Shown piece by piece: positions 1-64,000 of a stretch of 64,000 bases of DNA. Both the position numbers and the translations under genes were made by a program. Every line of letters starts with the position of its first letter. Within the stretch, counting starts at the first letter, position 1. The notes beneath the pieces are model-generated. The model was not told where the DNA came from, did not search any database, and saw nothing but the letters and a program-made list of their open reading frames with translations. The DNA comes from Brevibacterium gallinarum (lineage in GTDB: Bacteria > Actinomycetota > Actinomycetes > Actinomycetales > Brevibacteriaceae): the NCBI RefSeq assembly GCF_014836885.1, contig NZ_JACSPY010000009.1, positions 1 through 64,000 of the forward strand, given 5' to 3'.

Positions 1-1364
1 TCTGCTTTGACTGCTGATCTGTGGCATCCGGGCAGTGTGCAGAACTGCCATTTCTCCACGAGCGCGATCCTCATCTTTTCGGGGATGGTGTAGGTTTCGG
101 CTGCGTGATCGAGTGCGGTGCCATCGGTCGGGTCGGTCAGGATCCGGTAGACCGTCGGATGCCCAGTACCGGTGAGCTGGCGGGCGGTTTCAGGTGCGAT
201 GGGGTGGCCGTTGACCATCCCCGGCACCGACCCAGCAGCGTCGTCGTTGGTGTTCTCCTCGAGGAGTGTGAGTGCCGGGACGGTGATGGTGATGCGGGCT
301 TGGCGTTTGAGCCACTCGCCATCCACGGGACACTGCACACCGGTCTCGACCAGGGCGTCGGCGATCTTCTCGGCTGTCGCGTCGATGTCGATGCCGGCTG
401 GATTGGCGGCTTCGACAATGCTCGAGGCATCCCCGTCGCTGCCGGCGGACTGGGTGGTGACGGTGTCACTGCCGATGGCCTGGGTGGTCAGTGTGCCTGC
501 CGGCCGGGAGCTGGTGAGGAAGTCGAACATCAGCTCCCTCATGCCCCGGCCGTCTGCGATCTCTCGGCTTTCGGGGACGCCGAGTGGTGTGCCGAGGCCT
601 TTGATCACACTGCGCGCCATGCCGGTCAGGCGGGCCTCTAAGAGGGCGATCTGGTGGGCTGGTCCGCGGGCGATGAGGGTCCCGAGTCCGTGGGGTTCGT
701 AGTAGGTCTCCACGGTGCGCCGATCCCGGACTTCTTTGGTGCGTTGTTCGCGGGTGATGAGGGTGGCGATCAGCTGGGTGACAGCACGTTTGAATGCCGT
801 CATATCCGATACCCGGATCCGTGCCAGTCCGGCATCGAAATCCGCCAGATGCTCAGGCTCCAGACTCGCAGCACGCGCAGCACCATAGAGGTAGCGGTCA
901 TAGCCGATCACCCCGGCACGGGCTTGGGAGGTGAACTCGGGCAGCCCGACAAGCCCTGCCGCAGCAGTCTGTACCCGCGAGCGCACCTGTTTGACGGTGG
1001 TGTCGAGGGCGTCTGCCATGTGCATCAGCGACGTCGACGAAGTCCGTTCGACCAGCCACGTGTAGGCATCCCGGCGCTGTGGGGCTTCGTTCCGGTAATC
1101 CGTGCCGTCACGATCTGGCCGTCCCAGCGCGCGGGGATCGGCTGCCAGTTCACGCACCGCATCGACCTGGGCTGTCACGTCCTCGGGTGAGTCAGAGGCG
1201 GTGCGGGCGAGGAAGGCATCGAAGAGGCACCCCAGGCCTGTCATCCGCTGGTGGTCGATGCCCTGGTGGGTGGATCGGAGCCGGTAGAGGCAGTCAGCGA
1301 AGTCAGAGGTATCGGCCGCCGTGTCGTTGCGGCGGGGTGTGATGACCTGTTCTTCGACGAGCAT
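1..1364 (-). CDS. DUF222 / HNH endonuclease domain protein (13E12 repeat family), 3' end outside the window
   Basis: Reading the minus strand from an ATG at 1364 gives one open frame of about 454 codons that leaves the window at base 1. A strong Shine-Dalgarno, AAGGAGGTGA, lies just upstream. The N-terminal two thirds has the helical DUF222 pattern. The C-terminal part has the usual 13E12 run GHPTVYRILTDPTDG and then the start of an HNH zinc knuckle, QFCTLPGCHRSAV, where the window ends, so the catalytic HNH core is not visible. These proteins are common, often multicopy, in Actinobacteria, and their role is unknown; HNH nuclease activity is predicted from the fold only. The frame is intact and has normal high-GC codon use, so this is probably a live copy. 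Family assignment is confident, function is not. Confidence 0.88.
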   Translation of the reverse strand, partial: MLVEEQVITPRRNDTAADTSDFADCLYRLRSTHQGIDHQRMTGLGCLFDAFLARTASDSPEDVTAQVDAVRELAADPRALGRPDRDGTDYRNEAPQRRDAYTWLVERTSSTSLMHMADALDTTVKQVRSRVQTAAAGLVGLPEFTSQARAGVIGYDRYLYGAARAASLEPEHLADFDAGLARIRVSDMTAFKRAVTQLIATLITREQRTKEVRDRRTVETYYEPHGLGTLIARGPAHQIALLEARLTGMARSVIKGLGTPLGVPESREIADGRGMRELMFDFLTSSRPAGTLTTQAIGSDTVTTQSAGSDGDASSIVEAANPAGIDIDATAEKIADALVETGVQCPVDGEWLKRQARITITVPALTLLEENTNDDAAGSVPGMVNGHPIAPETARQLTGTGHPTVYRILTDPTDGTALDHAAETYTIPEKMRIALVEKWQFCTLPGCHRSAVKA

Positions 1365-1610
1365 CGCGGTCACCTCCTTGTGATCTACCGCGATCGTTCT
1401 GGTTTCAAGTCTAGGCGTGTTCGATATGCTGTGACAATAGTTTCGACTGTGTTCACATGCAACTCACATAAACATGTGCCTGCCATCGTTCTGGTTCCAG
1501 TCTGCCAGCAGCCACGGACAACCCGCCCCGCAAACGCCACCACCACCTCGGGAACGGCCTGCGGCCCGCCCGCCGGAGACACCCCTCACTTGCGGTTATG
1601 CTGGGATCCT
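1365..1610. repeat. Divergent intergenic region with a ~19-bp direct repeat
   Basis: This gap separates the minus-strand DUF222 gene from the plus-strand SpoIIM-like gene. It contains two near-identical copies of ATCGTTCTGGTT(T/C)-C-AGTCT, at 1392-1411 and 1485-1503, spaced about 93 bp apart. The stretch between them is clearly more AT-rich than its surroundings and is where promoters of both genes would be expected. No coding frame here is convincing. The repeats could be an operator pair or the footprint of an old rearrangement next to the 13E12-type gene. Confidence 0.5.
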
Positions 1611-2609
1611 ATGGACCCCGCACTCGTCGCCGAACGCCACGCTGGCGAATGGGAGCGCCTGTCGCGCCTGGCGAAGAAGAACACCCTCAATCCCCACGAG
1701 GCCGAGGAGTTCCTGCGGCTGTACCGGGCGGCGTCGAAGGACCTCTCGCGCATCCAGACGGTCGCCCCGGACTCGGAGATCTCGGTGCGGCTGTCGAACA
1801 TCGTGCACCGCTCGCGCACCCAGCTCACGAGCGTGCCGACCGGCGCAGGCGGGGCGCTCGGGCGGTTCTTCACCATCTCGCTGCCGGCGGCGCTGTACCG
1901 GCTGCGCTGGTTCTTCGTCTTCACGTTCGTCTTCTTCGTCGGCATCTCCGTGCTCACGACCCTCTGGGCCTACTACACACCCGGCGTGCTGCCGGCGCTC
2001 GGCAGCGACGAGATGCGCCGCCAGCTGGCCGAACGCGACTTCAAGGAGTACTACTTCGAACACCGCAACGAGGTATTCGCCGTCGGCGTGTGGACGAACA
2101 ACGCCTGGATCGCGCTGCAGTGGGTGGCCCTGGGCATCACCGGGATCTACGTCATCTACGGGCTCATCGTCAACGCCGTCAACGTCGGCATCTCCGGGGC
2201 GATCATGTTCGAGTTCGACAAAGGCGGGGACTTCTTCTACTACATCCTGCCCCACGGCATCCCCGAGATCACCGGCATCCTCATCGCCGCCGCCGCCGGC
2301 CTGCGCATCTGCGTTGCCTGGGTCGTCCCCGGCCCGGAGCTGCGGCGCACCCGTTTGGCGCGGGAAGCCCGCACGACGATCACCGTCGGGCTCGGCCTCA
2401 TCATCTACCTGTTCCTCTCCGGGCTCATCGAGGGCTTCATCACCCCCTCCGAGCTGCCCAACGTCATCCGCATGGGCTCCGGGATCCTGCTGACAGCGGC
2501 GATCTTCGCCTATGCGATCTACTTCGGCCGCCCCGCGCTCAAGGCGGGCCTGAGCGGGGACGTGTCCTCGGACAAGGCCGGCTACAGCATCGTCGCCACA
2601 GACCGCTGA
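1611..2609 (+). CDS. Stage II sporulation protein M (SpoIIM/DUF95)-like membrane protein
   Basis: The 332-residue protein starts at the ATG MDPALVAERH. Upstream frame extensions are not supported, because they read through the intergenic repeat region. A soluble helical N-terminus of about 90 residues is followed by several membrane segments: FFVFTFVFFVGISVLTTLWA; NNAWIALQWVALGITGIYVIYGLIV; and further hydrophobic stretches to the end. The PHGIPEITGILIAAAAGLRI segment is characteristic of SpoIIM family proteins. In actinobacteria this family sits beside RDD, DUF58 and MoxR genes, as here with the DUF58-MoxR operon immediately downstream on the other strand. The organism need not sporulate; in non-sporulators the role is unknown and is presumed to be membrane- or envelope-related. 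Family is confident, function is open. Confidence 0.85.
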   Translation: MDPALVAERHAGEWERLSRLAKKNTLNPHEAEEFLRLYRAASKDLSRIQTVAPDSEISVRLSNIVHRSRTQLTSVPTGAGGALGRFFTISLPAALYRLRWFFVFTFVFFVGISVLTTLWAYYTPGVLPALGSDEMRRQLAERDFKEYYFEHRNEVFAVGVWTNNAWIALQWVALGITGIYVIYGLIVNAVNVGISGAIMFEFDKGGDFFYYILPHGIPEITGILIAAAAGLRICVAWVVPGPELRRTRLAREARTTITVGLGLIIYLFLSGLIEGFITPSELPNVIRMGSGILLTAAIFAYAIYFGRPALKAGLSGDVSSDKAGYSIVATDR

Positions 2610-2612
2610 TCC

Positions 2613-2692
2613 GCGCCCGAGGTGGGGTCAGGTGGCGAGGCACCGCTCCCCGAGGCGGTGGCTGGGTGGCGAGGCACCGCGCCCGAGGCGGG
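2613..2692. repeat. Tandem copies of the CCCGAGGCGG short repeat
   Basis: The 3' gap between the convergent SpoIIM and DUF58 genes is almost filled by three copies of a GC-rich unit, starting near 2613, 2645 and 2678. The last two lie in a direct repeat of about 34 bp beginning GGTGGCGAGGCACCGC (2631 and 2665). Each copy can fold a tiny hairpin, CGCC-TCG-GGCG, on one strand. No oligo-T tract follows, so this is not a standard terminator. The same unit recurs elsewhere in the window. Confidence 0.75.
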
Positions 2693-2716
2693 GCGCACCT
2701 CGGTGCCGGCGGCTGG

Positions 2717-4009
2717 CTAGAGCCTGCCGCTGGCCTTGAGTGAGATGTAGAGGTCGGCCAGCTGCGGGGCGAGGTCCTCGGGTTCCGCGTGGACGGTGTG
2801 GATGCCGGCATCGGACAGCGCGTGGCCGAGTGAGCGGGCGGTGAGCAGGTCGTGCTCGGCGGCTGCGGCGCGGTAGACCTGGGCGGGGGAGTAGACCTGG
2901 GATGCGAGGTCGCCGAGGTCGGGATCGGCGACCGAGGCGATCGCCAGCCGGTGCCGGGCGCGCAGCACCGGCAGAGCCGGCAGCATGTCCTGGGCGATGG
3001 TGCGCTCATCGAGGGCGGTGAGGAAGACGACGAAGGCGCGCTGCGTGCTCAGCCGCAGCGTCTGGGTGACGATCTCGTTCCAGTCGGCGTCGATGAGTTC
3101 TGGGAACACGTCGGCGAGGTCGTTGGTCATGATGCCGAGCGGATCGGAACCGGAGATCGGGCCGATGTGCCGGCGCACACGCGCATCGGCGACGAGGATG
3201 TCGACGCGGTCACCGCCGCCGGCGGCCAGCGCGCCGAGCAGCATCGCCGCCTCCATCGCTGCGTCGAAGGCGGTGCCGTCGCCCATCCGGCGGGCGGCCA
3301 AGCGGGAGGAGTCGAGAACGATGATGACCCGGCGGTCGCGTTCGGGCCGCCACGTCTTGACCATGAGGTGCTGGGCGCGGGCGGTGGCCCGCCAGTCGAT
3401 CGAGCGGACGTCGTCGCCGCGGACGTATTCGCGCAGCGAGTCGAACTCGGTGCCCATGCCGCGGGTCATGAGCAGTGTGCGCCCGTCGAGCTCCCGCAGC
3501 CGGGCGAGCTTCGAGGGCAGGTGTCTGCGGGAGACGAACGGCGGCATGACGCGGATCGCCGCCGGCACCTCGACCGACTGCTGGCGGCAGCACAGCCGCA
3601 GCGGCGAGGCCACCCGGACGGTGACGAGATCTGCCGGCAGCTCACCTCGGCGGGTGGGCACCAGCCGCGTGCGGTGCTCATGCTGCCCACCGGCAGGCAG
3701 CCGCACCCGCAGCCGGTTGTCCTCAGCACCTGCAGACGGTGGCCAGGCGTCGCGGATGTGCAGGCTGGCAGCCCGCGTGCCTGCGTTGATGACCGTCAGC
3801 GTCGCATCGGTCTCATGGCCCAGCCGCACCCGCCTGCCCGGCGTGCGCTGCAGGCGGATCGTCGCAGGAGAGGCGGTGGCCAGCCAGTCGATGAACGCCA
3901 CGAGCACTACGCCTGCCAGGGCGATTCCGGCGGTTCCCCAGCCAGGGAAGACCATGACCGGGATCGCCGCCAGAGCGACGAGGACGACGAAGCGCCAGGT
4001 GACGATCAT
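2717..4009 (-). CDS. DUF58 domain protein
   Basis: The 430-residue protein begins with two hydrophobic segments (about residues 5-45, MIVTWRFVVLVALAAIPVMV...) that should place it in the membrane. The DUF58 signature follows in the second half: GTEFDSLREYVRGDDVRSID, then WRATARAQHLMVK and RRVIIVLDSS, the start of a vWA-like fold (DSS is a partial MIDAS). It is the last gene of a five-gene minus-strand operon and its ATG overlaps the stop of the MoxR gene by 4 nt (4006-4009). DUF58 and MoxR proteins usually act together as a chaperone/vWA pair in envelope or metalloprotein maturation. The substrate is not evident here. Family assignment is firm. Confidence 0.92.
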   Translation of the reverse strand: MIVTWRFVVLVALAAIPVMVFPGWGTAGIALAGVVLVAFIDWLATASPATIRLQRTPGRRVRLGHETDATLTVINAGTRAASLHIRDAWPPSAGAEDNRLRVRLPAGGQHEHRTRLVPTRRGELPADLVTVRVASPLRLCCRQQSVEVPAAIRVMPPFVSRRHLPSKLARLRELDGRTLLMTRGMGTEFDSLREYVRGDDVRSIDWRATARAQHLMVKTWRPERDRRVIIVLDSSRLAARRMGDGTAFDAAMEAAMLLGALAAGGGDRVDILVADARVRRHIGPISGSDPLGIMTNDLADVFPELIDADWNEIVTQTLRLSTQRAFVVFLTALDERTIAQDMLPALPVLRARHRLAIASVADPDLGDLASQVYSPAQVYRAAAAEHDLLTARSLGHALSDAGIHTVHAEPEDLAPQLADLYISLKASGRL

Positions 4010-5349
4010 CGCGGCACGCGGGTGGTGTCGATGATCGAGGCGAGCACCTGGTCGACGGTGATGCCGTCCATCTGCGCCTCCGGCCGCAGCATGACGCGGT
4101 GACGGAAGGCCGGCGAGATGAGCGTCTTGACGTCATCGGGGGTGACGAAGCCGCGCCCGGACATCCACGCCTGCGCCTGGGCGGCGGCCAGCAGCCGGGT
4201 GCCGCCGCGCGGGGAGATGCCCATCGCGAACGACGGGGCGCTGCGGGTGGCCTGGACAAGGTCGACGATGTAGCCGAGCACCTCGGGATCGACGTAGATG
4301 CCGCCGACCCGCTTGCCGGCCTCGAGGATCGTCGCGGCGTCGGCGACGCGCTCGATGCCGGCATCGGACAGGCGCCGGCCGTCGAAGCCGTGTGCATGGC
4401 GGGTGAGGATCTCGAGTTCGGTGTCCCGCTCGGGCAGTGTGAGCATGAGCTTGAAGAGGAACCGGTCGAGCTGTGCTTCGGGCAGGGGATAGGTGCCGTC
4501 GTGCTCGATCGGGTTCTGGGTCGCGGCGACGAGGAACGGCTGAGGCAGCCGACGGGTCTGCCCGTCGACGGAGACCTGCCGCTCCTCCATCGCCTCCAGC
4601 AGCGCCGACTGGGTCTTCGGAGGGGTGCGGTTGATCTCATCGGCGATGAGCAGGTTGGTGAACACCGGGCCCTCGCGGAACTCGAAGTCCCCGGAGCGGG
4701 TGTCGTAGATCATCGAGCCGGTGACGTCGCCGGGCATCAGGTCGGGGGTGAACTGCACGCGCGTCGAGTCCAGTTCGAGCGCTTCGGCCAGGGCGCGCAC
4801 GAGCAGGGTCTTCGCCACGCCGGGCACGCCTTCGAGCAGCACGTGCCCGTGGCACAGCAGGGCGAGCAGGATCCCGTCGACGGCCTCATGCTGGCCGACG
4901 ACTGCCTTGCCGACCTCATGGCGGACGGCGAGGAATCGCTCGCGCAGTTCGTGGTCGCGCCCGCCGAGCTGGTGCTCGGCCGCCAGCCGCTCGTGGAGTC
5001 CCGGCTGTCCCGCGCCCGAGGCGGTGGGCACCTGTCCGTGAGCCGGAACCTGATTGTGAGACGGAGCCTGTCCATGCGGCTGGCCCGGCACCTGCCCGGC
5101 AGCTGGCGCGGGCGCGTGCCCCGGCTGGCCGGGCTGCTGTTCGTGCGGCTGGCCCGGCACCTGCGCGGGGGCTGGCGCATGCTGCGGCGGCCGCGGTGCC
5201 TGGCCGGGCTGGATCCCCGGCTGACTGCCGCCAGGCCCGCCCGACTGACTGCCGCCGGGCCCGCCCGGCTGCCCGCCCGACCCGAACGGACCAGCAGGCT
5301 GTCCCGGCTGCTGGCCGGGCTGCTGAGGATGGTGGGGAGTGTCGGTCAT
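4006..5349 (-). CDS. MoxR-family AAA+ ATPase with a long Pro/Gly/Gln-rich N-terminal extension
   Basis: Residues from about 130 to the end are a standard MoxR ATPase: Walker A GVPGVAKT, Walker B LLIADEINR, sensor 1 region FLVAATQNPIEHDGTYPLPE and the lid helices. Typical MoxR proteins are about 320-350 residues; this one has 447 because the first ~120 residues are low complexity and rich in Pro, Gly, Gln, Ala and His (repeated GQP and GGSQ-like units). The extension lies in the same open frame as the ATPase core. It is co-translated with its neighbours through 4-nt overlaps (ATGA) on both sides. MoxR ATPases act as chaperones for vWA proteins such as the DUF58 partner encoded next. The tail ends with PTASGAGQPG, encoded by one copy of the window's short repeat. 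Confidence 0.93.
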   Translation of the reverse strand: MTDTPHHPQQPGQQPGQPAGPFGSGGQPGGPGGSQSGGPGGSQPGIQPGQAPRPPQHAPAPAQVPGQPHEQQPGQPGHAPAPAAGQVPGQPHGQAPSHNQVPAHGQVPTASGAGQPGLHERLAAEHQLGGRDHELRERFLAVRHEVGKAVVGQHEAVDGILLALLCHGHVLLEGVPGVAKTLLVRALAEALELDSTRVQFTPDLMPGDVTGSMIYDTRSGDFEFREGPVFTNLLIADEINRTPPKTQSALLEAMEERQVSVDGQTRRLPQPFLVAATQNPIEHDGTYPLPEAQLDRFLFKLMLTLPERDTELEILTRHAHGFDGRRLSDAGIERVADAATILEAGKRVGGIYVDPEVLGYIVDLVQATRSAPSFAMGISPRGGTRLLAAAQAQAWMSGRGFVTPDDVKTLISPAFRHRVMLRPEAQMDGITVDQVLASIIDTTRVPR

Positions 5350-6590
5350 GTCGGGGAGACCTCGCTTTCGATGGCGGTGATGAGGACGGCGATGTCTGAG
5401 AGTTGCCGGTCGTTAGCCGGCACTCCCTCGAGATAGGCGTAGCGGACTTCGGCCAGGTCGCGGCCGGTGTGGGCGGCGATCGCAGAGCACAGCTGCTCGG
5501 GCCGCTCCTGGGAGGGCCGGGCGAGCCGGGCGGCGATGCGCAGCAGGGAGGCGGTACGCAGCGCGTGCAGCGACTCGGTGCGGGCACCTGCCCGCTGCAT
5601 GAGGGCTGCGCGGCCGTGGACGGTCTCGACCGGCGGGACGACGACCGGCAGGCGCTCGACGGCCAGCGGACCGAAGCGCCGGATGCGCCACCACAGCAGA
5701 GCGGCAGTGAGGGGGATGAGCCACAGCAGCGCGACGCCGAACCACGGCGGGATGAAGGTCAGCGCATTCGGTGGCTCCTCGTCACCGGCCGAGGGCTGGT
5801 CGCCGGCTTGCGGCAGGTAGACGACGAGGTTCTCATGCTGGCCGAGGGCGTGCAGCATGAGTGCGGCATGGCCCTCCTCGTCGAGCGAGGCGTTCATCAT
5901 CCACGTCCGCGAACCAAGCACCGTGACATCGGCGCCGTCCGCCTCGGCGCGGGCGTAGGCACCGGCGCCCGGCGGGACTCCGGGGAGCGTGTAGCAGGTG
6001 GTGACTGCATCCTCGTGTCCCGGCACGGCCGCGTAGAAGCCGTCGGCGCCGCGGACCTGCCCGGCGGCTGCGGCAGCCGGGGCCTGACAGCCGGGCTGCA
6101 GCAGTTCCTGCTGCGCGTCGCTTTCGAAGTAGGAGGCCATCCGCAGCGCTGGGGTGAAGTCCTCGACGTCATAGCCGGGATCGGTCAGCACAAGCGAGTT
6201 GCCGCCGCTGCGCACCGCCTCGCCGATCTCCTTGCGTGTCTCGGTCTCGCCATTGGCCTCGAGGTCGATGTAGAGCACCGTGGTGTCTGCCCCCGCGGCG
6301 GCGGTGCGCGCCTCCTGCCGCGATTCGGTGACCGTGACCTCGACCCCGCGCTCGCGCAGGATGTCCATGAGCGCCTTCGTGCCGGAGGGCTGCACCGACT
6401 CCGGGTGCAGTTCACTGGTCTCCTCGCCCAGGATCGAGAGGAAGAACCCGCCGATCGCCGTCACCAGGATGACGGCCGCGGCGATCACCCACAGCGCGGC
6501 CGCCCGCGAGCCACTGCGCAGCCGGTCGGCTCGGCCCGGCCCGGTGTGTGCGGTGGTGCCGCGGACGGCGAGGTCGAGACTCGTGCTCAT
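5346..6590 (-). CDS. DUF4350 domain membrane protein of the MoxR locus
   Basis: This 414-residue protein has one N-terminal membrane segment (about 30-52, AALWVIAAAVILVTAIGGFF), an outside/soluble DUF4350 domain resembling a Rossmann-like fold (PSGTKALMDILRERGVEV through SLVLTDPG), and a second membrane segment near 285-305 (WFGVALLWLIPLTAALLWW). A cytosolic helical tail follows. That order matches DUF4350 proteins, which are found between DUF4129 and MoxR genes in Actinobacteria. Four Cys residues in the exported region (one in PGCQ, one in TTCYT) could form a disulfide. Function is unknown. Overlaps of 4 nt with both neighbours indicate translational coupling. Confidence 0.82.
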   Translation of the reverse strand: MSTSLDLAVRGTTAHTGPGRADRLRSGSRAAALWVIAAAVILVTAIGGFFLSILGEETSELHPESVQPSGTKALMDILRERGVEVTVTESRQEARTAAAGADTTVLYIDLEANGETETRKEIGEAVRSGGNSLVLTDPGYDVEDFTPALRMASYFESDAQQELLQPGCQAPAAAAAGQVRGADGFYAAVPGHEDAVTTCYTLPGVPPGAGAYARAEADGADVTVLGSRTWMMNASLDEEGHAALMLHALGQHENLVVYLPQAGDQPSAGDEEPPNALTFIPPWFGVALLWLIPLTAALLWWRIRRFGPLAVERLPVVVPPVETVHGRAALMQRAGARTESLHALRTASLLRIAARLARPSQERPEQLCSAIAAHTGRDLAEVRYAYLEGVPANDRQLSDIAVLITAIESEVSPT

Positions 6591-7342
6591 GCGCCAGCCT
6601 CCCGGCTTCCCGCGCCCGAGGCGGTGGTCGCGTGATCCGGCGCCGGTCCCGAGGCGGTGCTCGCGTGAACCGATGCCGCTCCCGAGGCGGTGGTCGGGTC
6701 GGCGGCGCCGGTTGCGGCGCGGGCCGCGGTGGCGTGGGAGGTGGCGGCGGAGATCCGTTCGGCCCGGGTCAGCAGGTCCTGCCAGTCGGCGGCACTGGCG
6801 TGGGCTTCGCCGAAGGTCACTGCGTCGAACAGGGCACCGGCGGCATGCGCATCAGCGGCAGCCGGAGGGCAGGCCGCAGCCGCAGCGCCGGCCAGCTCCG
6901 AAGCGGTCGAGGCGGCGGTCATGTCGATGAGGCCGGCGGCGACGAACCGGGCGAAGATCGCCCGCACCCCGTTCTGCACCGCCAGCGTGTAGTCTCCCTT
7001 GCCGGCGGCCGTCTGGGCGGCATCCCAGAAGGCCTGTGGGTTGATCGTCTCGGCCCGCTGGGCGGGGTCGAAGGCGGCGAGGTCGACACCGCCGCTGGTG
7101 CCGCGGCGGACCCGCCGGATGACGAGGACGACGAGTCCGATGACGATCGCGGCGATGATGAGCAGCGTCCACGGCGAGTCGAGCGCGGCAGCACTGTCGA
7201 TGAGCCCGTCGAAGAACCGTTCGATGGCCCGGCCGAGCTTCTCCAGCGGGGAGAGATCGGCGTCGCGGTACTCCGGTTCGGACAGCTTCTTCTCAGCCCA
7301 GCGGCGGGCCTCGTCGCGCTCGGGAGTCAGGGGAGTGCTCAT
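6587..7342 (-). CDS. DUF4129 domain protein with repeat-encoded C-terminal tail
   Basis: The 251-residue protein has one membrane segment (about 58-78, WTLLIIAAIVIGLVVLVIRR) followed by the DUF4129 domain, where the WDAAQTAAGKGDYTLAVQNGVRAIFARFV run fits a TPR-like DUF4129 helix pair. Members of the family are transglutaminase- or MoxR-associated. The last ~35 residues are unusual: three 11-residue units (DPTTASGAASV, HASTASGPAPD, HATTASGAGSR) encoded by three 33-nt copies of the CCCGAGGCGG repeat at 6611-6693. The tail looks disordered and is probably dispensable. Coupled by 4-nt overlaps to its neighbours on both sides. Confidence 0.83.
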   Translation of the reverse strand: MSTPLTPERDEARRWAEKKLSEPEYRDADLSPLEKLGRAIERFFDGLIDSAAALDSPWTLLIIAAIVIGLVVLVIRRVRRGTSGGVDLAAFDPAQRAETINPQAFWDAAQTAAGKGDYTLAVQNGVRAIFARFVAAGLIDMTAASTASELAGAAAAACPPAAADAHAAGALFDAVTFGEAHASAADWQDLLTRAERISAATSHATAARAATGAADPTTASGAASVHASTASGPAPDHATTASGAGSREAGA

Positions 7343-8490
7343 GTGCGGCGATCCAGCTCCTCGGCCTCGCGCAGCAGCAGGAGGTCATAGCCTTCGAAGC
7401 GCATCCTGCGGTCGAAGTACAGGCCGGTGATGACCCCGGCCTGGTAGGCGTAGAGCACCGCGGTCGCCGCCGCAGTGAACGCGAGCCCGAGGATCGTCAG
7501 CACACCGATCACCACGGTGGCGAAGGTATCGGCATCAGCGGAGTCGAGGAGGGTCAGCGAGACGATGAGCGCGGCAATGAAGAAGATGAGCAGCAGCGGG
7601 GAGACGATGATGCTGACGAGCTGCGAAGACAGGTAGTACGACAGCAGCAGCGTACCGGCGGTGGCCCAGAAGCGGCGGCCGGTGAGCTTCCAGGAGCGGG
7701 CGAAGGCCTGCCGGATCGTCATCCGCTCCAGCGCGATCGCGCAGCCGACGAACGCGGTGCGGACCATGAAGAAGACGGTGAACACGACCCAGCCGAGCGC
7801 CCCGAGACCGGCGAGCAGGAACCCGACGACGGCCTGCGCGGTGAACACCGCGATGACCACTCCGGGGGCGAGCAGCAGCGCAAGAGCCGCGAAGTGCGCC
7901 CCGCCGAGCAGGGCGGTGGCGGCGATGAGGCGCAGCCGCTGGCCGGCCAGCAGCCCCCAGGTGCGGCGCAGCGTCGTCGTCTGCCGCCCGCGCGCGTCGA
8001 TGGCGCGGCCGCCGGGCGGGGTGAAGAACGCCTGCCGGGCCGGGATCGAGAGCAGCCCGGAGAGGAAGTGCAGGAAGCACAGGGAGAGCAGAGAGACAGC
8101 CGAGGCGCCGAACTGCATGAGGAACGACAGCCCGGCGGCAGCCTCGGTGTTGCCGGCGACGCCGACGACATAGCCGAAGCTGAGCCAGATGAGACCGGCG
8201 ACTGCGGCACCGACAGCGAGCAGGAACAGCGTCAGCACGATCATCGCGGTGCCGACGGAGACCCCGGGGCTGAAGCGCAGCAGCCGGAACCCGGCATCAA
8301 GCGACTCGGCGAAGCGCATCGGCCGCTTCGACAGCACACCCGGCTGCGGCGCCGGCTGCCAGGCCGGGCGGGTGCGGGTCTCAGTGCGCGGCTGCCAGCG
8401 GCCGGTCGCCCAATCGGTCTGCGCATCCCAGGCGGCGCGGTCGGTGACGAACAACGGCACCTCCTGGTTCGGGGTCAGATCACGCCCCAT
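7339..8490 (-). CDS. Polytopic membrane protein, first gene of the MoxR/DUF58 operon
   Basis: The chosen ATG (MGRDLTPNQEVPLF) gives 383 residues. The longer frame start at 8895 is rejected because it would overlap mtrA antisense by about 260 bases. A polar N-terminus of about 75 residues (Pro/Arg rich, cytoplasmic) is followed by KRPMRFAESLDAGFRLLRFS and then about six hydrophobic segments, including VGTAMIVLTLFLLAVGAAVA and AATALLGGAHFAALALLLAP. Proteins with this amphipathic-helix plus six-segment layout are often labelled glycerophosphodiester phosphodiesterase membrane-domain proteins, but no catalytic domain is present here. The operon position says it works with DUF4129, DUF4350, MoxR and DUF58. 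Specific function unknown. Confidence 0.75.
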   Translation of the reverse strand: MGRDLTPNQEVPLFVTDRAAWDAQTDWATGRWQPRTETRTRPAWQPAPQPGVLSKRPMRFAESLDAGFRLLRFSPGVSVGTAMIVLTLFLLAVGAAVAGLIWLSFGYVVGVAGNTEAAAGLSFLMQFGASAVSLLSLCFLHFLSGLLSIPARQAFFTPPGGRAIDARGRQTTTLRRTWGLLAGQRLRLIAATALLGGAHFAALALLLAPGVVIAVFTAQAVVGFLLAGLGALGWVVFTVFFMVRTAFVGCAIALERMTIRQAFARSWKLTGRRFWATAGTLLLSYYLSSQLVSIIVSPLLLIFFIAALIVSLTLLDSADADTFATVVIGVLTILGLAFTAAATAVLYAYQAGVITGLYFDRRMRFEGYDLLLLREAEELDRRT

Positions 8491-8632
8491 TCTATGCACA
8501 CGCGCCCGCTGCCGAGACGACATTCGGGCACTCACCTGCACCACCGCCTCGGCGCCGGGGCAGCAGGCGCGCCGTGTGAACCTGCCGACACCTGCCGCCC
8601 CCTGCGCTGACTTCTCAGCCCGATAGGTGACA

Positions 8633-9322
8633 ATGGATGCTATGAACGCACGGATCCTGGTAATCGACGATGACACCGCACTGGCGGAGATGATCGGCAT
8701 TGTGCTCAAGAGCGAGGGCTTCGACCCGCACTTCTGCGCCACCGGCGATGGTGCGATGGAGGCCTTCCACAGCGTCAGGCCCGACCTCATCCTGCTCGAC
8801 CTCATGCTGCCGGGTAAGGACGGCCTCGAAGTGTGCCGCGAGATCCGCGAGGAATCCGGTGTGCCGATCATCATGCTCACCGCCAAGTCCGACACCGTCG
8901 ACGTCGTCCTCGGGCTCGAGTCCGGCGCCGATGACTACGTGCCCAAGCCGTTCAAGCCCAAGGAGCTCGTCGCGCGCGTGCGCGCCCGCCTGCGGATGTC
9001 AGAGCCCTCCGCACCGGAGGTGCTCAACGTCGGCGACGTCTCGATCGACGTCGCCGGGCACACCGTGACGAAGGGCGGCAAGCCGGTGTCGCTGACCCCA
9101 CTGGAGTTCGACCTGCTCGTCGCGCTCGCCCGCAAGCCCTGGCAGGTGTTCTCGCGCGAGACCCTGCTCGAGGAGGTGTGGGGCTACCGGCACGCCGCTG
9201 ACACCCGGCTCGTCAACGTCCACGTCCAGCGGCTGCGCTCGAAGATCGAGAAGGATCCGGAGAAGCCCGACATCGTCGTCACCGTCCGCGGTGTCGGCTA
9301 CAAGGCGGGCCAGGCTTCGTGA
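8633..9322 (+). CDS. mtrA: MtrA response regulator (OmpR/PhoB family)
   Basis: The 229-residue protein has a receiver domain at 1-120 with the acidic pocket (IDDD near 11-14), phosphoacceptor Asp56 in ILLDLMLP, conserved Thr in LTAK and Lys in PKPFKPKEL. A winged-helix DNA-binding domain follows (LTPLEFDLLVALARKPWQVFSRETLLEEVWG). The ATG at 8633 (MDAMNARIL) is preferred over the upstream GTG at 8627 because it places Asp56 exactly as in mycobacterial MtrA; ATG at 8642 is also possible. MtrA is an essential actinobacterial regulator of cell-wall and replication genes in M. tuberculosis. The stop overlaps the mtrB start (GTGA) by 4 nt, so it is translated together with its cognate kinase. Confidence 0.97.
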   Translation: MDAMNARILVIDDDTALAEMIGIVLKSEGFDPHFCATGDGAMEAFHSVRPDLILLDLMLPGKDGLEVCREIREESGVPIIMLTAKSDTVDVVLGLESGADDYVPKPFKPKELVARVRARLRMSEPSAPEVLNVGDVSIDVAGHTVTKGGKPVSLTPLEFDLLVALARKPWQVFSRETLLEEVWGYRHAADTRLVNVHVQRLRSKIEKDPEKPDIVVTVRGVGYKAGQAS

Positions 9323-11040
9323 GTCGTTCCGCATCGGCCGTGCGACTGGGCCGGAGCGCCTGGGGCGGCCTCATGCGGATCTACCGGTTCCTCGCAGCGG
9401 CCTTCACCCGCTCGCTGCAGCTGCGCATCGTCGTGCTCACCATCCTGCTCACCATCATCGCCGTCTACGGCGTCGGCAGCTTCATGGCCCAGCAGATCTC
9501 CCGCGGCCTGTTCGAGGCGAAGCTGTCCTCGGTCTCAACGCAGATGTCCGGCTATGCAGGCGAGCTCGAATCGCTGTCCCCGGGGGAGGACGACAGCGCG
9601 CTGTCCGAAAGCCTCAACGTCCACCTGCGCGGGATGCTCTCCCGGTCCCCGACCCCGCTGCGCTCGATCGCGCTGGAACCGCGCGAGCGCTCCTCCCAGA
9701 TCCAGCCGACGACCGCGGTCGTGTCCGGGCGTGAGGCGATCGCCCCCTCGGCCATGCCGGATGCGTTCCGCAACGCCGTGTCCCAGGCGCAGGCAGGCGA
9801 ACAGCTCTACCAGTCCGTCGAACTGCTCGGGCCCGGCAGCTCACCGGGCCTCATCCTCGCCCAGCAGGTGACCGTGCCCTCTGCCGGCCAGTTCGACCTC
9901 TACGTCGTCGCCGACCTGCAGGAGGAGCAGAACACGCTCGACTTCGTCCAGCGGGTGCTCATCGTCGCCGCCCTCGTGCTCGTCGTGCTCGTCGGTGCGG
10001 TCACCTGGACCGTCACCCGGCTCGTCGTCGTCCCGGTGCGCACCGGCTCCGAGGTGGCCCGCAAGCTCTCCGACGGCGACCTCGACCAGCGCATGCCGGT
10101 CCAGGGCAATGACGAGCTCGCCACCCTGGCGCAGAGCTTCAACGACATGGCCGACACGCTGCAGGACCAGATCACCCGGATGGAGCAGCTGACGGTGGTG
10201 CAGCGCCAGTTCGTCTCCGACGTGTCCCACGAGCTTCGCACCCCGCTCACCACCATCCAGATGGCCTCGGACATGATCTACGAGTCCCGCGACGAGCTCG
10301 ACGAATCCCACCGCCGCATCGCCGAGCTGCTCAACTCGCAGGTCGAGCGCTTCGAGACGCTGCTGAATGACCTGCTGGAGATCTCCCGTCACGACGCCGG
10401 CGCCGCCCAGCTGGTGACGAAGCCGGTCGATGTGTGCGAGGTCGTCTCCGGGGTCATCGACACGCTGTCGATGGTCGCCGATCACGCCGACACCGAGATC
10501 ATCCTCCACGCTCCCTCCGCGCCCGTCATGGCCGAAGTCGACCGGGTGCGCATCAACCGGGTGGTCCGCAACCTCATCGTCAACGCCATCGAGCACGGCG
10601 AGCAGCGCCGGATCGACGTGTTCGTCGCCGCCAACGCCGAGGCGGTGGCCGTGAGCGTGCGCGACCACGGGGTGGGCATGACCGCAGAGCAGGTCGAGCA
10701 CGTCTTCGACCGGTTCTGGCGGGCCGACCCGTCTCGCCGCCGCACGCTCGGCGGCTCCGGGCTCGGCCTGGCGATCTCCCTGGAGGACGCCCACCTGCAC
10801 GGCGGCTGGCTGCAGGCCTGGGGCCGGGTCGGGGAGGGCTCGTGCTTCCGGCTCACGATCCCGCGCCGGGAGGGCCAGTCGATCACCACCTCGCCGCTGC
10901 CGCTGCCGCCGGCCGATGCACGCGTCGGCGGCACCGCACTCGTGGCAGGACCGGCCACCTCGGACGGTTCGCTGCGCATCCAGACCGGCAGCATCCCGAT
11001 CGTCGTCGAGACCCAGGAGGCCAGCGATGAGACCGCGTAG
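9319..11040 (+). CDS. mtrB: MtrB sensor histidine kinase
   Basis: This 573-residue kinase starts at a GTG overlapping the mtrA stop. It has two membrane segments (about 33-55 and 213-235) around an extracytoplasmic sensor loop of about 155 residues, then a HAMP domain (VARKLSDGDLDQRMP), a HisKA helix with His304 in FVSDVSHELRTPLTT, and a HATPase domain with the N box NRVVRNLIVNAIEH, the DHGVG G1 box and the GGSGLGLAIS G2 box. MtrB phosphorylates MtrA and is known to be coupled to LpqB, which follows directly with a 14-nt coding overlap. All catalytic residues are present, so the kinase looks active. Confidence 0.97.
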   Translation: MSRSASAVRLGRSAWGGLMRIYRFLAAAFTRSLQLRIVVLTILLTIIAVYGVGSFMAQQISRGLFEAKLSSVSTQMSGYAGELESLSPGEDDSALSESLNVHLRGMLSRSPTPLRSIALEPRERSSQIQPTTAVVSGREAIAPSAMPDAFRNAVSQAQAGEQLYQSVELLGPGSSPGLILAQQVTVPSAGQFDLYVVADLQEEQNTLDFVQRVLIVAALVLVVLVGAVTWTVTRLVVVPVRTGSEVARKLSDGDLDQRMPVQGNDELATLAQSFNDMADTLQDQITRMEQLTVVQRQFVSDVSHELRTPLTTIQMASDMIYESRDELDESHRRIAELLNSQVERFETLLNDLLEISRHDAGAAQLVTKPVDVCEVVSGVIDTLSMVADHADTEIILHAPSAPVMAEVDRVRINRVVRNLIVNAIEHGEQRRIDVFVAANAEAVAVSVRDHGVGMTAEQVEHVFDRFWRADPSRRRTLGGSGLGLAISLEDAHLHGGWLQAWGRVGEGSCFRLTIPRREGQSITTSPLPLPPADARVGGTALVAGPATSDGSLRIQTGSIPIVVETQEASDETA

Positions 11041-12721
11041 CCTGCTCGCCGCCATCCTCGCAGCCGTCGTCCTCGTCTCCGGCTGCGCCTCGATCCCGAA
11101 GGACGGGTCCGTCGGTCACCGCGATGTCAGCGGCGATGACCCGCACGTCCAGTCCCGCATCGACCCTGACGGGCCCGTCCCCGGGCAGAGCCCGAACGAG
11201 ATCGTCCGCGGGTTCCTCGCCGCCGGCGCCGGCTACAGCAACAACTTCGAAGTCGCCCGCTCCTACCTCACCGACAGCTTCGCCGGCGAGTGGGACCCGC
11301 TGTCCTCGGTCACTGTGCTGCAGCCGGGGCGCACGCTGGATTCGGTGACCAGCGAGGTCACCACCGACTCGAAGTCGGTGTCGCTGACGATCCCGGTCGG
11401 CGGTGTGCTCGACGACCGCCGCATCTACCGCGAATCGGCCCGCGGCACCCAGGTCGATATGAACTTCACGCTGCGGCAGGTCAACGGCGAATGGCGGATC
11501 TCCCAGGCCCCGGCGGGCATGGTGCTCACCGCTGTGAACTTCTCGACCCTGTTCCAGCCCTACCCGCTGTACTTCTACTCACCGGGCTACGAGCTGCTCG
11601 TGCCCGACACCCGCTGGTTCATCCGCTCACCGTCGACGGCCAGTGAGATCATGACCGAGCTGCTCGGCGGCCCGGCCGACTACCTCACCGGCGCCGTCGT
11701 CTCTGCGATCCCCGACGGCACCCAGCTCGACCCGCGCTCGGTCGCCGTCTCCGACGGAGTCGCCCGCGTCGAGCTGTCGGCGACCGCCTCGGGCCTGGAT
11801 GAGCGCACCAACGGGCGGATCGCGATGCAGATCCAGACGACGCTCAAAGAAGTCGGGTCGATCACCGCGGCGCGGGTCTCCGGCACGAGCGGCGAACTCG
11901 ACTATGGCGCCCTGCCGGATGTGCCCACCACCCTCAACTTCTCTGGCAACCCGATCGCAATCTCCGACCGGCGGCTCGTGCGTATCCTGGGCACCACCAT
12001 CGAGCCGATCGACGGGGCCCCGGAGCTCGTCGACGGAGCGGCCCGGCCTGCGATCGCCGTCGACGAGTCGATGTACGCCTACATCGCCGACGACGCGAAG
12101 GCCGTGCGGCGCCTGTTCGCCGACAGCCTCAACGACGAAGAGGTGCTGCGCGGCGAGAGCTACTCCAGCCTGTCCTTCGACAAGGAGGGCTGGCTGTGGG
12201 CAGCGGAGGCGGTCTCCGACGGCAGCATCCAGGCCATCAGCCGCAACGGCGACCTCACCGAGGTGGCGGTTCCCTTCCTGGGCGGCCGCACGGTGACGAG
12301 CATCGGCGTCTCACCCGACGGCACCCGACTGGCAGTCCTCAGCCGCGACGGCGACGACACCCGCCTGGAGGTCGTCGGCATCTCCCGCGACTCCCAGCGC
12401 GCCCCGACCGGGGTGTCCTCGGCAACGCCGCTGCAAGTGGCGACGGGCTTCTCGACGATCACTGACTTCTCCTGGTTCGGCTACGACGCCCTCGTCCTGC
12501 TCGGCGCCGAACAGGGCACGAACGTCGAACCGCTGTCCGTGCCGGTCTCCGGACCCTCAACCTCCCTCGGCTCGATCGAGGGCGGCACACAGATCACCTC
12601 TGGCGAAGAGCAGCGCTCCGTGCGCGTCGGCACCGCCGACGGCGAGATCTACAGCTACGGGGCAGGCTCGTGGCAGAAGCTCGTCGACGCCCAGACCTAC
12701 GACCCGGCAGCGCCGGGCTGA
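11027..12721 (+). CDS. lpqB: LpqB lipoprotein
   Basis: The ATG at 11027, with an AGGAGG Shine-Dalgarno at about 11015, gives MRPRSLLAAILAAVVLVSGC: a classic lipobox with the lipidated Cys20. A start 37 codons upstream is rejected because it would remove the lipoprotein signal from the N-terminus. The 564-residue protein carries the GerMN domain (around 180-310) and the LpqB beta-propeller C-terminal half typical of the family. In mycobacteria LpqB binds MtrB and affects cell division and antibiotic sensitivity. The gene overlaps mtrB by 14 nt, so synthesis is coupled. Assignment is secure. Confidence 0.96.
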   Translation: MRPRSLLAAILAAVVLVSGCASIPKDGSVGHRDVSGDDPHVQSRIDPDGPVPGQSPNEIVRGFLAAGAGYSNNFEVARSYLTDSFAGEWDPLSSVTVLQPGRTLDSVTSEVTTDSKSVSLTIPVGGVLDDRRIYRESARGTQVDMNFTLRQVNGEWRISQAPAGMVLTAVNFSTLFQPYPLYFYSPGYELLVPDTRWFIRSPSTASEIMTELLGGPADYLTGAVVSAIPDGTQLDPRSVAVSDGVARVELSATASGLDERTNGRIAMQIQTTLKEVGSITAARVSGTSGELDYGALPDVPTTLNFSGNPIAISDRRLVRILGTTIEPIDGAPELVDGAARPAIAVDESMYAYIADDAKAVRRLFADSLNDEEVLRGESYSSLSFDKEGWLWAAEAVSDGSIQAISRNGDLTEVAVPFLGGRTVTSIGVSPDGTRLAVLSRDGDDTRLEVVGISRDSQRAPTGVSSATPLQVATGFSTITDFSWFGYDALVLLGAEQGTNVEPLSVPVSGPSTSLGSIEGGTQITSGEEQRSVRVGTADGEIYSYGAGSWQKLVDAQTYDPAAPG

Positions 12722-12794
12722 CGGCCGCCGACCCGAGGTCACAGACGCCGCCGCCCCCCTTGCCCGCGCCCGAGATGCCGGGCACGCTGGGACG

Positions 12795-13535
12795 ATGGGC
12801 GCACCTCGGGCACGGGGCCCGGTCACAGCGTGGGCGGCCGCAGCCGCCGATGAGCTCGCCGAGCTCGTCATCCCGCGCGCCTGCGTGGGCTGCGGGGCCG
12901 ACACCGTCTCCGTGTGCGGGCACTGCCTGACCGGGATGGCCACCGAGACCATCACCGCGGTGCCGCGCTACGGCACCGTGCCCGTCACCGCCGCAGGCCC
13001 GTACACCGGGGTGCTGCGGGCAGCGCTGGTGGCCTTCAAGGAATCCGGCCGCAAGGACCTCGCCCCGCTGCTCGGTCTGCAGCTGGCCCGGGCGCTCACC
13101 GCCTGCCTGCAGGAGACCCCAGCACCCGGCAGGCTCGTCATCCTCGTCCCGGTCCCGGCCACACCCCGGGCGCGCCGGGCACGCGGAGGCAACCACGTCG
13201 CCCAGCTGTGCGCGGCCGCCGCAGATCTGCTGAACACCGACGGGCTGCGGGTGCACACCGCCGAGCTGCTGACAGTCAGGCGGCACCGCGACCAGGTCGG
13301 CTTCGGCGCCCGCAGCCGGCGCCGCAACGTGCGCGGCTCCCACGCACTCGACACCCGCCTGACACCTCGAGCCCGGCACGCGCTGTCGGAGGCGACCACG
13401 ATCCTCATCGACGACATCTGCACCACTGGTGCGACCCTTGCCGAGTCGGCACGCGCGCTGCGCACAGGCGGCATCCTGCCATGTGGAACAGCTGTGATCG
13501 CACTTGCCCCCGGCAGTGGTTCCCTCGAGCGCTGA
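12795..13535 (+). CDS. ComF family phosphoribosyltransferase-like protein
   Basis: The 246-residue protein has a zinc-binding double-CXXC start (CVGCGADTVSVCGHC, residues about 30-44) and a type I phosphoribosyltransferase fold with the PRPP loop ILIDDICTTGATLAE. The motif LVPVPATPRARRARGGNHV matches the conserved VPVP...RGFNH region of ComF proteins. In competent bacteria ComF takes part in DNA uptake; in Actinobacteria the role is not established. It follows lpqB by 73 nt with no obvious terminator, as in mycobacteria (lpqB-comF-hpf-secA). The start is not certain because the Shine-Dalgarno is weak. Family confident, function unclear. Confidence 0.88.
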   Translation: MGAPRARGPVTAWAAAAADELAELVIPRACVGCGADTVSVCGHCLTGMATETITAVPRYGTVPVTAAGPYTGVLRAALVAFKESGRKDLAPLLGLQLARALTACLQETPAPGRLVILVPVPATPRARRARGGNHVAQLCAAAADLLNTDGLRVHTAELLTVRRHRDQVGFGARSRRRNVRGSHALDTRLTPRARHALSEATTILIDDICTTGATLAESARALRTGGILPCGTAVIALAPGSGSLER

Positions 13536-13556
13536 GATGGTATGTAATGGAGTAAC

Positions 13557-13574
13557 CCCATCCGATCGGATGGG
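13557..13574. promoter_or_regulatory. Perfect 18-bp palindrome upstream of hpf
   Basis: CCCATCCGATCGGATGGG lies 41 nt before the hpf start codon. The two halves are exact reverse complements with no loop. It sits just downstream of a TATGTAATG-like -10 candidate, so it may be an operator for a homodimeric regulator or a cleavage/hairpin element in the leader. A terminator role for comF is less likely because no T tract follows. The owner of the site cannot be told from sequence. Confidence 0.55.
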
Positions 13575-13615
13575 TACGGAGCGATCCGTCTCCCCGACGT
13601 GTAAAGGAAGTCACC

Positions 13616-14305
13616 ATGGACATCGTCGTCAAAGGTCGCCACACGACCATCTCCGACAGTTTCCGGTCACATATCGAGGACAAGGTCTCCAAGGTCGAGC
13701 AGCTGGCGCCGCGCGCCCTGCGCACTGAGGTCGTCGCCACGCACGACGCGAACACCAGCCAGCCCGACACCGCTGAGCGCGTTGAGATCACCGTCATCGC
13801 CAAGGGCCCGGTGCTCCGCGCGGAGGCACACGCATCCGACCGCTACGCGGCTCTCGACCTCGCCTGGGCGAAGCTGCTCGAGCGCCTGCGCCGGGCGCGC
13901 GATCGCCGCAAGGTCTCCCGCAAGGGCGGACACCGCCAGGCCTCGACCGCCGAGGCGCTCGCCGAGCTCGAGGTCATCGAGCCGCTCGCGCCGAGCCAGG
14001 ACGACGACAGCCAGACCGAGCAGGCCAGCACCGACAGGACCAACGGACGCATCAAGTCCGAAGGCGACTCGCCGGTGGTGCTGCGCGAGAAGAACTTCCC
14101 GGCCAACCCGATCGGCATCGAAGAGGCGCTCAACCGGATGGAGATGGTCGGCCACGACTTCTACATCTTCATCGACGAGGAGACCTCCAAGCCCTCGGTC
14201 GTCTACCGTCGCCGCGGCTGGAGCTACGGCATCATCTCCCTCGACGAGTCGCTCAATGACACTGCCGAGGCGCCGGCCGAGCAGCCGGCGGCAGCGGAGG
14301 GATGA
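13616..14305 (+). CDS. hpf: Long-form ribosome hibernation promoting factor
   Basis: This 229-residue protein has the RaiA/HPF N-terminal domain (MDIVVKGRHTTISDSFRSHIEDKVSKVEQL) and the C-terminal dimerisation domain of the long form (NPIGIEEALNRMEMVGHDFYIFIDEETSKPSVVYRRRGWSYGII). A basic linker, RRARDRRKVSRKGGHRQ, precedes an acidic serine-rich stretch. It drives formation of inactive 100S ribosomes during stationary phase or stress. The AAGGAAG Shine-Dalgarno is 5 nt from the ATG. Its position between comF and secA is the conserved actinobacterial arrangement. Confidence 0.96.
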   Translation: MDIVVKGRHTTISDSFRSHIEDKVSKVEQLAPRALRTEVVATHDANTSQPDTAERVEITVIAKGPVLRAEAHASDRYAALDLAWAKLLERLRRARDRRKVSRKGGHRQASTAEALAELEVIEPLAPSQDDDSQTEQASTDRTNGRIKSEGDSPVVLREKNFPANPIGIEEALNRMEMVGHDFYIFIDEETSKPSVVYRRRGWSYGIISLDESLNDTAEAPAEQPAAAEG

Positions 14306-14326
14306 GCGAGCAGAGCTGAGACCCGC

Positions 14327-15595
14327 ATGAGGGTTCCGACACTCAGCCCAGAAGCGGCCAGGCGATGCGCCCTGGCCGCTTCCGGCTTCTCCAAGCCCCG
14401 CCCGCTCACCGTCGACGCCGGGCACCTCAGGCGCACCTTCGAACGCCTCGGCGTCGTGCAGATCGACTCGGTCGCCCGGCTCGTACGCGCCCACTACCTG
14501 CCGTTCTTCTCCCGGCTCGGGCCCTATGACACCACCCGGCTCGACCGGCTGCTCAACGCCGCCCCGCGGATGGGCGTCGAGTACTGGAGCCACGAAGCCG
14601 CCTACGCCCCGATCGAGATCGTCAACGGCTGGCACCGCAGGCGCGCCGAATGGTTCCGCCGCGACCTCGGCCAGCGGCACCCTGACACCGGCGCGGACTT
14701 CGTCGCACTCATGCACGACGTCGAAGACGCGCTGCAGACAGGACCGGCGACCGCCCGGCAGCTGGCTGAGCGCGTCGACCACGCGATCCCCGAACGCCCC
14801 AAGGACCACTGGGGATGGAACCACAGCCACACCAAGCGGGCGGCCGAGGCGCTCTTCCACGCCGGGCGGATCTCGGCGGCCGGGCGCAACCAGCACTTCG
14901 AGCGCCTCTACGCCCTGCCCGCAGACGTCGACCCGAGACTGACCCGGCCGCCGCTGCGCTTCGGCCCCGACGACGACCCCACCCTCGGGCTGCGTCCGGG
15001 CACCGGACGGATCCCGCGCGGCATCACCGGCATCAGCGATGACATGCTCACCCCGATGCGCACCGCCGCCCGGGCGCTGGGCGTCGGCACGCTCGACTGC
15101 TTCGCCGACTACTACCGCGCCGGCCGCGCAGACACGGCCGCCGCGATCGCCGCGCTGACCGGCACCGGGGAGCTCATCGAGGTCGAGGTCGCCGGGCAGC
15201 GCGCCTACCGCTGGCACGAGGCCCCGGTCCCGAGGCGGGTCGAGGCCTGTGCACTGCTGGCGCCCTTCGACCCGCTGGTGTTCAACCGCCGGCGGATCAG
15301 CTGGCTGTTCGACTTCGACTACCGCATCGAGATCTACACACCTGCCGATAAGCGCATCTACGGCTACTACGTGCTGCCGTTCCTGTGCGGCGACCGGCTG
15401 GTCGGCCGCGTCGACCTGGCAGCGGACCGGCAGCGCGGCGAGCTCAACGTCCACGCCGTGCACTGGGAGGACTGGCTTGAGGTGGGCCAGCGTGCTGCGT
15501 GCCGGCAGGCGCTGGAGGCCGAACTGGAGCAGATGCGGCACTGGCTGGGCCTGGCACGCACGGTGTTCGGCGTCAGCGAACAGGAAAGCGCCTGA
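14327..15595 (+). CDS. Winged-helix crosslink-repair DNA glycosylase, YcaQ/AlkX-like (HTH_42)
   Basis: The 422-residue protein belongs to the HTH_42 (YcaQ/AlkZ) superfamily. Diagnostic features are LRRTFERLGVVQIDSV, with the conserved catalytic QxD (Gln-Ile-Asp) motif, followed by YWSHEAAYAPIE and, near the C-terminus, ALLAPFDPLVFNRRRISWLFDFDYRIEIYTP and KRIYGYYVLPFLCGDRLVGRVDLAADR. YcaQ-type enzymes remove N7-alkylguanine adducts and interstrand crosslinks from DNA. The substrate of this actinobacterial subgroup is not known. The start ATG sits 22 nt after the hpf stop, suggesting co-transcription. One CCCGAGGCGG-like stretch at 15228-15238 is in frame here but could be chance. Confidence 0.86.
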   Translation: MRVPTLSPEAARRCALAASGFSKPRPLTVDAGHLRRTFERLGVVQIDSVARLVRAHYLPFFSRLGPYDTTRLDRLLNAAPRMGVEYWSHEAAYAPIEIVNGWHRRRAEWFRRDLGQRHPDTGADFVALMHDVEDALQTGPATARQLAERVDHAIPERPKDHWGWNHSHTKRAAEALFHAGRISAAGRNQHFERLYALPADVDPRLTRPPLRFGPDDDPTLGLRPGTGRIPRGITGISDDMLTPMRTAARALGVGTLDCFADYYRAGRADTAAAIAALTGTGELIEVEVAGQRAYRWHEAPVPRRVEACALLAPFDPLVFNRRRISWLFDFDYRIEIYTPADKRIYGYYVLPFLCGDRLVGRVDLAADRQRGELNVHAVHWEDWLEVGQRAACRQALEAELEQMRHWLGLARTVFGVSEQESA

Positions 15596-15626
15596 GGTTG
15601 GCGCCGCCGTTGAGCTCTCAGGCGCT
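15587..15626. terminator. Hairpin overlapping the stop codon of the YcaQ-like gene
   Basis: AGCGCCTGAG at 15587-15596, which contains the TGA stop, pairs perfectly with CTCAGGCGCT at 15617-15626 around a 20-nt loop. No T tract follows, so it may be an attenuating hairpin, a Rho-assisted terminator or an mRNA end stabiliser ahead of secA. Confidence 0.5.
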
Positions 15627-15697
15627 AAGCTAATGGACGGACGACAGTCAGAAGCAAGAACCACACCCCTGCACACCGGGTGGTGACAAGGAGAATC

Positions 15698-18430
15698 GTG
15701 GCCAATTTCCTGGAAAAGCTGCTGCGCACCGGCGAGGGCCGGACGCTGAAGAAGCTGCGCACCTACGTCACGGCGATCAACAATCTCGAAGACGAGTTCA
15801 AGGAGATGACCGACGCCGAGATCCGGGAGGAGACCGACCGCTTCAAGGAGCGGATTGCCGATGGCGCCACGCTCGACTCGCTGCTGCCTGAGGCGTTCGC
15901 GGCAGTCCGCGAAGCCTCTGTGCGCACTCTGGGCATGCGCCACTTCGATGTCCAGCTCATGGGCGGCGGCGCCCTGCACCTGGGCAACATCGCTGAGATG
16001 AAGACCGGTGAGGGCAAGACGCTGGTGGCCACCGCACCGGCCTATCTCAATGCGCTTTCAGGCAAGGGCGTCCACGTCGTCACCGTCAACGACTACCTCG
16101 CCAGCTACCAGTCCGAGCTCATGGGCCGGGTGTTCCGGTTCCTCGGCATGGAGACCGGCTGCATCATGGCGCAGATGTCGAACACCGCCCGCCGTGAGCA
16201 GTATGCCGCCGACATCACCTACGGCACGAACAACGAATTCGGCTTCGACTATCTGCGCGACAACATGGCCTGGAGTGCTGAGGAGATGGTCCAGCGCGGC
16301 CACAACTTCGTCATCGTCGATGAGGTCGACTCGATCCTCATCGATGAGGCGCGCACCCCGCTCATCATCTCCGGCCCAGCCGAAGGCGATGCTGACCGCT
16401 GGTACGGCGAGTTCGCCAATGTCGTCAAGCGGCTCAAGTCTGAGCGCGACTACGAGGTCGATGAGAAGAAGCGCACCATCGGCATCCTCGAATCCGGCAT
16501 CGAGAAGGTCGAGAACTACCTCGGCATCCAGAACCTCTACGACCCGGACAACACCCCGCTCATCAGCTTCCTCAACAACGCCATCCGCGCCAAGGAGCTG
16601 TTCAAGCGCGACAAGGACTACGTCATCCTCGACGGCGAGATCCTCATCGTCGACGAGCACACCGGCCGCATCCTGCGTGGGCGCCGCTACAACGAGGGCC
16701 TGCATCAGGCGATCGAGGCCAAGGAGAACGTCGACGTCAAGCCGGAGAACCAGACCCTGGCGACGATCACCCTGCAGAACTACTTCCGCCTCTACGACAA
16801 GCTCGCCGGCATGACCGGCACCGCCGAGACCGAGGCTGCGGAGTTCATGTCGACCTACAAGCTCGGCGTCGTCCCGATCCCGACGAACAAGCCGATGCAG
16901 CGCGTCGACCAGTCCGACCTCGTCTACAAGACCGTCGAGGCGAAGTTCGACGCCGTCGTCGACGACATCGTCGAACGCCACGCCGACGGCCAGCCGGTGC
17001 TCATCGGCACCACGAGTGTGGAGAAGAGCGAATACCTCTCCAAGCAGCTGTCGAAGCAGGGCGTGCGCCACGAGGTGCTCAACGCCAAGAACCATGAGCG
17101 TGAGGCTGCGATCGTCGCCCTGGCAGGACGCAAGGGCGCAGTCACGGTTGCGACGAACATGGCTGGCCGCGGCACCGACATCATGCTCGGCGGCAATGCC
17201 GAGCACATCGCGGTGGCTGAGATGGCCGAGAAGGGCCTCGATCCGAAGGAGAACGAGGAGGAGTACGAGGCGCTGTGGCCGGAGGTGCTCGCTGCTGCCG
17301 AGGAACGCGTCGAGGCCGAGGCCGAGGAGGTCCGGGAGGCCGGTGGCCTCTACGTGCTCGGCACCGAACGTCACGAATCGCGCCGCATCGACAACCAGCT
17401 GCGCGGCCGCTCCGGCCGTCAGGGCGATCCGGGTGAGTCCCGCTTCTACCTGTCGCTGCAGGATGACCTCATGCGCCTGTTCGGCTCTGGGGCCGCCGAG
17501 CGGATCATGTCGATCGCCGATGTGCCCGACGACGTGCCGCTGGAGTCGAAGATGGTCACCCGTGCCATCCTGTCGGCTCAGACGCAGATCGAACAGCGCA
17601 ACGCGGAGCAACGCAAGAACGTCCTGAAGTACGACGACGTCCTCAACCGCCAGCGCACCGTCATCTACGGTGAGCGCCGCCGCGTGCTCGACGGCGCGGA
17701 CCTGGCCGAGCAGGTGCAGTTGTTCCGCGACGACGTCATCGACGCCTATGTCTCCGGCGCCACGAACGGTCCTCCTGAGAAGTGGGAGATCGACAAGCTC
17801 TTCGAGGCTCTCGGCGAGCTCTACGATCCGTCGATCACCCCTGAGGATCTTGCCGATGACGCCGGCGGCAAGGAGAACCTCACCCGCGAGAAGATGCTCA
17901 CGGAGATCCGCTCCGACGCTGACCTCGCCTATGACAGGCGCGAGGAGGAGCTCGGCGAGGAGGCGATGCGCGAGCTCGAGCGCCGTGTCGTGCTCTCGGT
18001 CATCGACAAGCGGTGGCGTGAACACCTCTACGAGATGGATTACCTCAAGAACGGCATCGGCCTGCGCGCGATGGCGCAGCGCGACCCGCTAGTCGAGTAC
18101 CAGCGCGAGGGCTTCGAGATGTTCAGCACCATGCAGGAGGGCATCAAGGAAGACGTCGTGCGGCTGACGAACAAGCTCGAAGTCCAGGTCCGCATCAACC
18201 CCGGCGAAGACCTTGAGGATCCCAGCGACGACTTCGTTGAGGTGGAGGCCGAAGAGCTCAAGCCGAAGAAGCCGAAGCTGCAGCTCTCCGCCCCGAGCGA
18301 GACCGGCGACGCCCAGGTCATGCGCTCCAACGGCCAGACCAGCGGCGGCCCGGCGGCTGGCACTGGCGAGGATTCTGCGCCGGCACCGGCCAATCGGGCT
18401 GAGCGCCGGAAGGCCAAGAGGAAGCGCTGA
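15698..18430 (+). CDS. secA: SecA preprotein translocase ATPase (SecA1 type)
   Basis: A GTG start 5 nt after AAGGAG gives [14 protein letters not shown] and 910 residues. The earlier frame start at 15680 lacks a ribosome site. Nucleotide-binding fold 1 has Walker A MKTGEGKT (residues 101-108) and the [15 protein letters not shown] Walker B. The preprotein crosslinking domain follows, then NBF2 with [31 protein letters not shown] and the helical scaffold and wing domains. The C-terminal end is low complexity and basic ([11 protein letters not shown]), with no zinc finger of the SecB-binding type, which fits Actinobacteria that lack a canonical SecB path. It drives post-translational export through SecYEG. 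Confidence 0.98.
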
Positions 18431-18510
18431 TCACCAGCCTGTGATGGCGGTCTGCACGCAGAATCTGCTGCGGCGGGCCGCCATCGGCATTCACCGCCGG
18501 GACTGACGGC

Positions 18511-18570
18511 AGGGTCAGGCGGTCCAGGGTCAGGCCGTGCAGGGTCAGGCCGTCAACGGTCAGGCGGTCT
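18511..18570. repeat. Four-copy 15-bp tandem repeat between secA and the DUF6459-like gene
   Basis: Four in-register units of AGGGTCAGGC(G/C)GTNN (18511, 18526, 18541, 18556) fill the 3' gap and run over the TGA stop of the minus-strand neighbour (18560-18562). The units differ by one to three bases. No gene or terminator explains them. Confidence 0.75.
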
Positions 18571-19081
18571 CCAGCTGGGTGACGAGCCACCGGTTGCGGA
18601 TGTGCTCCAGGCGCAGGGCGACAGCGCGGTGGCGCCGGCCGGTGCTGACGACGACGGCAGCCTCAGCCACGCGCGGGCCGACGAGGCACACCCGCGGGGT
18701 GGAAGCCGACAGCATCGCCGGCCGCGGCGGTGCCGCCTTGGCCAGCTGCTGCCGGTATGCGGCATGCTCGCGGATCCGCTCGAAGAGATCCGGGGCCACC
18801 CATTTGCCGACCGATGACGGGGCGCGCGTGCCGCCGAAGATCTCGATGATCGCCACTGACAGCGACGATGCAGCCGCCTGCAGCGCTGCGACGAGATCCT
18901 GCTGGTCGGGCTCTGCCGCCCGCCGGGTTCCGGGCTCTGCCGCCCGACGGGTCTCGGGCACCGGCGACCGCGTGGCTGCCGGGACAGGCGACGGTGCCTG
19001 TCCTGGTGCAGTCGCAGCGCGGGGTCGCGGGCGGGTGAGGGTCAGTTCGCCGGGTGCGGCGTCGGTCATCATCGTGGTCAT
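18560..19081 (-). CDS. DUF6459-like (Rv-type) secA-adjacent protein
   Basis: The 173-residue product has a Pro/Ala/Arg-rich N-terminal half of about 55 residues (probably disordered) and a compact C-terminal domain: LVAALQAAASSLSVAIIEIFGG, VGKWVAPDLFERIREHAAYR, then a small beta part ending HRAVALRLEHIRNRWLVTQLETA. This arrangement matches the alanine/arginine-rich Rv-type family (DUF6459) found beside secA in Actinobacteria. No catalytic residues are recognisable and function is unknown. The gene overlaps the LysM gene upstream by 4 nt, so the two are translated together. Confidence 0.65.
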   Translation of the reverse strand: MTTMMTDAAPGELTLTRPRPRAATAPGQAPSPVPAATRSPVPETRRAAEPGTRRAAEPDQQDLVAALQAAASSLSVAIIEIFGGTRAPSSVGKWVAPDLFERIREHAAYRQQLAKAAPPRPAMLSASTPRVCLVGPRVAEAAVVVSTGRRHRAVALRLEHIRNRWLVTQLETA

Positions 19082-19860
19082 GGCATCTCCAATCGCTGTC
19101 CAGGCATGATGAGGTTCGGGTCGGCACCGATGATGTGCCGGTTGGCGCTGTGGATCGCTGCGACGCGATCGATGAGCTCTGCGCTTGAGGCCCCGGTGTA
19201 GTGCTCGGCGGCGAGCGTCCAGAGCGAGTCTCCTGCACTCACCGTTGCAGTCTCAGGCCGGGGCGAATCGGTGTGGTCATCGGCGTCCGGGCCGCTGTCC
19301 GTGCCCGAGGTGTCGGGTCGCGGCGTGGAATCGTCGGGATAGGGGGTGGTCGGGGCCCCGTCGTCGGCAGGCGAGGGCGTTGAGTCCTCCGGTTCCGGAG
19401 TCGGGCTGGCCGCCGGCGCGTCCGGTGACCGGGTCGGCCAGCCGGGGGAGGAGGGCGCTGCCGTGCTCGACTCTGCAGGACGAGTCGGCCAGCCCGGAGA
19501 CGGGGCATCCGGTGCTGCCGCTGCAGCCGTGGCAAAACCGGTGCCTGTCAGGATGAGGCCGGCACACGAGGCGGCGAAGACGCGCCGGAATCTGACCGGG
19601 CTCATCGCGATCGCCGCCTGGGCGCAGCGCTGGGCAGCTGTGCGGCCGAACAGCCCAGCCGCATGGGCGAGACCGCTGAGGAGCGTGGCGCACGTCAGGC
19701 GCGCGCCGGCGACGACCGCCGCGCTGCCGGCCAGCAGCACCACAGCAGCACCGATGTCGCCGTGGCCCAGCGCGGTCATCAGCTCCGGGGCGCTGGCCCA
19801 CAGGCAGAGCGTGATGACGATGTGTGCGAGGCTCAGCAGTCGCGTCAGCCAGATCAGCAT
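19078..19860 (-). CDS. LysM peptidoglycan-binding membrane protein
   Basis: The ATG at 19860, preceded by AGGAG (spacing 5), gives 260 residues starting MLIWLTRLLSLAH. Two or three hydrophobic segments fill the first ~135 residues (including IGAAVVLLAGSAAVVAGARL and VFAASCAGLILTGTGFATAA). A long Pro/Ser/Asp/Thr-rich spacer (about 140-205) then carries a C-terminal LysM domain (ETATVSAGDSLWTLAAEHYTGASSAELIDRVAAIHSANRHIIG through LIMPGQRLEMP). The layout suggests a membrane anchor, a flexible spacer across the wall and a glycan-binding LysM tip. The precise role in wall biology is not known. Two near repeats, SPGWPTR, occur in the spacer. Confidence 0.8.
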   Translation of the reverse strand: MLIWLTRLLSLAHIVITLCLWASAPELMTALGHGDIGAAVVLLAGSAAVVAGARLTCATLLSGLAHAAGLFGRTAAQRCAQAAIAMSPVRFRRVFAASCAGLILTGTGFATAAAAAPDAPSPGWPTRPAESSTAAPSSPGWPTRSPDAPAASPTPEPEDSTPSPADDGAPTTPYPDDSTPRPDTSGTDSGPDADDHTDSPRPETATVSAGDSLWTLAAEHYTGASSAELIDRVAAIHSANRHIIGADPNLIMPGQRLEMP

Positions 19861-20025
19861 TCCAACTCCTCTCAATATGGATATAAGAATGACAAACGGC
19901 ACCAAACGAAGTCAATAGATAATAAAAAGATTTATCGAGATTCGACTGCATTCGAATGACATGGTCTGAGGCGAGATGTGTGCGGAATCGGTGCCCGGCG
20001 CTCGGTGTTCTGCGATCATGGGCTC
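19861..20025. promoter_or_regulatory. AT-rich divergent promoter region
   Basis: This 165-bp gap is far more AT-rich than the rest of the window, particularly 19870-19960, where runs such as AATAATAAAAAGA and ATATGGATATAAG occur. It separates the LysM operon (minus) from the plus-strand conserved gene, so it should hold both promoters. No clear operator or conserved RNA element was recognised. Confidence 0.5.
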
Positions 20026-20604
20026 ATGACCGAGTCGACATCACCGCGTGAGGACGACGCCGCAGGCGTCGATCGCGTCGAGGCGCTCTTCGCCGACCTC
20101 GCCGCTGAGGAACAGGGGCGCACCGCGCATGAGCGGATGGGTGAGCTCGGGGATCTCGTCGCCGGCGAGTTCGCTGATCATGGGCTCGCGCATCGGCTCG
20201 CCGGTGCCGTCGGCGCTCCCGTCGACGTGCATGTCGCGCGCACGTGGTTCGATGGGATCATCGACGCGGTGGGGCAGCAGTGGGTGCTGCTGCGCGGACG
20301 TGTGCCCGGCACCCCGCGGGCGCTGGTGAACCTGTCCCGTGTCGACCATGTGCGCATGCGCCGGGTGGTCCACGGAGCTGACGCCGTCATCTCCCAGCTG
20401 TCGATCCGCTCCCCGCTGCGCAGGTTCGGCGAAGGCCGCCGTGAATGCCGGGTGTTCTGCGGCGCTGACGGGCTGGTGCTGGAGGGGATGATCGATGCCG
20501 TCGGTGCTGACTACTTGCAGATCCGCCGCGGAGCCGCCGTCGATCTGGTGCCGCTGCACGCACTGGCTGCGGTGCAGGACCTCACGCCTGGTGGCAGTGT
20601 CTGA
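20026..20604 (+). CDS. Conserved actinobacterial protein with two LSm-like internal repeats
   Basis: This 192-residue soluble protein starts MTESTSPRED. It has no membrane segment or recognised catalytic motif. Two similar stretches can be seen: WFDGIIDAVGQQWVLLRGRV (around 83-102) and GLVLEGMIDAVGADYLQIRR (around 157-176). Both have the beta-strand pattern of a small barrel that could bind RNA, DNA or a peptide. It sits convergent to the small BldC-like regulator with only 3 nt between their stop codons. Such proteins are sometimes labelled Fis-family regulators, but no helix-turn-helix is visible in the sequence. Function unknown. Confidence 0.6.
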   Translation: MTESTSPREDDAAGVDRVEALFADLAAEEQGRTAHERMGELGDLVAGEFADHGLAHRLAGAVGAPVDVHVARTWFDGIIDAVGQQWVLLRGRVPGTPRALVNLSRVDHVRMRRVVHGADAVISQLSIRSPLRRFGEGRRECRVFCGADGLVLEGMIDAVGADYLQIRRGAAVDLVPLHALAAVQDLTPGGSV

Positions 20605-20607
20605 GGC

Positions 20608-20829
20608 TCAGACGTCGACGCGGCCTTCCCGGATCTCCTGCTGGGTCTGGGAGTACATCCGCTGGATGTAGTCCTCAAGCTCAGCCTTCTCGATCCGCCA
20701 CTGCCCGCGCCCGCCGACCTTGATGGCGCGCAGCTCACCGGAGCGCACGAGGGCGCGCGCCTGCGTGACGGTGACATTGAGGATCTCCGCGACGTCGGTG
20801 AGGGGGAGGAAGCGGACTTCGGCAACCAT
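20608..20829 (-). CDS. BldC/excisionase-like small MerR-type HTH protein
   Basis: The 73-residue protein (MVAEVRFLPLTDVAEILNVT...) is a single helix-turn-helix of the MerR/excisionase type, FLPLTDVAEILNVTVTQARALVRSGELRAIKVGGRGQWRIEKAELEDYIQR. This is the size and layout of Streptomyces BldC, which binds DNA by cooperative head-to-tail assembly. The ATG at 20829 is favoured, with AAAGGAG 8 nt upstream; a longer start nine codons upstream (20856) also exists. Its leader holds a TATGAT -10 candidate near 20901-20906 (minus strand) and an inverted repeat that looks like two DnaA boxes. Confidence 0.82.
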   Translation of the reverse strand: MVAEVRFLPLTDVAEILNVTVTQARALVRSGELRAIKVGGRGQWRIEKAELEDYIQRMYSQTQQEIREGRVDV

Positions 20830-20944
20830 GATCGGCACTCCTTTGCAGCTGCTCACCGGCGCTTACGCCCGGTGGTCTGCAGCTCGTTGTGATCGCCTCC
20901 ATCATAGACGATTTTGCTGTCAGATCGTGGCGTTCGCTGTGGCT

Positions 20945-20967
20945 TGTGGACATTCGCGTTGTCCACA
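20945..20967. promoter_or_regulatory. Inverted pair of DnaA-box-like sites in the bldC-SAF intergenic region
   Basis: TGTGGACA (20945-20952) and TGTCCACA (20960-20967) form a perfect inverted repeat with a 7-nt spacer. Read with one more base, the right half is TTGTCCACA, the actinobacterial DnaA-box consensus; the left half (reverse ATGTCCACA) has one mismatch. The site lies between the divergent BldC-like and SAF genes, so DnaA or another dimeric regulator could control both. This is not an origin: oriC would need a larger cluster next to dnaA. Confidence 0.5.
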
Positions 20968-21068
20968 GCCCTGTTCTCATGCGTTGCCTGAAATGTAATG
21001 TAGTCCGAGATGCCGGGCCTTTGCGCACCCCGACCCGTCACTGCAGTCCCCACGAGCAAAGGAGCTCC

Positions 21069-21701
21069 ATGTCCTTCCGCGAACCCAAGCGCGCCGAACG
21101 GCTGCGCCCACCGCGCTGGCGAGACCCCAAGCTCATCATCGGCGCGCTCATCGTCGCCGCCTCGGTCCTCGGCACCTGGTTCATCGTCAACCAGGCAGCG
21201 AACACGATGACCGTCTGGACAGCCGCCCGCCCGCTCGTGCCCGGCCATGCCATCACCGCCGATGACCTCAGCGCCACAGAGGTGCGGATGAGCGAGGCGG
21301 AGGAGCACTACCTGCCGACCAGCACGGAGATCCCCGCCGGTGCGACAGTGCTCTCCAGCATCGCACCCGGTGAACTCATCCCGGCCTCCCAGATCGGCAC
21401 GGCCGACCAGCTGGCCGGCCGCGTTATCGCCCTGGAGGTGCCCGGCGGCCTGCCCGGCCAGGTCGACGCCGGGTCGACGATCGACCTGTGGGGCACTGAC
21501 ACCCGCATCGAAGACGGTGAACCCGAGCTCATCCTCAGCGGCGTCGCCGTCATCTCTGTCGAGCGCGACAGCGGCGGGTTCGCCGGCGCCAACAGCAACC
21601 GGATCGAGGTGTTCGTCCCCACCGACGACATCGACGCCGTGCTCTCCGCCCTGGCTGGCGAGCACCACATCTCGGTCGCCGCAGTCCCGGAGCAGGGATG
21701 A
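21069..21701 (+). CDS. SAF domain membrane protein (CpaB/RcpC-like)
   Basis: The ATG has AAAGGAG five bases upstream and gives 210 residues. A polar, basic N-terminus (MSFREPKRAERLRPPRW) is followed by one membrane segment (about 23-42, IIGALIVAASVLGTWFIVNQ). A SAF fold follows, with the opening VWTAARPLVPGHAITADDLS and SIAPGELIPASQIGT, and a beta-rich remainder. In Tad/Flp pilus systems CpaB/RcpC has this layout, but the rest of the pilus machinery (CpaF, TadB/C, prepilin) is not in this window. The next gene overlaps it by 4 nt. Possibly a small envelope-assembly module of its own. Confidence 0.78.
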   Translation: MSFREPKRAERLRPPRWRDPKLIIGALIVAASVLGTWFIVNQAANTMTVWTAARPLVPGHAITADDLSATEVRMSEAEEHYLPTSTEIPAGATVLSSIAPGELIPASQIGTADQLAGRVIALEVPGGLPGQVDAGSTIDLWGTDTRIEDGEPELILSGVAVISVERDSGGFAGANSNRIEVFVPTDDIDAVLSALAGEHHISVAAVPEQG

Positions 21702-22993
21702 GCGCTCACCCGCCTGCGCCCATCGGCGTCATCGTCGCCGTCGACCGGGACCACGAACCGACCGTGACCGCACGGCTGAGCGAGGCACCCGATTTCACCA
21801 TCGTGCGCCGGCCGGCCGATGAGGTCGAGCTGCTCGCGGCCGCCAGCGCCGGGATGGGTGCTGTCGTCGTGCTCGGCCGCGAGTTCCCCGGCCTCGACGC
21901 CGAGGTGGTCCGCCGGCTGCACGGCACCGGCGCCCGCCTGCTCGGACTCGGGGACGACGAGGAGCAGTTCCGCGCCTGGGGCGTGCGCAGCCACGTCTCA
22001 CCGTGGGACCCGCCCGAGGTGTTCCTCGCCGCCGTGCGCGACTGCGCCCAGTCACTGGCCGTCCCGCCGCGGCCTGCCGCACCGCCGCAGGCTGCGCAGA
22101 CCCGCGAACCCGGCCCCGTCATCGCCGTGTGGGGGACCGGTTCAGCCCCGGGCCGATCGACAGTGGCCGCCGGACTGGCGCATCTGCTCAGCAGCCACGG
22201 CACCTCCGTCGTCCTCATCGACGCCGACACCGTCACCGCCGGACAGGCGGCCATGCTCGGCATCGTCGACGATGCCCCGCAGCTGGCCGCGCTGTGCCGC
22301 CGGGCTGCCAGCGGCGTCCTCACACCGGAGCTGTTCAGTCGGCACCTGACGGCGATCAGCCCGCGCCTGCACCTGGTCACCGGCCTCAGCCGCGCCAGCC
22401 GCTGGCCGGAAGTCCGACCGGCGCTGCTGAGCACCATCCTCGATGCCGCGGCCGCCACCGCTGACGTCGTCATCGTCGACATCGCCGATCGCATCGACCC
22501 CGATGACGAGTTCGCCGACCCGCACTACGACAGGCACGCCGCCACACGGGCGGTCCTCGAACGCGCCGATCACACGCTGCTCATCGCCCAGGCCGATCCG
22601 CTGGGGATCCAGCGGCTGGTGAGGCTGCTGGAGACCGAGCGGGGAGAAGCGCTGCGCGAGAGCGCCACGATCGTGATGAACAAGGCGCGTGCCTCAGCCG
22701 TCGGAGCTGACCCGCAGACAGCGATCGACGCGACACTGTCCCGGTTCCTCGGACTCGGCGGCTGCCATTACCTGCCCGATGACCGGGCGAATGTCGACGC
22801 CGCGGTGCTCGCCGGGCAGGCGATCACCGAACATGCTCCGCGCAGCCCGCTCAGCCGGGCTCTCGGCGAGCTCGCTGCGGCCCTGCCCGGGCTGCCCGAG
22901 CCGCAGCTGCGGCGCCGCGACCGCAGCTCGAAGCCCACGGCAGCGCGTCGGGTTCGCCTTCCGCGGCTGCGCCGGAGGACAATGACCACATGA
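21698..22993 (+). CDS. CpaE/MinD-like P-loop ATPase (Ssd-type)
   Basis: The 431-residue protein has an N-terminal receiver-like part (about 1-125) and a MinD/ParA-like ATPase part (about 140-400). Its Walker A equivalent is GTGSAPGRSTVAAGLAHLL. The signature lysine of deviant Walker A motifs is replaced by arginine, as in actinobacterial CpaE/Ssd proteins. Other landmarks are VVLIDADTVTAGQA (switch I area) and VVIVDIAD (Walker B). The C-terminus is basic (KPTAARRVRLPRLRRR), perhaps a membrane-surface patch. It is coupled to the SAF gene by an ATGA overlap, and the DUF6912 gene is coupled to it in turn. The role may be polar localisation or pilus/secretion assembly, but no pilus genes are near. 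Confidence 0.75.
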   Translation: MSAHPPAPIGVIVAVDRDHEPTVTARLSEAPDFTIVRRPADEVELLAAASAGMGAVVVLGREFPGLDAEVVRRLHGTGARLLGLGDDEEQFRAWGVRSHVSPWDPPEVFLAAVRDCAQSLAVPPRPAAPPQAAQTREPGPVIAVWGTGSAPGRSTVAAGLAHLLSSHGTSVVLIDADTVTAGQAAMLGIVDDAPQLAALCRRAASGVLTPELFSRHLTAISPRLHLVTGLSRASRWPEVRPALLSTILDAAAATADVVIVDIADRIDPDDEFADPHYDRHAATRAVLERADHTLLIAQADPLGIQRLVRLLETERGEALRESATIVMNKARASAVGADPQTAIDATLSRFLGLGGCHYLPDDRANVDAAVLAGQAITEHAPRSPLSRALGELAAALPGLPEPQLRRRDRSSKPTAARRVRLPRLRRRTMTT

Positions 22994-23481
22994 GCTCCTA
23001 TGTGCGCGCATACGTCCCCGTGACCTCTCACCATCTCGTCTCCGCCTGGCCGGCGATCACCGATGTGCTCGCCTTCGCCCCTGATGCCAATGGGCGCGCA
23101 CTGCGCTCCGATGCCGGTGAAGAAGCCGAATTCACCGCACAGATGACAGCCGCCGAGGCGTGCCTCGACGAAGTGCTGCGCACCGGCGGTTCGCGTGTCG
23201 TCATCGCCTGCGACATCCCGGCACTCGGCACCCAGGTCCGCTCCGTCGGGGCCGGTCTGGAGGCCTTCGGCCCGCTCAGCCTCGACCCGAGCCGGGTCGT
23301 GAGCTTCCACATCGACGATCCCGAGGTCGTCGCCGGCCTCCCGGAGGACCAGGAGGCGGCGGCTGCGCTGCTGCGGTCCTCGCCGCTGCTGTGGTTCGAC
23401 TCCTCAGAGGTCGGCGATCTCCTCGAGGCGTTCGCCCAGCAGCCGCTCGACGGTCGGGGCGATCGCGGCCTCGACAGCTGA
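22990..23481 (+). CDS. DUF6912-like actinobacterial protein
   Basis: The 163-residue protein starts MSSYVRAYVPVTSHHLVSAW, similar to the opening of DUF6912 proteins (V-Y-V-P-x-T). A conserved Glu/Ala cluster, EEAEFTAQMTAAEACLDEV, and a strand RVVIACDIPA follow. No active-site motif is evident. It overlaps the ATPase gene by 4 nt and overlaps the 3' end of the opposite-strand DUF2505 gene by 78 nt, so the last 26 codons are read on both strands. Family assignment is from general resemblance and is moderate. Confidence 0.6.
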   Translation: MSSYVRAYVPVTSHHLVSAWPAITDVLAFAPDANGRALRSDAGEEAEFTAQMTAAEACLDEVLRTGGSRVVIACDIPALGTQVRSVGAGLEAFGPLSLDPSRVVSFHIDDPEVVAGLPEDQEAAAALLRSSPLLWFDSSEVGDLLEAFAQQPLDGRGDRGLDS

Positions 23482-23892
23482 GCCGAACAGCGGGATCGAC
23501 GAGGACACCTCGGCGACCACCGCGATCTCGGTGCCCGAACCGCTGACATCGGCCGGATCGAGTGCGGTGAAGTCGATGACGGCACTGACAGCCACCGGCA
23601 CCCCGGGCACCTCAGTCGACTGCTGGGCCCGGGCAGACGACGCCTCGGCAGCCGTCGCCGGCAGTGAGAAGTCCTGTTCGATGCGCGCCGTGTCCGGCAG
23701 GAACCGGCGCGCGGAGTCCGGCACCTCGTCAGCCGGCAGCGGTGCCGAGGTGCGCACCTGCAGACCCTCGGCGACCGAACCGGTGACGGTCGCCTCGGCG
23801 GTGGCATGCTCCCACATCTCACGGGACTCCAGGCGGGCGAGAATGCGGTGCAACGGGGCGGTCGAACGGCGCTGTGCGGTGATCGTCTTCAT
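23404..23892 (-). CDS. DUF2505 domain protein
   Basis: The ATG (MKTITAQRRSTAPLHRILARLESREMW) gives 162 residues. The protein has the START/SRPBCC-like pattern of DUF2505: an amphipathic first helix, alternating beta strands, and a final helix (LFGSAVEAAIAPTVERLLGERLEEIADL). Such folds bind small hydrophobic ligands, but the ligand is unknown for DUF2505. The gene is convergent with the DUF6912 gene and shares 78 bases with it. The upstream start at 24063 is rejected because it would overlap the gdh start region antisense. Confidence 0.72.
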   Translation of the reverse strand: MKTITAQRRSTAPLHRILARLESREMWEHATAEATVTGSVAEGLQVRTSAPLPADEVPDSARRFLPDTARIEQDFSLPATAAEASSARAQQSTEVPGVPVAVSAVIDFTALDPADVSGSGTEIAVVAEVSSSIPLFGSAVEAAIAPTVERLLGERLEEIADL

Positions 23893-24032
23893 GGTTTCAG
23901 TCTGCCATGTCGGGCACTGGCGAGCCGACCCGGCTGCGGGCATGAAAACCGCCCCATTCGCGGTTAGGGTAGAGGCGGGCAGCGAGGACGCTGCCCATCG
24001 CCTCATGTACTGACCAATGAAAAGGTGACATA

Positions 24033-27000
24033 GTGACCGAGGTCCGCTCGACCGAGATTGCACAAGCGTGGACAGACCTGACGGGATCGATTCCTCCCGC
24101 CGACCTCATCCCCGCGTACTTCCCCCGCATCAGCGACGCCGAGTATGAGACCTACGGGCCCAAAGCCCTCGCCGCCTCGGCCGCCCGGCACTACGGCGTC
24201 GCCCGCGGCTTCGACGGCACCACCCCCGTCGTCTCGCTGACCAACCCATCAGCCAGCGACGCCGACTACGCCGGCAACCGCACCGTCATCAACATCGTGC
24301 TGCCCGACACGCGCTACACGCTCTCGTCGATCATCTCCGATCTGACCGGCGCCGGGCACAACATCCGCGCCGTGCGACACCCGATCATCGTCACCGAACG
24401 CACCGACGGCCAGCTGCGCATCGTGCCGGCCGGGGAACTCTCACGCACCACCACCTCGACCTCGGCGCTGCCGACCATCACCCCGGGGATGTCGTCGACG
24501 ACCCGGGCGAAGGAATCCTGGGTTCGCCTGGAGATCGACCAGGTCGCCGAAGAGCAGTTCGACGAGCTGCGCGCCCAGATCGCCCGCGTCCTCGAATACG
24601 TCATCGCCGCCGAAGCCGACCGCGAGCAGATGCGCGCCCGCGCCCATGAACTGGCCGAACAGCTGCGCAGCACCCCGCCGCGGCCCGAGCTGGCCGACGA
24701 GGCCGCCGAATCCGCCGAGCTGCTCGACTGGCTCTCCGGCCGGTTCGCGTTCCTCGGCTACCGTGAGTACTCGCTCGACACCACCGGCGAGGAACTCGCC
24801 CTGCACCCGATCGAGGGCACCGCGATGGGCATCTCCTCGCTGCGCCCGACCCGGTCCTCGCAGCTGTCGAAGAACGTCGCCGCCCGCGCCGAAGAGCCGC
24901 GCGTGCTCGTGCTGACGAAGGCGAACTCGCGCTCGCACGTCATCCGCCGCAGCTACCTCGACTACCTCGGCGTCAAGACCTACGACGAGCACGGGACGAT
25001 CGTCGGTGAGCGCCGCTTCGTCGGTCTCTACACCTCGGGCATGTACAACGCCTCGGTCCTCGACATTCCGGTGATCCGGCAGAAGGTCGCCTGGATCCTG
25101 CGCGAATCCGGCGTCGAACGCGACACCCACTCCGGTGACGAGCTGCTCTCGATCCTGGAGACCTACCCGCGCGATGATCTCTTCCACGCCGATGTCGAGG
25201 AGATCTTCGAGGTCGTCATGCAGGTCCTCGACCTCAAGGAGAAGCGCGAATCCCGGGTGTTCATCCGCCGCGACCCGTATGCGCGCTACGTCTCCGTGCT
25301 CGTCTATGTGCCGCGGGATCTCTACGACACCGAATCGCGCCTGCGGGTGGAGAAGGCGCTGCGCGAGGCCTACGCCGCCGACACCGTCGATTTCGATGTG
25401 CTGCTCAGTGAGTCGGCGCTCGCCCGGCTGCACTTCGTCGCCCGGGTCCCGCGCAACATCAGCCTCCCGGAGGTCGACGCGGACACGGTGTCCGAGCGGA
25501 TCACCAGCGCGCTGCGGTCCTGGTCCGAAGACGTCTGGGAGTACCTCGCTCCGCACAACGCCCGCCACACCGCAGCAGAGCTCGACCGGGCACGCACCTG
25601 GTCGGAGGCGTTCCCGCCGTCCTACATCGAATACAACACCCCGCAGGACGCCGTCGAGGACATCGCGCTGTTCGAAAAGCACGACAGCGACGACGAACCG
25701 CTCGTCAAGATGGTCCGGCCCAAAGGCGTGCCGCGCAGCCAGGCCCGGCTGTCGTTCTACCGGCTCAACCCGGCCGGGCTCTCGGAGATCCTGCCGTTCC
25801 TGTCGAACCTCGGCGCCTCCGTGCTCGACGAGCGGCCCTACGAGATCGACCTGCCCGACGGCAGCAGCCGCTACATCTACGATTTCGGTCTCGAGTTCGA
25901 AGACGAGATCTCCTCGCAGGACTTCGAGCGGATCGAAGAGGCCTTCGCCGCCGGCTGGAAGGGGCTGCGCGAGACCGGCAGCATGGACCGGCTCATCGTC
26001 GCCGGCCTGCCGTGGCAGGACCTCGCCGTGCTGCGCGCCTTTACCCACTACCTGCGCCAGGCCGGCTTCTCCTACTCCGACAAGTACCTCGGCTCCGTGT
26101 TCACCTCCAACCCGGACCTCTCGGCGCTGCTGCTCGGCTACTTCCACGCGAAGTTCGACCCGGACCTCACCCCGGCAGTCGGCACGCGCGACGAGCACAT
26201 CTCCCAGATCCACGACCGCATCGAGCAGGCGCTGTCCGAGGTCACCAGCCTCGACGCCGACCGCGTGCTGCGCGCAGTGCTCTCACTCATCGACGCCACC
26301 GTGCGCACCAACGTCTTCCAGCCCGAAGACGGCTCGCTGCCGCGGGCGGCGGTGTACAAGATCCTGCCCCCGCAGCTCGACTTCGTGCCCAAGCCGAAGC
26401 CGGCCTACGAGATGTGGGTGTACTCACCCGAGGTCGAAGGCGTGCACCTGCGCTTCGGCAAGGTCGCCCGCGGCGGCCTGCGCTGGTCGGATCGCCGCGA
26501 TGACTTCCGCACCGAGGTGCTCGGACTCGTCAAGGCGCAGATGGTGAAGAACGCGCTCATCGTGCCCACCGGCGCCAAGGGCGGATTCGTGCCCAAGCAG
26601 CTGCCGGACCCGGCACAGGACCGCGACGCGTGGCAGGCCGCCGGACAGGCCGCCTACGAGGTGTTCATCAACGCTCTGCTCGATGTCACCGACAACCTCG
26701 AATACACCCCCGAGGGCAACGTCGTCGTCCATCCCGAGCGCACCGTCATCCACGATGACGACGACTCCTACCTCGTCGTCGCCGCCGACAAGGGCACCGC
26801 CCGGTTCTCCGACGTCGCCAACGGGATCGCCACCAGCCGCGGCTTCTGGCTCGGCGACGCGTTCGCCTCCGGCGGCTCGGTCGGCTACGACCACAAGGCG
26901 ATGGCGATCACTTCGCGCGGTGCGTGGAAGTCCGTCGAACGACACTTCCGCGAACTCGGCGTCAACACCGCCACCGACGACTTCACCGTCGTGGGCATCG

Positions 27001-28919
27001 GCGACATGAGCGGTGACGTGTTCGGCAACGGCATGCAGCGCAGCGAGCACATCAAGCTCGTCGCCGCCTTCGACCACCGCGACATCTTCATCGACCCGGA
27101 CCCGGATCCGGCCCAGTCGTTCGCCGAGCGGCGGCGGCTCTTCGAGCTGCCGCGCTCGTCGTGGCAGGACTACGACCCGGAGCTCATCTCCGCCGGCGGC
27201 GGCGTCTACTCCCGCTCGTCGAAGTCGGTGAGGCTGAGCGAACAGGCCGCCAAGCGGCTCGGCATGAGCCCCGGCCAGTACCGGCCCAACGACCTCATCC
27301 GCGGCATCCTGACCGCACCGGTCGATCTGCTCTACAACGGCGGCATCGGCACCTACATCAAGTCCTCGCAGGAGACCGCCGCCGACGTCGGCGACAAGGC
27401 CAACGATGCGATCCGCGTCGACGGCGCCGACCTGCGCGTGCGCGTCGTCGGGGAGGGCGGCAACCTCGGCGCCACCCAGCTCGGCCGCGTCGAGGCGGCA
27501 CTCGGCGGCGTCAAGATCAACACCGATGCCGTCGACAACTCCGCCGGAGTCGACTCCTCTGACCAGGAAGTCAACATCAAGCTGCTGCTCGACACCCTCA
27601 TCAAGAACGGGGCGTTCAGCTCCGATGAGCGCGTCGACGTGCTGCTGTCGATGACCGACGAAGTCGCCGACAAGGTGCTGGCGAACAACTACAGCCAGAA
27701 CGTGCTGCTCGGCGAGGCCCGCGACGGCGCCGACGTCATGTCCGGCACCCACCGGCGCCTCATGCGCTACCTGGAGAGGAACGCCGACCTCGACCGGGCT
27801 GTCGAGTTCCTGCCGACGACCAAGCAGCTGGCCACCCGCACCTCGACTGGAGGCGGTCTGACCTCGCCTGAACTGGCCGTGCTGCTGGCCTACGTCAAGA
27901 TGAACGCCGCTGATGAGATCCTCGACAGCGATGTGCCGGATGAGGAGTGGACGAACGAGCACCTGCTCGCCTACTTCCCGCCCAGCCTGGCCGAGCGCTT
28001 CGGCGAGCACTTCGCCGAGCATCCGCTGCGCCGCCAGATCGCCACCGCACGCCTGGTCAACCGGATGGTCGACCGCGGCGGGCTGACGTACATCTTCCGG
28101 ATGGTCGAGGAGACCGGTGCGACGATCCCGCAGATCGCCCGCGTCTTCACCGTCGTCAGCGAGATCTTCGACCTCGACAGCCACTTCGACGACATCTGCG
28201 CACTCGACAACATCGTCGACTCCAGCGTCCAGGTCAGGCTGCAGCACGGCTACGTGCGGCTGCTCGACCGCGCCTCCCGGTGGCTGGTCCACCAGGCACC
28301 GACGCACCTCGACGTGCCCTCGGGCATCGAACGCTACGGTTCGATCCTCGAACAGCTGCGCCCGCGGGTCCCGCAGCTGCTCGAAGGCACCGATGCCCGG
28401 GAGCTGGAGTCCAACGCCCAGTCCCTCATCGCCGAAGGCGTGCCGGAGGCGGTCGCCTACCGTGCTGCAGCGCTGCTCGATGAGTTCGCCCTGCTCGACG
28501 TCGCACAGATCGCCAACCGGCTCAGCATCCACGGCGAGGACGTCGCCGAGGTGTACTACCAGGTCACCGACCTGCTCTCGGGTGCCGAGCTGCTCCAGCT
28601 CATCGGTGAACTCGACCGCTCCGACCGCTGGTCGGCGCTGGCCCGCGGTGCGATGCGCGATGACTACTACCAGGCTGTCTTCGCCGTTGTGCTCACTGTG
28701 CTCTCGGCAACTGAGGCGGAGGGTGCGACGCCGGCGGAGCGCGCCCAGCGCCGCATCGCCCAGTGGCGTGAGAACAACGAGGCAGCGCTGAGCCAGGTGC
28801 TCGAGACGATCGATGAGATCCGCCAGCTCGACACCGTCACCCAGACGCCGCTGTCGGTGCTGCTGCGCATGATGCGCGGCATCGTCCGCTCGACCGTCTG
28901 GCAGTCGGAGGAGAGCTGA
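24033..28919 (+). CDS. gdh: NAD-specific glutamate dehydrogenase, 180-kDa class
   Basis: A GTG start with AAGGTGA upstream opens a 1628-residue protein, the normal length for the large bacterial NAD-GDH class (about 1600). It interconverts glutamate with 2-oxoglutarate and ammonium using NAD, and mainly feeds glutamate carbon into the TCA cycle. The N-terminal ~650 residues are regulatory ACT-like domains. The catalytic domain lies around 740-1200, with [37 protein letters not shown] (substrate lysines), [11 protein letters not shown] and the dinucleotide-binding [13 protein letters not shown]. A helical C-terminal domain completes it. In mycobacteria this enzyme is inhibited by unphosphorylated GarA; no garA homologue is in this window. 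Confidence 0.97.
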   Translation: [1628 protein letters not shown]

Positions 28920-28936
28920 GACCGGGGGAGCAGACG

Positions 28937-30442
28937 ATGCACCCGCACAGCGACATCGACGCCACCGAGGACTTCACCGACAAGCGGGACCTCGAGTGGC
29001 TCCACACCCTCGTCGGCGACTGGCAGCTGCTGGCTGACCTGTCGTTCGCCGACCTGCTGCTGTGGGTTCCCGCCACCGAGGCGCCGGGCCGGTTCCGGGT
29101 GGCCGCTCACTGCCGGCCGACGACCGGTGCGACAGCCTACCCTGAGGACGTCGTGGGGCTCATCAGCGCCGGCATCGAAACGGAGCTGATGCACCAGGCG
29201 TGGGAGAGCCAGGAGATCATCATCGCCCCCGGCGAGGATGAGCTGAATGACGCCCACGCACCGATCGCCGGTGCCGAGGTGGTGCCGGTCATGCGCGAGG
29301 GCCGGATCATCGCCGTGCTCACCCGGCACACCGAGGAGCTGCGCCGCAGCGTGTCCTCGCGGCTGGAGCGCAACTACCGGGCATGCGCCTCGATGCTGCT
29401 GACGATGATCGCCGAGGGCGACTACCCCAACCTCGACGATGATGCCGCCGGCCACCACGGCGACTCCCGGGTCGGTGACGGGATCGTCGTGCTCAACCGC
29501 GAGGGACGGGTGCGCTATGCCTCACCCAACGGCATCTCCGTGCTCCACCGCCTCGGCCACGACGACGAGCTGGAGGGCCGCTACCTCAACGAGGTCGTCG
29601 CCGGTCTCGTCGAGCAGCTCCGGCCGGTCGACGAGACCCTGCCGGTCGTGCTCACCGGTCGTGCACCGTGGAGCACCGAAGTCGAATCCGGCAGCGTCAT
29701 CGTGACCCTGCGCGCGATCCCGTTCACCCGTGCCGGCAACCGGATCGGTGCGGCGATCCTGCTGCGCGATGTCTCCGAGATCCGCCGCCGGGACCGGCAG
29801 CTGCTCGGCCGCGACGCGATGATCCGCGAGATGCACCATCGGGTGAAGAACAACCTGCAGACGGTCGCGGCACTCCTGCGCCTGCAGACCCGCCGCATCT
29901 CATCGGCTGAGGCGAAGGGTGCGCTGGAGGAGGCGACGCGCCGTGTGGCGATCATCGCCGTCGTCCACGATGTGCTCAGCCAGGGCCTCGACAGCGAGGT
30001 CGACTTCGATGAGATCGTCGACAAAGGCCTCAAGCTCACTCCCGAGCTCGCCAGCCCGCACGTCGAGATCACCCTGCAGCGCACCGGCAGCTTCGGCAAG
30101 ATCTCCTCAGTCGATGCGACGTCCCTGGCGCTGGCGCTCACCGAGCTGGTCACCAATGCCGTCGAGCACGGCTTCCCGCTCGATCTCAAGAAGCCGGAGA
30201 CCGATGAGCGTCTGCAGGCCACCGTGTGGGTCGAACCCGAACGCGTCGGCGATCGGCTGCGTGTCACCGTCGCCGATGACGGCGTCGGCCTGCCGGAGAA
30301 TCAGGGCCCCGGCACCGGACTCGGCACCCAGATCGTCAAGACCCTCGTCTCCACCGACCTGGGCGGGGAGATCAACTGGCGGGCCCGTGAAGGAGGCGGC
30401 ACGGAAGTCATCATCGACGTGCCGCTCGGCCGCGACCGCTGA
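28937..30442 (+). CDS. pdtaS: PdtaS-like sensor histidine kinase (GAF-PAS-HisKA_2)
   Basis: The 501-residue cytosolic kinase has no membrane segment. It has an N-terminal GAF-like region (about 25-160), a PAS-like region (about 170-280, VLNREGRVRYASPNGISVLHRLG) and a HisKA_2 helix with the phosphoacceptor in EMHHRVKNNLQTVAALLRLQTRR. It ends with a HATPase domain (LALALTELVTNAVEHGF, DDGVGLP, GTGLGTQIVKTL). This is the architecture of M. tuberculosis PdtaS, whose partner PdtaR is an RNA-binding ANTAR regulator; pdtaR itself is not in this window. As in mycobacteria it is convergent with whiB1, with a terminator-like hairpin between. The ATG is 17 nt after the gdh stop, so it may be read from the gdh message. 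Confidence 0.93.
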   Translation: MHPHSDIDATEDFTDKRDLEWLHTLVGDWQLLADLSFADLLLWVPATEAPGRFRVAAHCRPTTGATAYPEDVVGLISAGIETELMHQAWESQEIIIAPGEDELNDAHAPIAGAEVVPVMREGRIIAVLTRHTEELRRSVSSRLERNYRACASMLLTMIAEGDYPNLDDDAAGHHGDSRVGDGIVVLNREGRVRYASPNGISVLHRLGHDDELEGRYLNEVVAGLVEQLRPVDETLPVVLTGRAPWSTEVESGSVIVTLRAIPFTRAGNRIGAAILLRDVSEIRRRDRQLLGRDAMIREMHHRVKNNLQTVAALLRLQTRRISSAEAKGALEEATRRVAIIAVVHDVLSQGLDSEVDFDEIVDKGLKLTPELASPHVEITLQRTGSFGKISSVDATSLALALTELVTNAVEHGFPLDLKKPETDERLQATVWVEPERVGDRLRVTVADDGVGLPENQGPGTGLGTQIVKTLVSTDLGGEINWRAREGGGTEVIIDVPLGRDR

Positions 30443-30544
30443 AGCACGGCAGGACAGCGGCAGAGCGGTCCGACATCTCTGCCCGGCTGCAGCCGGCTGC
30501 CTGTCTCGCGTGACGATGAGCAGGCAGCGCATCCTGGACACGCC

Positions 30545-30578
30545 GCAGCGCCCACCGGCGATGCACGGCGGGCGCTGC
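30545..30578. terminator. Terminator-like hairpin between the histidine kinase and whiB1 genes
   Basis: GCAGCGCCC (30545-30553) pairs with GGGCGCTGC (30570-30578) as a perfect 9-bp stem. A 16-nt loop can add two further pairs. It sits centrally in a convergent gap and could serve both strands. No T tract is seen on either side, as is common in high-GC Actinobacteria. Confidence 0.6.
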
Positions 30579-30623
30579 TGTGATGTCTGTGGTGTGCCGG
30601 TGCGCTGACCGGCGGGCTGTGAG

Positions 30624-30872
30624 TCAGCCGGCGCGGCGGGCGCGCGCAGCGCGGCGCTTGAGGGCGCGGCGCTCATCTTCGCTCATACCGCCCCAGACTC
30701 CGGCATCCTGGCCGGATTCGAGTGCCCATTGCAGGCAGATCTCGGCGACTTCGCAGCGGCGGCAGACACTTTTGGCCTCTTCGATCTGCAGGAGCGCAGG
30801 GCCGGTGTTGCCGATGGGGAAGAAGAGTTCGGGATCCTCATTGAGGCAAGCCGCGCGATGGCGCCAATCCAT
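30624..30872 (-). CDS. whiB1: WhiB1-type iron-sulfur transcription factor
   Basis: The 82-residue protein (MDWRHRAACLNEDPELFFPIG) has the four [4Fe-4S] cysteines at C9, C37, C40 and C46, the same positions as in mycobacterial WhiB1. It also has the GVWGG turn and a basic C-terminal tail, RRALKRRAARARRAG. WhiB1 is an essential nitric-oxide-sensitive regulator that binds the sigma-A region 4. Position next to the PdtaS-like gene (convergent) is the same as in M. tuberculosis (Rv3219/Rv3220c), which supports orthology. Confidence 0.96.
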   Translation of the reverse strand: MDWRHRAACLNEDPELFFPIGNTGPALLQIEEAKSVCRRCEVAEICLQWALESGQDAGVWGGMSEDERRALKRRAARARRAG

Positions 30873-31114
30873 GGTGTCCTTTCCTGGAGCGGAGGTCGCC
30901 GGAGCCCGGGGAGTTGGTGGGCCCAGATCGGCACACAGCAGGCTGGCGACAGCAAGTGGTCGCTATGTCAACCAGGTTCACATATGAGACAGGACAGCAC
31001 AAGAGGGTCGAAGTGTGAAATCACCGACAATCTTTTATTCTGCGCGCTCTCAAGCGGCATCGCAAATCGATCGTCACCCTTGCCCGCTGCGCACCGGTCT
31101 GCTTGGCTGAGGAC
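30873..31114. promoter_or_regulatory. Divergent promoter region of whiB1 and gamma carbonic anhydrase
   Basis: This 242-bp gap is relatively AT-rich toward 30960-31080 (for instance AATCTTTTATTCTG around 31029-31041). It must contain the whiB1 promoter on the minus strand and the promoter for the plus-strand gene. A short half-palindrome GTGAAATCAC near 31016 is seen, but the spacing does not fit a CRP/GlxR site. Nothing more specific can be supported. Confidence 0.45.
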
Positions 31115-31687
31115 ATGGAGAACATCAGCGACCTGCGCATCATTGCCATCGGCGACCTCAAGCCGCAGATCCACCCGACGGCCTTCGTCGCACCCGGCGT
31201 CACGCTCATCGGCGACGTCCGCCTCGGGCCCGGCAGCAGCGTCTTCTACGGCACCGTGCTGCGCGCCGAATCGAGCCCCATCACAATCGGTGAGGGAACC
31301 AATGTGCAGGACAACTCCGTCATGCACTCCGACCCCGGCCGGCCGGTCACTGTCGGCGCCCGCGTGTCCGTCGGCCATCGCGCGCTCGTGCACGGCTGCA
31401 CGGTCGGCGACGACTGCCTCATCGGCATGGGCGCAACCCTGCTCAACGAATGCGTCATCGGCTCCGAGACGCTCGTGGCCGCAGGCGCTCTCGTCCTCGA
31501 AGGCATGGAGGTCCCCTCCGGCTCCCTGGTGGCAGGGATGCCGGCGAAGGTGCGCCGCGAGCTGACCGCTGAGAACATCGAGCACATCCGCACCAACGCC
31601 GCCTCCTACTCCGAACTGTCGGCCGCACACCGCGAACACGGCCGCATCGTACGTCCCGCAGACGTGCTCACCGAGACGATCGGCTGA
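31115..31687 (+). CDS. Gamma-class carbonic anhydrase-like hexapeptide protein
   Basis: The 190-residue protein is a left-handed beta helix built from hexapeptide repeats ([LIV]-G-x-x-x-x: LIGDVRLGPGSSVFYG through VVAAGALVL). The three histidines of a metal site are present: His71 (NSVMHSDP), His88 and His93 (VGHRALVHG), the spacing of gamma carbonic anhydrases and their acetyltransferase-like relatives. The trimer would convert CO2 to bicarbonate if zinc or iron is bound; some family members are inactive. ATG at 31115 is chosen over a TTG at 31103. A beta-class enzyme is encoded separately at 49981-50646. Confidence 0.8.
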   Translation: MENISDLRIIAIGDLKPQIHPTAFVAPGVTLIGDVRLGPGSSVFYGTVLRAESSPITIGEGTNVQDNSVMHSDPGRPVTVGARVSVGHRALVHGCTVGDDCLIGMGATLLNECVIGSETLVAAGALVLEGMEVPSGSLVAGMPAKVRRELTAENIEHIRTNAASYSELSAAHREHGRIVRPADVLTETIG

Positions 31688-31766
31688 ACCCGCTTCCCCT
31701 TCCCGGTGAATGTAGGTTGTCCACGCCTTCCTAGCCGCCGGTCGCGCCGTTGGGCATGATGGTGAT

Positions 31767-33641
31767 ATGGCTCTCATCCGTGCTCTTCGCCGCTACCCTC
31801 TGGCCGGGCTGGCCGTCGTCGCCTTGGCGACGACGCTCATCCTGCTCGCCGTTGGGCTGCCCGGTGCCGCCCAGATCCTGGCGACGACCGTCATCGGCAT
31901 CGTCGTCCTCCTCACCGCCTGGGACATGGTCAAGGACATCATGGCCGGCAAGTGGGGTCTCGACATCCTCGCCGTCGTCGCGATGGTCGCCACCGTGCTC
32001 GTCGGCGAGTACGTCGCCGGCCTCATCATCGTGCTCATGCTCACCGGCGGTGAGGCGCTCGAGGAGATGGCCGCAGGCCGGGCCGGGCGCGAACTCGATG
32101 CGCTCATCAGCCGCGCCCCGCAGTTCGCCAACCGGGAGGGTGCTGACGGCCAGCTGACCCAGATCCCGGTCGACGAGGTGGCCATCGGAGACATCCTCGT
32201 CGTCCGGCCGAATGAGACGCTGCCGGTCGACGGCACCCTGCTCGGTGCATCGGCGACCATCGACGCCTCGGCGATGACCGGCGAACCGCTGCCGGTGACC
32301 TTCAGGACAGGCGACACCCTCGCCTCGGGCACGGTGAACGAGACCCGCGCCTTCCGCATGCAGGCGACCGCCACCTCGGCGGACTCCCAGTACGGTTCGA
32401 TCGTCAGGCTCGTGCGCGAGGCCGTCGAATCCCAGGCCCCGATGGTGCGCCTGGCCGACCGCTATGCGGTGCCGTTCACGATCGTGTCCCTGGCGATCGC
32501 CGCCTTCGCCTGGTTCATCAGCGGCAACCCCACCCGGTTCGCCGAGGTCCTCGTCGTCGCCACCCCCTGCCCGCTGCTCATCGCCGCCCCGGTCGCGTTC
32601 ATGGGCGGGATGAGCCGGGCCGCGCAGATCGGCGTCATCATCAAGAACGGCGGCGCGCTCGAAACGCTCGCCCGCGTGCGTTCTGCCGCACTCGACAAGA
32701 CCGGCACGCTCACCCGCGGCAACCCCGAGGTCCGCCGCGTCATCCCCGGCACCCACAGCGCAGACGAGCTCATCGCCCTGGCCGCAGCGGCCGAGCAGTT
32801 CTCACTGCACGCCTTCGCCCAGTCGATCGGGCAGGTGGCAGCCGAGCGCGGGCTGACCCTGCCCGAGGTGACAGGCGCTGACGAGACCGCGACCAACGGG
32901 GTGCGCGCCCTCCTGGCCGACGGCACCGAGGTGCGGGTCGGCAAGATCACCTACATCGAAGAGGTCGCAGGCCCCCTCGAACCGGCTCAGCTGGCACCAG
33001 GGGAGACCTTCGTCTACGTCTCCCACGGCAGCGACTTAGCCGGCATCATCATCCTCGCCGATGAGCTGCGCGCCACCGCCGCCGGCACCGTCGCCCGCCT
33101 GCACGAGCTCGGCGTCACCGACATCGCGATGCTCACCGGCGACAACGCCGCCACCGCCCGCGCGATCGCCGGCACGGTCGGCATCGACGAGGTCGAAGCC
33201 GGCTGCACCCCGCAGACGAAGGTCGAGCACCTCGCTGCGATGCGCAACCGGCCGGTGCTCATGGTCGGCGACGGCGTCAACGACGCCCCAGTGCTCGCTG
33301 CCGCCGACGTCGGCATCGCGCTCGGTGCGCGTGGGGCGAGTGCCGCCAGCGAATCGGCCTCGGCGGTCATCACCCAGGACGACATCGCCAACGTCGCCTA
33401 CGTCATCGAGATCTCCCAGCGCACCGTGCGCATCGCCCTGCAGAGCATCTGGCTGGGCATCGCGATCTCGATCGGGCTCATGATCGTGGCAGCCCTCGGC
33501 TATCTGCCGGCCGTCGTCGGTGCGATCCTGCAGGAAGGCGTCGACCTCGTCGCGATCCTCGGCGCCCTGCGGGCGCTGCGCGTGAGCCACACGCCCGTGC
33601 CCGAGGCGGTCGAGACTCCCGCGGCCCGCCAGGCCGCTTAG
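31767..33641 (+). CDS. P1B-type metal-transporting ATPase without a metal-binding domain
   Basis: The 624-residue pump has six to eight membrane segments but no N-terminal CxxC/HMA domain. Landmarks: first membrane pair AGLAVVALATTLILLAV...VIGIVVLLTAWDMV, the actuator loop with SAMTGEPLPVTF, the membrane CPC-type motif TPCPLLIAAPVAFMGG (Cys268), the phosphorylation loop DKTGTLTRG with Asp310, and the hinge GDGVNDAPVLAAADVGIALG. It therefore hydrolyses ATP to move a soft or transition metal; the metal cannot be told from sequence. It starts 79 nt after the carbonic anhydrase stop. The very end contains GTGCCCGAGGCGG, one copy of the dispersed repeat. Confidence 0.87.
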   Translation: MALIRALRRYPLAGLAVVALATTLILLAVGLPGAAQILATTVIGIVVLLTAWDMVKDIMAGKWGLDILAVVAMVATVLVGEYVAGLIIVLMLTGGEALEEMAAGRAGRELDALISRAPQFANREGADGQLTQIPVDEVAIGDILVVRPNETLPVDGTLLGASATIDASAMTGEPLPVTFRTGDTLASGTVNETRAFRMQATATSADSQYGSIVRLVREAVESQAPMVRLADRYAVPFTIVSLAIAAFAWFISGNPTRFAEVLVVATPCPLLIAAPVAFMGGMSRAAQIGVIIKNGGALETLARVRSAALDKTGTLTRGNPEVRRVIPGTHSADELIALAAAAEQFSLHAFAQSIGQVAAERGLTLPEVTGADETATNGVRALLADGTEVRVGKITYIEEVAGPLEPAQLAPGETFVYVSHGSDLAGIIILADELRATAAGTVARLHELGVTDIAMLTGDNAATARAIAGTVGIDEVEAGCTPQTKVEHLAAMRNRPVLMVGDGVNDAPVLAAADVGIALGARGASAASESASAVITQDDIANVAYVIEISQRTVRIALQSIWLGIAISIGLMIVAALGYLPAVVGAILQEGVDLVAILGALRALRVSHTPVPEAVETPAARQAA

Positions 33642-33746
33642 GGGACCGGCCGGCTCAGCCACTAGGATGGACAGCGAACGACAGGGGCGGCCGCAGCGCC
33701 GCCGCTGTCATGCCATCGACTTGCCTGCCGCTGAGAGAATGAGACT

Positions 33747-35183
33747 GTGAAGAACGTACTTGATCCCTCCCAGAACCGTGTCGTCATCATCGGCGGTGGT
33801 CCCGGCGGCTACGAGGCCGCGCTGGTGGCCGGTCAGCTCGGCGCCGATGTCATGCTCATCGAGCGCAACCGCTGCGGCGGGTCTGCGGTGCTGACCGACG
33901 TCGTGCCGTCGAAGACGCTCATCGCCACTGCCGAGCTCATGGGCCAGATCGAGGTCTCCGGACCACTGGGCATCCACCTGCGCGGCACCGAGGACGGCGA
34001 GACCTCCGCGATCGAACGCGGTGCCGCCCGAGCCGACCTCGACACCATCAACAAGCGGATCAAGCACCTGGCCAACGCCCAGGCCACCGACATCTACGAC
34101 GGACTGGTGGCCGCCGGCGTCAAGGCGATCAAGGGCACGGCCCGGATGTCGGGCCGGCACACCGTCCACGTCGTCGAGGAGGAGGGCAATGAGTACGAAC
34201 TCGAAGCCGATGTCGTCCTCATCTGCGTCGGCGCGCACCCGCGCGAGCTGCCGAGCGCCCAGCCCGACGGAGAGCGGATCCTGACGTGGACGCAGCTCTA
34301 CGACCTCGATGAGCTGCCTGAGCACCTCGTCGTCGTCGGCTCCGGTGTCACCGGTGCGGAGTTCGCCTCGGCCTACCATTCCCTCGGTTCGAAGGTCACG
34401 CTCGTGTCCTCCCGGGACCGGGTGCTGCCCGGTGAGGACAAGGACGCTGCCGATGTGCTGGAGAAGGCGTTCCGCTCCCGCGGCATGAACGTGCTCTCCC
34501 GTTCGCGTGCCGAATCGGTCACCCGCACCGACGACGGTGTGCTCGTCACCCTTGATGACGGCCGCAAGGTCAACGCCAGCCACTGCCTCATGGCCGTCGG
34601 CTCGATCCCGAACACCAAGGACCTCGGTCTCGAATCGGCCGGCGTGCAGCTGGAGGACTCCGGGCACATCGTCGTCGACGGGGTCTCGCGCACCTCCCGG
34701 CCGGGCATCTACGCCGCCGGCGACTGCACCTCGGTCATGCCGCTGGCGTCGGTGGCCGCGATGCAGGGCCGGATCGCGATGTGGCACGCCCTCGGCGATG
34801 CCGTCGCCCCGCTCAAGCTGCGCAATGTCGCCTCGAACATCTTCACCAGCCCGGAGATCGCCACCGTCGGCTTCTCCCAGAAGGACTTCGAGGAGGACCG
34901 CAAGGAGATCGAATGCGTCACCCAGCCGCTGAGCACGAACGCACGGGCGAAGATGCAGGAGATCAGCGACGGCTTCGTCAAGATCTTCTCCCGCCGCGGC
35001 TCCGGTTCGATCCTCGGCGGTGTCGTCGTCGGCCCGAAGGCCAGTGAACTCATCCTGCCGATCACCCTGGCAGTGGAGAACCGGCTGACCGTCGACCAGC
35101 TGGCCTCCAGCTTCACCGTCTACCCCTCGCTGTCGGGGTCCATCACCGAGGCGGCGCGCAAGCTGCATCATCACGCGAGCTGA
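33747..35183 (+). CDS. lpdA: NAD(P)H-quinone/LpdA-type flavoprotein (disulfide reductase family without redox cysteines)
   Basis: The 478-residue protein has the FAD motif VVIIGGGPGGYEAAL, an NAD(P) motif VVVGSGVTGAEFA and the FAD-contacting YAAGDCT. The region that in lipoamide dehydrogenases reads CLNVGC is replaced here by RCGGSAVLTDVVPSK, so the usual disulfide is missing, and the C-terminal HxxPT is TVYPSLSGS. This is the pattern of LpdA (Rv3303c), which acts as an NAD(P)H-dependent quinone reductase rather than a dihydrolipoamide dehydrogenase. Fits redox protection. It has its own terminator downstream. Confidence 0.9.
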   Translation: MKNVLDPSQNRVVIIGGGPGGYEAALVAGQLGADVMLIERNRCGGSAVLTDVVPSKTLIATAELMGQIEVSGPLGIHLRGTEDGETSAIERGAARADLDTINKRIKHLANAQATDIYDGLVAAGVKAIKGTARMSGRHTVHVVEEEGNEYELEADVVLICVGAHPRELPSAQPDGERILTWTQLYDLDELPEHLVVVGSGVTGAEFASAYHSLGSKVTLVSSRDRVLPGEDKDAADVLEKAFRSRGMNVLSRSRAESVTRTDDGVLVTLDDGRKVNASHCLMAVGSIPNTKDLGLESAGVQLEDSGHIVVDGVSRTSRPGIYAAGDCTSVMPLASVAAMQGRIAMWHALGDAVAPLKLRNVASNIFTSPEIATVGFSQKDFEEDRKEIECVTQPLSTNARAKMQEISDGFVKIFSRRGSGSILGGVVVGPKASELILPITLAVENRLTVDQLASSFTVYPSLSGSITEAARKLHHHAS

Positions 35184-35250
35184 GTCAGCCGGCGCGGTCG
35201 GCAGGCTCAGTCAGCGACCGCCGGTCAGGACCGGCGGCTGAGAACACGAC

Positions 35251-35281
35251 TGCGGGTGCACTCGAATCGAGTGCACCCGCA
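35251..35281. terminator. Strong terminator hairpin after lpdA
   Basis: TGCGGGTGCACTCGA and TCGAGTGCACCCGCA (35251-35265 and 35267-35281) are perfect inverted repeats around a single base, or a 12-bp stem with a 7-nt loop. A short T-containing stretch (ACTGTGTTTCG) follows. Rest of the gap to 35432 has no recognisable gene. Confidence 0.85.
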
Positions 35282-35432
35282 ACTGTGTTTCGGGGGATCG
35301 GGAGCTGGCGTCACCAGCAGCTTCACTTTCTCATGTGCACCGAGCCGGCACAATTGGACTTTGGTGCAGTCGACTACGACTTTCGTCCAGGTCTGTCTGG
35401 AGCCGGTCCGCTGATCAGCGCTTCTGCGGTGG

Positions 35433-37223
35433 TCAGTCCTCGAACTCGATGAGCACGGTGCCGGCCTTGACGGCCGTGCCTGCCTCGACGGCGATCGTCG
35501 ACACGGTGGCCGGGCGGGTCGCTTTGAGCGGCTGCTCCATCTTCATCGCCTCGATGACGGCCAGCGTGTCACCGGTCTCGACGACAGCACCGGGCTCGAC
35601 ATCGACGGACACAATGGTGCCCTGCATCGGAGCTGTGAGTGCTGAGGCGCTGTCGGTGCGGCTGGAGCCGCGGCGGCGCAACCGCCCCTTGCGGGGGCGG
35701 GTGCCGGCCTGGGCCGGGCGGGCCAGCTCTGCCGGCACCTTGACCGTCAGCCGGTGGCCTTCGACCTCGACGACGATGTCGATGACGTCGCTGCCGTCCT
35801 GCGTCTGCTGTGCCATGGGATCCTCCGGATCGTCGAATGTCGGAATATATGTCTGCTGCAGCCAGTGGGTGGAGACGCTGAAGTCCTCGGCGAAGGCCGG
35901 TTCGTTCACCAGCCGCCGGTGCAGCGGCAGCAGCGTCTTGACACCGTCGAGGGTGTATTCGCTCAGTGCCCGCCGCGCGCGGGCGAGTGCGTGGGCGCGG
36001 TCCTCACCGGTGACGATGAGCTTGGCGAGCATCGGGTCGAAGTCGACACCGACCTCGATGCCGTGGTGTACGCCGGAATCGACGCGCACGCCGGGGCCGG
36101 CCGGTTCGATGTAGCGGCCGATCCGGCCGGTGGCCGGGAAGAAGTTCAGGCGCACATCCTCAGCGTTGATGCGGAACTGGATCGAGTGGCCGCGCGGGGC
36201 CGGGAACTCCTCCGGCAGTCTCTCGCCGGCGGCGATGCGCAGCTGCCAGGCGAGCAGGTCGACGCCGGTGACCTCCTCGGTCACGGTGTGCTCGACCTGG
36301 ATGCGGGCGTTGACCTCCATGAAGGTCAGCGTCCCGCCCTCGCCGAGCAGGAACTCACACGTCGCGGCACCGACGTAGCCGACCTCGCTGAGGATGTCCT
36401 TCGAAGCCTGGGTGACCGTGGCGATCTGCTCGTCGGTGAGGAACGGCGCCGGGGCCTCCTCGATGATCTTCTGGTTGCGGCGCTGCAGCGTGCAGTCACG
36501 GGTTGAGGCGACGAGCACCCGGCCGCTGGCGTCGACCATGCACTGCGTCTCGATGTGGCGCGGGTTGACGATCTGCTGCTCGAGCAGGCACTCACCGCGG
36601 CCGAAAGCCGAGAGCGCCTCGCGGGAGGCCCCGGCCAGCGCGTCGGGAAGCTCAGCCGCGCTGGCAGCGGTGCGGAAACCGCGCCCGCCGCCGCCGTAGA
36701 CGGCCTTGACGGCCACCGGGTAGCCGATCCGCTCGGCTACCGCGAGGGCGTCGTCGATGCCGTCGACGGCGCCATCGGAGCCCTGCGTGATCGGCGCGCC
36801 TGCCGCCTCGGCGACGGCCCGGGCACCGGACTTGTCGCCGAGCCGGTCGATGGCCTGCGGGGGAGGGCCGACCCACACGAGACCGGCATCGAGGACGGCC
36901 TGCGCGAAATCGGGGCTCTCGGCGAGATACCCGTAGCCGGGATGGACGGCATCGGCGCCGGCGCGCTGGGCGGCATCGAGCATCTTCTCGATGCTGAGGT
37001 ACGTTTCGGCCGGGCCAGCGCCGTCGAGGGCCCAGGCGTCGTCGGCCAGGCGGACGAAATCGGCGTTGGCATCGGGCTTGGTGTACACGGCGACGGCTTC
37101 GAGTCCGAGGTCGTGACAGGCGCGGATGATGCGCAGCGCGATCTCACCGCGGTTGGCGATGAAGACCCGCTCGATGGGGCGGTGCTCCACGGTCGCGGAG
37201 TACTGCCGCATGGGCTCGGTCAT
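35433..37223 (-). CDS. accA3: Acyl-CoA carboxylase alpha chain (biotin carboxylase plus BCCP)
   Basis: The 596-residue protein joins an N-terminal biotin carboxylase (ANRGEIALRIIRACHDLG; ATP-grasp landmark GGGGRGFR; FMEVNARIQVEHTVTEEVTG) to a C-terminal biotinyl domain with Lys561 in EAMKMEQ. A basic linker around 505-520 (RPRKGRLRRRGSSR) separates them. It supplies carboxybiotin to acetyl- or propionyl-CoA carboxylase beta chains for fatty acid (and in mycolate-bearing relatives, mycolic acid) synthesis. The beta chain is not in this window. It belongs to the same strand block as maf and SGNH genes upstream, but a 94-nt gap separates it from maf. Confidence 0.94.
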   Translation of the reverse strand: MTEPMRQYSATVEHRPIERVFIANRGEIALRIIRACHDLGLEAVAVYTKPDANADFVRLADDAWALDGAGPAETYLSIEKMLDAAQRAGADAVHPGYGYLAESPDFAQAVLDAGLVWVGPPPQAIDRLGDKSGARAVAEAAGAPITQGSDGAVDGIDDALAVAERIGYPVAVKAVYGGGGRGFRTAASAAELPDALAGASREALSAFGRGECLLEQQIVNPRHIETQCMVDASGRVLVASTRDCTLQRRNQKIIEEAPAPFLTDEQIATVTQASKDILSEVGYVGAATCEFLLGEGGTLTFMEVNARIQVEHTVTEEVTGVDLLAWQLRIAAGERLPEEFPAPRGHSIQFRINAEDVRLNFFPATGRIGRYIEPAGPGVRVDSGVHHGIEVGVDFDPMLAKLIVTGEDRAHALARARRALSEYTLDGVKTLLPLHRRLVNEPAFAEDFSVSTHWLQQTYIPTFDDPEDPMAQQTQDGSDVIDIVVEVEGHRLTVKVPAELARPAQAGTRPRKGRLRRRGSSRTDSASALTAPMQGTIVSVDVEPGAVVETGDTLAVIEAMKMEQPLKATRPATVSTIAVEAGTAVKAGTVLIEFED

Positions 37224-37317
37224 CTGGTCTCCTGGGCATGAAACGGGTGAACGGTATCAATCTAGAGACCAGTGCCAAAGCGTTGTGGACGATCGACAAA
37301 ATCGGTGGACGAAATTC

Positions 37318-38025
37318 TCAACCGGCTCCGGGCGCGTCGTCACCGCTGTGACCTGCGGCATCGGCTTTGACATCCCACAGCTCATGCCAGGCCAGCCCGA
37401 GTTCGCCGACCAGCGTGCGCGCCAGCGGGAGGCTGAGCCCGATGACGTTGTGGTGATCGCCTTCGATGCCGGTGACGAAGGCGCCGCCGAAGCCGTCGAT
37501 CGTCAGCGCACCGGCGACCTCGAAGGGCTCGGCGGTAGCGATGTAGGCGTCGATCTCCGCATCCGACAGCGCTGCTGTGCGGATCGTCGTCGTCGCGGTG
37601 TGCGCCCGCGTGCCGGCCACCTGCCAGCCGCTGGCATGCGGGTCGAGGCGGGCGAGGAAGTGACCGGTGTGCAGGTGCGCGGTGCGCCCGCCCATCGCCT
37701 GCCACACCTCGCGCGTGCGCGCAGGCGTGTGGGGTTTGCCCACCGGCTTGCCGTCGAGTTCGAGGATCGAATCAGCGGCGATGAGCACCCGTGGGCGATC
37801 CTGCCCACCGGAGAGCAGCCCGGCGTCAGCCGTGATGCTCTCCAGGACGTCGCGGCCTTTGGCCGCGGCGAGCACGCCGGCCAGCTCCGCGACCGAGGCG
37901 GTGGGGTGCTGATCCTGGATCGCCGCCTCGTCGACGTGGGAGACGATGACCTGCGGGGTGATCCCGGCCGACGTCAGGGTCGCATACCGCGACGGGGAGC
38001 CGGAGGCGAGGATGACAGCGCTCAC
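37318..38025 (-). CDS. maf: Maf-family nucleotide pyrophosphatase
   Basis: The 235-residue protein starts MSAVILASGSPSRYATLTSAG, the Maf signature S-x-S-P-R. The next conserved region, VLIAADSILELDGKPVGKPHTPARTREVWQAMGG, holds the catalytic Asp (AADS). A further conserved patch, EPFEVAGALTIDGFGGAFV with HHNVIGLSLP, completes the family. Maf/YhdE enzymes hydrolyse non-canonical or modified NTPs. The stop of the SGNH gene downstream overlaps its start region: the SGNH gene ends at 38022 and maf starts at 38025, so four bases are shared. In Actinobacteria maf commonly sits next to acyl-CoA carboxylase genes. Confidence 0.93.
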   Translation of the reverse strand: MSAVILASGSPSRYATLTSAGITPQVIVSHVDEAAIQDQHPTASVAELAGVLAAAKGRDVLESITADAGLLSGGQDRPRVLIAADSILELDGKPVGKPHTPARTREVWQAMGGRTAHLHTGHFLARLDPHASGWQVAGTRAHTATTTIRTAALSDAEIDAYIATAEPFEVAGALTIDGFGGAFVTGIEGDHHNVIGLSLPLARTLVGELGLAWHELWDVKADAAGHSGDDAPGAG

Positions 38026-39014
38026 GGGCGGGCTCCCTCCGCACGCGGGACGGTCGCGCTGCGGGCAGCGGGCTGCTGCGGTTCGGTCTCCTCGTCCTCG
38101 GGGCGCGGCTGGCCTTCGCTCAGCTCAGCCGGCCAGTGCGGGCGGGTGTCGGGATTCTCCGCCACCTCATGCGGCAGCCCGAGGTCGACGGTGATGCGCT
38201 GGATGACGGCGGTGGCCAGCTGCGCATAGCCCAGCGGGGTGGGGAAGCGGCCGTCGGCGCGGATGAGGGACTGCTTCGTCGTGCCGGAGAGCACCGTGTT
38301 GAGCGACATCGGGATCGCCCCGGCGGAGACGGCGAGCATCCACTGGGATCCGGCGAGCACGCGTGAGGAGCGGCGCAGCTGGGTGCGCAGCGGCTGCGGG
38401 ATGCCCGGCAGGCTGCCGAGATTGGGGCAGGTGAGCACGATGACGGTGTATCCGCCCTCGCGCTGCAGCCGGTTGAGCGCGGTGGTGAGCACCGGCAGGC
38501 CGATCGAACCGGTGATCGGGTGGATGACATCAGCGCTGCCCATCGCGATGACGGCATAGCGCGGCGGCTGTGCGCCGATGCGCGAGCGGCGCAGCAGCGG
38601 ATCAGCCAGGATCGAGTTGACCTGCGTGAGGATGTCATCGGCGCGCGCACCGGCCTGCGCAGTCGAGCGCAGCCGCACCGGGCGGCCGGTCAGGGCTGCC
38701 AGGCCGCGGGCGATGAGCATCGCCGGGGTGCGGCGTCGTCGGCCCACGGCGATGCCGGCCAGCCAGGAGTCGCCGATGACGGCCAGCGCCGGCAGGTGCT
38801 CGGTGTCGCCGTCGACGTCCTCGAGCGCCCGGCTGTGCGGGGCACTGAGGTCGACGAGCCGGGACTGCTGGGGGACAGCGGCTGCGGCGACGTCGTCGTC
38901 GAAAGCCTGCCGCAGCCGCATCGACTGCAGCCGCATGAGCCCGTAGACACCGGCGGCGAAGGCCGTGGGCATGGCCAATCCCAGCCCCAGCGCGGTCGCG
39001 GTTCGTCGCTGCAT
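38022..39014 (-). CDS. SGNH/GDSL-like hydrolase with replaced catalytic histidine
   Basis: The ATG preceded by GGAAGGAAG gives 330 residues. An N-terminal hydrophobic anchor (about 8-25, ALGLGLAMPTAFAAGVYGL) is followed by an SGNH fold with block I PALAVIGDSWLAGIAVGR (Ser83), the Asn/Gly block QAGARADDI, and a block III-like AVIAMGSADVI. The C-terminal block V aligned to D-x-x-H reads ADGRFPTPLGYAQL, with Phe257 where the catalytic His is expected. The protein may be an inactive member, or use a different residue. The final 50 residues are polar. Convergent order with the plus-strand exporter gene, overlapping maf by 4 nt. Confidence 0.7.
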   Translation of the reverse strand: MQRRTATALGLGLAMPTAFAAGVYGLMRLQSMRLRQAFDDDVAAAAVPQQSRLVDLSAPHSRALEDVDGDTEHLPALAVIGDSWLAGIAVGRRRRTPAMLIARGLAALTGRPVRLRSTAQAGARADDILTQVNSILADPLLRRSRIGAQPPRYAVIAMGSADVIHPITGSIGLPVLTTALNRLQREGGYTVIVLTCPNLGSLPGIPQPLRTQLRRSSRVLAGSQWMLAVSAGAIPMSLNTVLSGTTKQSLIRADGRFPTPLGYAQLATAVIQRITVDLGLPHEVAENPDTRPHWPAELSEGQPRPEDEETEPQQPAARSATVPRAEGARP

Positions 39015-39118
39015 GAACTTCCTTCCCTCGTCCCGGATGAGTCTAGTGCCTCGAACCGGAGGCAGAAGTTCGGCCCGGCTGCGCTCTGATCCAGCAGGTG
39101 AAGCGCTAAGCTGGACGT

Positions 39119-40579
39119 ATGCCAGAGAACTCTCAGCAACGCATCCCCGGGCGGCTGCGCAACGCCTGGCAGGGATTCCGGTCCCGCCGCGAGCAGGCCG
39201 CTCAGACACCCACGGGGTCCTTCACCGCATCCCCGGCTGTCCCCGCCTATATCGAAGTGCCCGCCCATGAGCCCACCGAGGAGGAGAAGGGGCGCGGGGC
39301 CTATGAGCCCTATGTGTCCCTGCCGATGCGCCTGGCAGCCGCCTGGTCGTGGCGGTTCCTCATCGTGCTCGCCGCGATCGGCGTCGCCTACTGGCTGCTG
39401 TCGAAGATCTCCGTCATCCTGCTGCCAGCACTCATCGCACTGCTCATCACCGCGCTCATCTCCCCGTTCTCGAACTTCCTCGTTCGTCACGGCTGGAAGC
39501 GCGGGGCTGCGGCCGGTGTCACGTTCATCGGCTTCATCGTCCTGGTGCTGGGCCTGCTGACGCTCGTCGGCCAGCAGATCGTCGTCGGCATGGGCGAGCT
39601 GACCGGGCAGGTTGTGGCCGGCATCCGCTCGATCGCCGACTGGCTGCAGCACAACCCGTTCGGCATCGACTCCTCGCGGATCTCGGTGGCCATCGACGAC
39701 ACCCTCAACAAGGGTGTGGCGATGCTCGAAGAGCGCTCCGGCCAGATCCTCGGCGGCGTCGCCGGTGCTGCGATGTCGGTCGGCAGCTTCTTCACCGGCC
39801 TCATCCTCACCCTGTTCACCGCCTTCTTCTTCCTTTACGACGGCCGCCGGATCTTCTCCTGGTTCATCGGCATGCTCCCGCGCCGCGCCCGCGGCCGGGC
39901 TGAGGGCGCGGGCCTGCGCGGCTGGCAGTCGCTCGTGCAGTACGTCCGGGTGCAGGTCATCGTCGCCGGTGTCGATGCGATCGGCATCGGCATCGGTGCC
40001 TTCTTCATCGGCATCCCGCTCGTCTTCCCGCTCACCGTCCTCGTGTTCCTCGGCTCCTTCGTGCCGATCGTCGGTGCGGTCGTCACCGGCATCATCGCCG
40101 TCATCGTCGCGCTCGTTTCCAAGGGCCTCGTCGCGGCGATCATCATGACGCTCGTCGTGCTGGCCGTCCAGCAGCTGGAGGGCAATGTGCTCCAGCCGTT
40201 CATCATGGGCAAGGCCGTCTCCGTCCACCCGCTGGCCGTCGTGCTCGCGGTGGCCGCCGGCGCGACCCTGTACGGCATCGTCGGTGCGCTCTTCGCCGTG
40301 CCGGTCATCGCCGTGCTCAACACGATCGTCCTCTACCTCGCAGGCGAGGACGTCTACGCCAAGGACGGCAAGGCCAAACAGGAACACCAACCCGACGACG
40401 AAGACGGCACGACCTCCCCGCAGCTCGAACACGACGAAGAGGATTCGCCGCTGGCTCCCGACGTCGCCGAAGGCGACCCGACCGAGACCGCCGAGTCCAC
40501 CGGCCAGGCCAAGTCCACCGGCCAGGCCAGCGGGTCGACCGCCTCGGGCGCAGGGAATGAGCGACGCACCGACGACTGA
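39119..40579 (+). CDS. AI-2E family transporter (PerM/TqsA-like)
   Basis: The 486-residue polytopic protein has an N-terminal cytosolic stretch of about 75 residues, then about eight membrane segments (for example RFLIVLAAIGVAYWLLSKISVILLPALIALLITALISPF). The diagnostic family region follows near 320-395: GIGAFFIGIPLVFPLTVLVFLGSFVPIVGAVVTGIIAVIVALV and NVLQPFIMGKAVSVHPLAVVLAVAAGATLYGIVGALFAVPV. The tail after residue 410 is acidic and disordered and ends GSTASGAGNERRTDD, where TASGAG is encoded by a copy of the dispersed repeat. Some family members export autoinducer-2 or act as Na+/H+ antiporters; substrate here is unknown. Confidence 0.9.
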   Translation: MPENSQQRIPGRLRNAWQGFRSRREQAAQTPTGSFTASPAVPAYIEVPAHEPTEEEKGRGAYEPYVSLPMRLAAAWSWRFLIVLAAIGVAYWLLSKISVILLPALIALLITALISPFSNFLVRHGWKRGAAAGVTFIGFIVLVLGLLTLVGQQIVVGMGELTGQVVAGIRSIADWLQHNPFGIDSSRISVAIDDTLNKGVAMLEERSGQILGGVAGAAMSVGSFFTGLILTLFTAFFFLYDGRRIFSWFIGMLPRRARGRAEGAGLRGWQSLVQYVRVQVIVAGVDAIGIGIGAFFIGIPLVFPLTVLVFLGSFVPIVGAVVTGIIAVIVALVSKGLVAAIIMTLVVLAVQQLEGNVLQPFIMGKAVSVHPLAVVLAVAAGATLYGIVGALFAVPVIAVLNTIVLYLAGEDVYAKDGKAKQEHQPDDEDGTTSPQLEHDEEDSPLAPDVAEGDPTETAESTGQAKSTGQASGSTASGAGNERRTDD

Positions 40580-40610
40580 GCCTCCCGGCGCGGCACGGCT
40601 GCGGACATGA

Positions 40611-40649
40611 CGAAGGGGCGGGCCCGCTGCATGCGGGCCCGCCCCTTCG
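40611..40649. terminator. Perfect bidirectional terminator between the AI-2E gene and greA
   Basis: CGAAGGGGCGGGCCCGC (40611-40627) pairs perfectly with GCGGGCCCGCCCCTTCG (40633-40649) around a TGCAT loop, a 17-bp stem. The two genes are convergent, so it can end both transcripts. Confidence 0.9.
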
Positions 40650-40665
40650 CGTCAGCTGGGATGGC

Positions 40666-41160
40666 TCAGCCGGTGTAGGCCTCGACGCCGGTGACCTTGA
40701 CGGTCATCTCCTTGCCGTTGGGCGCCTCGTAGCTGGCCTCGTCGCCGACCTTGCAGCCGTTGACCGCCGCGCCGAGCGGAGACTGCTCGGAGAAGACGTT
40801 GATCGAGTCGTCCATCGCGATCTCGCGTGAGCCGAGCAGGAAGCGCATCTCCTTGCCGTTCATCTTCACGACGACGATCTTGCCGGGGGCCACCTTCGTC
40901 GTGTCGGTGTCGGCCTCGCCGACCTTGGCATGGCGCAGCAGGTGCTCGAGCTGGCGGATCCGGGCCTCGTTCTTGCCCTGCTCCTCGCGAGCGGCGTGGT
41001 AGCCGCCGTTCTCGCGCAGGTCGCCCTCATCGCGGGCGGCTTCGATGCGCTCGGCGATCTCGGCGCGACCGGGCCCGCTGAGGTGCTCGAGCTCCTCGGT
41101 CAGCCGGTCGAATGCCTCCTGGCTGAGCCAGGTCTCTTCGGCTGTGGTCTCCTCGGTCAT
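40666..41160 (-). CDS. greA: Transcription elongation factor GreA
   Basis: The ATG (MTEETTAEETWLSQEAF), preceded by GAGGAG, gives 164 residues. The coiled-coil N-terminal part contains the catalytic acidic tip in ARDEGDLRENGGYHAAREEQG (Asp and Glu of the DExLRENAEY-type motif). The C-terminal FKBP-like domain (IVVVKMNGKEMRFLLGSREIAM) binds RNA polymerase. It rescues backtracked polymerase by stimulating transcript cleavage. Gene order greA-DUF4307-mca matches M. tuberculosis Rv1080c-Rv1082. Confidence 0.97.
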   Translation of the reverse strand: MTEETTAEETWLSQEAFDRLTEELEHLSGPGRAEIAERIEAARDEGDLRENGGYHAAREEQGKNEARIRQLEHLLRHAKVGEADTDTTKVAPGKIVVVKMNGKEMRFLLGSREIAMDDSINVFSEQSPLGAAVNGCKVGDEASYEAPNGKEMTVKVTGVEAYTG

Positions 41161-41293
41161 TTTCATCTCCTCAACACGATGCCGCAGACGCACCGGATGC
41201 CGTCAGCGGCGGATGCGTGCCCAGCTGGACACGACGGACAATGAGAATTCCCGGACACCCGCAGGTGACCGGGAATCGAATTGATTGCCTATT

Positions 41294-41785
41294 CTAACCC
41301 ACATACCAGCAGGATTCCACGTGTCCGCTGGCAGCAAGCTGGGTTGTGCGAATATCGACGTCGAGTTGCACCGGCTCCGAGGTCGAGGTCCCGGCGCGTG
41401 CCGGGATCGTCACCTCGCGGAATCCGACGACCGCCTCCTGCAGGTTCGTCGCCTGCACCGCGCATTCGATGTCACGGGACTCATCGGGCACGATCGAGAA
41501 CCGGGTGACGGTCAGCGAGGCATCGACGACGTCGTAGCTGACGGTCTTCGGGGTGTCGGGCACACGGGCCGGGGCGAAGGCGAACCAGGCGGCCAGACCG
41601 ATCATGACGACGAACGCTGCGCCGAGGGCGGCGATGATCCACGGCCGCTTCCCCGGTCCCGAGGCGCCGGTCGCGTGGGTGCGGCTGTGCGGCAGGCGGG
41701 AGCGGGAACCGTAGCGGTCGGCGACGGCGGTGCGGCGGCCGGCGGCGCCGGCTGGGCTGCCGGTGCCTCGGTGGTCCTGGGGCAT
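41294..41785 (-). CDS. DUF4307 membrane protein
   Basis: The 163-residue protein has an Arg/Gly-rich cytosolic N-terminus, one membrane segment (about 49-70, IIAALGAAFVVMIGLAAWFAFA) and a small beta-rich external domain (SYDVVDASLTVTRFSIVPDESRDIECAVQATNLQEAVVG). That layout, and the AERYG-type start motif (VADRYG), define DUF4307. Function is unknown. The N-terminal section THATGASGPGKR is encoded by a copy of the dispersed repeat (41655-41670). It faces mca divergently, as in mycobacteria. Confidence 0.85.
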   Translation of the reverse strand: MPQDHRGTGSPAGAAGRRTAVADRYGSRSRLPHSRTHATGASGPGKRPWIIAALGAAFVVMIGLAAWFAFAPARVPDTPKTVSYDVVDASLTVTRFSIVPDESRDIECAVQATNLQEAVVGFREVTIPARAGTSTSEPVQLDVDIRTTQLAASGHVESCWYVG

Positions 41786-41902
41786 GCGGTCCTTTCTGGC
41801 GGCCGGATTCGTCCCGAGCGGTCAGGGCTACTAACCTATAGTCTAGTCCGCACCCTGCCCGCGGCAGTGCCCCGGGCTGTCCTGTGAGAGGTTCCCACAT
41901 CT

Positions 41903-42922
41903 ATGTCCGTTTCGTCCGGTCGGCCTTTCCACGGCCTGCGCATGCTCGCCGTGCACGCGCATCCCGATGATGAGTCATCGAAGGGCGCTGCCACCACCGC
42001 GCTGTACACCTCGCTCGGCGCCCGGGTGATGATCGCGACGATGACCGGCGGTGAAGCCGGAGACATCCTCAACCCCGCCCTGCTCAACAGCCCGGCCGCC
42101 CGCCGTGACATCGCCGGTCTGCGCCGCGATGAGATGGCCGCAGCCGCCGAGGTGCTCGGCGCCGAGCACCGCTGGATCGGGTTCGTCGACTCGGGCCTGC
42201 CCGAAGGCGATCCCGCCACCGAGACCCCGCACGGGTCGTTCTACCAGGTGCCCACCGACGTCGCCGCCCGGCCGCTCGTGCACCTCATCCGCAGCTTCCG
42301 CCCGCACGTGCTCACCACCTATGACGAACGCGGCGGCTACCCGCACCCGGACCACATCAAGAACCACATCGTGTCGATGACCGCCGTCGAGCAGGCCGCT
42401 GACGCACAGGTCAACCCTGAGCTCGGGGAGCCGTGGCAGGTGCAGAAGGTCTACTACAACATGGACCTCTCGCCGCGGAAGTGGCTGGCCATCCACGAGA
42501 AGATGACCGCAGAGGGTCATGAATCGCCGTTTGCCGACATGCTGGAGAAGTACCGCTCCCGCGACGGGGAGCGCACCAGCTGGCTGACTGCGCGGATCGC
42601 GTGCGGGCAGATGCTGGAGCGCTCAGATCGGGCGCTGCTGTCCCATGCCACCCAGATCGACCCGAAGGGCGGGTTCTTCTCCGAAGCCCGGAAGATCGCC
42701 AAGACCTTCTGGCCGACCGAGGAGTTCGAGCTCGCCATCGACAACACCGGCCGCGAGCCTTTGGAGCGCGGCAGTGACTTCCTCGAATCCGATCTGTTCG
42801 CCGGAGTCACCCGCGACGACGGCCGCCGGGTTCCGGATGCGGGACTGCTGGAGCCCTATGTCGAAACCCGCGCAGCGGTGCCCAATGCCGGGCAGTCCCC
42901 GGCTGAGAAGGAGAACGCCTGA
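41903..42922 (+). CDS. mca: Mycothiol S-conjugate amidase Mca
   Basis: The 339-residue protein is a LmbE/PIG-L family zinc amidase with the motif HAHPDDESS (AHPDDE at residues 19-24), and a second metal-site element in DERGGYPHPDHIKNH. Length, and extensions such as GFVDSGLPEGDP and SRKWL..., match Mca rather than the smaller MshB deacetylase. It cleaves mycothiol S-conjugates to release a mercapturic acid and glucosamine-inositol, a detoxification step. Its presence implies the organism makes mycothiol, which supports the actinobacterial assignment. Confidence 0.94.
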   Translation: MSVSSGRPFHGLRMLAVHAHPDDESSKGAATTALYTSLGARVMIATMTGGEAGDILNPALLNSPAARRDIAGLRRDEMAAAAEVLGAEHRWIGFVDSGLPEGDPATETPHGSFYQVPTDVAARPLVHLIRSFRPHVLTTYDERGGYPHPDHIKNHIVSMTAVEQAADAQVNPELGEPWQVQKVYYNMDLSPRKWLAIHEKMTAEGHESPFADMLEKYRSRDGERTSWLTARIACGQMLERSDRALLSHATQIDPKGGFFSEARKIAKTFWPTEEFELAIDNTGREPLERGSDFLESDLFAGVTRDDGRRVPDAGLLEPYVETRAAVPNAGQSPAEKENA

Positions 42923-43272
42923 TGCTCATGCTGCTGGCTGCCAGCCCCGCCCCGACCGAGGACGTCCGCTATCCGGATCCCTCGATCGTCACCCCGGGCA
43001 CGATCGGCTTCCTGGCGGTCTTCGCCCTGGCAGTCGTGACGATCTTCCTCATCCGCGATGCGCTGCGCCGCGTGCGCCGGGTGCGTGCCAAGGACCGGGC
43101 CGTGGACGCGTACCCGATCCCGATGGCCAAGGACCAGAAACGCCGCTACCAGCCGGAGACCCATACCGCAGAGGCCAATGACTCCTTCGTCACCGAGGAG
43201 CCGGCCGCAGGCGAGACCGGCACCGCCGAACCGGGAGCTGAGGCGCCCGGCGAGGACACCTCGCGCCCCTGA
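42922..43272 (+). CDS. Small single-pass membrane protein coupled to mca
   Basis: This 116-residue protein starts at an ATG sharing one base with the mca stop codon (TGATG). It has a hydrophobic N-terminal segment (MLMLLAASPAPTE), a clear membrane segment around 31-49 (TIGFLAVFALAVVTIFLIRD), a basic juxtamembrane stretch RRVRRVRAKDR and a Glu/Pro/Ala-rich tail. It resembles small proteins that accompany mca in mycobacteria (Rv1083-like). No motif reveals a function. Confidence 0.7.
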   Translation: MLMLLAASPAPTEDVRYPDPSIVTPGTIGFLAVFALAVVTIFLIRDALRRVRRVRAKDRAVDAYPIPMAKDQKRRYQPETHTAEANDSFVTEEPAAGETGTAEPGAEAPGEDTSRP

Positions 43273-43280
43273 CCTGAACT

Positions 43281-43380
43281 CCACCCGTACCTTGGCACGG
43301 AACTCACACCTCGGGAACGAGATCCATACCTCGGGAACGGACGTCTCACCTCGGGAATGGGACCCGCGCCTCGGCGGCGG
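43281..43380. repeat. Five-copy 20-bp tandem repeat between the mca operon and hlyIII-like gene
   Basis: The convergent gap is built of five in-phase 20-bp units ending at 43300, 43320, 43340, 43360 and 43380. The common core is ACCTCGGGAACGG, with the first unit (ACCTTGGCACGG) and the last (GCCTCGGCGGCGG) more divergent. The period is exact. The CCTCGGG heart is shared with the dispersed CCCGAGGCGG element, so the array may be its expanded or degenerate form. No coding frame or terminator is seen. Confidence 0.85.
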
Positions 43381-43406
43381 GTGCCTGACCGCGCATCAGC
43401 GGCTGC

Positions 43407-44237
43407 TCAGCTGTGCAGTTCGGGGCTGGCGATGACCGCGGCGATGAGCAGGGCGGCCAGGTGGCTGCCGTAGCCGAGCACCGTGAAGGTGTGGAAGATC
43501 TCGTGGAAGCCGAAGATGTGCGGCAGCGGGTTCGGCCGTTTGAGTGCGTAGATGATGGCCCCGGCGATGTAGCACAGGCCGCCGGAGACGATGAGGATGC
43601 CGACGGCCAGGTTGTGCTCCCAGATCGCCGGGATGTAGCCGACGCCGGCGACGCCGATGCCGATGTAGACCGGCACGAACAGCCAGCGCGGGGCCGTCGT
43701 CCACAGCACTCTGAACAGCACGCCGATGAGAGCACCGGACCACATGATCGACAGCAGGAGCACCCATTGGCGGGTCTCCAGGGTCAGAATCGCCAAGGGC
43801 GTGTAGGTGCCGGCGATGATGAGGAAGATGTTGGCGTGGTCGATGCGGCGCAGGATCAGGCGGATGCGCATCCGCCAGCGGCCGCGGTGGTAGACCGCCG
43901 AGGTGCCGAAGAGCATCATGCCGGTGAGTGCGAAGATCGCTCCGCCTAAGCGCGAGACGATCGTCGGGGAGATGATGACCAGCGTCAGTCCGCCGAGCAC
44001 GGCGAGCGGGAAGGCGCCTGCGTGGATCCAGCCGCGCCACGACGGGCGCACCTGGCCGGCGAGCTTGCCCAGTTCGTGGCGCAGCGCGCGGCCGCGACGG
44101 GAGAGGGCGAGCCGGTAGGTCCGTGACATCGGGTGGCTCGGGTCGAGACTGTGCGGCTGGGCTGTGCGCTTCGATGCATGACGGCGCGCCCCAGCATCGT
44201 GGTGCGGCTGGTCAGGTTCGGCAAGGCGTGACGTCAT
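43407..44237 (-). CDS. Hemolysin III / PAQR-like membrane protein
   Basis: The 276-residue protein is a seven-helix member of the HlyIII (adiponectin-receptor-like) family. The three conserved zinc-site elements are present: GTSAVYHRG, then IDHANIFLIIAGTYTPLAIL, and near the end GFHEIFHTFTVLGYGSHLAAL (two His). The N-terminal ~36 residues are polar, and an internal ATG at 44129 (MSRTYRLALSRRG) would give a more usual length; neither start has a clear ribosome site, so the exact start is open. Physiological function in bacteria is not settled, and cytolysis should not be assumed. Confidence 0.85.
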   Translation of the reverse strand: MTSRLAEPDQPHHDAGARRHASKRTAQPHSLDPSHPMSRTYRLALSRRGRALRHELGKLAGQVRPSWRGWIHAGAFPLAVLGGLTLVIISPTIVSRLGGAIFALTGMMLFGTSAVYHRGRWRMRIRLILRRIDHANIFLIIAGTYTPLAILTLETRQWVLLLSIMWSGALIGVLFRVLWTTAPRWLFVPVYIGIGVAGVGYIPAIWEHNLAVGILIVSGGLCYIAGAIIYALKRPNPLPHIFGFHEIFHTFTVLGYGSHLAALLIAAVIASPELHS

Positions 44238-44399
44238 GCCTCAATGGTAGTTTCCGCAGTTGGGAATTCGCCGGGCGGGAGCAGGCGAGGACGGCGCGGG
44301 CAGACAGTTATGCTGGTGACACGCGGGAGTGCCTGTCAGACACCACCGCGCTGCCCCGACGGCGGGCAGCTGACCCAACGCAACACCTCAGGAGAGTCG

Positions 44400-45188
44400 A
44401 TGGCCGGATCCCCGCTCGGGTGGCTCTACCGCCTGTACGACCGCCGGGTCAAACGGCAGCTCGAGCACGGCGATGACGCTGCCGCGATCCCGCGTCACGT
44501 CGGGGTCATCACCGACGGCAACCGGCGCTGGGCCAAGGAGTTCGGCAAGACCACCGCTGACGGCCACCGGATGGGCGCAGGCAAGATCGTCGAATTCCTC
44601 GGCTGGTGCGAAGAGCTCGGCGTCGAGGTCGTGACCCTCTATGTGCTCTCGAAGGAGAACCTCGCCCGCTCCGCCGACGAGGTCGCGGCGCTGACCGAGA
44701 TCATCTCCGACCTCGTCGACCAGATCGCCGGCAAGCCGAGCGTGTCCGTCCAGCTCGTCGGTGACCTCGCCACCATTCCCGAACCCCTGCGCACGCGCCT
44801 GGCCGACGCGCAGGAGCGCTCGAATTCCGAGGGCCGCGACAAGCGCATGACCGTCAATGTCGCCGTCGGCTACGGCGGCCGGCAGGAGATCGTCAACGCC
44901 GTCAAGTGCCTGCTGCGCGAACACGCCGCAGCAGGGGAGAACATCGAGGAGATCATCGAGGCGCTGAGCGAAGACGAGATCTCCAAACACCTCTACACCA
45001 AGGGCCAGCCGGACCCCGACCTCATCATCCGCTCCTCAGGCGAACAGCGGCTGTCGGGCTTCATGATGTGGCAGTCGGCGTACTCGGAGTTCTACTTCTG
45101 TGAGGCCTACTGGCCCGACTTCCGCCGCACCGACTTCCTGCGCGCCGTGCGTGCCTACGGCAACCGCAACCGCCGCTTCGGGCGCTGA
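44400..45188 (+). CDS. uppS: Isoprenyl (cis-prenyl) transferase, UppS family
   Basis: A start ATG following AGGAG gives 262 residues. Asp39 in VITDGNRRWAKEFGK is the catalytic aspartate of the UppS family. The substrate region TLYVLSKENLARSADEV and the C-terminal signature DPDLIIRSSGEQRLSGFMMWQSAYSEFYF complete it. It condenses isopentenyl diphosphates in cis. Length and location fit the short-chain (Z)-farnesyl diphosphate synthase of the Rv1086 type as well as a longer-chain UppS; the chain length cannot be told from sequence. Confidence 0.93.
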   Translation: MAGSPLGWLYRLYDRRVKRQLEHGDDAAAIPRHVGVITDGNRRWAKEFGKTTADGHRMGAGKIVEFLGWCEELGVEVVTLYVLSKENLARSADEVAALTEIISDLVDQIAGKPSVSVQLVGDLATIPEPLRTRLADAQERSNSEGRDKRMTVNVAVGYGGRQEIVNAVKCLLREHAAAGENIEEIIEALSEDEISKHLYTKGQPDPDLIIRSSGEQRLSGFMMWQSAYSEFYFCEAYWPDFRRTDFLRAVRAYGNRNRRFGR

Positions 45189-45201
45189 GCCCTGACGCCG
45201 A

Positions 45202-45279
45202 GCCAACCCCGCCTCGGGCTCTCATACCGAGCCAACCACCGCCTCGGGCGTTCGCGCCGGGCCAACCACCGCCTCGGGC
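45202..45279. repeat. Three-copy ~30-bp tandem repeat after uppS
   Basis: GCCAACC(A/C)CGCCTCGGGC recurs at 45202, 45231 and 45261, with variable 11-13-bp spacers. Each copy contains CGCCTCGGGC, the dispersed element in opposite orientation. The array starts just after the uppS stop, ahead of the phoH promoter region. Between 45285 and 45474 the gap holds likely phoH promoter DNA; no gene is seen. Confidence 0.8.
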
Positions 45280-45474
45280 GCGGTGACGACACTCGGCAGG
45301 CGGATTCATCTGAGATTCACCTCCGCATCATGAGACGTCGGAGTGTCGGAGCGCACCACGGCGACTTCGGGTTCATAGATTGGAACCAGTTGGCTGACAC
45401 CAACCCGGAGTGTTCGACTCGTCGGGGAAGGATTGAGCTGGGGCACTTCGGCACACGATGCATAGGGGAGCCCC

Positions 45475-46782
45475 ATGGCCGCGATAAGCGACACCCACAC
45501 GTACGTGCTCGACACGTCGGTCCTGCTGTCTGACCCGCACGCAATGATGCGGTTCGCCGAGCACGAGGTGGTGATTCCGCTCATCGTCGTCAGCGAGCTC
45601 GAAGCCAAGCGCCACCACCCCGAGCTCGGTGTCACCGCCCGGCGCGCACTCAGCATCCTCGATGAGCTGCGCGAGGACTTCGGGCGCCTCGACGAGCCGC
45701 TGCCGATCGGCGACGACGGCGGATCGATCCGCGTCGAACTCAACCACATCGACGCCTCGACGATGCCGGTGGGCTTCGACCGCACCGAGAACGACACCCG
45801 CATCCTCGCCGTCGCCCGGAACCTGCAGGCCGAAGGCGATGACGTCATCGTCATCACCAAGGACGTGCCGATGCGCGTCAAGGCCTCAGCGGTCGGGCTC
45901 AAGACCGAGGAGTACCTCGCCGAACAGGCCACCGAATCCGGGTTCACCGGGCTGAGCACGCTTGATCTCGACGAAGCGCAGATGAACGAGCTGTTCGACT
46001 CCGGCGTCGTGCACACCGATGCGGTCGCCGACGAGATCGTCAACACCGGGCTTGTCATCTCCTCACCGCGCGGGTCTGGGCTCGGGCGGGTCTCAGCACC
46101 GAACACCGTCAAACTCGTCCGCGGCGATCGCGATGCCTTCGGCCTGCACGGCCGCTCGGCTGAGCAGCGCATCGCCCTCGACATGCTCCTCGACCCCGAT
46201 GTCGGGATCGTCTCCCTGGGCGGCCGGGCCGGGACCGGCAAGTCGGCGATGGCGCTCATGGCCGGTCTGCAGGCGGTGATGGAGGAGCGCACGCATAAGA
46301 AGATCATGGTCTTCAGGCCGCTGTATGCCGTCGGTGGGCAGAACCTCGGCTACCTGCCCGGCGCCGAGGCGGAGAAGATGAATCCGTGGGCCGAGGCGGT
46401 CTTCGACACGCTCGGGGCACTCGTCTCCAAGCACGTCATCGACGAGGTCATCGACCGCGGCATGCTGGAGATCCTGCCGCTGACCCACATCCGCGGCCGG
46501 TCGCTGCACGACGCGTTCGTCATCGTCGATGAGGCCCAGTCGCTGGAGCGCACGGTGCTGCTGACCGTGCTCTCGCGCATCGGGCAGAACTCCCGTGTCG
46601 TCCTCGCCCACGATGTCGCCCAGCGCGACAACCTGCGCGTCGGCCGCCATGACGGCATCGCCGCGGTCATCGAACAGCTCAAGGGGCACCCGCTCTTCGG
46701 CCACATCACGCTCACCCGTGCTGAGCGCTCGGCGATCGCCGACCTCGTCACCGGAGTGCTGGAGGACTCCTACGTCGCCTAG
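45475..46782 (+). CDS. phoH2: PhoH2 protein: PIN RNase fused to PhoH RNA helicase
   Basis: The 435-residue fusion has an N-terminal PIN nuclease ([19 protein letters not shown] with the first catalytic Asp; [33 protein letters not shown] with later acidic residues) and a C-terminal PhoH ATPase. The ATPase has Walker A GRAGTGKS at about 250-257 and the Walker B region [12 protein letters not shown]. The conserved linker [18 protein letters not shown] is present. PhoH2 proteins unwind and cut RNA; in mycobacteria the gene is autoregulated with a small upstream PhoAT peptide, but no obvious small ORF was seen here. A strong terminator follows. Confidence 0.94.
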
Positions 46783-46799
46783 GCGACACACCCGAACGC

Positions 46800-46844
46800 G
46801 AGGGCCCGTCTCCCACCGCTGATTGCGGCGGGAGACGGGCCCTC
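46800..46844. terminator. Perfect terminator hairpin after phoH2
   Basis: GAGGGCCCGTCTCCC (46800-46814) pairs with GGGAGACGGGCCCTC (46830-46844) as a 15-bp stem. The internal loop adds CCGC/GCGG pairs around TGATT. It can end phoH2 and the minus-strand neighbour. Confidence 0.92.
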
Positions 46845-46896
46845 ATCCGGTGTCAAGGTGCGGCCGTACTGGCCGGATCGACGCCGAGTGCAATAT

Positions 46897-46991
46897 CCAG
46901 AGTGCTCGATGTGGTACTCAACGCAGGCGAAACCGGGATTTGGTAATCGTTGAGTACCATATCGAGAGTCGTCGAAGTGGTAGTCAACGCA
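46897..46991. repeat. Composite direct and inverted repeat 3' of the phoH2 terminator
   Basis: Two 29-bp direct repeats of the form AGAGT..TCGA.GTGGTA.TCAACGCA lie at 46897-46925 and 46963-46991. An inverted copy of the core, CGTTGAGTACCA (46948-46959), lies between them and pairs with TGGTACTCAACG (46912-46923). It lies in a convergent gap, so an operator role is unlikely; a small mobile or structural repeat is more plausible. Confidence 0.7.
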
Positions 46992-47011
46992 CATCCTCGC
47001 ATCTGGCCTGC

Positions 47012-48277
47012 TCAGACAGACGCCGGTGCCGGAACCTGTGCCGGCGCCTCGGCAGTGGTGTCTGCCGTCGCGGCGGCCGGGGTGCGGCGGATCAGCAGGT
47101 TGTTGGACACGAGCTTGAGGGTGCCGGCGATCGTCACGAGCTGGACGGTCAGCAGGCCGGCGAGGATCGCGAAGTACACCGCCGAGTTGCGCTCGACGAT
47201 GCCGGCACCGACGAGGCCAGCGTGCAGCCAGAAGAAGCCGAGCACACCGTAGGCCACACCGGGGCACACCAGACCGAACGAACCGGCAGAGGCCTCACGG
47301 CCGTAGACGAACCGGCGCAGGTAGCCGTTGCGGTTCATCGCCGCCTTGCCGAACATGAACACGACGGTCTGGAAGGCCAGCAGGACCGTGAGTACGACGA
47401 ACGGCACGAGCGTGGCGGTGCCGGGCTGCTCAGCACCGGCGAATCCGCTGAGGGTGGCGAAGCCGTGGAAGTCGCGCATGAACATGATGCCGAGCAGCGT
47501 GACGATCGGCACCGTCATCCACAGCGTCGGGCTGTTCTCGACACCGAGGCCGTGACGCAGCATCGAGGCGAAGCCGACGGGCACGACGAGGAGGAACAGT
47601 CCGATCGCAGCAGTGGCGAAGACGAGCGAGCCGATGAAGCCGATGACGACGGTCGCCTGCACGGTGCTCATCGCCGCCGAGGCGGAGAAGCCGACAGCGA
47701 TCATCGCGAGAGCGAAGACAGCCAGCAGCTGGTTGAGGCCGTTGTTCTTCTCCATCGCGAAGCCCTCGCCGGTGAGAATCCGGCCGAGGTAGTCCTTGAG
47801 GGTGCGGAAGGCGAGCCAGCCGACGGCGGCGAAGGCTGCGAGGGCGAGCGGGAAGAGGTATTCGATGACGTTCCACAGGCCCGGGATGAGGGTCGCGGAG
47901 GTGACGAAGAGGGTGTTGATCGTCATGCCGAGCGTCAGCGGCACGGCCATCAGGGTGACCCGGGCGTTCGAGCCGAGCAGTCCCTGGTAGGCGGGGGTGC
48001 GCTTGAAGATCGCGAGTTCGCTGAGGTTCCAGGCCAGCAGGCCCAGGTGGCCGAGGGCGAAGACGCTCATGCCGACATAGGCGATGGCGATCGCCGCCTG
48101 CATGGCGACCGGGCCGGTGGCCCAGGCGGCGGCGATGGACTCGAAGGTCGGGATCGGGGTCTGCGGGTGCGGGGTGAGGAACATGAAGTACATGAAGAAG
48201 AACACCGACGTGCCTCCGAAGCCGAGGGCGGCCAGGAAGTAGAGCGGGGAGTACTTCTCTCCGAGATTGCGAATCAT
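47012..48277 (-). CDS. Polytopic membrane protein under a CstR/CsoR-type operator
   Basis: The ATG after AAGGACGCACC gives 421 residues (MIRNLGEKYSPLYFLAALGF) with about ten hydrophobic segments and a Pro/Ala/Thr-rich tail. It has few charged residues within the membrane part and no ATPase or flavin motif. The family is not recognised with confidence. It is preceded by a perfect ATACCCC/GGGGTAT palindrome of the CsoR-CstR class (48347-48362) plus an imperfect half copy (48311-48326). This suggests control by a persulfide- or copper-sensing repressor, so the protein may handle a sulfur compound or metal. The regulator gene itself is not visible in the window. Confidence 0.55.
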   Translation of the reverse strand: MIRNLGEKYSPLYFLAALGFGGTSVFFFMYFMFLTPHPQTPIPTFESIAAAWATGPVAMQAAIAIAYVGMSVFALGHLGLLAWNLSELAIFKRTPAYQGLLGSNARVTLMAVPLTLGMTINTLFVTSATLIPGLWNVIEYLFPLALAAFAAVGWLAFRTLKDYLGRILTGEGFAMEKNNGLNQLLAVFALAMIAVGFSASAAMSTVQATVVIGFIGSLVFATAAIGLFLLVVPVGFASMLRHGLGVENSPTLWMTVPIVTLLGIMFMRDFHGFATLSGFAGAEQPGTATLVPFVVLTVLLAFQTVVFMFGKAAMNRNGYLRRFVYGREASAGSFGLVCPGVAYGVLGFFWLHAGLVGAGIVERNSAVYFAILAGLLTVQLVTIAGTLKLVSNNLLIRRTPAAATADTTAEAPAQVPAPASV

Positions 48278-48310
48278 GGTGCGTCCTTGGGTCAGCGGGG
48301 AACAGCCCGA

Positions 48311-48362
48311 ATGCCCCCTGGGGTATAGCTGCACGATCACCATACCATACCCCTAGGGGTAT
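48311..48362. promoter_or_regulatory. CsoR/CstR-type operator upstream of the membrane protein
   Basis: ATACCCCTAGGGGTAT (48347-48362) is a perfect 16-bp palindrome with the ATACCC...GGGTAT arms typical of CsoR-superfamily, especially CstR-like, operators. A second imperfect copy, ATGCCCCCTGGGGTAT, lies at 48311-48326. Both fall in the leader of the minus-strand gene that starts at 48277. A pair of operators suggests cooperative tetramer binding. Confidence 0.7.
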
Positions 48363-48472
48363 CAATCTGTGTGATCCCGGAACGCAGCAGCGCCCCGCAG
48401 ATCCCGGTGGTCCAGGACTGCGGGGCGCCGTGGCGTCAGCTCAGCTCAGGCGCGTGCGCCTGCCGGCTGGGC

Positions 48473-49876
48473 TCAGGTGTAGGAGCCGATCATCGTCGAG
48501 ACGTCGAGGGCCTTGTCGAGGTCCTCTTCGCTGATCGAGCCGTCCTCGACGAAGCCGAGGTCGATGGTGGCCTCCTTGACGGTCATCTTGTTGGCCACGG
48601 CGTGCTTGGCGATCTTGGCAGCAGCCTCGTAGCCGATGACCTTGTTGAGCGGGGTGACGATCGACGGTGAGGCCTCGGCGAGGAATCGGCAGCGCTCCTC
48701 ATTGGCGGTCAGCCCGTTGATCATCTTCTCGGCCATGACAGTCGAGATGTTGGCGATGAGGCGGATCGACTCGAGCAGGTTGGCGGCCATCACCGGGATG
48801 CCGACGTTGAGCTCGAAGGCGCCGTTGGTGCTCGAGAGCGCGACGGTCGTGTCGTTGCCGACGACCTGGGCCATCGCCTGGATCGCGGCCTCGCAGATGA
48901 CCGGGTTGACCTTGCCGGGCATGATCGACGAGCCGGGCTGCAGGTCCGGGATGTGCAGCTCGCCCAGGCCGGTGTTCGGTCCCGAGCCCATCCACCGCAG
49001 GTCGTTGTTGATCTTCATGTACGAGTACGCGATCGTGCGCAGCTGCCCGGAGACCTCGATGAGTCCGTCACGGTTGGCCTGGGCCTCGAAGTGGTTGCGT
49101 GCCTCGGTGATCGGCAGACCGGTCTGCTCGGCGAGCAGTTCGACGACGCGGGAGGAGAAGCCGTCGGGGGTGTTGATGCCGGTGCCCACTGCGGTGCCGC
49201 CCTGTGGGACCTCGGCCACGCGCGGCAGGGAGGCCTCGATGCGCTCGATGCCGTAGCGCACCTGCGCGGCGTAGCCGCCGAACTCCTGGCCGAGCGTCAC
49301 CGGGGTGGCGTCCATCAGGTGGGTGCGCCCGGACTTGACGATGTCCTTGAATTCCTTGGCCTTGGCCTCGATGCTGGCGGCGAGCTTCTCCATCGCCGGC
49401 TTGAGCTCGTGGACCAGAGCGGAGGTCACAGCGACGTGGACGGAGGTGGGGAAGACGTCGTTGGAGGACTGCGAGGCGTTGACGTGGTCGTTGGGGTGGA
49501 CCTCGACGCCTTCGCCTGCGAGGGCCTTCGTCGCCAGGGTGGCGAGCACCTCGTTGGTGTTCATGTTCGACGAGGTGCCCGAACCGGTCTGGAACACATC
49601 GATGGGGAAGTGGGCGTCGTGTTCGCCGGCGATGACCTCATCCGCAGCAGCCTGGATGGCGTTGGAGCGGGTCGCGTCGAGGACGTCGAGCTCCTCGTTG
49701 GCGCGCGCGGCGGCCTTCTTCACCTGGGCCAGAGCGGCGATGTGCTGGCGTTCAAGCGTCTTGCCCGAGATCGGGAAGTTCTCGACTGCGCGCTGGGTCT
49801 GGGCGCGGTAGAGGGCGTCGGCGGGGACCTTGACCTCGCCCATGGTGTCGTGTTCGATGCGGAACTCTTGTGCCAT
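48473..49876 (-). CDS. fumC: Fumarase class II
   Basis: The ATG with AAGGAGA upstream gives 467 residues. Family signatures are present: [15 protein letters not shown], the proton-abstracting region [13 protein letters not shown], the active-site motif [16 protein letters not shown], and the C-terminal [16 protein letters not shown]. It interconverts fumarate and malate in the TCA cycle. Its position between the DUF4245/glpX genes and the beta carbonic anhydrase mirrors M. tuberculosis (Rv1098c-Rv1099c), with the carbonic anhydrase inserted. Confidence 0.97.
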
Positions 49877-49980
49877 CGTGTCTCCTTGTCTCATGTGCGC
49901 CCCTGGGCGGGGCTGGTCGGCCGTTCCCGAGGCGGTGGGTGCCGGGATGGCGTCAGATGCAGAATGCAGGTGGTTACTCG

Positions 49981-50646
49981 TTACTGGTTGCTGGCGTGGG
50001 CGGGGTCGGCGCGCGGGACGCGCGGGGGCTGGGCGCCCATCCGGCTGACGACCTTCACCCGGCCGTCGGCGAGGTGGTAGGTCAGTCCGAGCATGACGAG
50101 CCGGCCCTCTTCGACGGCGGCGCGCAGGATCGCTGAGCGCTGGTAGAGGCGCTTGACGGTGTCGACGGTGTTCTGCGCGACCGTGCTGTTGACGTCGGTG
50201 CGGCCGGCTGCGCGGGCGTGGACGACGGCCGGCAGCAGGCGGGCGACGACATCGGAGATGAACCCGTCAGGTGTCTGCCCGGAGTCGAAGGACTCGATCG
50301 TGGCGGTGATCGCCCCGCAGTTATCGTGGCCGAGCACGACGAGCAGGGGAGTGCCGAGGACCTCGACGCCGTATTCGAGGCTGCCGAGGGTGACGGAGTC
50401 GGTGACCTGGCCAGCGGTGCGCACGACGAACATGTCGCCGAGACCGACGTCGAAGATCATCTCGGCGGCCACACGCGAGTCCGAACAGCCGAACAGCGTG
50501 GCGAATGGCGCCTGGGCGGTCTTGAGATCCTCCCGGCGCACAGCGTCCTGGTTCGGGTGCTGCGGGGTGCCGGCAACGAAGCGTTCGTTGCCGTCCATGA
50601 GCCGGAGGAACGCGGCGGCTGGGGAGCTGTATTCGCTTTCGGGCAT
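49981..50646 (-). CDS. Beta-class carbonic anhydrase
   Basis: The 221-residue enzyme has the zinc ligands Cys54 (CSDSR), His107 and Cys110 (GHDNCG), with the catalytic Asp56-Arg58 dyad in CSDSR. It is therefore a canonical beta carbonic anhydrase, expected to hydrate CO2 for carboxylation reactions. The ATG shares one base with the glpX stop (TGATG), so the two are translated together. A gamma-type relative is at 31115-31687. Confidence 0.95.
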
Positions 50647-51773
50647 CAGACCAGCCCCCGGCGAGCGGCCTCTTCTGCGGCCTCGACGTAGGAGTCCATC
50701 TTCGCCATCTTGTGCTCGGCGTTGACCGTGCGCACGGTGCCGGAGCGCGAGCGCATGACCAGTGAGTGGGTCAGCACATGCTGGCCGGTGTAGCGCACCC
50801 CGTCGAGCAGGTCGCCTTCGGTGATGCCGGTGGCCACGAAGTAGGTGTTGTCACCGGTGACGAGCTCATCGGTGTTGAGCACCGCATCGGGGTCGAGACC
50901 GGCGTCGACGGCGTTCTGCCGCTCCTGTTCGGACTGCGGCCACAGGCGGCCCTGGATGACACCGCCCATCGCCTTGATCGCACACGCGGTGATGATCCCT
51001 TCAGGGGTGCCGCCGATGCCCATGAGCATATCGATGCCGGTGCCCGGGCGGGAGGCGGCGATGGCACCGGCGACGTCGCCGTCGCTGATGAGGCGGATGC
51101 GCGCACCAGCCTGGCGGACCTCGTCGATGAGGTGCTCGTGGCGGGGCCGGTCGAGGATGACGACGGTGACCGAGGAGTTGTCCTTGCCTTTGCCCTTGGC
51201 CTTGGCAACTCGGCGGATATTCTCGGCCACCGGCAGGCGCAGGTCGACGAAGTCAGCGGCCTCAGGGCCGGTGACGAGCTTCTCCATGTAGAACACCGCA
51301 GACGGGTCGTACATGGCTCCGCCTTCGCTGACGGCCATGACGGAGATGGCGTTGGGCATGCCCTTGGCGGTCAGGGTGGTGCCGTCGATCGGGTCGACGG
51401 CGACATCGACGCGCGGTCCCCGTCCGCTGCCGACGGGCTCGCCGTTGTACAGCATCGGCGCTTCGTCCTTCTCGCCCTCGCCGATGACGACGGTGCCGGT
51501 CATCGAGACGGTGGAGATGACATTGCGCATCGCGGCCACGGCTGCGCCGTCGGCTGCGTTCTTGTCCCCGCGGCCCACCCACGGGGCGGCAGCGAGAGCA
51601 GCTGCCTCGGTGACGCGGACGAGCTCGAGGGCGAGGTTGCGGTCGGGGCCGCTTTCGTCCTGCTGCAGCCGGCGGGACCATTCATCGGTCACAGCCACCG
51701 GCGGGGTCTCTGCCCGGCCTCCGGAGTGGTGGGCTTTTTCCTCTGTCGGATTCTCAGACGGGGTCTCAGTCAT
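50646..51773 (-). CDS. glpX: Class II fructose-1,6-bisphosphatase
   Basis: The 375-residue protein has GlpX family signatures: [17 protein letters not shown] (metal Glu/Asp residues), [17 protein letters not shown], and [12 protein letters not shown]-like [14 protein letters not shown]. It is the gluconeogenic fructose-1,6-bisphosphatase of Actinobacteria. The N-terminal ~30 residues are polar and Ser/Glu-rich, longer than in some homologues. It heads a 3' group with beta carbonic anhydrase (1-nt overlap). Confidence 0.96.
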
Positions 51774-51901
51774 GTCTTCATTGTGCCATTAGTGGCCGCG
51801 CGTGGATGGCGCGGGTGAGGCGCTGTCTGCGGTTTTGTGCCCGGGCGCGGGCCGGGGGACAATGGATCGGCTGACAATCGTGTTCGACATCAGGTGAGGC
51901 A

Positions 51902-52486
51902 GTGGCACAGCAACAGACGCAACCACCCCGCGGCGAGAACGTCCGGGCTCTCAAGCTCAGCTCGAACTGGGTCAATATGGTCATTGCGCTCGGGGCCTGT
52001 CTCGTGGTCGTCCTCATCGGCTTGGCCTTCGTGCCGGAGCCCAAGGAGGGCCAGTTCGAACGCGAGGTCGATTACGAGACGATCGCCGAATCGGTCAAGA
52101 CCCGCGCCGAGTTCCCGGTTGTCGTGCCGACGCTGCCGGAGGGCTGGATGGCCAATGAGGCGATGTTCAAGCCGATGGGCGCCCCTGCCTATGACACCTG
52201 GTATCTCTCCTCGGTCGGACCGCAGCGCGGCTGGATGACCCTGCGTCAGGCCGATGGCGATGAGCGCTGGGTGGAATCGGAGCTCGACGGCTTCGTCGAG
52301 GTCAGCACCAGCGACATCGACGGTGTCGCCTTCACCTCCTATGACGGGCCAGACGGCAAGCAGGCGCTGGTCGGTCAGCTCGATGGCAGCACCGCTGTGC
52401 TCATCGGCCGTGCCGATGCGCAGACCTATGAGTTCTTCGCCAAGCAGGCCGTCGAACAGGCCGGCCCGGAACAGGCCGGCCCGTAA
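51902..52486 (+). CDS. DUF4245 membrane protein
   Basis: A GTG start (VAQQQTQPPRGENVRALKLS) gives 194 residues. It has one membrane segment (about 23-43, NWVNMVIALGACLVVVLIGL) and an external beta-rich domain with TRAEFPVVVPTLPEGWMANEA and YDTWYLSSVGPQRGWMTLRQ. This is the DUF4245 arrangement found divergent from glpX in Actinobacteria. No function is known. The tail carries a short duplication, EQAGPEQAGP. Confidence 0.88.
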   Translation: MAQQQTQPPRGENVRALKLSSNWVNMVIALGACLVVVLIGLAFVPEPKEGQFEREVDYETIAESVKTRAEFPVVVPTLPEGWMANEAMFKPMGAPAYDTWYLSSVGPQRGWMTLRQADGDERWVESELDGFVEVSTSDIDGVAFTSYDGPDGKQALVGQLDGSTAVLIGRADAQTYEFFAKQAVEQAGPEQAGP

Positions 52487-52546
52487 CAATCCGGCCCACA
52501 GGGTTGACCAGCCAGCCTGAAGCCGCCCCCTGCTGAGGACCGGAGC

Positions 52547-52804
52547 CTATCCTTCGGCCTTCTCCTCACGGGCGGCCTGCGCCTGTTCGAGCTTCCTGCG
52601 GGCTCCATCGAGCCACGCCTGGCAGTGATCGGCCAGCGCTTCGCCGCGCTCCCACAGCCGCAGCGACTCCTCCAACGGCAGGTTCCCCGCCTCCAGCGAG
52701 CGCACGGTGGAGACGAGCTCTTCGCGCGCCTGCTCATAGGACAGCCCCGACACGTCGAGGTGTTCGGCGGTGGGCTCTGCGGTGGTCGTGTTCTTCTCAG
52801 CCAT
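52547..52804 (-). CDS. xseB: Exodeoxyribonuclease VII small subunit
   Basis: The 85-residue XseB has the typical helix LSYEQAREELVSTVRSLEAGNLPLEESLRLWERGEALADHCQAWLDGARRKLEQ. It forms the ExoVII complex with XseA, which is encoded just upstream on the same strand and separated by 62 nt. ExoVII degrades single-stranded DNA and processes repair intermediates. Confidence 0.95.
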   Translation of the reverse strand: MAEKNTTTAEPTAEHLDVSGLSYEQAREELVSTVRSLEAGNLPLEESLRLWERGEALADHCQAWLDGARRKLEQAQAAREEKAEG

Positions 52805-52866
52805 TACGGTCCTTTCGGAATGCTTCGTCAGTCAGTCGGGGAGCGGTCTGCCGCACCGGGGTGGTC

Positions 52867-54171
52867 TCAGTCGAGGGTGTCGGGCCCGGGTGCGTCTGGG
52901 TGGATGGTGGTGACGTCGGCGTCGAAGCGGCCGCGGGCCAGGCGCACATGGACACCGTCACCGGTGGAGAGCTCTGCGGCGTCGCGGACGGCTGATCCGT
53001 CTGCTGTCTGTACGACGGCGTAGCCGCGCTCCAGGGTGCTCAGCGGGGACAGCGCGCGCACCTGGGCGCGCAGGTGCTCAACGTGGGCAGCACCCTGGGT
53101 CAGGGCGCTGCGCTGTGCCTGGCGGGCGCGGGTGATGAGGGTGGCAAGCTCGTCTTCGCGGGCGCTCACCATCGTCATCGGCTGGGCCATGACCGGCCGG
53201 GAGCGGACACTGTCGAGCCCTGCCTGCTCGCTGCGCAGCAGGCGGTCGAGCGCGCCGTCGAGGCTGGCGCGCGCCTGGAGTAAGTCCATGCGCTCTTCGT
53301 GGATATCGGGCACCAGGCGCTTGGCCGCGTCGGTCGGGGTGGAGGCGCGCAGATCGGCGACATCGTCGAGGATCGGCCGGTCGGCCTCATGCCCGATCGC
53401 GGAGACCACCGGGGTGCGGGCGGCGAACACGGCGCGGATGAGCGACTCGTTCGAAAACGGCAGCAGATCCTCCAGGCTGCCGCCGCCGCGGGCGATGACG
53501 ATGACATCGACAGCCGGATCAGCATCGAGCTCAGCCAGGGCGGCACGCACCTGCGGGACCGCATCCGGGCCCTGGACTGCGGTGTTGCGGATCTCGAACT
53601 CGGCAGCCGGCCAGCGCAGGTGGGCGTTGCGCACCACGTCCTTCTCCGCATCGGAGTTCCGGCCGGTGATGAGCCCGATCCGGTTCGGCAGGAACGGCAA
53701 CGGCTGCTTGAGATCCGGGTCGAAGAGCCCCTCCTCAGCCAGGGTGCGGCGCAGCTTCTCCAACCGGGCGAGCAGCTCACCGAGGCCGACGGGCCTGATG
53801 TCATTGGCGCGCATCATCATCCGTCCGGCCTTGAGCCAGAAGTCGGCCTTGACGTTGACGACGACACGCGAGCCCTCGCTCAGGGGTGTCTCGACCCGGT
53901 CGAGGACGTTGCTGAACACCTGGACCGGCAGCGACATCTCCTCATCGGTGTCGCGCAGGGTGAGGTAGCTGACCTTGCCGCGGCGGTTGAACTCGATGAC
54001 CTGCGCCTCGATCCACACCGCCGACATCCGGTCGATGTAGCTCTTGATGTTGCGGCTGAGCAGGCTGAGCGGCCACGGGTTGTCCGGGGTCGTCTCGGCT
54101 GCCTTGCGCGGCAGCTCCTCGATCGGTTTCTGGCCGAGGGTGCCGGGGGTGCCGCTGATCCGCTGTGCCAC
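52867..54171 (-). CDS. xseA: Exodeoxyribonuclease VII large subunit
   Basis: A GTG start with GGAAGGAG seven bases upstream gives 434 residues. The N-terminal OB-fold ([42 protein letters not shown]) is followed by the catalytic domain with [58 protein letters not shown] and a long coiled-coil. The upstream start at 54339 is rejected because it would run into ispH and lacks a ribosome site. It is the nuclease core of ExoVII. Confidence 0.95.
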
Positions 54172-54280
54172 GCCGGGACTCCTTCCATGTACTGCTGTGC
54201 AGTCTAACGGGAGGGACAGACACCGCCGCCGGTGCAGCACAGCGTGGCCTTTGTGGTGGTGTTCAGCCAAGCCGCCTACC

Positions 54281-55369
54281 ATGGGAGACGTGACTACTGC
54301 AGTGAATCTCCCGGTCCCGTCCGTTCCTCGTGTGCGCAAGGATCCGTCTGAGATCCGCCAGCCGGCAGGCGAGAAGAAGGTGCTGCTGGCCGCCCCGCGC
54401 GGCTACTGCGCCGGCGTCGATCGCGCCGTCATCGCCGTCGAACGCGCCCTCGAGCACTACGGCGCCCCGATCTACGTGCGCAAGGAGATCGTGCACAACC
54501 GCCACGTCGTCGACACGCTCGCCGAACGCGGTGCGATCTTCGTTGACGAGACCTCCGAGGTGCCCGAGGGCGCGCGCGTCGTGTTCTCCGCTCACGGCGT
54601 GTCCCCGCAGGTCCACGCTGAGGCCGCCGAACGCAGCCTCGACACCATCGATGCGACCTGCCCACTGGTGACCAAGGTCCACCGCGAGGCGATCCGGTTC
54701 GCCCGCGACGGCTACTCGATCCTGCTCGTCGGCCACGCCGGGCACGAAGAGGTCGAGGGCACGATGGGTGAGGCACCTGATCACATCACCCTCATCCAGA
54801 ATCCCGAGGAGGCCCGCACCCTCGACATCCCAGAATCGGACAAGATGGTGTGGATCTCGCAGACCACGCTCAGCGTCGACGAGACGATGGAGACCGTCGA
54901 CATCCTCAAGAAGCGCTTCCCGCAGCTCATCGCGCCCCCGAGCGACGACATCTGCTACGCCACCCAGAACCGCCAGGTCGCGGTCAAGAAGATCGCCCCG
55001 GACGCCGACCTCGTCATCGTCGTCGGCTCAGCGAACTCCTCGAACTCCGTGCGCCTCGTCGAGGTCGCCCTCGAACACGGCGCGAAGGCCGCCCACCGCG
55101 TCGACTTCGCCCGCGAGGTCGACGAGGAGTGGTTCAACGACGTCGCCACCGTCGGTGTCACCTCCGGCGCCTCGGTGCCCGAGACGCTTGTCGAGGACGT
55201 GCTCAAGCTCCTGGCCGAATACGGCTACGGCGAGGTCGACGAGGTCCGCACCGCAGAGGAGGACCTGATGTTCTCGCTGCCGCGCGAGCTGCGCAAGGAC
55301 CTCAAGGCCGCCGGCCAGAAGACCTCGAACAAGCGCGACGGCGCCAACCGCGAACACGAGATCGTCTGA
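54281..55369 (+). CDS. ispH: 4-hydroxy-3-methylbut-2-enyl diphosphate reductase
   Basis: The 362-residue enzyme ([10 protein letters not shown]...) carries the three [4Fe-4S] cysteines: Cys43 in [13 protein letters not shown], Cys127 in DATCPLV and Cys225 in [10 protein letters not shown]. Conserved Glu is in HNRHVVDTL and FVDE. It makes isopentenyl and dimethylallyl diphosphate in the last step of the MEP pathway. The first nine codons before a nearby GTG (54290) may be dispensable. It is divergent from xseA, as in mycobacteria. Confidence 0.97.
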
Positions 55370-55432
55370 GGTTTCAGCCGCCCGGCAGGGCAGCTCTACC
55401 CAGGCAGTCGGGCTCAGCTGAGGCAGCCGGGC

Positions 55433-56539
55433 TCAGCCGAGATAGTCGGGCAGGAAGATCCCGACGAGGATGAGCAGCGCGCCGATGAACGCGAACACAG
55501 CCGCCGAGGCGGCCAGCCCCCTGCCTGAAGAGCGCTGCTGCGTGCTCGCTCGCGGGTGACCGATCGCGGTGTGCGGATGCGCGTCCGCGCCGCCGTGAGC
55601 CGCACCGCCCGGCGGCGAGCCGGGCGCCGGTGGGCCCGAGGCCGCACGCCGGTCATCGACGCGCGTCGGATCCGCCTGTGGGACGAGCGCCAGCGTCGGC
55701 GCCGGATCCTGTGGCAGCGCCTTAGAGCTGATGACGCGCTGCGGATGCCACGGGGTGCCGTCGGCAAAGTGGAACGGCCCGCGCAGACCGAGCCGACTGA
55801 GCGCCGCTGCGGCTGTCTCCGGGGTCGGGCGCTGACGGGCGTCGGCGGCCGTGAGGTCATCGAGCAGGTGCACCAGTCCTGAGGCGAGCGGATCGGCGGA
55901 GGTGCGCACCGCCTCGGCGGCGGCCTCGTCGTCGAGACCGAGCATTCGCTTGCCGATCTGCCCGGCCGCCCACACGTCCTGAGCCGGAGAGATGTCACCG
56001 CCCATCATGATCTCCGGGGCGACGAAGCCAGGCGTACCGTGGACGATGCCCGAATGGGTCAGGCGCGGGGCGTTGGTGTCGACGGCGATGCCGAAGTCGG
56101 CGACGAGCAGGTGCACATCGGGTTGTTCAGCGTCGATCATGGTGTTGGCCGGTTTGATGTCCCGGTGGATCCAGCCGGCGACATGCACCGCGGTGAGCCC
56201 GGAGAGGATCTGGCGCATCGCCTCGGCGGTGGCGGCTGCCGAGAACCGGCGGCCGGCGCGCAGCAGACCGGCCAGATCGCCGCCGGTGACCAGCGGCATC
56301 GCGATGACGACGTGGGCATCCTCGGCCGCCCACGCATAGGGGGCGAGCACATGCGGATGGTTGAGGCGCACCGTGTTCTCGCGGACGAAGCGCAGCAGAT
56401 CAGCCGAATCGCGCTGGCGCAGCACCTTCGCCGCGCACAGGTTCCCGAAACGCTCATCGCGGGCGATCCACACCGTGCCCGAACCGCCGCTGGCAATCGG
56501 GTCGAGCAGCGTGAAGCGGCCTGCGATAGTGTCACTCAT
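55433..56539 (-). CDS. Membrane-anchored Ser/Thr protein kinase without an extracellular domain
   Basis: The 368-residue protein has an N-terminal Hanks-type kinase (IASGGSGTVWIARDE glycine loop, Lys38, HRDIKPAN with Asp127, DFG with Asp148, TPGFVAPEI). A Pro/Gly/His-rich linker then leads to one membrane segment (about 342-362, ASAAVFAFIGALLILVGIFLPDYL) and only a few residues outside. All catalytic residues are present. It lies divergently next to a secreted membrane-anchored protein, with 125 nt between. The upstream start at 56629 adds 30 codons with unlike composition and is not adopted. Kinase confidence high; targets unknown. Confidence 0.9.
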   Translation of the reverse strand: MSDTIAGRFTLLDPIASGGSGTVWIARDERFGNLCAAKVLRQRDSADLLRFVRENTVRLNHPHVLAPYAWAAEDAHVVIAMPLVTGGDLAGLLRAGRRFSAAATAEAMRQILSGLTAVHVAGWIHRDIKPANTMIDAEQPDVHLLVADFGIAVDTNAPRLTHSGIVHGTPGFVAPEIMMGGDISPAQDVWAAGQIGKRMLGLDDEAAAEAVRTSADPLASGLVHLLDDLTAADARQRPTPETAAAALSRLGLRGPFHFADGTPWHPQRVISSKALPQDPAPTLALVPQADPTRVDDRRAASGPPAPGSPPGGAAHGGADAHPHTAIGHPRASTQQRSSGRGLAASAAVFAFIGALLILVGIFLPDYLG

Positions 56540-56590
56540 GGTGCCTACTGTAGCCAGAAGCCGCAGACACGAGCACCTGGAAACCGCCCA

Positions 56591-56635
56591 GTGCGCACGG
56601 CACCGAAACCGCCCCGGTGCGCACGGCACCGAAAC
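56591..56635. repeat. Short tandem duplication in the kinase/secreted-protein promoter gap
   Basis: GTGCGCACGGCACCGAAAC occurs at 56591-56609 and again at 56617-56635, a period of 26 bp, with CGCCC-type spacers. It lies in the divergent promoter region, so it may be a duplicated regulator site. No other motif is certain. Confidence 0.65.
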
Positions 56636-56664
56636 TCACGGGCACGGAGAGGGGGGGGAAGGCG

Positions 56665-58014
56665 ATGACAGCGATCACGCCGCTGCGTCGGCTGCCGGCT
56701 GCGCTCACCAGCTGCAGCCTTGCCACCGCCCTCACCGCCGCGCTCTCGCTGACCGTCCTGACAGCCGGCGGCACGCCCGGTGCAGCCGCCGAGTCACCGC
56801 CTGCCGGCCGGCCCGCGGCAGGGACCGAGGTGCGCGGGGGCAGCAGCGTCGATGACGCTGCGACGATCGAACCGGGCAGCTACGCCGACGACATCGACTA
56901 CGAAGACGTGGAGATCGGGCAGAGCCGGACACCGCAGACCTACCGGATCACGCTCGACGACGGCGAGCTCGGTTACCTCTCCGCCAGCCTCATCACCCCG
57001 CTCGAACAGGAGAAAGACTCCATCGGCGCGGCCGCACTCGAACTCACCATCGCCTCCCCGGCCGATGCCTCCTGTGAGATCAGCGCCACCGGCCGGGTCT
57101 CCTCCAGTGACCCGGGACCGGTGATGGTCTCGGCGAACACCGGGGTGCTCGATGGCAACAATCCCAACGACTCCTGCTTCCAGCGCGGGGGCAGCTTCAT
57201 CGTCTCCGTGATCTGGAATGAGACCTATGAGCAGCTGCCGGCGCAGCTGCCGCTTGAGCTGCAGTTCGTGCGCCAGGCCCCGGCCGCATGGTCGCAGCTC
57301 CCGGTGCCCGTCGAAGACCCGCCGGCTGCTGAGTTCCTCCCCGAATCGCTGGCAGAGACCGAGACGCTCACCGGCGGTACCACCGTCAATGCGGCCACAC
57401 GCCTGAGGGACCCGGCCGCTGATGTTGAGGTGCGCACAGGGGTGCGGCACTTCTTCCGTGTCCCCGTCGACGCCGGCCAGCAGCTGAGTGTGCGCGCCCG
57501 TACCTCGGGACCAGCCGATCACCGGCTGACGCTTGCGGTCCTCGACCCGAACCTGCGGCCGGTGGCGATCCGGCGGCCCGGTGAGGAGGGTGCGCCGAGC
57601 TCCGATATGGCAGACGCCAGCGGCTCCGACGGTGAGACCAGTATCGCGATCGACGATGCTGGCGCGACGACGGCGCTCACGACCCGCTACCCGGTGAATC
57701 CGCGCAACGCATTCGTCAGCTTCGAGGAGGCGCACTCCTCGTCGATCGCAGGCGACTACTACATTGCAGTGCTCATCGAACCGCCTTTCGTCGGCGAGGC
57801 GGATACCGGCACCCAGCGGGTGCGGCTGTCCTGGGAGACGACCGGGGAGACGCTGGAGGCCGCTCCCGAGGTGGAGGGCGCTGGGGCCGTCCCGGAACTG
57901 TTCGGCATGGAAGCCGGCCGCCTGGTGCGCGTCGGCGGGCTCGGCTTAGGCGCGGTGTTCCTCGGCATTGCCGGGCTGCTCGCGGTCCTGGCGATCCGCC
58001 GCTCACGACGCTGA
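56665..58014 (+). CDS. Exported membrane-anchored protein next to the Ser/Thr kinase
   Basis: The ATG after GGGGGGAAGG gives 449 residues. It has a Sec-type signal (about 12-42, LTSCSLATALTAALSLTVLTAGGTPGAAA), an extracytoplasmic beta-rich region of about 370 residues with two similar jelly-roll-like halves (one around YRITLDDGELGYLSASLITP, one around HFFRVPVDAGQQLSVRARTS), and a C-terminal membrane segment (LGLGAVFLGIAGLLAVLAIR). Two Cys pairs sit in the first half. The family is not recognised. Divergent position suggests it may signal to or be controlled by the kinase. Confidence 0.6.
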   Translation: MTAITPLRRLPAALTSCSLATALTAALSLTVLTAGGTPGAAAESPPAGRPAAGTEVRGGSSVDDAATIEPGSYADDIDYEDVEIGQSRTPQTYRITLDDGELGYLSASLITPLEQEKDSIGAAALELTIASPADASCEISATGRVSSSDPGPVMVSANTGVLDGNNPNDSCFQRGGSFIVSVIWNETYEQLPAQLPLELQFVRQAPAAWSQLPVPVEDPPAAEFLPESLAETETLTGGTTVNAATRLRDPAADVEVRTGVRHFFRVPVDAGQQLSVRARTSGPADHRLTLAVLDPNLRPVAIRRPGEEGAPSSDMADASGSDGETSIAIDDAGATTALTTRYPVNPRNAFVSFEEAHSSSIAGDYYIAVLIEPPFVGEADTGTQRVRLSWETTGETLEAAPEVEGAGAVPELFGMEAGRLVRVGGLGLGAVFLGIAGLLAVLAIRRSRR

Positions 58015-59184
58015 ACGAGTACTCGGCTGACTGGACCGCGGCTGTCTGCCCGCTGCGGGCTGATCCGGCGTCTGCCGGTCTGCCGGCTGCTGGAGCTCCG
58101 GTGCGGTGAGGCCGCGGGCATGTGCGTCGAGCGGTTCGGCGATGGGGATTTCGGTCGAGCCTGCCCCCATGTCGGTCAGCCGCCGCGCGGTGACGAGCAG
58201 GCGGCTTTCGACGGAGCCGACGAACCGGTTGTAGTCCTCCACACTGCGGTTCATCGACTTGCCCAGCTGCACGAGATGGCCGGCCATCGTGCCGATGCGC
58301 CCGTGCAGCTCCTGGGCTGTGGCCAGCAGCTCACGGGCTGAGCGGGCGAGCTCGTACTGCCGCCAGCCCAAAGCGACTGTGCGCAGCAGTGCGACGAGGG
58401 TGGCCGGGGAGGCGGGGATGACATTGACGGCAAAGGCCTCCTCGAACAGCCGCGGATCCTCCTGCAGCGCAGCCGAGAGCGCACCCTCATTCGGCACGAA
58501 GCACACAACGAAGTCCGGCGTCTGCTCGAAGGCGTTCCAGTATGCCTTCGACGCCAATGTGCGGACGTGGGAGCGCAGCCGCCCGGCCGGACCGGATCCA
58601 TTGCCAGAACCGGTGTCCTGACCGAGGTCGAGCGGGGCCTTGGCGTCGACGACGATCTGCCGGTCACCGGGCAGGTGCACCACCATATCCGGGCGCAGCC
58701 GCTCGCCGCTGCGTCCCTGGACGGTCACCTGCACGTCGAAGTCAACGTGATCGAGCATCCCGGCGGCCTCAACCACGCGCTTGAGCTGCAGCTCACCCCA
58801 CGACCCGCGGGTGCCCGAGGCGTTGAGGGCGGCCACGAGGTTCGACGTCGAGGCCTGCAGCTGCGCATCGACCTGGCTCATGTGCCCGAGCCGGGCATCG
58901 AGACGGGCGAACTGGTCGGTGCGCTCGCGTTCGAAGCCGGTGACATCGGCATGCAGCCGATTCACCTGCGCAGCCAGGGGGCCCATGAGCGCAGCCAGCT
59001 CATGGGTCATCCCGGCATCGGCTTCGAGCGCCTGGAGGCGCTCGGCATGCAGCCGCTCGGCCGTCTGCGCCTGGGCGAGATCGGCCGCCGTGCGGGAGCG
59101 GGCGACTGCGATGCCGATGAAGAAGCCGGCTGCCGCACCGATGAGGAGGACGAGAAGGGTGATGACGATCGTGAGTGCATCCAT
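58003..59184 (-). CDS. rmuC: RmuC family DNA recombination protein
   Basis: The 393-residue protein begins MDALTIVITLLVLLIGAAAGFFIG, an N-terminal membrane anchor, followed by a coiled-coil of about 60 residues and the RmuC domain (GSWGELQLKRVVEAAGM, VTVQGRSGERLRPDMVVHLPGDRQIVVDAKAPL, DFVVCFVPNEGALSAA). RmuC proteins belong to the restriction-endonuclease-like superfamily and limit inverted-repeat recombination. A TTG start four codons earlier (59196) is also possible. Its 3' end overlaps the secreted-protein gene by 12 nt. Confidence 0.88.
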   Translation of the reverse strand: MDALTIVITLLVLLIGAAAGFFIGIAVARSRTAADLAQAQTAERLHAERLQALEADAGMTHELAALMGPLAAQVNRLHADVTGFERERTDQFARLDARLGHMSQVDAQLQASTSNLVAALNASGTRGSWGELQLKRVVEAAGMLDHVDFDVQVTVQGRSGERLRPDMVVHLPGDRQIVVDAKAPLDLGQDTGSGNGSGPAGRLRSHVRTLASKAYWNAFEQTPDFVVCFVPNEGALSAALQEDPRLFEEAFAVNVIPASPATLVALLRTVALGWRQYELARSARELLATAQELHGRIGTMAGHLVQLGKSMNRSVEDYNRFVGSVESRLLVTARRLTDMGAGSTEIPIAEPLDAHARGLTAPELQQPADRQTPDQPAAGRQPRSSQPSTRSAS

Positions 59185-59304
59185 GCTCACAGTCAATCAG
59201 GAGGGACGGACAACGGGGCCCGGTCACGGCTGCCGGCCACCGCCTCGGGCGCGGAGGACCAGCCGGCATGCTGGCACCCAGGCCAGCGGCTACACTGGGG
59301 GATC

Positions 59305-60390
59305 GTGGCTTTAACTATCGGAATCGTCGGACTGCCCAACGTCGGCAAGTCGACCATGTTCAACGCATTGACCAAGAACCAGGTGCTGGCAGCGAACTAC
59401 CCGTTCGCGACGATCGAGCCGAACATCGGCGTCGTCGAACTGCCCGACGAGCGGCTGACCCGGCTGGCGGAGATCTTCGGATCCGGCAAGATCCTGCCGG
59501 CAACGGTGAACTTCGTCGACATCGCCGGCATCGTCCGCGGCGCCTCGGAAGGTGAGGGGCTGGGCAACCAGTTCCTGGCCAACATCCGCGAGGCCGACGC
59601 GATCTGCCAGGTGATCCGCGGATTCAGCGATTCCGACGTCGTCCACGTCGACGGCAAGGTCAACCCGGCCGATGACATCGACACGATCAACACCGAGCTC
59701 ATCCTCGCTGACCTGCAGACCCTCGAACGGGCGCTGCCCCGGATCGAGAAGGAGGTCAAGCAGAAGCGCGCCGAACCCGAAGTGCTCGCCGCGATGCAGG
59801 AGGCGCAGGGGATCCTGGAGGAAGGGCGCACGCTGTACCAGGCGATGCAGGCCGATGGGTTCGACGCCGCGCCGCTGCGCGAGCTGCAGCTCATGACGAC
59901 CAAGCCGTTCCTCTATGTCTTCAACGTCGATGACGATGTGCTGGCCGATGAGGCGAAGAAGGACGAGATGCGCGCACTGGTCGCCCCGGTCGAGGCGATC
60001 TTCCTCGATGCGAAGTTCGAGTCCGAGCTCGCTGAGCTCGACGATGAGGAAGCCGCAGAGATGCTCGAGATGAGCGGGCAGGACGAGGCGGGTCTCGACC
60101 AGCTGGCGCGTGTGGGCTTCAACACGCTCGGTCTGCAGACCTACCTGACTGCCGGGCCGAAGGAGGCGCGGGCCTGGACGATCCGCAAGGGCTGGACCGC
60201 GCCCGAGGCCGCCGGCGTCATCCACACCGACTTCCAGAAGGGCTTCATCAAGGCTGAGATCGTTTCCTTCGACGACCTCGACGCGCTCGGCTCCATGGCC
60301 GAGGCACGTGCTGCCGGCAAGGTTCGCATGGAGGGCAAGGACTACGTCATGGTCGACGGGGATGTCGTGGAGTTCCGGTTTAACGTCTAA
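59305..60390 (+). CDS. ychF: Redox-regulated ATPase YchF (OBG family)
   Basis: A GTG start gives a 361-residue protein: VALTIGIVGLPNVGKSTMFNALTKN (P-loop at about 9-16), FVDIAGIVRGASEGEGLGNQFLA (switch II), VFNVDDDVL in place of the GTP-specific NKxD motif, and a C-terminal TGS-like domain (AWTIRKGWTAPEAAGVIHTDFQKGFIKAEIV). YchF binds ATP rather than GTP and associates with ribosomes. It is the last gene of the mycobacteria-like block; the next genes are accessory. Confidence 0.97.
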   Translation: MALTIGIVGLPNVGKSTMFNALTKNQVLAANYPFATIEPNIGVVELPDERLTRLAEIFGSGKILPATVNFVDIAGIVRGASEGEGLGNQFLANIREADAICQVIRGFSDSDVVHVDGKVNPADDIDTINTELILADLQTLERALPRIEKEVKQKRAEPEVLAAMQEAQGILEEGRTLYQAMQADGFDAAPLRELQLMTTKPFLYVFNVDDDVLADEAKKDEMRALVAPVEAIFLDAKFESELAELDDEEAAEMLEMSGQDEAGLDQLARVGFNTLGLQTYLTAGPKEARAWTIRKGWTAPEAAGVIHTDFQKGFIKAEIVSFDDLDALGSMAEARAAGKVRMEGKDYVMVDGDVVEFRFNV

Positions 60391-60412
60391 CGTTATTGAC
60401 GTAGAGCGTTAA
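60380..60412. promoter_or_regulatory. Inverted-repeat operator candidate of the higBA operon
   Basis: Between and over the ychF stop codon, TTAACG (60380-60385) and CGTTAA (60407-60412) form an inverted repeat with an internal TAACGTTA palindrome (60388-60395). The location immediately before higB and the TAACGT half-sites fit autoregulation by the HigA antitoxin. No strong -35/-10 pair could be assigned. Confidence 0.5.
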
Positions 60413-60430
60413 GCGTGGCACGCTGTAGGT

Positions 60431-60712
60431 GTGATCAGATCCTTCGCCGACAAGGCGACCGAGCGACTTTGGCATCGCGATAAGGTGCCGTCGGTCGATC
60501 CCCGTGTCCAGAAGGCAGCCATTCGAAAGCTGACGCAGATCCACGCCGCTCGATTCCTCGACTCGCTGCGTGTGCCACCTGGCAACAGGTTGGAGTCGCT
60601 TAAAGGCGACCGTATGGGACAGTACAGCATCCGTGTCAACGAACAGTGGCGAATCTGTTTCACCTGGTCAGAAGGAGGTGCAGAGAATGTCGAACTCGTC
60701 GACTACCACTGA
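60431..60712 (+). CDS. higB: HigB/RelE-type toxin
   Basis: The 93-residue protein (MIRSFADKATERLWHRD, GTG start) has the HigB/RelE fold pattern. The C-terminal catalytic-type segment, LKGDRMGQYSIRVNEQWRICFTW, contains the conserved Arg and Tyr residues of ribosome-dependent mRNA interferases. It precedes the antitoxin gene, the HigBA order, and overlaps it by 26 nt. Toxicity is inferred from family only. Confidence 0.88.
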   Translation: MIRSFADKATERLWHRDKVPSVDPRVQKAAIRKLTQIHAARFLDSLRVPPGNRLESLKGDRMGQYSIRVNEQWRICFTWSEGGAENVELVDYH

Positions 60713-61001
60713 GCGATGGGATCCCGTTCATCCAGGTGAGGTTCTCATGGAGGACTTCATCGAAGGGTTCGGGATCACGCAGAACAAGCTGGCTGTATCC
60801 ATCGGCGTGCCACCACGCCGCATCAATGAGATAGTGCACGGCAAGCGTGCGATCACTGCTGACACGGCGTTGCGCCTTGGGCGGTACTTCGGGATCGACC
60901 CGCAGTTTTGGCTCAACCTGCAGGCACACTATGAGCTGGAGCTAGCCCAGGAGCGAGTGTCTGAGCAGATTGCCGCAATCACTCCGCTGAAGGTCGCGTG
61001 A
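60687..61001 (+). CDS. higA: HigA antitoxin (VapI/Xre family)
   Basis: The ATG after AAGGAGGTG gives 104 residues with the HigA helix-turn-helix: WDPVHPGEVLMEDFIEGFGITQNKLAVSIGVPPRRINEIVHGKRAITADTALRLGRYFG. The C-terminal FWLNLQAHYELELAQERV pattern is characteristic of HigA. It neutralises HigB and represses the operon. The last codons overlap the GTG start of a carbamoyltransferase by four bases (GTGA), so the enzyme is translationally coupled to the antitoxin, an uncommon arrangement. Confidence 0.92.
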   Translation: MSNSSTTTERWDPVHPGEVLMEDFIEGFGITQNKLAVSIGVPPRRINEIVHGKRAITADTALRLGRYFGIDPQFWLNLQAHYELELAQERVSEQIAAITPLKVA

Positions 61002-61838
61002 GTGAGGAAGCCGTCATCGGGCGGCACCTGCTCTCGCTGCGTGATTGGGATTCCGAGGAACTCAAAGAGTTCTTTGCGCTAGCCGACCGATATGTGGCGG
61101 GGTCGGGCCCGCGATTCGACGCAGCGGCGGCCGTGTTCTTTCCGCCGTCGAGTCTGCGCACACGCGCCTCCTTCGAGCGCGGTGCCAGCCTCATGGGGAT
61201 CCAGCCGATTGGGTTTCCGCCGGAGTCCCTCGACAAGGCAGAAGACCTGACGGACGTCGCGGGGTATCTCGCGCAATGGGTCGACCTCGTAGTCGTGCGG
61301 TATCCTGACATCGGAGTGCTTGAAGGGCTGGCATCAGGGGATGCATTGCCAGTCATCAATGCGATGACGAACGTGAACCACCCCTGTGAAGTGATGTCGG
61401 ATCTCTACGCGCTCTCGCGCGATGCCGACATCGCACAGTTGCGGTACCTGTTCGTGGGCGCTGATGGAAACATCGCCGGAGCGTGGTGGGAAGCAGCCCA
61501 GGCATTCGGCCTCGACCATGAGGCAGAGCTGCCCCGCTGATCTGCGCGTCCCCGGCATGCCCTGGGAAGGGAACCTGCGTCGTGCGATGCTGACGGCTGA
61601 CGTGGTGATCACGGATGGTCCGGGTCCTCACGCCGAGGCGCTCGTGCCATATCGTGTGACAGCCGAGCTGCTTGATACGGCTCCGCGGGGAGTGCGGTTG
61701 GTGCCGTGCCCTCCGTTTGTGCGAGGGCGAGAGGTCAGTGCCGATGCCGTTGTGCACAGCCCCTTTGTCGGCTACGAGTTCAAGCGTTTTCTCATGCCCG
61801 TTCAACAAGCTGTGATGGCTCGAGCGTTGATGAGCTGA
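60998..61838 (+). pseudogene. Frameshifted aspartate/ornithine carbamoyltransferase-like gene coupled to higA
   Basis: Frame 1 (60998-61540) has the carbamoyl-phosphate motif SLRTRASFE (residues 52-60) and the second motif NHPCEVMSDLYAL (Cys130-Glu131 region, the HPCE type of ornithine-like enzymes), then runs out in AFGLDHEAELPR. Frame 2 continues with the missing second half from about 61518 (MRQSCPADLRVPGMPWEG through the C-terminus DGPGPHAEALVPYRVTAELLDT, SADAVVHSPFVGYEFKRFLMPVQQAVM). A single extra base near 61517 explains the break, so a full product of about 280 residues needs a +1/-1 correction. It is either a recent pseudogene, a sequencing error, or a programmed frameshift. The half-enzymes would not be active alone. 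Confidence 0.8.
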
Positions 61839-62333
61839 GATGGTTCTCCGTGCCGGAATTCGGTGGAGTTTCAACGATTGGCAGGAAGAAATGAAGTGAT
61901 CGGCCTCCTACATCGTGACGGAGGGATCATTGAGAGCTTCTCATTACAGTGCAACGACGGAGGATCTGGCTTAAGGCGTCGGAAGTTGGCGATACATCCT
62001 GCAGTTGGTCTGAACACTCAGGGTAGTGCCCATAGAGCTGAAATCGTTCGGTGGGTGAAGTGTTCCGGATGCGCAAATCGAAATAGGGAAACGCGTGAAA
62101 CTCGAGTTCAAAGATTCTTCACCTTTGACGCTCGTGCTACACGTGCATGCCGCGATCCTAGTCATTCGGCAGCGGTTGGAACGTAATGAGACTACTACTG
62201 CAAGTAGAGTGCCGACGATGTGAGATAGCCATTGCAGAAGGATTTCCATCCGTGATTATGTTAGTGGAGGATGCTTGATGGTTGGTTGTGAATTTGTGGC
62301 GTTCCTTAGCAGAATGGCTTCTAGGGGGAAGAA
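61839..62333. other. Lower-GC gap with no convincing gene, ending in the promoter of the IS-split gene
   Basis: About 495 bp with noticeably lower GC than the window average hold only short, unsupported open frames. Two of them (61863-62186 plus; 61971-62249 minus) have no recognisable domain. Near the right end, GGGGGAA (62324-62330) precedes ATG at 62334, the start of the IS-interrupted gene. Part of the gap may be decayed accessory DNA. Confidence 0.6.
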
Positions 62334-62377
62334 ATGATCTGGTGGGGTTCCCGCAAGTTGTGGACACGTGAACCACA

Positions 62378-63286
62378 TCACGCAGCGCGTGTAGACGCTT
62401 TTTCTCCGACCTGGCCGGCACTCTGCTCGGCCAAGAACTTCTCTTCGAACTCCACCGGCGGGACCATTCCCAACGCCGAGTGCAACCGCCGTCGGTTATA
62501 GACCACTTCGATCCAGCCAGCGACTGCCCGCATTGCTTCAGCCCGGTTCTGCCACACTCGCCGCTCGAAGAACTCCGTTTTCAACGACGACCAGAATGAT
62601 TCCGACATCGCGTTATCCCAACACACCCCAGTCCGGCCCACCGATTGCTTAAGCCCCAGTTCGACAGATGCCTGATGCAACTGAGCCGACGTGTATTGCG
62701 CGCCTTTGTCCGCATGAAATATGACGTCATCTGGAACCATTTCTCTTAATGTATGAGCCATCCTCAACGCCCGTTCCACGAGGTCAGAATTCTGCCGATC
62801 GGCCATTGCCCAGCCGATCACTCGGCGTGAGCATCCATCGCGGATCACACACAAATACACGAACCCTTCCCACGTGCGAAGATACGTAATATCACTGATC
62901 CACACAGCATCCAACTCACCTCGGTCCCAGACCCGTTTCACGAGGTCCGGAATGTGATGAGTCGCCACACCCGGCAGAGTCGTCACCGGCTTGAACCTGC
63001 GCGGGCTGATCCCTTCAAGGCCCTGCCTGCGCAGCGATGCCGCGACTGTCTTCTCATCCACGCACACGCCTTGTCGAGCCAATTGCGCTGCCACCCGCGG
63101 TGCCCCGTAGACACCATCAGACTCCGCATGGACCGCTGCGACCTGCCCGTCAAGATTACGTTGCGCTCTGCTGCGCTTCGAAGCTCCGGCCTGCCGGCGC
63201 TTCTTCCATGCGTAGTACCCGGATCTCGTCACATCAAGGAGTCTGGCCATCCGGCGGATCGCGTAGCGTGCCTTCTCCGAGTCCAT
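62378..63286 (-). CDS. IS3-family transposase OrfB (DDE integrase)
   Basis: The 302-residue OrfB has the RNase H-like DDE core: first Asp in ISDITYLRTW, second in HADKGAQYTSAQLHQ, Glu in MSESFWSSLKTEFF. The C-terminal part (YNRRRLHSALGMVPPVEFEE) is characteristic of IS3 elements. Its ATG shares one base with the OrfA stop (TGATG). In IS3 elements OrfAB is also made by frameshifting; the OrfB frame is open upstream (EKFEL before MDSEK), compatible with that. Confidence 0.93.
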   Translation of the reverse strand: MDSEKARYAIRRMARLLDVTRSGYYAWKKRRQAGASKRSRAQRNLDGQVAAVHAESDGVYGAPRVAAQLARQGVCVDEKTVAASLRRQGLEGISPRRFKPVTTLPGVATHHIPDLVKRVWDRGELDAVWISDITYLRTWEGFVYLCVIRDGCSRRVIGWAMADRQNSDLVERALRMAHTLREMVPDDVIFHADKGAQYTSAQLHQASVELGLKQSVGRTGVCWDNAMSESFWSSLKTEFFERRVWQNRAEAMRAVAGWIEVVYNRRRLHSALGMVPPVEFEEKFLAEQSAGQVGEKASTRAA

Positions 63287-63612
63287 CAGTTCGAATTTCT
63301 CTTGTTTCGAGGCTTCGACGCGAAGAAGGCGGCTGCTTTTCCCAGGAACTCATTGTCCTGTTTCAGATCGAAGTTCTCCCGCCTCAACCGTGCCAATTCA
63401 GCCCGCTCATCCTCGTTCAACGCGCCCGTGGATTCCCCGTCGACGCGACGCCGGTCCTTCTCTGCTTTCACCCAGGTGCCCAGGGTCTGCTCACCGACTC
63501 CGATTTCCCTGGCCACCGCAGCAATAGACCTGCCAGTGTCAATGACAAGACCCGCAGCCTCGACCCGATACTCCTGAGTATAAGAACGCCGCTGGCGCTT
63601 CTGATCTGACAT
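63286..63612 (-). CDS. IS3-family transposase OrfA
   Basis: The ATG at 63612 (MSDQKRQRRSYTQEYRVEAAG) gives 108 residues. A helix-turn-helix of the IS3/IS911 type (YRVEAAGLVIDTGRSIAAVAREIGVGEQTLGTWVKAEKDRR) is followed by a leucine-zipper-like helix (ERAELARLRRENFDLKQDNEFLGKAAAFFA). It binds the element ends. A longer start at 63621 is possible. Confidence 0.9.
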   Translation of the reverse strand: MSDQKRQRRSYTQEYRVEAAGLVIDTGRSIAAVAREIGVGEQTLGTWVKAEKDRRRVDGESTGALNEDERAELARLRRENFDLKQDNEFLGKAAAFFASKPRNKRNSN

Positions 63613-64000
63613 ACTGAACATCCTTCCAGCAGGACAGCAAATCCCGCTAACTTGGGTGTCCACTAATCGAGGGTAACCTCACTGGTGGCAACCGCTGATT
63701 TCATTAGCGTCAGCAGTTCTGGGTGCTCTTGTCGGCGGATTTGTCGTCCACAAACTTACCCTGCGAAGGGAGGCCGTCAACGCTAGGAGGACGCAGAGGG
63801 TTGCCTTTCTGCTGGATGCTTACCGCAAACTGATCGACGCATCTGAACGGGATGTGCTTAGTTCTCAGCGTCAAGACAATCTTGAGGCAGCGCTCGCTGA
63901 CGTGATGCTCCTAGGTGGTCAGCATGAAATTCGTGCGGCGGATTGCTTCCAGCGGGAATTCGCGGAAGGAAAGAGTTCTTCCCTCGTTCCCGTTATCGAG

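Follow-up and report, generated by a model that had tools for sequence, protein, structure and literature searches.

How does a bacterial Ser/Thr kinase take in a signal from outside when almost none of the protein lies there? To our knowledge, an outside-signal input is known for few bacterial Ser/Thr kinases. The question is raised by a locus of Brevibacterium gallinarum, within a stretch of 64,000 nucleotides (the window), in which a gene for a kinase and a gene for a predicted exported, membrane-anchored protein are divergent, with 125 bases between them. An earlier note on this DNA had proposed that the exported protein may supply the sensing half of a two-protein kinase system. On the evidence set out below we consider it reasonably probable that their products form a single signalling unit across the membrane, namely a split receptor kinase.

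The kinase, its exported neighbour and the DNA between them

The kinase gene (55433–56539, minus strand; 368 residues) is 85% identical to a gene in a second genome of the genus, G019, and most likely starts at the ATG at 56539, which is the start in G019 as well; the mechanical open reading frame begins at 56629. The product matches Pfam Pkinase (PF00069, E 5e-33) and contains Lys38, HRDIKPAN, DFG and APE, the domain and catalytic motifs of a bacterial eukaryotic-type Ser/Thr kinase; among solved structures it matches mycobacterial PknA (1.9e-29). Its last ~25 residues hold a membrane helix (about residues 343–362; 55454–55513, minus strand), predicted from sequence and hydropathy and common to relatives. 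Because only five or six residues lie beyond that terminal hydrophobic stretch, the kinase has no ectodomain, in agreement with the external sensor having been described as missing.

The window's kinase belongs to a subfamily that forms a single clade against 15 other kinases (SH-aLRT 100, in a tree of 66 hand-picked kinases that includes 51 of the subfamily). In 80 genomes taken as part of the class sample, subfamily members also separate by score, at least 238 bits as opposed to at most 212 for the rest. No more than 10 residues follow the last helix in 75 of 84 members, as compared with 3 of 99 other kinases drawn from the same set of loci. Seven of the nine exceptions (L085, L086, L087, L089, L092, L109 and L222) end in a small segment outside, containing two Cys and one Trp; the remaining ones are the L080 kinase, with 29 residues, and the L241 kinase, in which no helix was found. 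The two-Cys/Trp segment is similar among the seven loci, and is perhaps a mini-domain contacting the exported partner.

The neighbouring gene (56665–58014, plus strand; ATG at 56665) encodes 449 residues with a signal-peptide-like N-terminus, two beta-sandwich domains, a modelled C-terminal membrane helix (residues 428–448; 57946–58008, plus strand) and the C-terminal end RRSRR, which bears out the description of an exported, membrane-anchored protein. An AlphaFold2 model made from ten sequences has a mean pLDDT of 59.3, with ten-residue blocks of both domains mostly at 56 to 90 and loops lower. The first modelled domain (about residues 52–206; 56818–57282, plus strand) holds Cys137 and Cys171, the disulfide candidates, which all 19 aligned homologues share; the second (about residues 233–397; 57361–57855, plus strand) has a weak PPC match at residues 262–299, below cut-off. 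The two similar, beta-rich halves that had been pointed out correspond to these two domains in the model; a sequence match between the halves was not found.

The best Foldseek match of the model is 5iku (E 3.4e-10), in which two collagen-binding domains of ColG stand in tandem; it covers both domains, and the top row from VIA-align (3jqw, Z 11.9) also uses both halves. The first domain aligns with 1nqd (Z 11.7, rmsd 2.2, 108 aligned, model residues 52–203), a match that places this domain in the collagen-binding/PPC beta-sandwich fold, and is, as modelled, clearly collagen-binding-like. The second appears closest to the PliG, Tk-SP and p24 GOLD domains, its best single-domain rows being PliG (4dzg, Z 10.5), Tk-SP (9ues/3afg, Z 10.4) and GOLD (7rrm, Z 10.2). 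At the family level the exported protein stays below every Pfam cut-off and is unmatched in NCBIfam at E 1; the PPC family (PF04151) scores 15.1 bits against a cut-off of 25.9, and among the exported proteins scanned no Pfam or NCBIfam cut-off was reached for the shared module. Pfam found no VWA domain in the window's protein (P0002). P0004 of G019 has such a domain, as does P0005 of the window's genome, which holds a longer paralogue with VWA ahead of the same module.

The topology predicted from these sequences is that of a kinase that is held in the membrane at its very C-terminal end and has next to nothing outside, and a partner with two domains outside, one membrane helix and a few basic residues inside. 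Collagen-binding-type domains bind polymers, as in ColG and ColH. The fold match to such domains lends some weight to the main rival reading, a reversed flow, in which the kinase would control envelope assembly or the exported protein itself, and the latter would be an effector, or an anchor for polymers of the wall or surface, and not a sensor. We regard this as doubtful. One objection is that the cytoplasmic tail, with its few basic residues, would be a poor substrate; this objection is weak, as Ser or Thr occurs in 20 of 51 scored tails and the window's own tail has one Ser, so that the exported protein becomes only a less likely kinase substrate. A second objection is that a kinase without an ectodomain needs some input.

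Between the genes, the stretch upstream of the kinase start (56540–56559, minus strand) is kept in the alignment with G019 and includes TACAGT seven bases before the kinase ATG, which may serve as the -10 box for a leaderless kinase transcript, and a purine-rich stretch (56646–56662, plus strand) is the likely ribosome-binding site of the exported protein. The 26-bp tandem duplication previously seen here is real (56580–56635; period 26, 2.2 copies, 93% matches, score 98); five tandem arrays in the 64-kb window score at least 98. Its designation as a promoter element was not borne out, and stays unconfirmed because a promoter scan of 55300–58200 found no sigma-70-like site. A conserved promoter duplication was rejected, as the element is absent from G019 and its 19-bp core is found exactly at two places in the genome only, both within 56580–56635; the element is private to the window's genome. 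An RNA element search of 54000–60500 found no Rfam match at gathering score.

Elsewhere in the window, the GC-rich motif CCACCGCCTCGGGCGC is a dispersed small repeat, with 35 occurrences at up to three mismatches against 6.6 expected; its sites include 5012–5027, 6612–6693, 45170–45281 and 59237–59252, and it occurs several times in 30–33-bp tandem arrays. A HigB-like toxin gene (E 7.9e-20) with an overlapping antitoxin-like HTH gene is located at 60431–61001, a gene for a carbamoyltransferase N-terminal domain that stops early and may continue in a different frame, at 60998–61838, and transposase-like genes at 62378–63663.

Recurrence of the pair across genomes

We defined the pair as a kinase of the subfamily clade with a C-terminal helix and an adjacent exported partner, all of which the window has. 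Stretches were taken for the matches in the order and class, and their open reading frames were scored with a profile for each of the two families. Searching for the exported gene gave 66 loci at which that gene lacks VWA, and at 60 of them (17 of 19 for the order, 43 of 47 for the class) a subfamily kinase lies in the stretch. Since the kinase profile derives from 20 kinases of the window and order loci, it is the class set that counts as independent. Counted by open reading frame the figure is 63 of 70, with 13 pairs divergent and 50 convergent, since L079, L081, L219 and L255 give two frames each. The two genes are less than 1.6 kb apart except at L256 (2.3 kb, with another exported gene between). 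The six VWA-less loci without a kinase comprise L041, which is a downstream frame of the VWA gene of a third genome of the genus, G010; L081 and L198, which are contig ends; and L214, L216 and L254, away from contig ends.

Using a profile with clipped rows, we found a VWA match upstream of the module in none of 71 testable VWA-less frames and in 52 of 55 positive controls; the 71 were drawn from 79, the rest having fewer than 30 residues before the module. VWA-bearing loci have a kinase in 23 of 53 cases, and in 11 of the 23 a VWA-less copy is present as well. Of the 30 loci that have only VWA-bearing copies and no subfamily kinase in the stretch, L090, L101 and L242 end near a contig end. That VWA-bearing forms are often without a kinase is a further point for the reversed flow. 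At 11 loci (L086, L189, L195, L197, L203, L206, L209, L210, L225, L226 and L256) VWA-bearing and VWA-less genes sit beside one kinase, as if two alternative ectodomain partners served it.

Approached from the kinase side, and among the matches listed, the exported gene is present at 9 of the best 12 kinase loci in named genomes (seven Streptomyces, Actinobacteria bacterium OV320 and Embleya scabrispora), and the exported family was found at none of 68 other-kinase loci. The 80 genomes contain 11 subfamily kinases in 9 genomes, 7 of them with the exported gene adjacent. By genome, both genes occur in 8, the kinase only in 1, the exported gene only in 3 and neither in 68 (Fisher p 5e-8, with genomes that are related and not independent).

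Taken together, the two genes stand side by side in loci of eight family codes (f1, f6, f11, f17, f18, f37, f38 and f45) and in Streptomyces and Embleya, and the pairing of the kinase subfamily with the exported family is well supported. The synteny across genera on which the earlier note had staked its proposal is thus present. The opposite outcome, genes not consistently adjacent, also occurs in part: a kinase is found at 12 of 42 loci with only VWA-bearing copies and not at L214, L216 or L254, a neighbouring partner is missing for 4 of the 11 kinases, and, among the matches listed, three Nocardioides kinase loci are without an exported gene within 6 kb. The divergent order holds for the window, f1, f11 except L080, Embleya and L235; the other scored loci, and with them most relatives, are convergent, so that this arrangement is lineage-specific.

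The varying orientation would also suit genes that are kept together by a shared envelope process, without direct contact of their products. Among 25 representative pair loci the largest clusters of conserved frames are the kinase, exported and HTH genes, together with opposite-strand frames overlapping the first two, and several further clusters are common to four or five loci of f17 and f45, so that old gene order alone could keep some pairs. We nevertheless think a shared process without contact unlikely, as convergent genes have no common promoter, the pair turns up in varied surroundings, and the kinases sister to those of the window's genus have exported partners of another lineage. Further flanking frames are common to L086, L222, L225 and L231 (f17, f45), where the module therefore lies in an old conserved neighbourhood.

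The exported family was found in 3 of 57 genomes of the genus, 27 of 396 of the order and 81 of 394 of the class. The kinase, sought in 13 of the 57, gave a match above 100 bits in the window's genome and G019 only, and the pair was found in these two genomes of the genus. The same divergent pair is present in G019, where it lies between ispH and rmuC. At that site G010 carries a VWA-bearing form, frameshifted in its contig, and the kinase was not found in the 19-kb stretch; the VWA protein there extends over two frames (L041, 9967–12000) through mutation or assembly error. At 25 of 28 other loci of the genus ispH is close to rmuC and the kinase, exported and VWA queries are unmatched; the other three have rmuC only. 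So narrow a presence within the genus would fit chance neighbours, a reading made barely credible by recurrence across families, with controls.

Partner lineages and the HTH gene

In a tree of the exported module with 35 hand-picked rows, the window's protein and its G019 orthologue join the VWA proteins of the genus (99/98), and the kinase-linked f11 forms are a separate group (100/99). The kinases of the window's genus are sister to the f11 kinases (98). As read from these trees, the window's exported partner is of a different lineage from the partners of its sister kinases. A single clade of kinase-linked f1 and f11 exported forms is disfavoured: forcing one, for a group chosen after the first tree, gives −21 log units (AU p 0.0145). 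In a larger exported tree, which used 102 of 134 rows (133 and the window), ten gains or losses have to be assumed for the VWA-less state; because the VWA domain was gained or lost at least ten times, it is unnecessary for pairing. On independent branches a sign test of VWA-lessness against kinase presence was not significant (median p 0.125, leaving out contig-edge loci and L254 and scoring the frameshifted G010 gene as VWA-bearing). A Streptomyces row is placed among f37 rows in both the exported and the kinase trees, so that the class covered is the one to which Streptomyces belongs.

A third gene, for an HTH DNA-binding protein, is found at 60 of 81 loci with both genes (one match, at L255, is weak), at 2 of 36 exported-only loci and at none of 3 kinase-only loci, by a profile built from 15 of the pair loci; at 68 other-kinase control loci it was not found among the matches listed. 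Its product has generic HTH matches only in Pfam, a SAPMLSQL stretch that is invariant in ten aligned rows and, in several cases, a Ser/Thr-rich stretch after the HTH. In many relatives the XRE-like HTH protein encoded beside the pair is the likely kinase target. A search across the order genomes found the gene in 15 of 396 and not in the window's genome or G019; in the window's genome, therefore, another target would be used.

The patchy presence in the genus, and the matches of the kinase to defence-kinase models of PADLOC (best E 1.6e-42), could point to a kinase module against phages, of the PD-T4-6 or MADS type. We consider this highly improbable. The best PADLOC matches listed cover the catalytic domain, as they do for kinases at large, and at E 0.001 PADLOC gave no match for the exported protein, for its VWA relative or for the HTH protein.

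A proposed split receptor kinase and the closest known systems

What stands of the two-protein system first proposed is the association, by synteny; sensing by the exported protein is what we infer. In a split receptor kinase, the exported domains would detect something at the cell surface or wall, by binding it or by monitoring it, the membrane helices of the two proteins would pair, sensing together with helix pairing would change kinase activity, and the kinase would phosphorylate the HTH protein where there is one. A wider proposal, which we advance tentatively and rate a little short of even, is a class-wide family of split receptor Ser/Thr kinases. Each would combine a tail-anchored kinase with an exchangeable ectodomain protein, exported and either VWA-bearing or VWA-less, and often with an HTH regulator of its own, as an actinobacterial counterpart of two-component signalling that is built on Ser/Thr phosphorylation; the partner in the window's genus would come from another lineage, recruited among VWA-type proteins at the ispH–rmuC site of relatives.

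In the open-licence PMC literature, covered mostly at the level of title and abstract start, we recognised no account of the pair, and the passages seen of PMC4416010, PMC4391728 and PMC4681348 do not concern it. In Streptomyces and relatives, the ectodomain-less kinase subfamily, the exported protein and the frequent HTH protein name the likely input and output of an uncharacterised pathway, both of which are open to single-gene removals.

In Streptomyces coelicolor, PkaI and SCO4775–4779 make up a five-kinase cluster tied to wall synthesis (PMC4416010). The likeness to the window's kinase is that these are actinobacterial kinases; the difference is the five-kinase cluster itself, with no exported partner of the window's kind seen in the passages available of that source (PMC4416010). 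ColG and ColH share with the window's exported protein the fold of the first domain (1nqd) and the tandem arrangement (5iku), but the window's protein is membrane-anchored and without a protease, and for its second domain PliG, Tk-SP and GOLD are the nearer matches. Kinases of the PknB/Stk1 type resemble the window's kinase in having a Ser/Thr kinase domain inside and a membrane helix. Unlike the window's kinase, they carry a PASTA ectodomain in the same chain, and the NCBIfam PASTA model scores 128 bits on the window's kinase against a cut-off of 450. In receptors like LuxP/LuxQ, a separate extracytoplasmic protein gives ligand binding to a membrane kinase, which in that case is a histidine kinase with a periplasmic domain of its own. 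The likeness to the window's pair, which implies no homology, lies in the proposed two-protein receptor layout.
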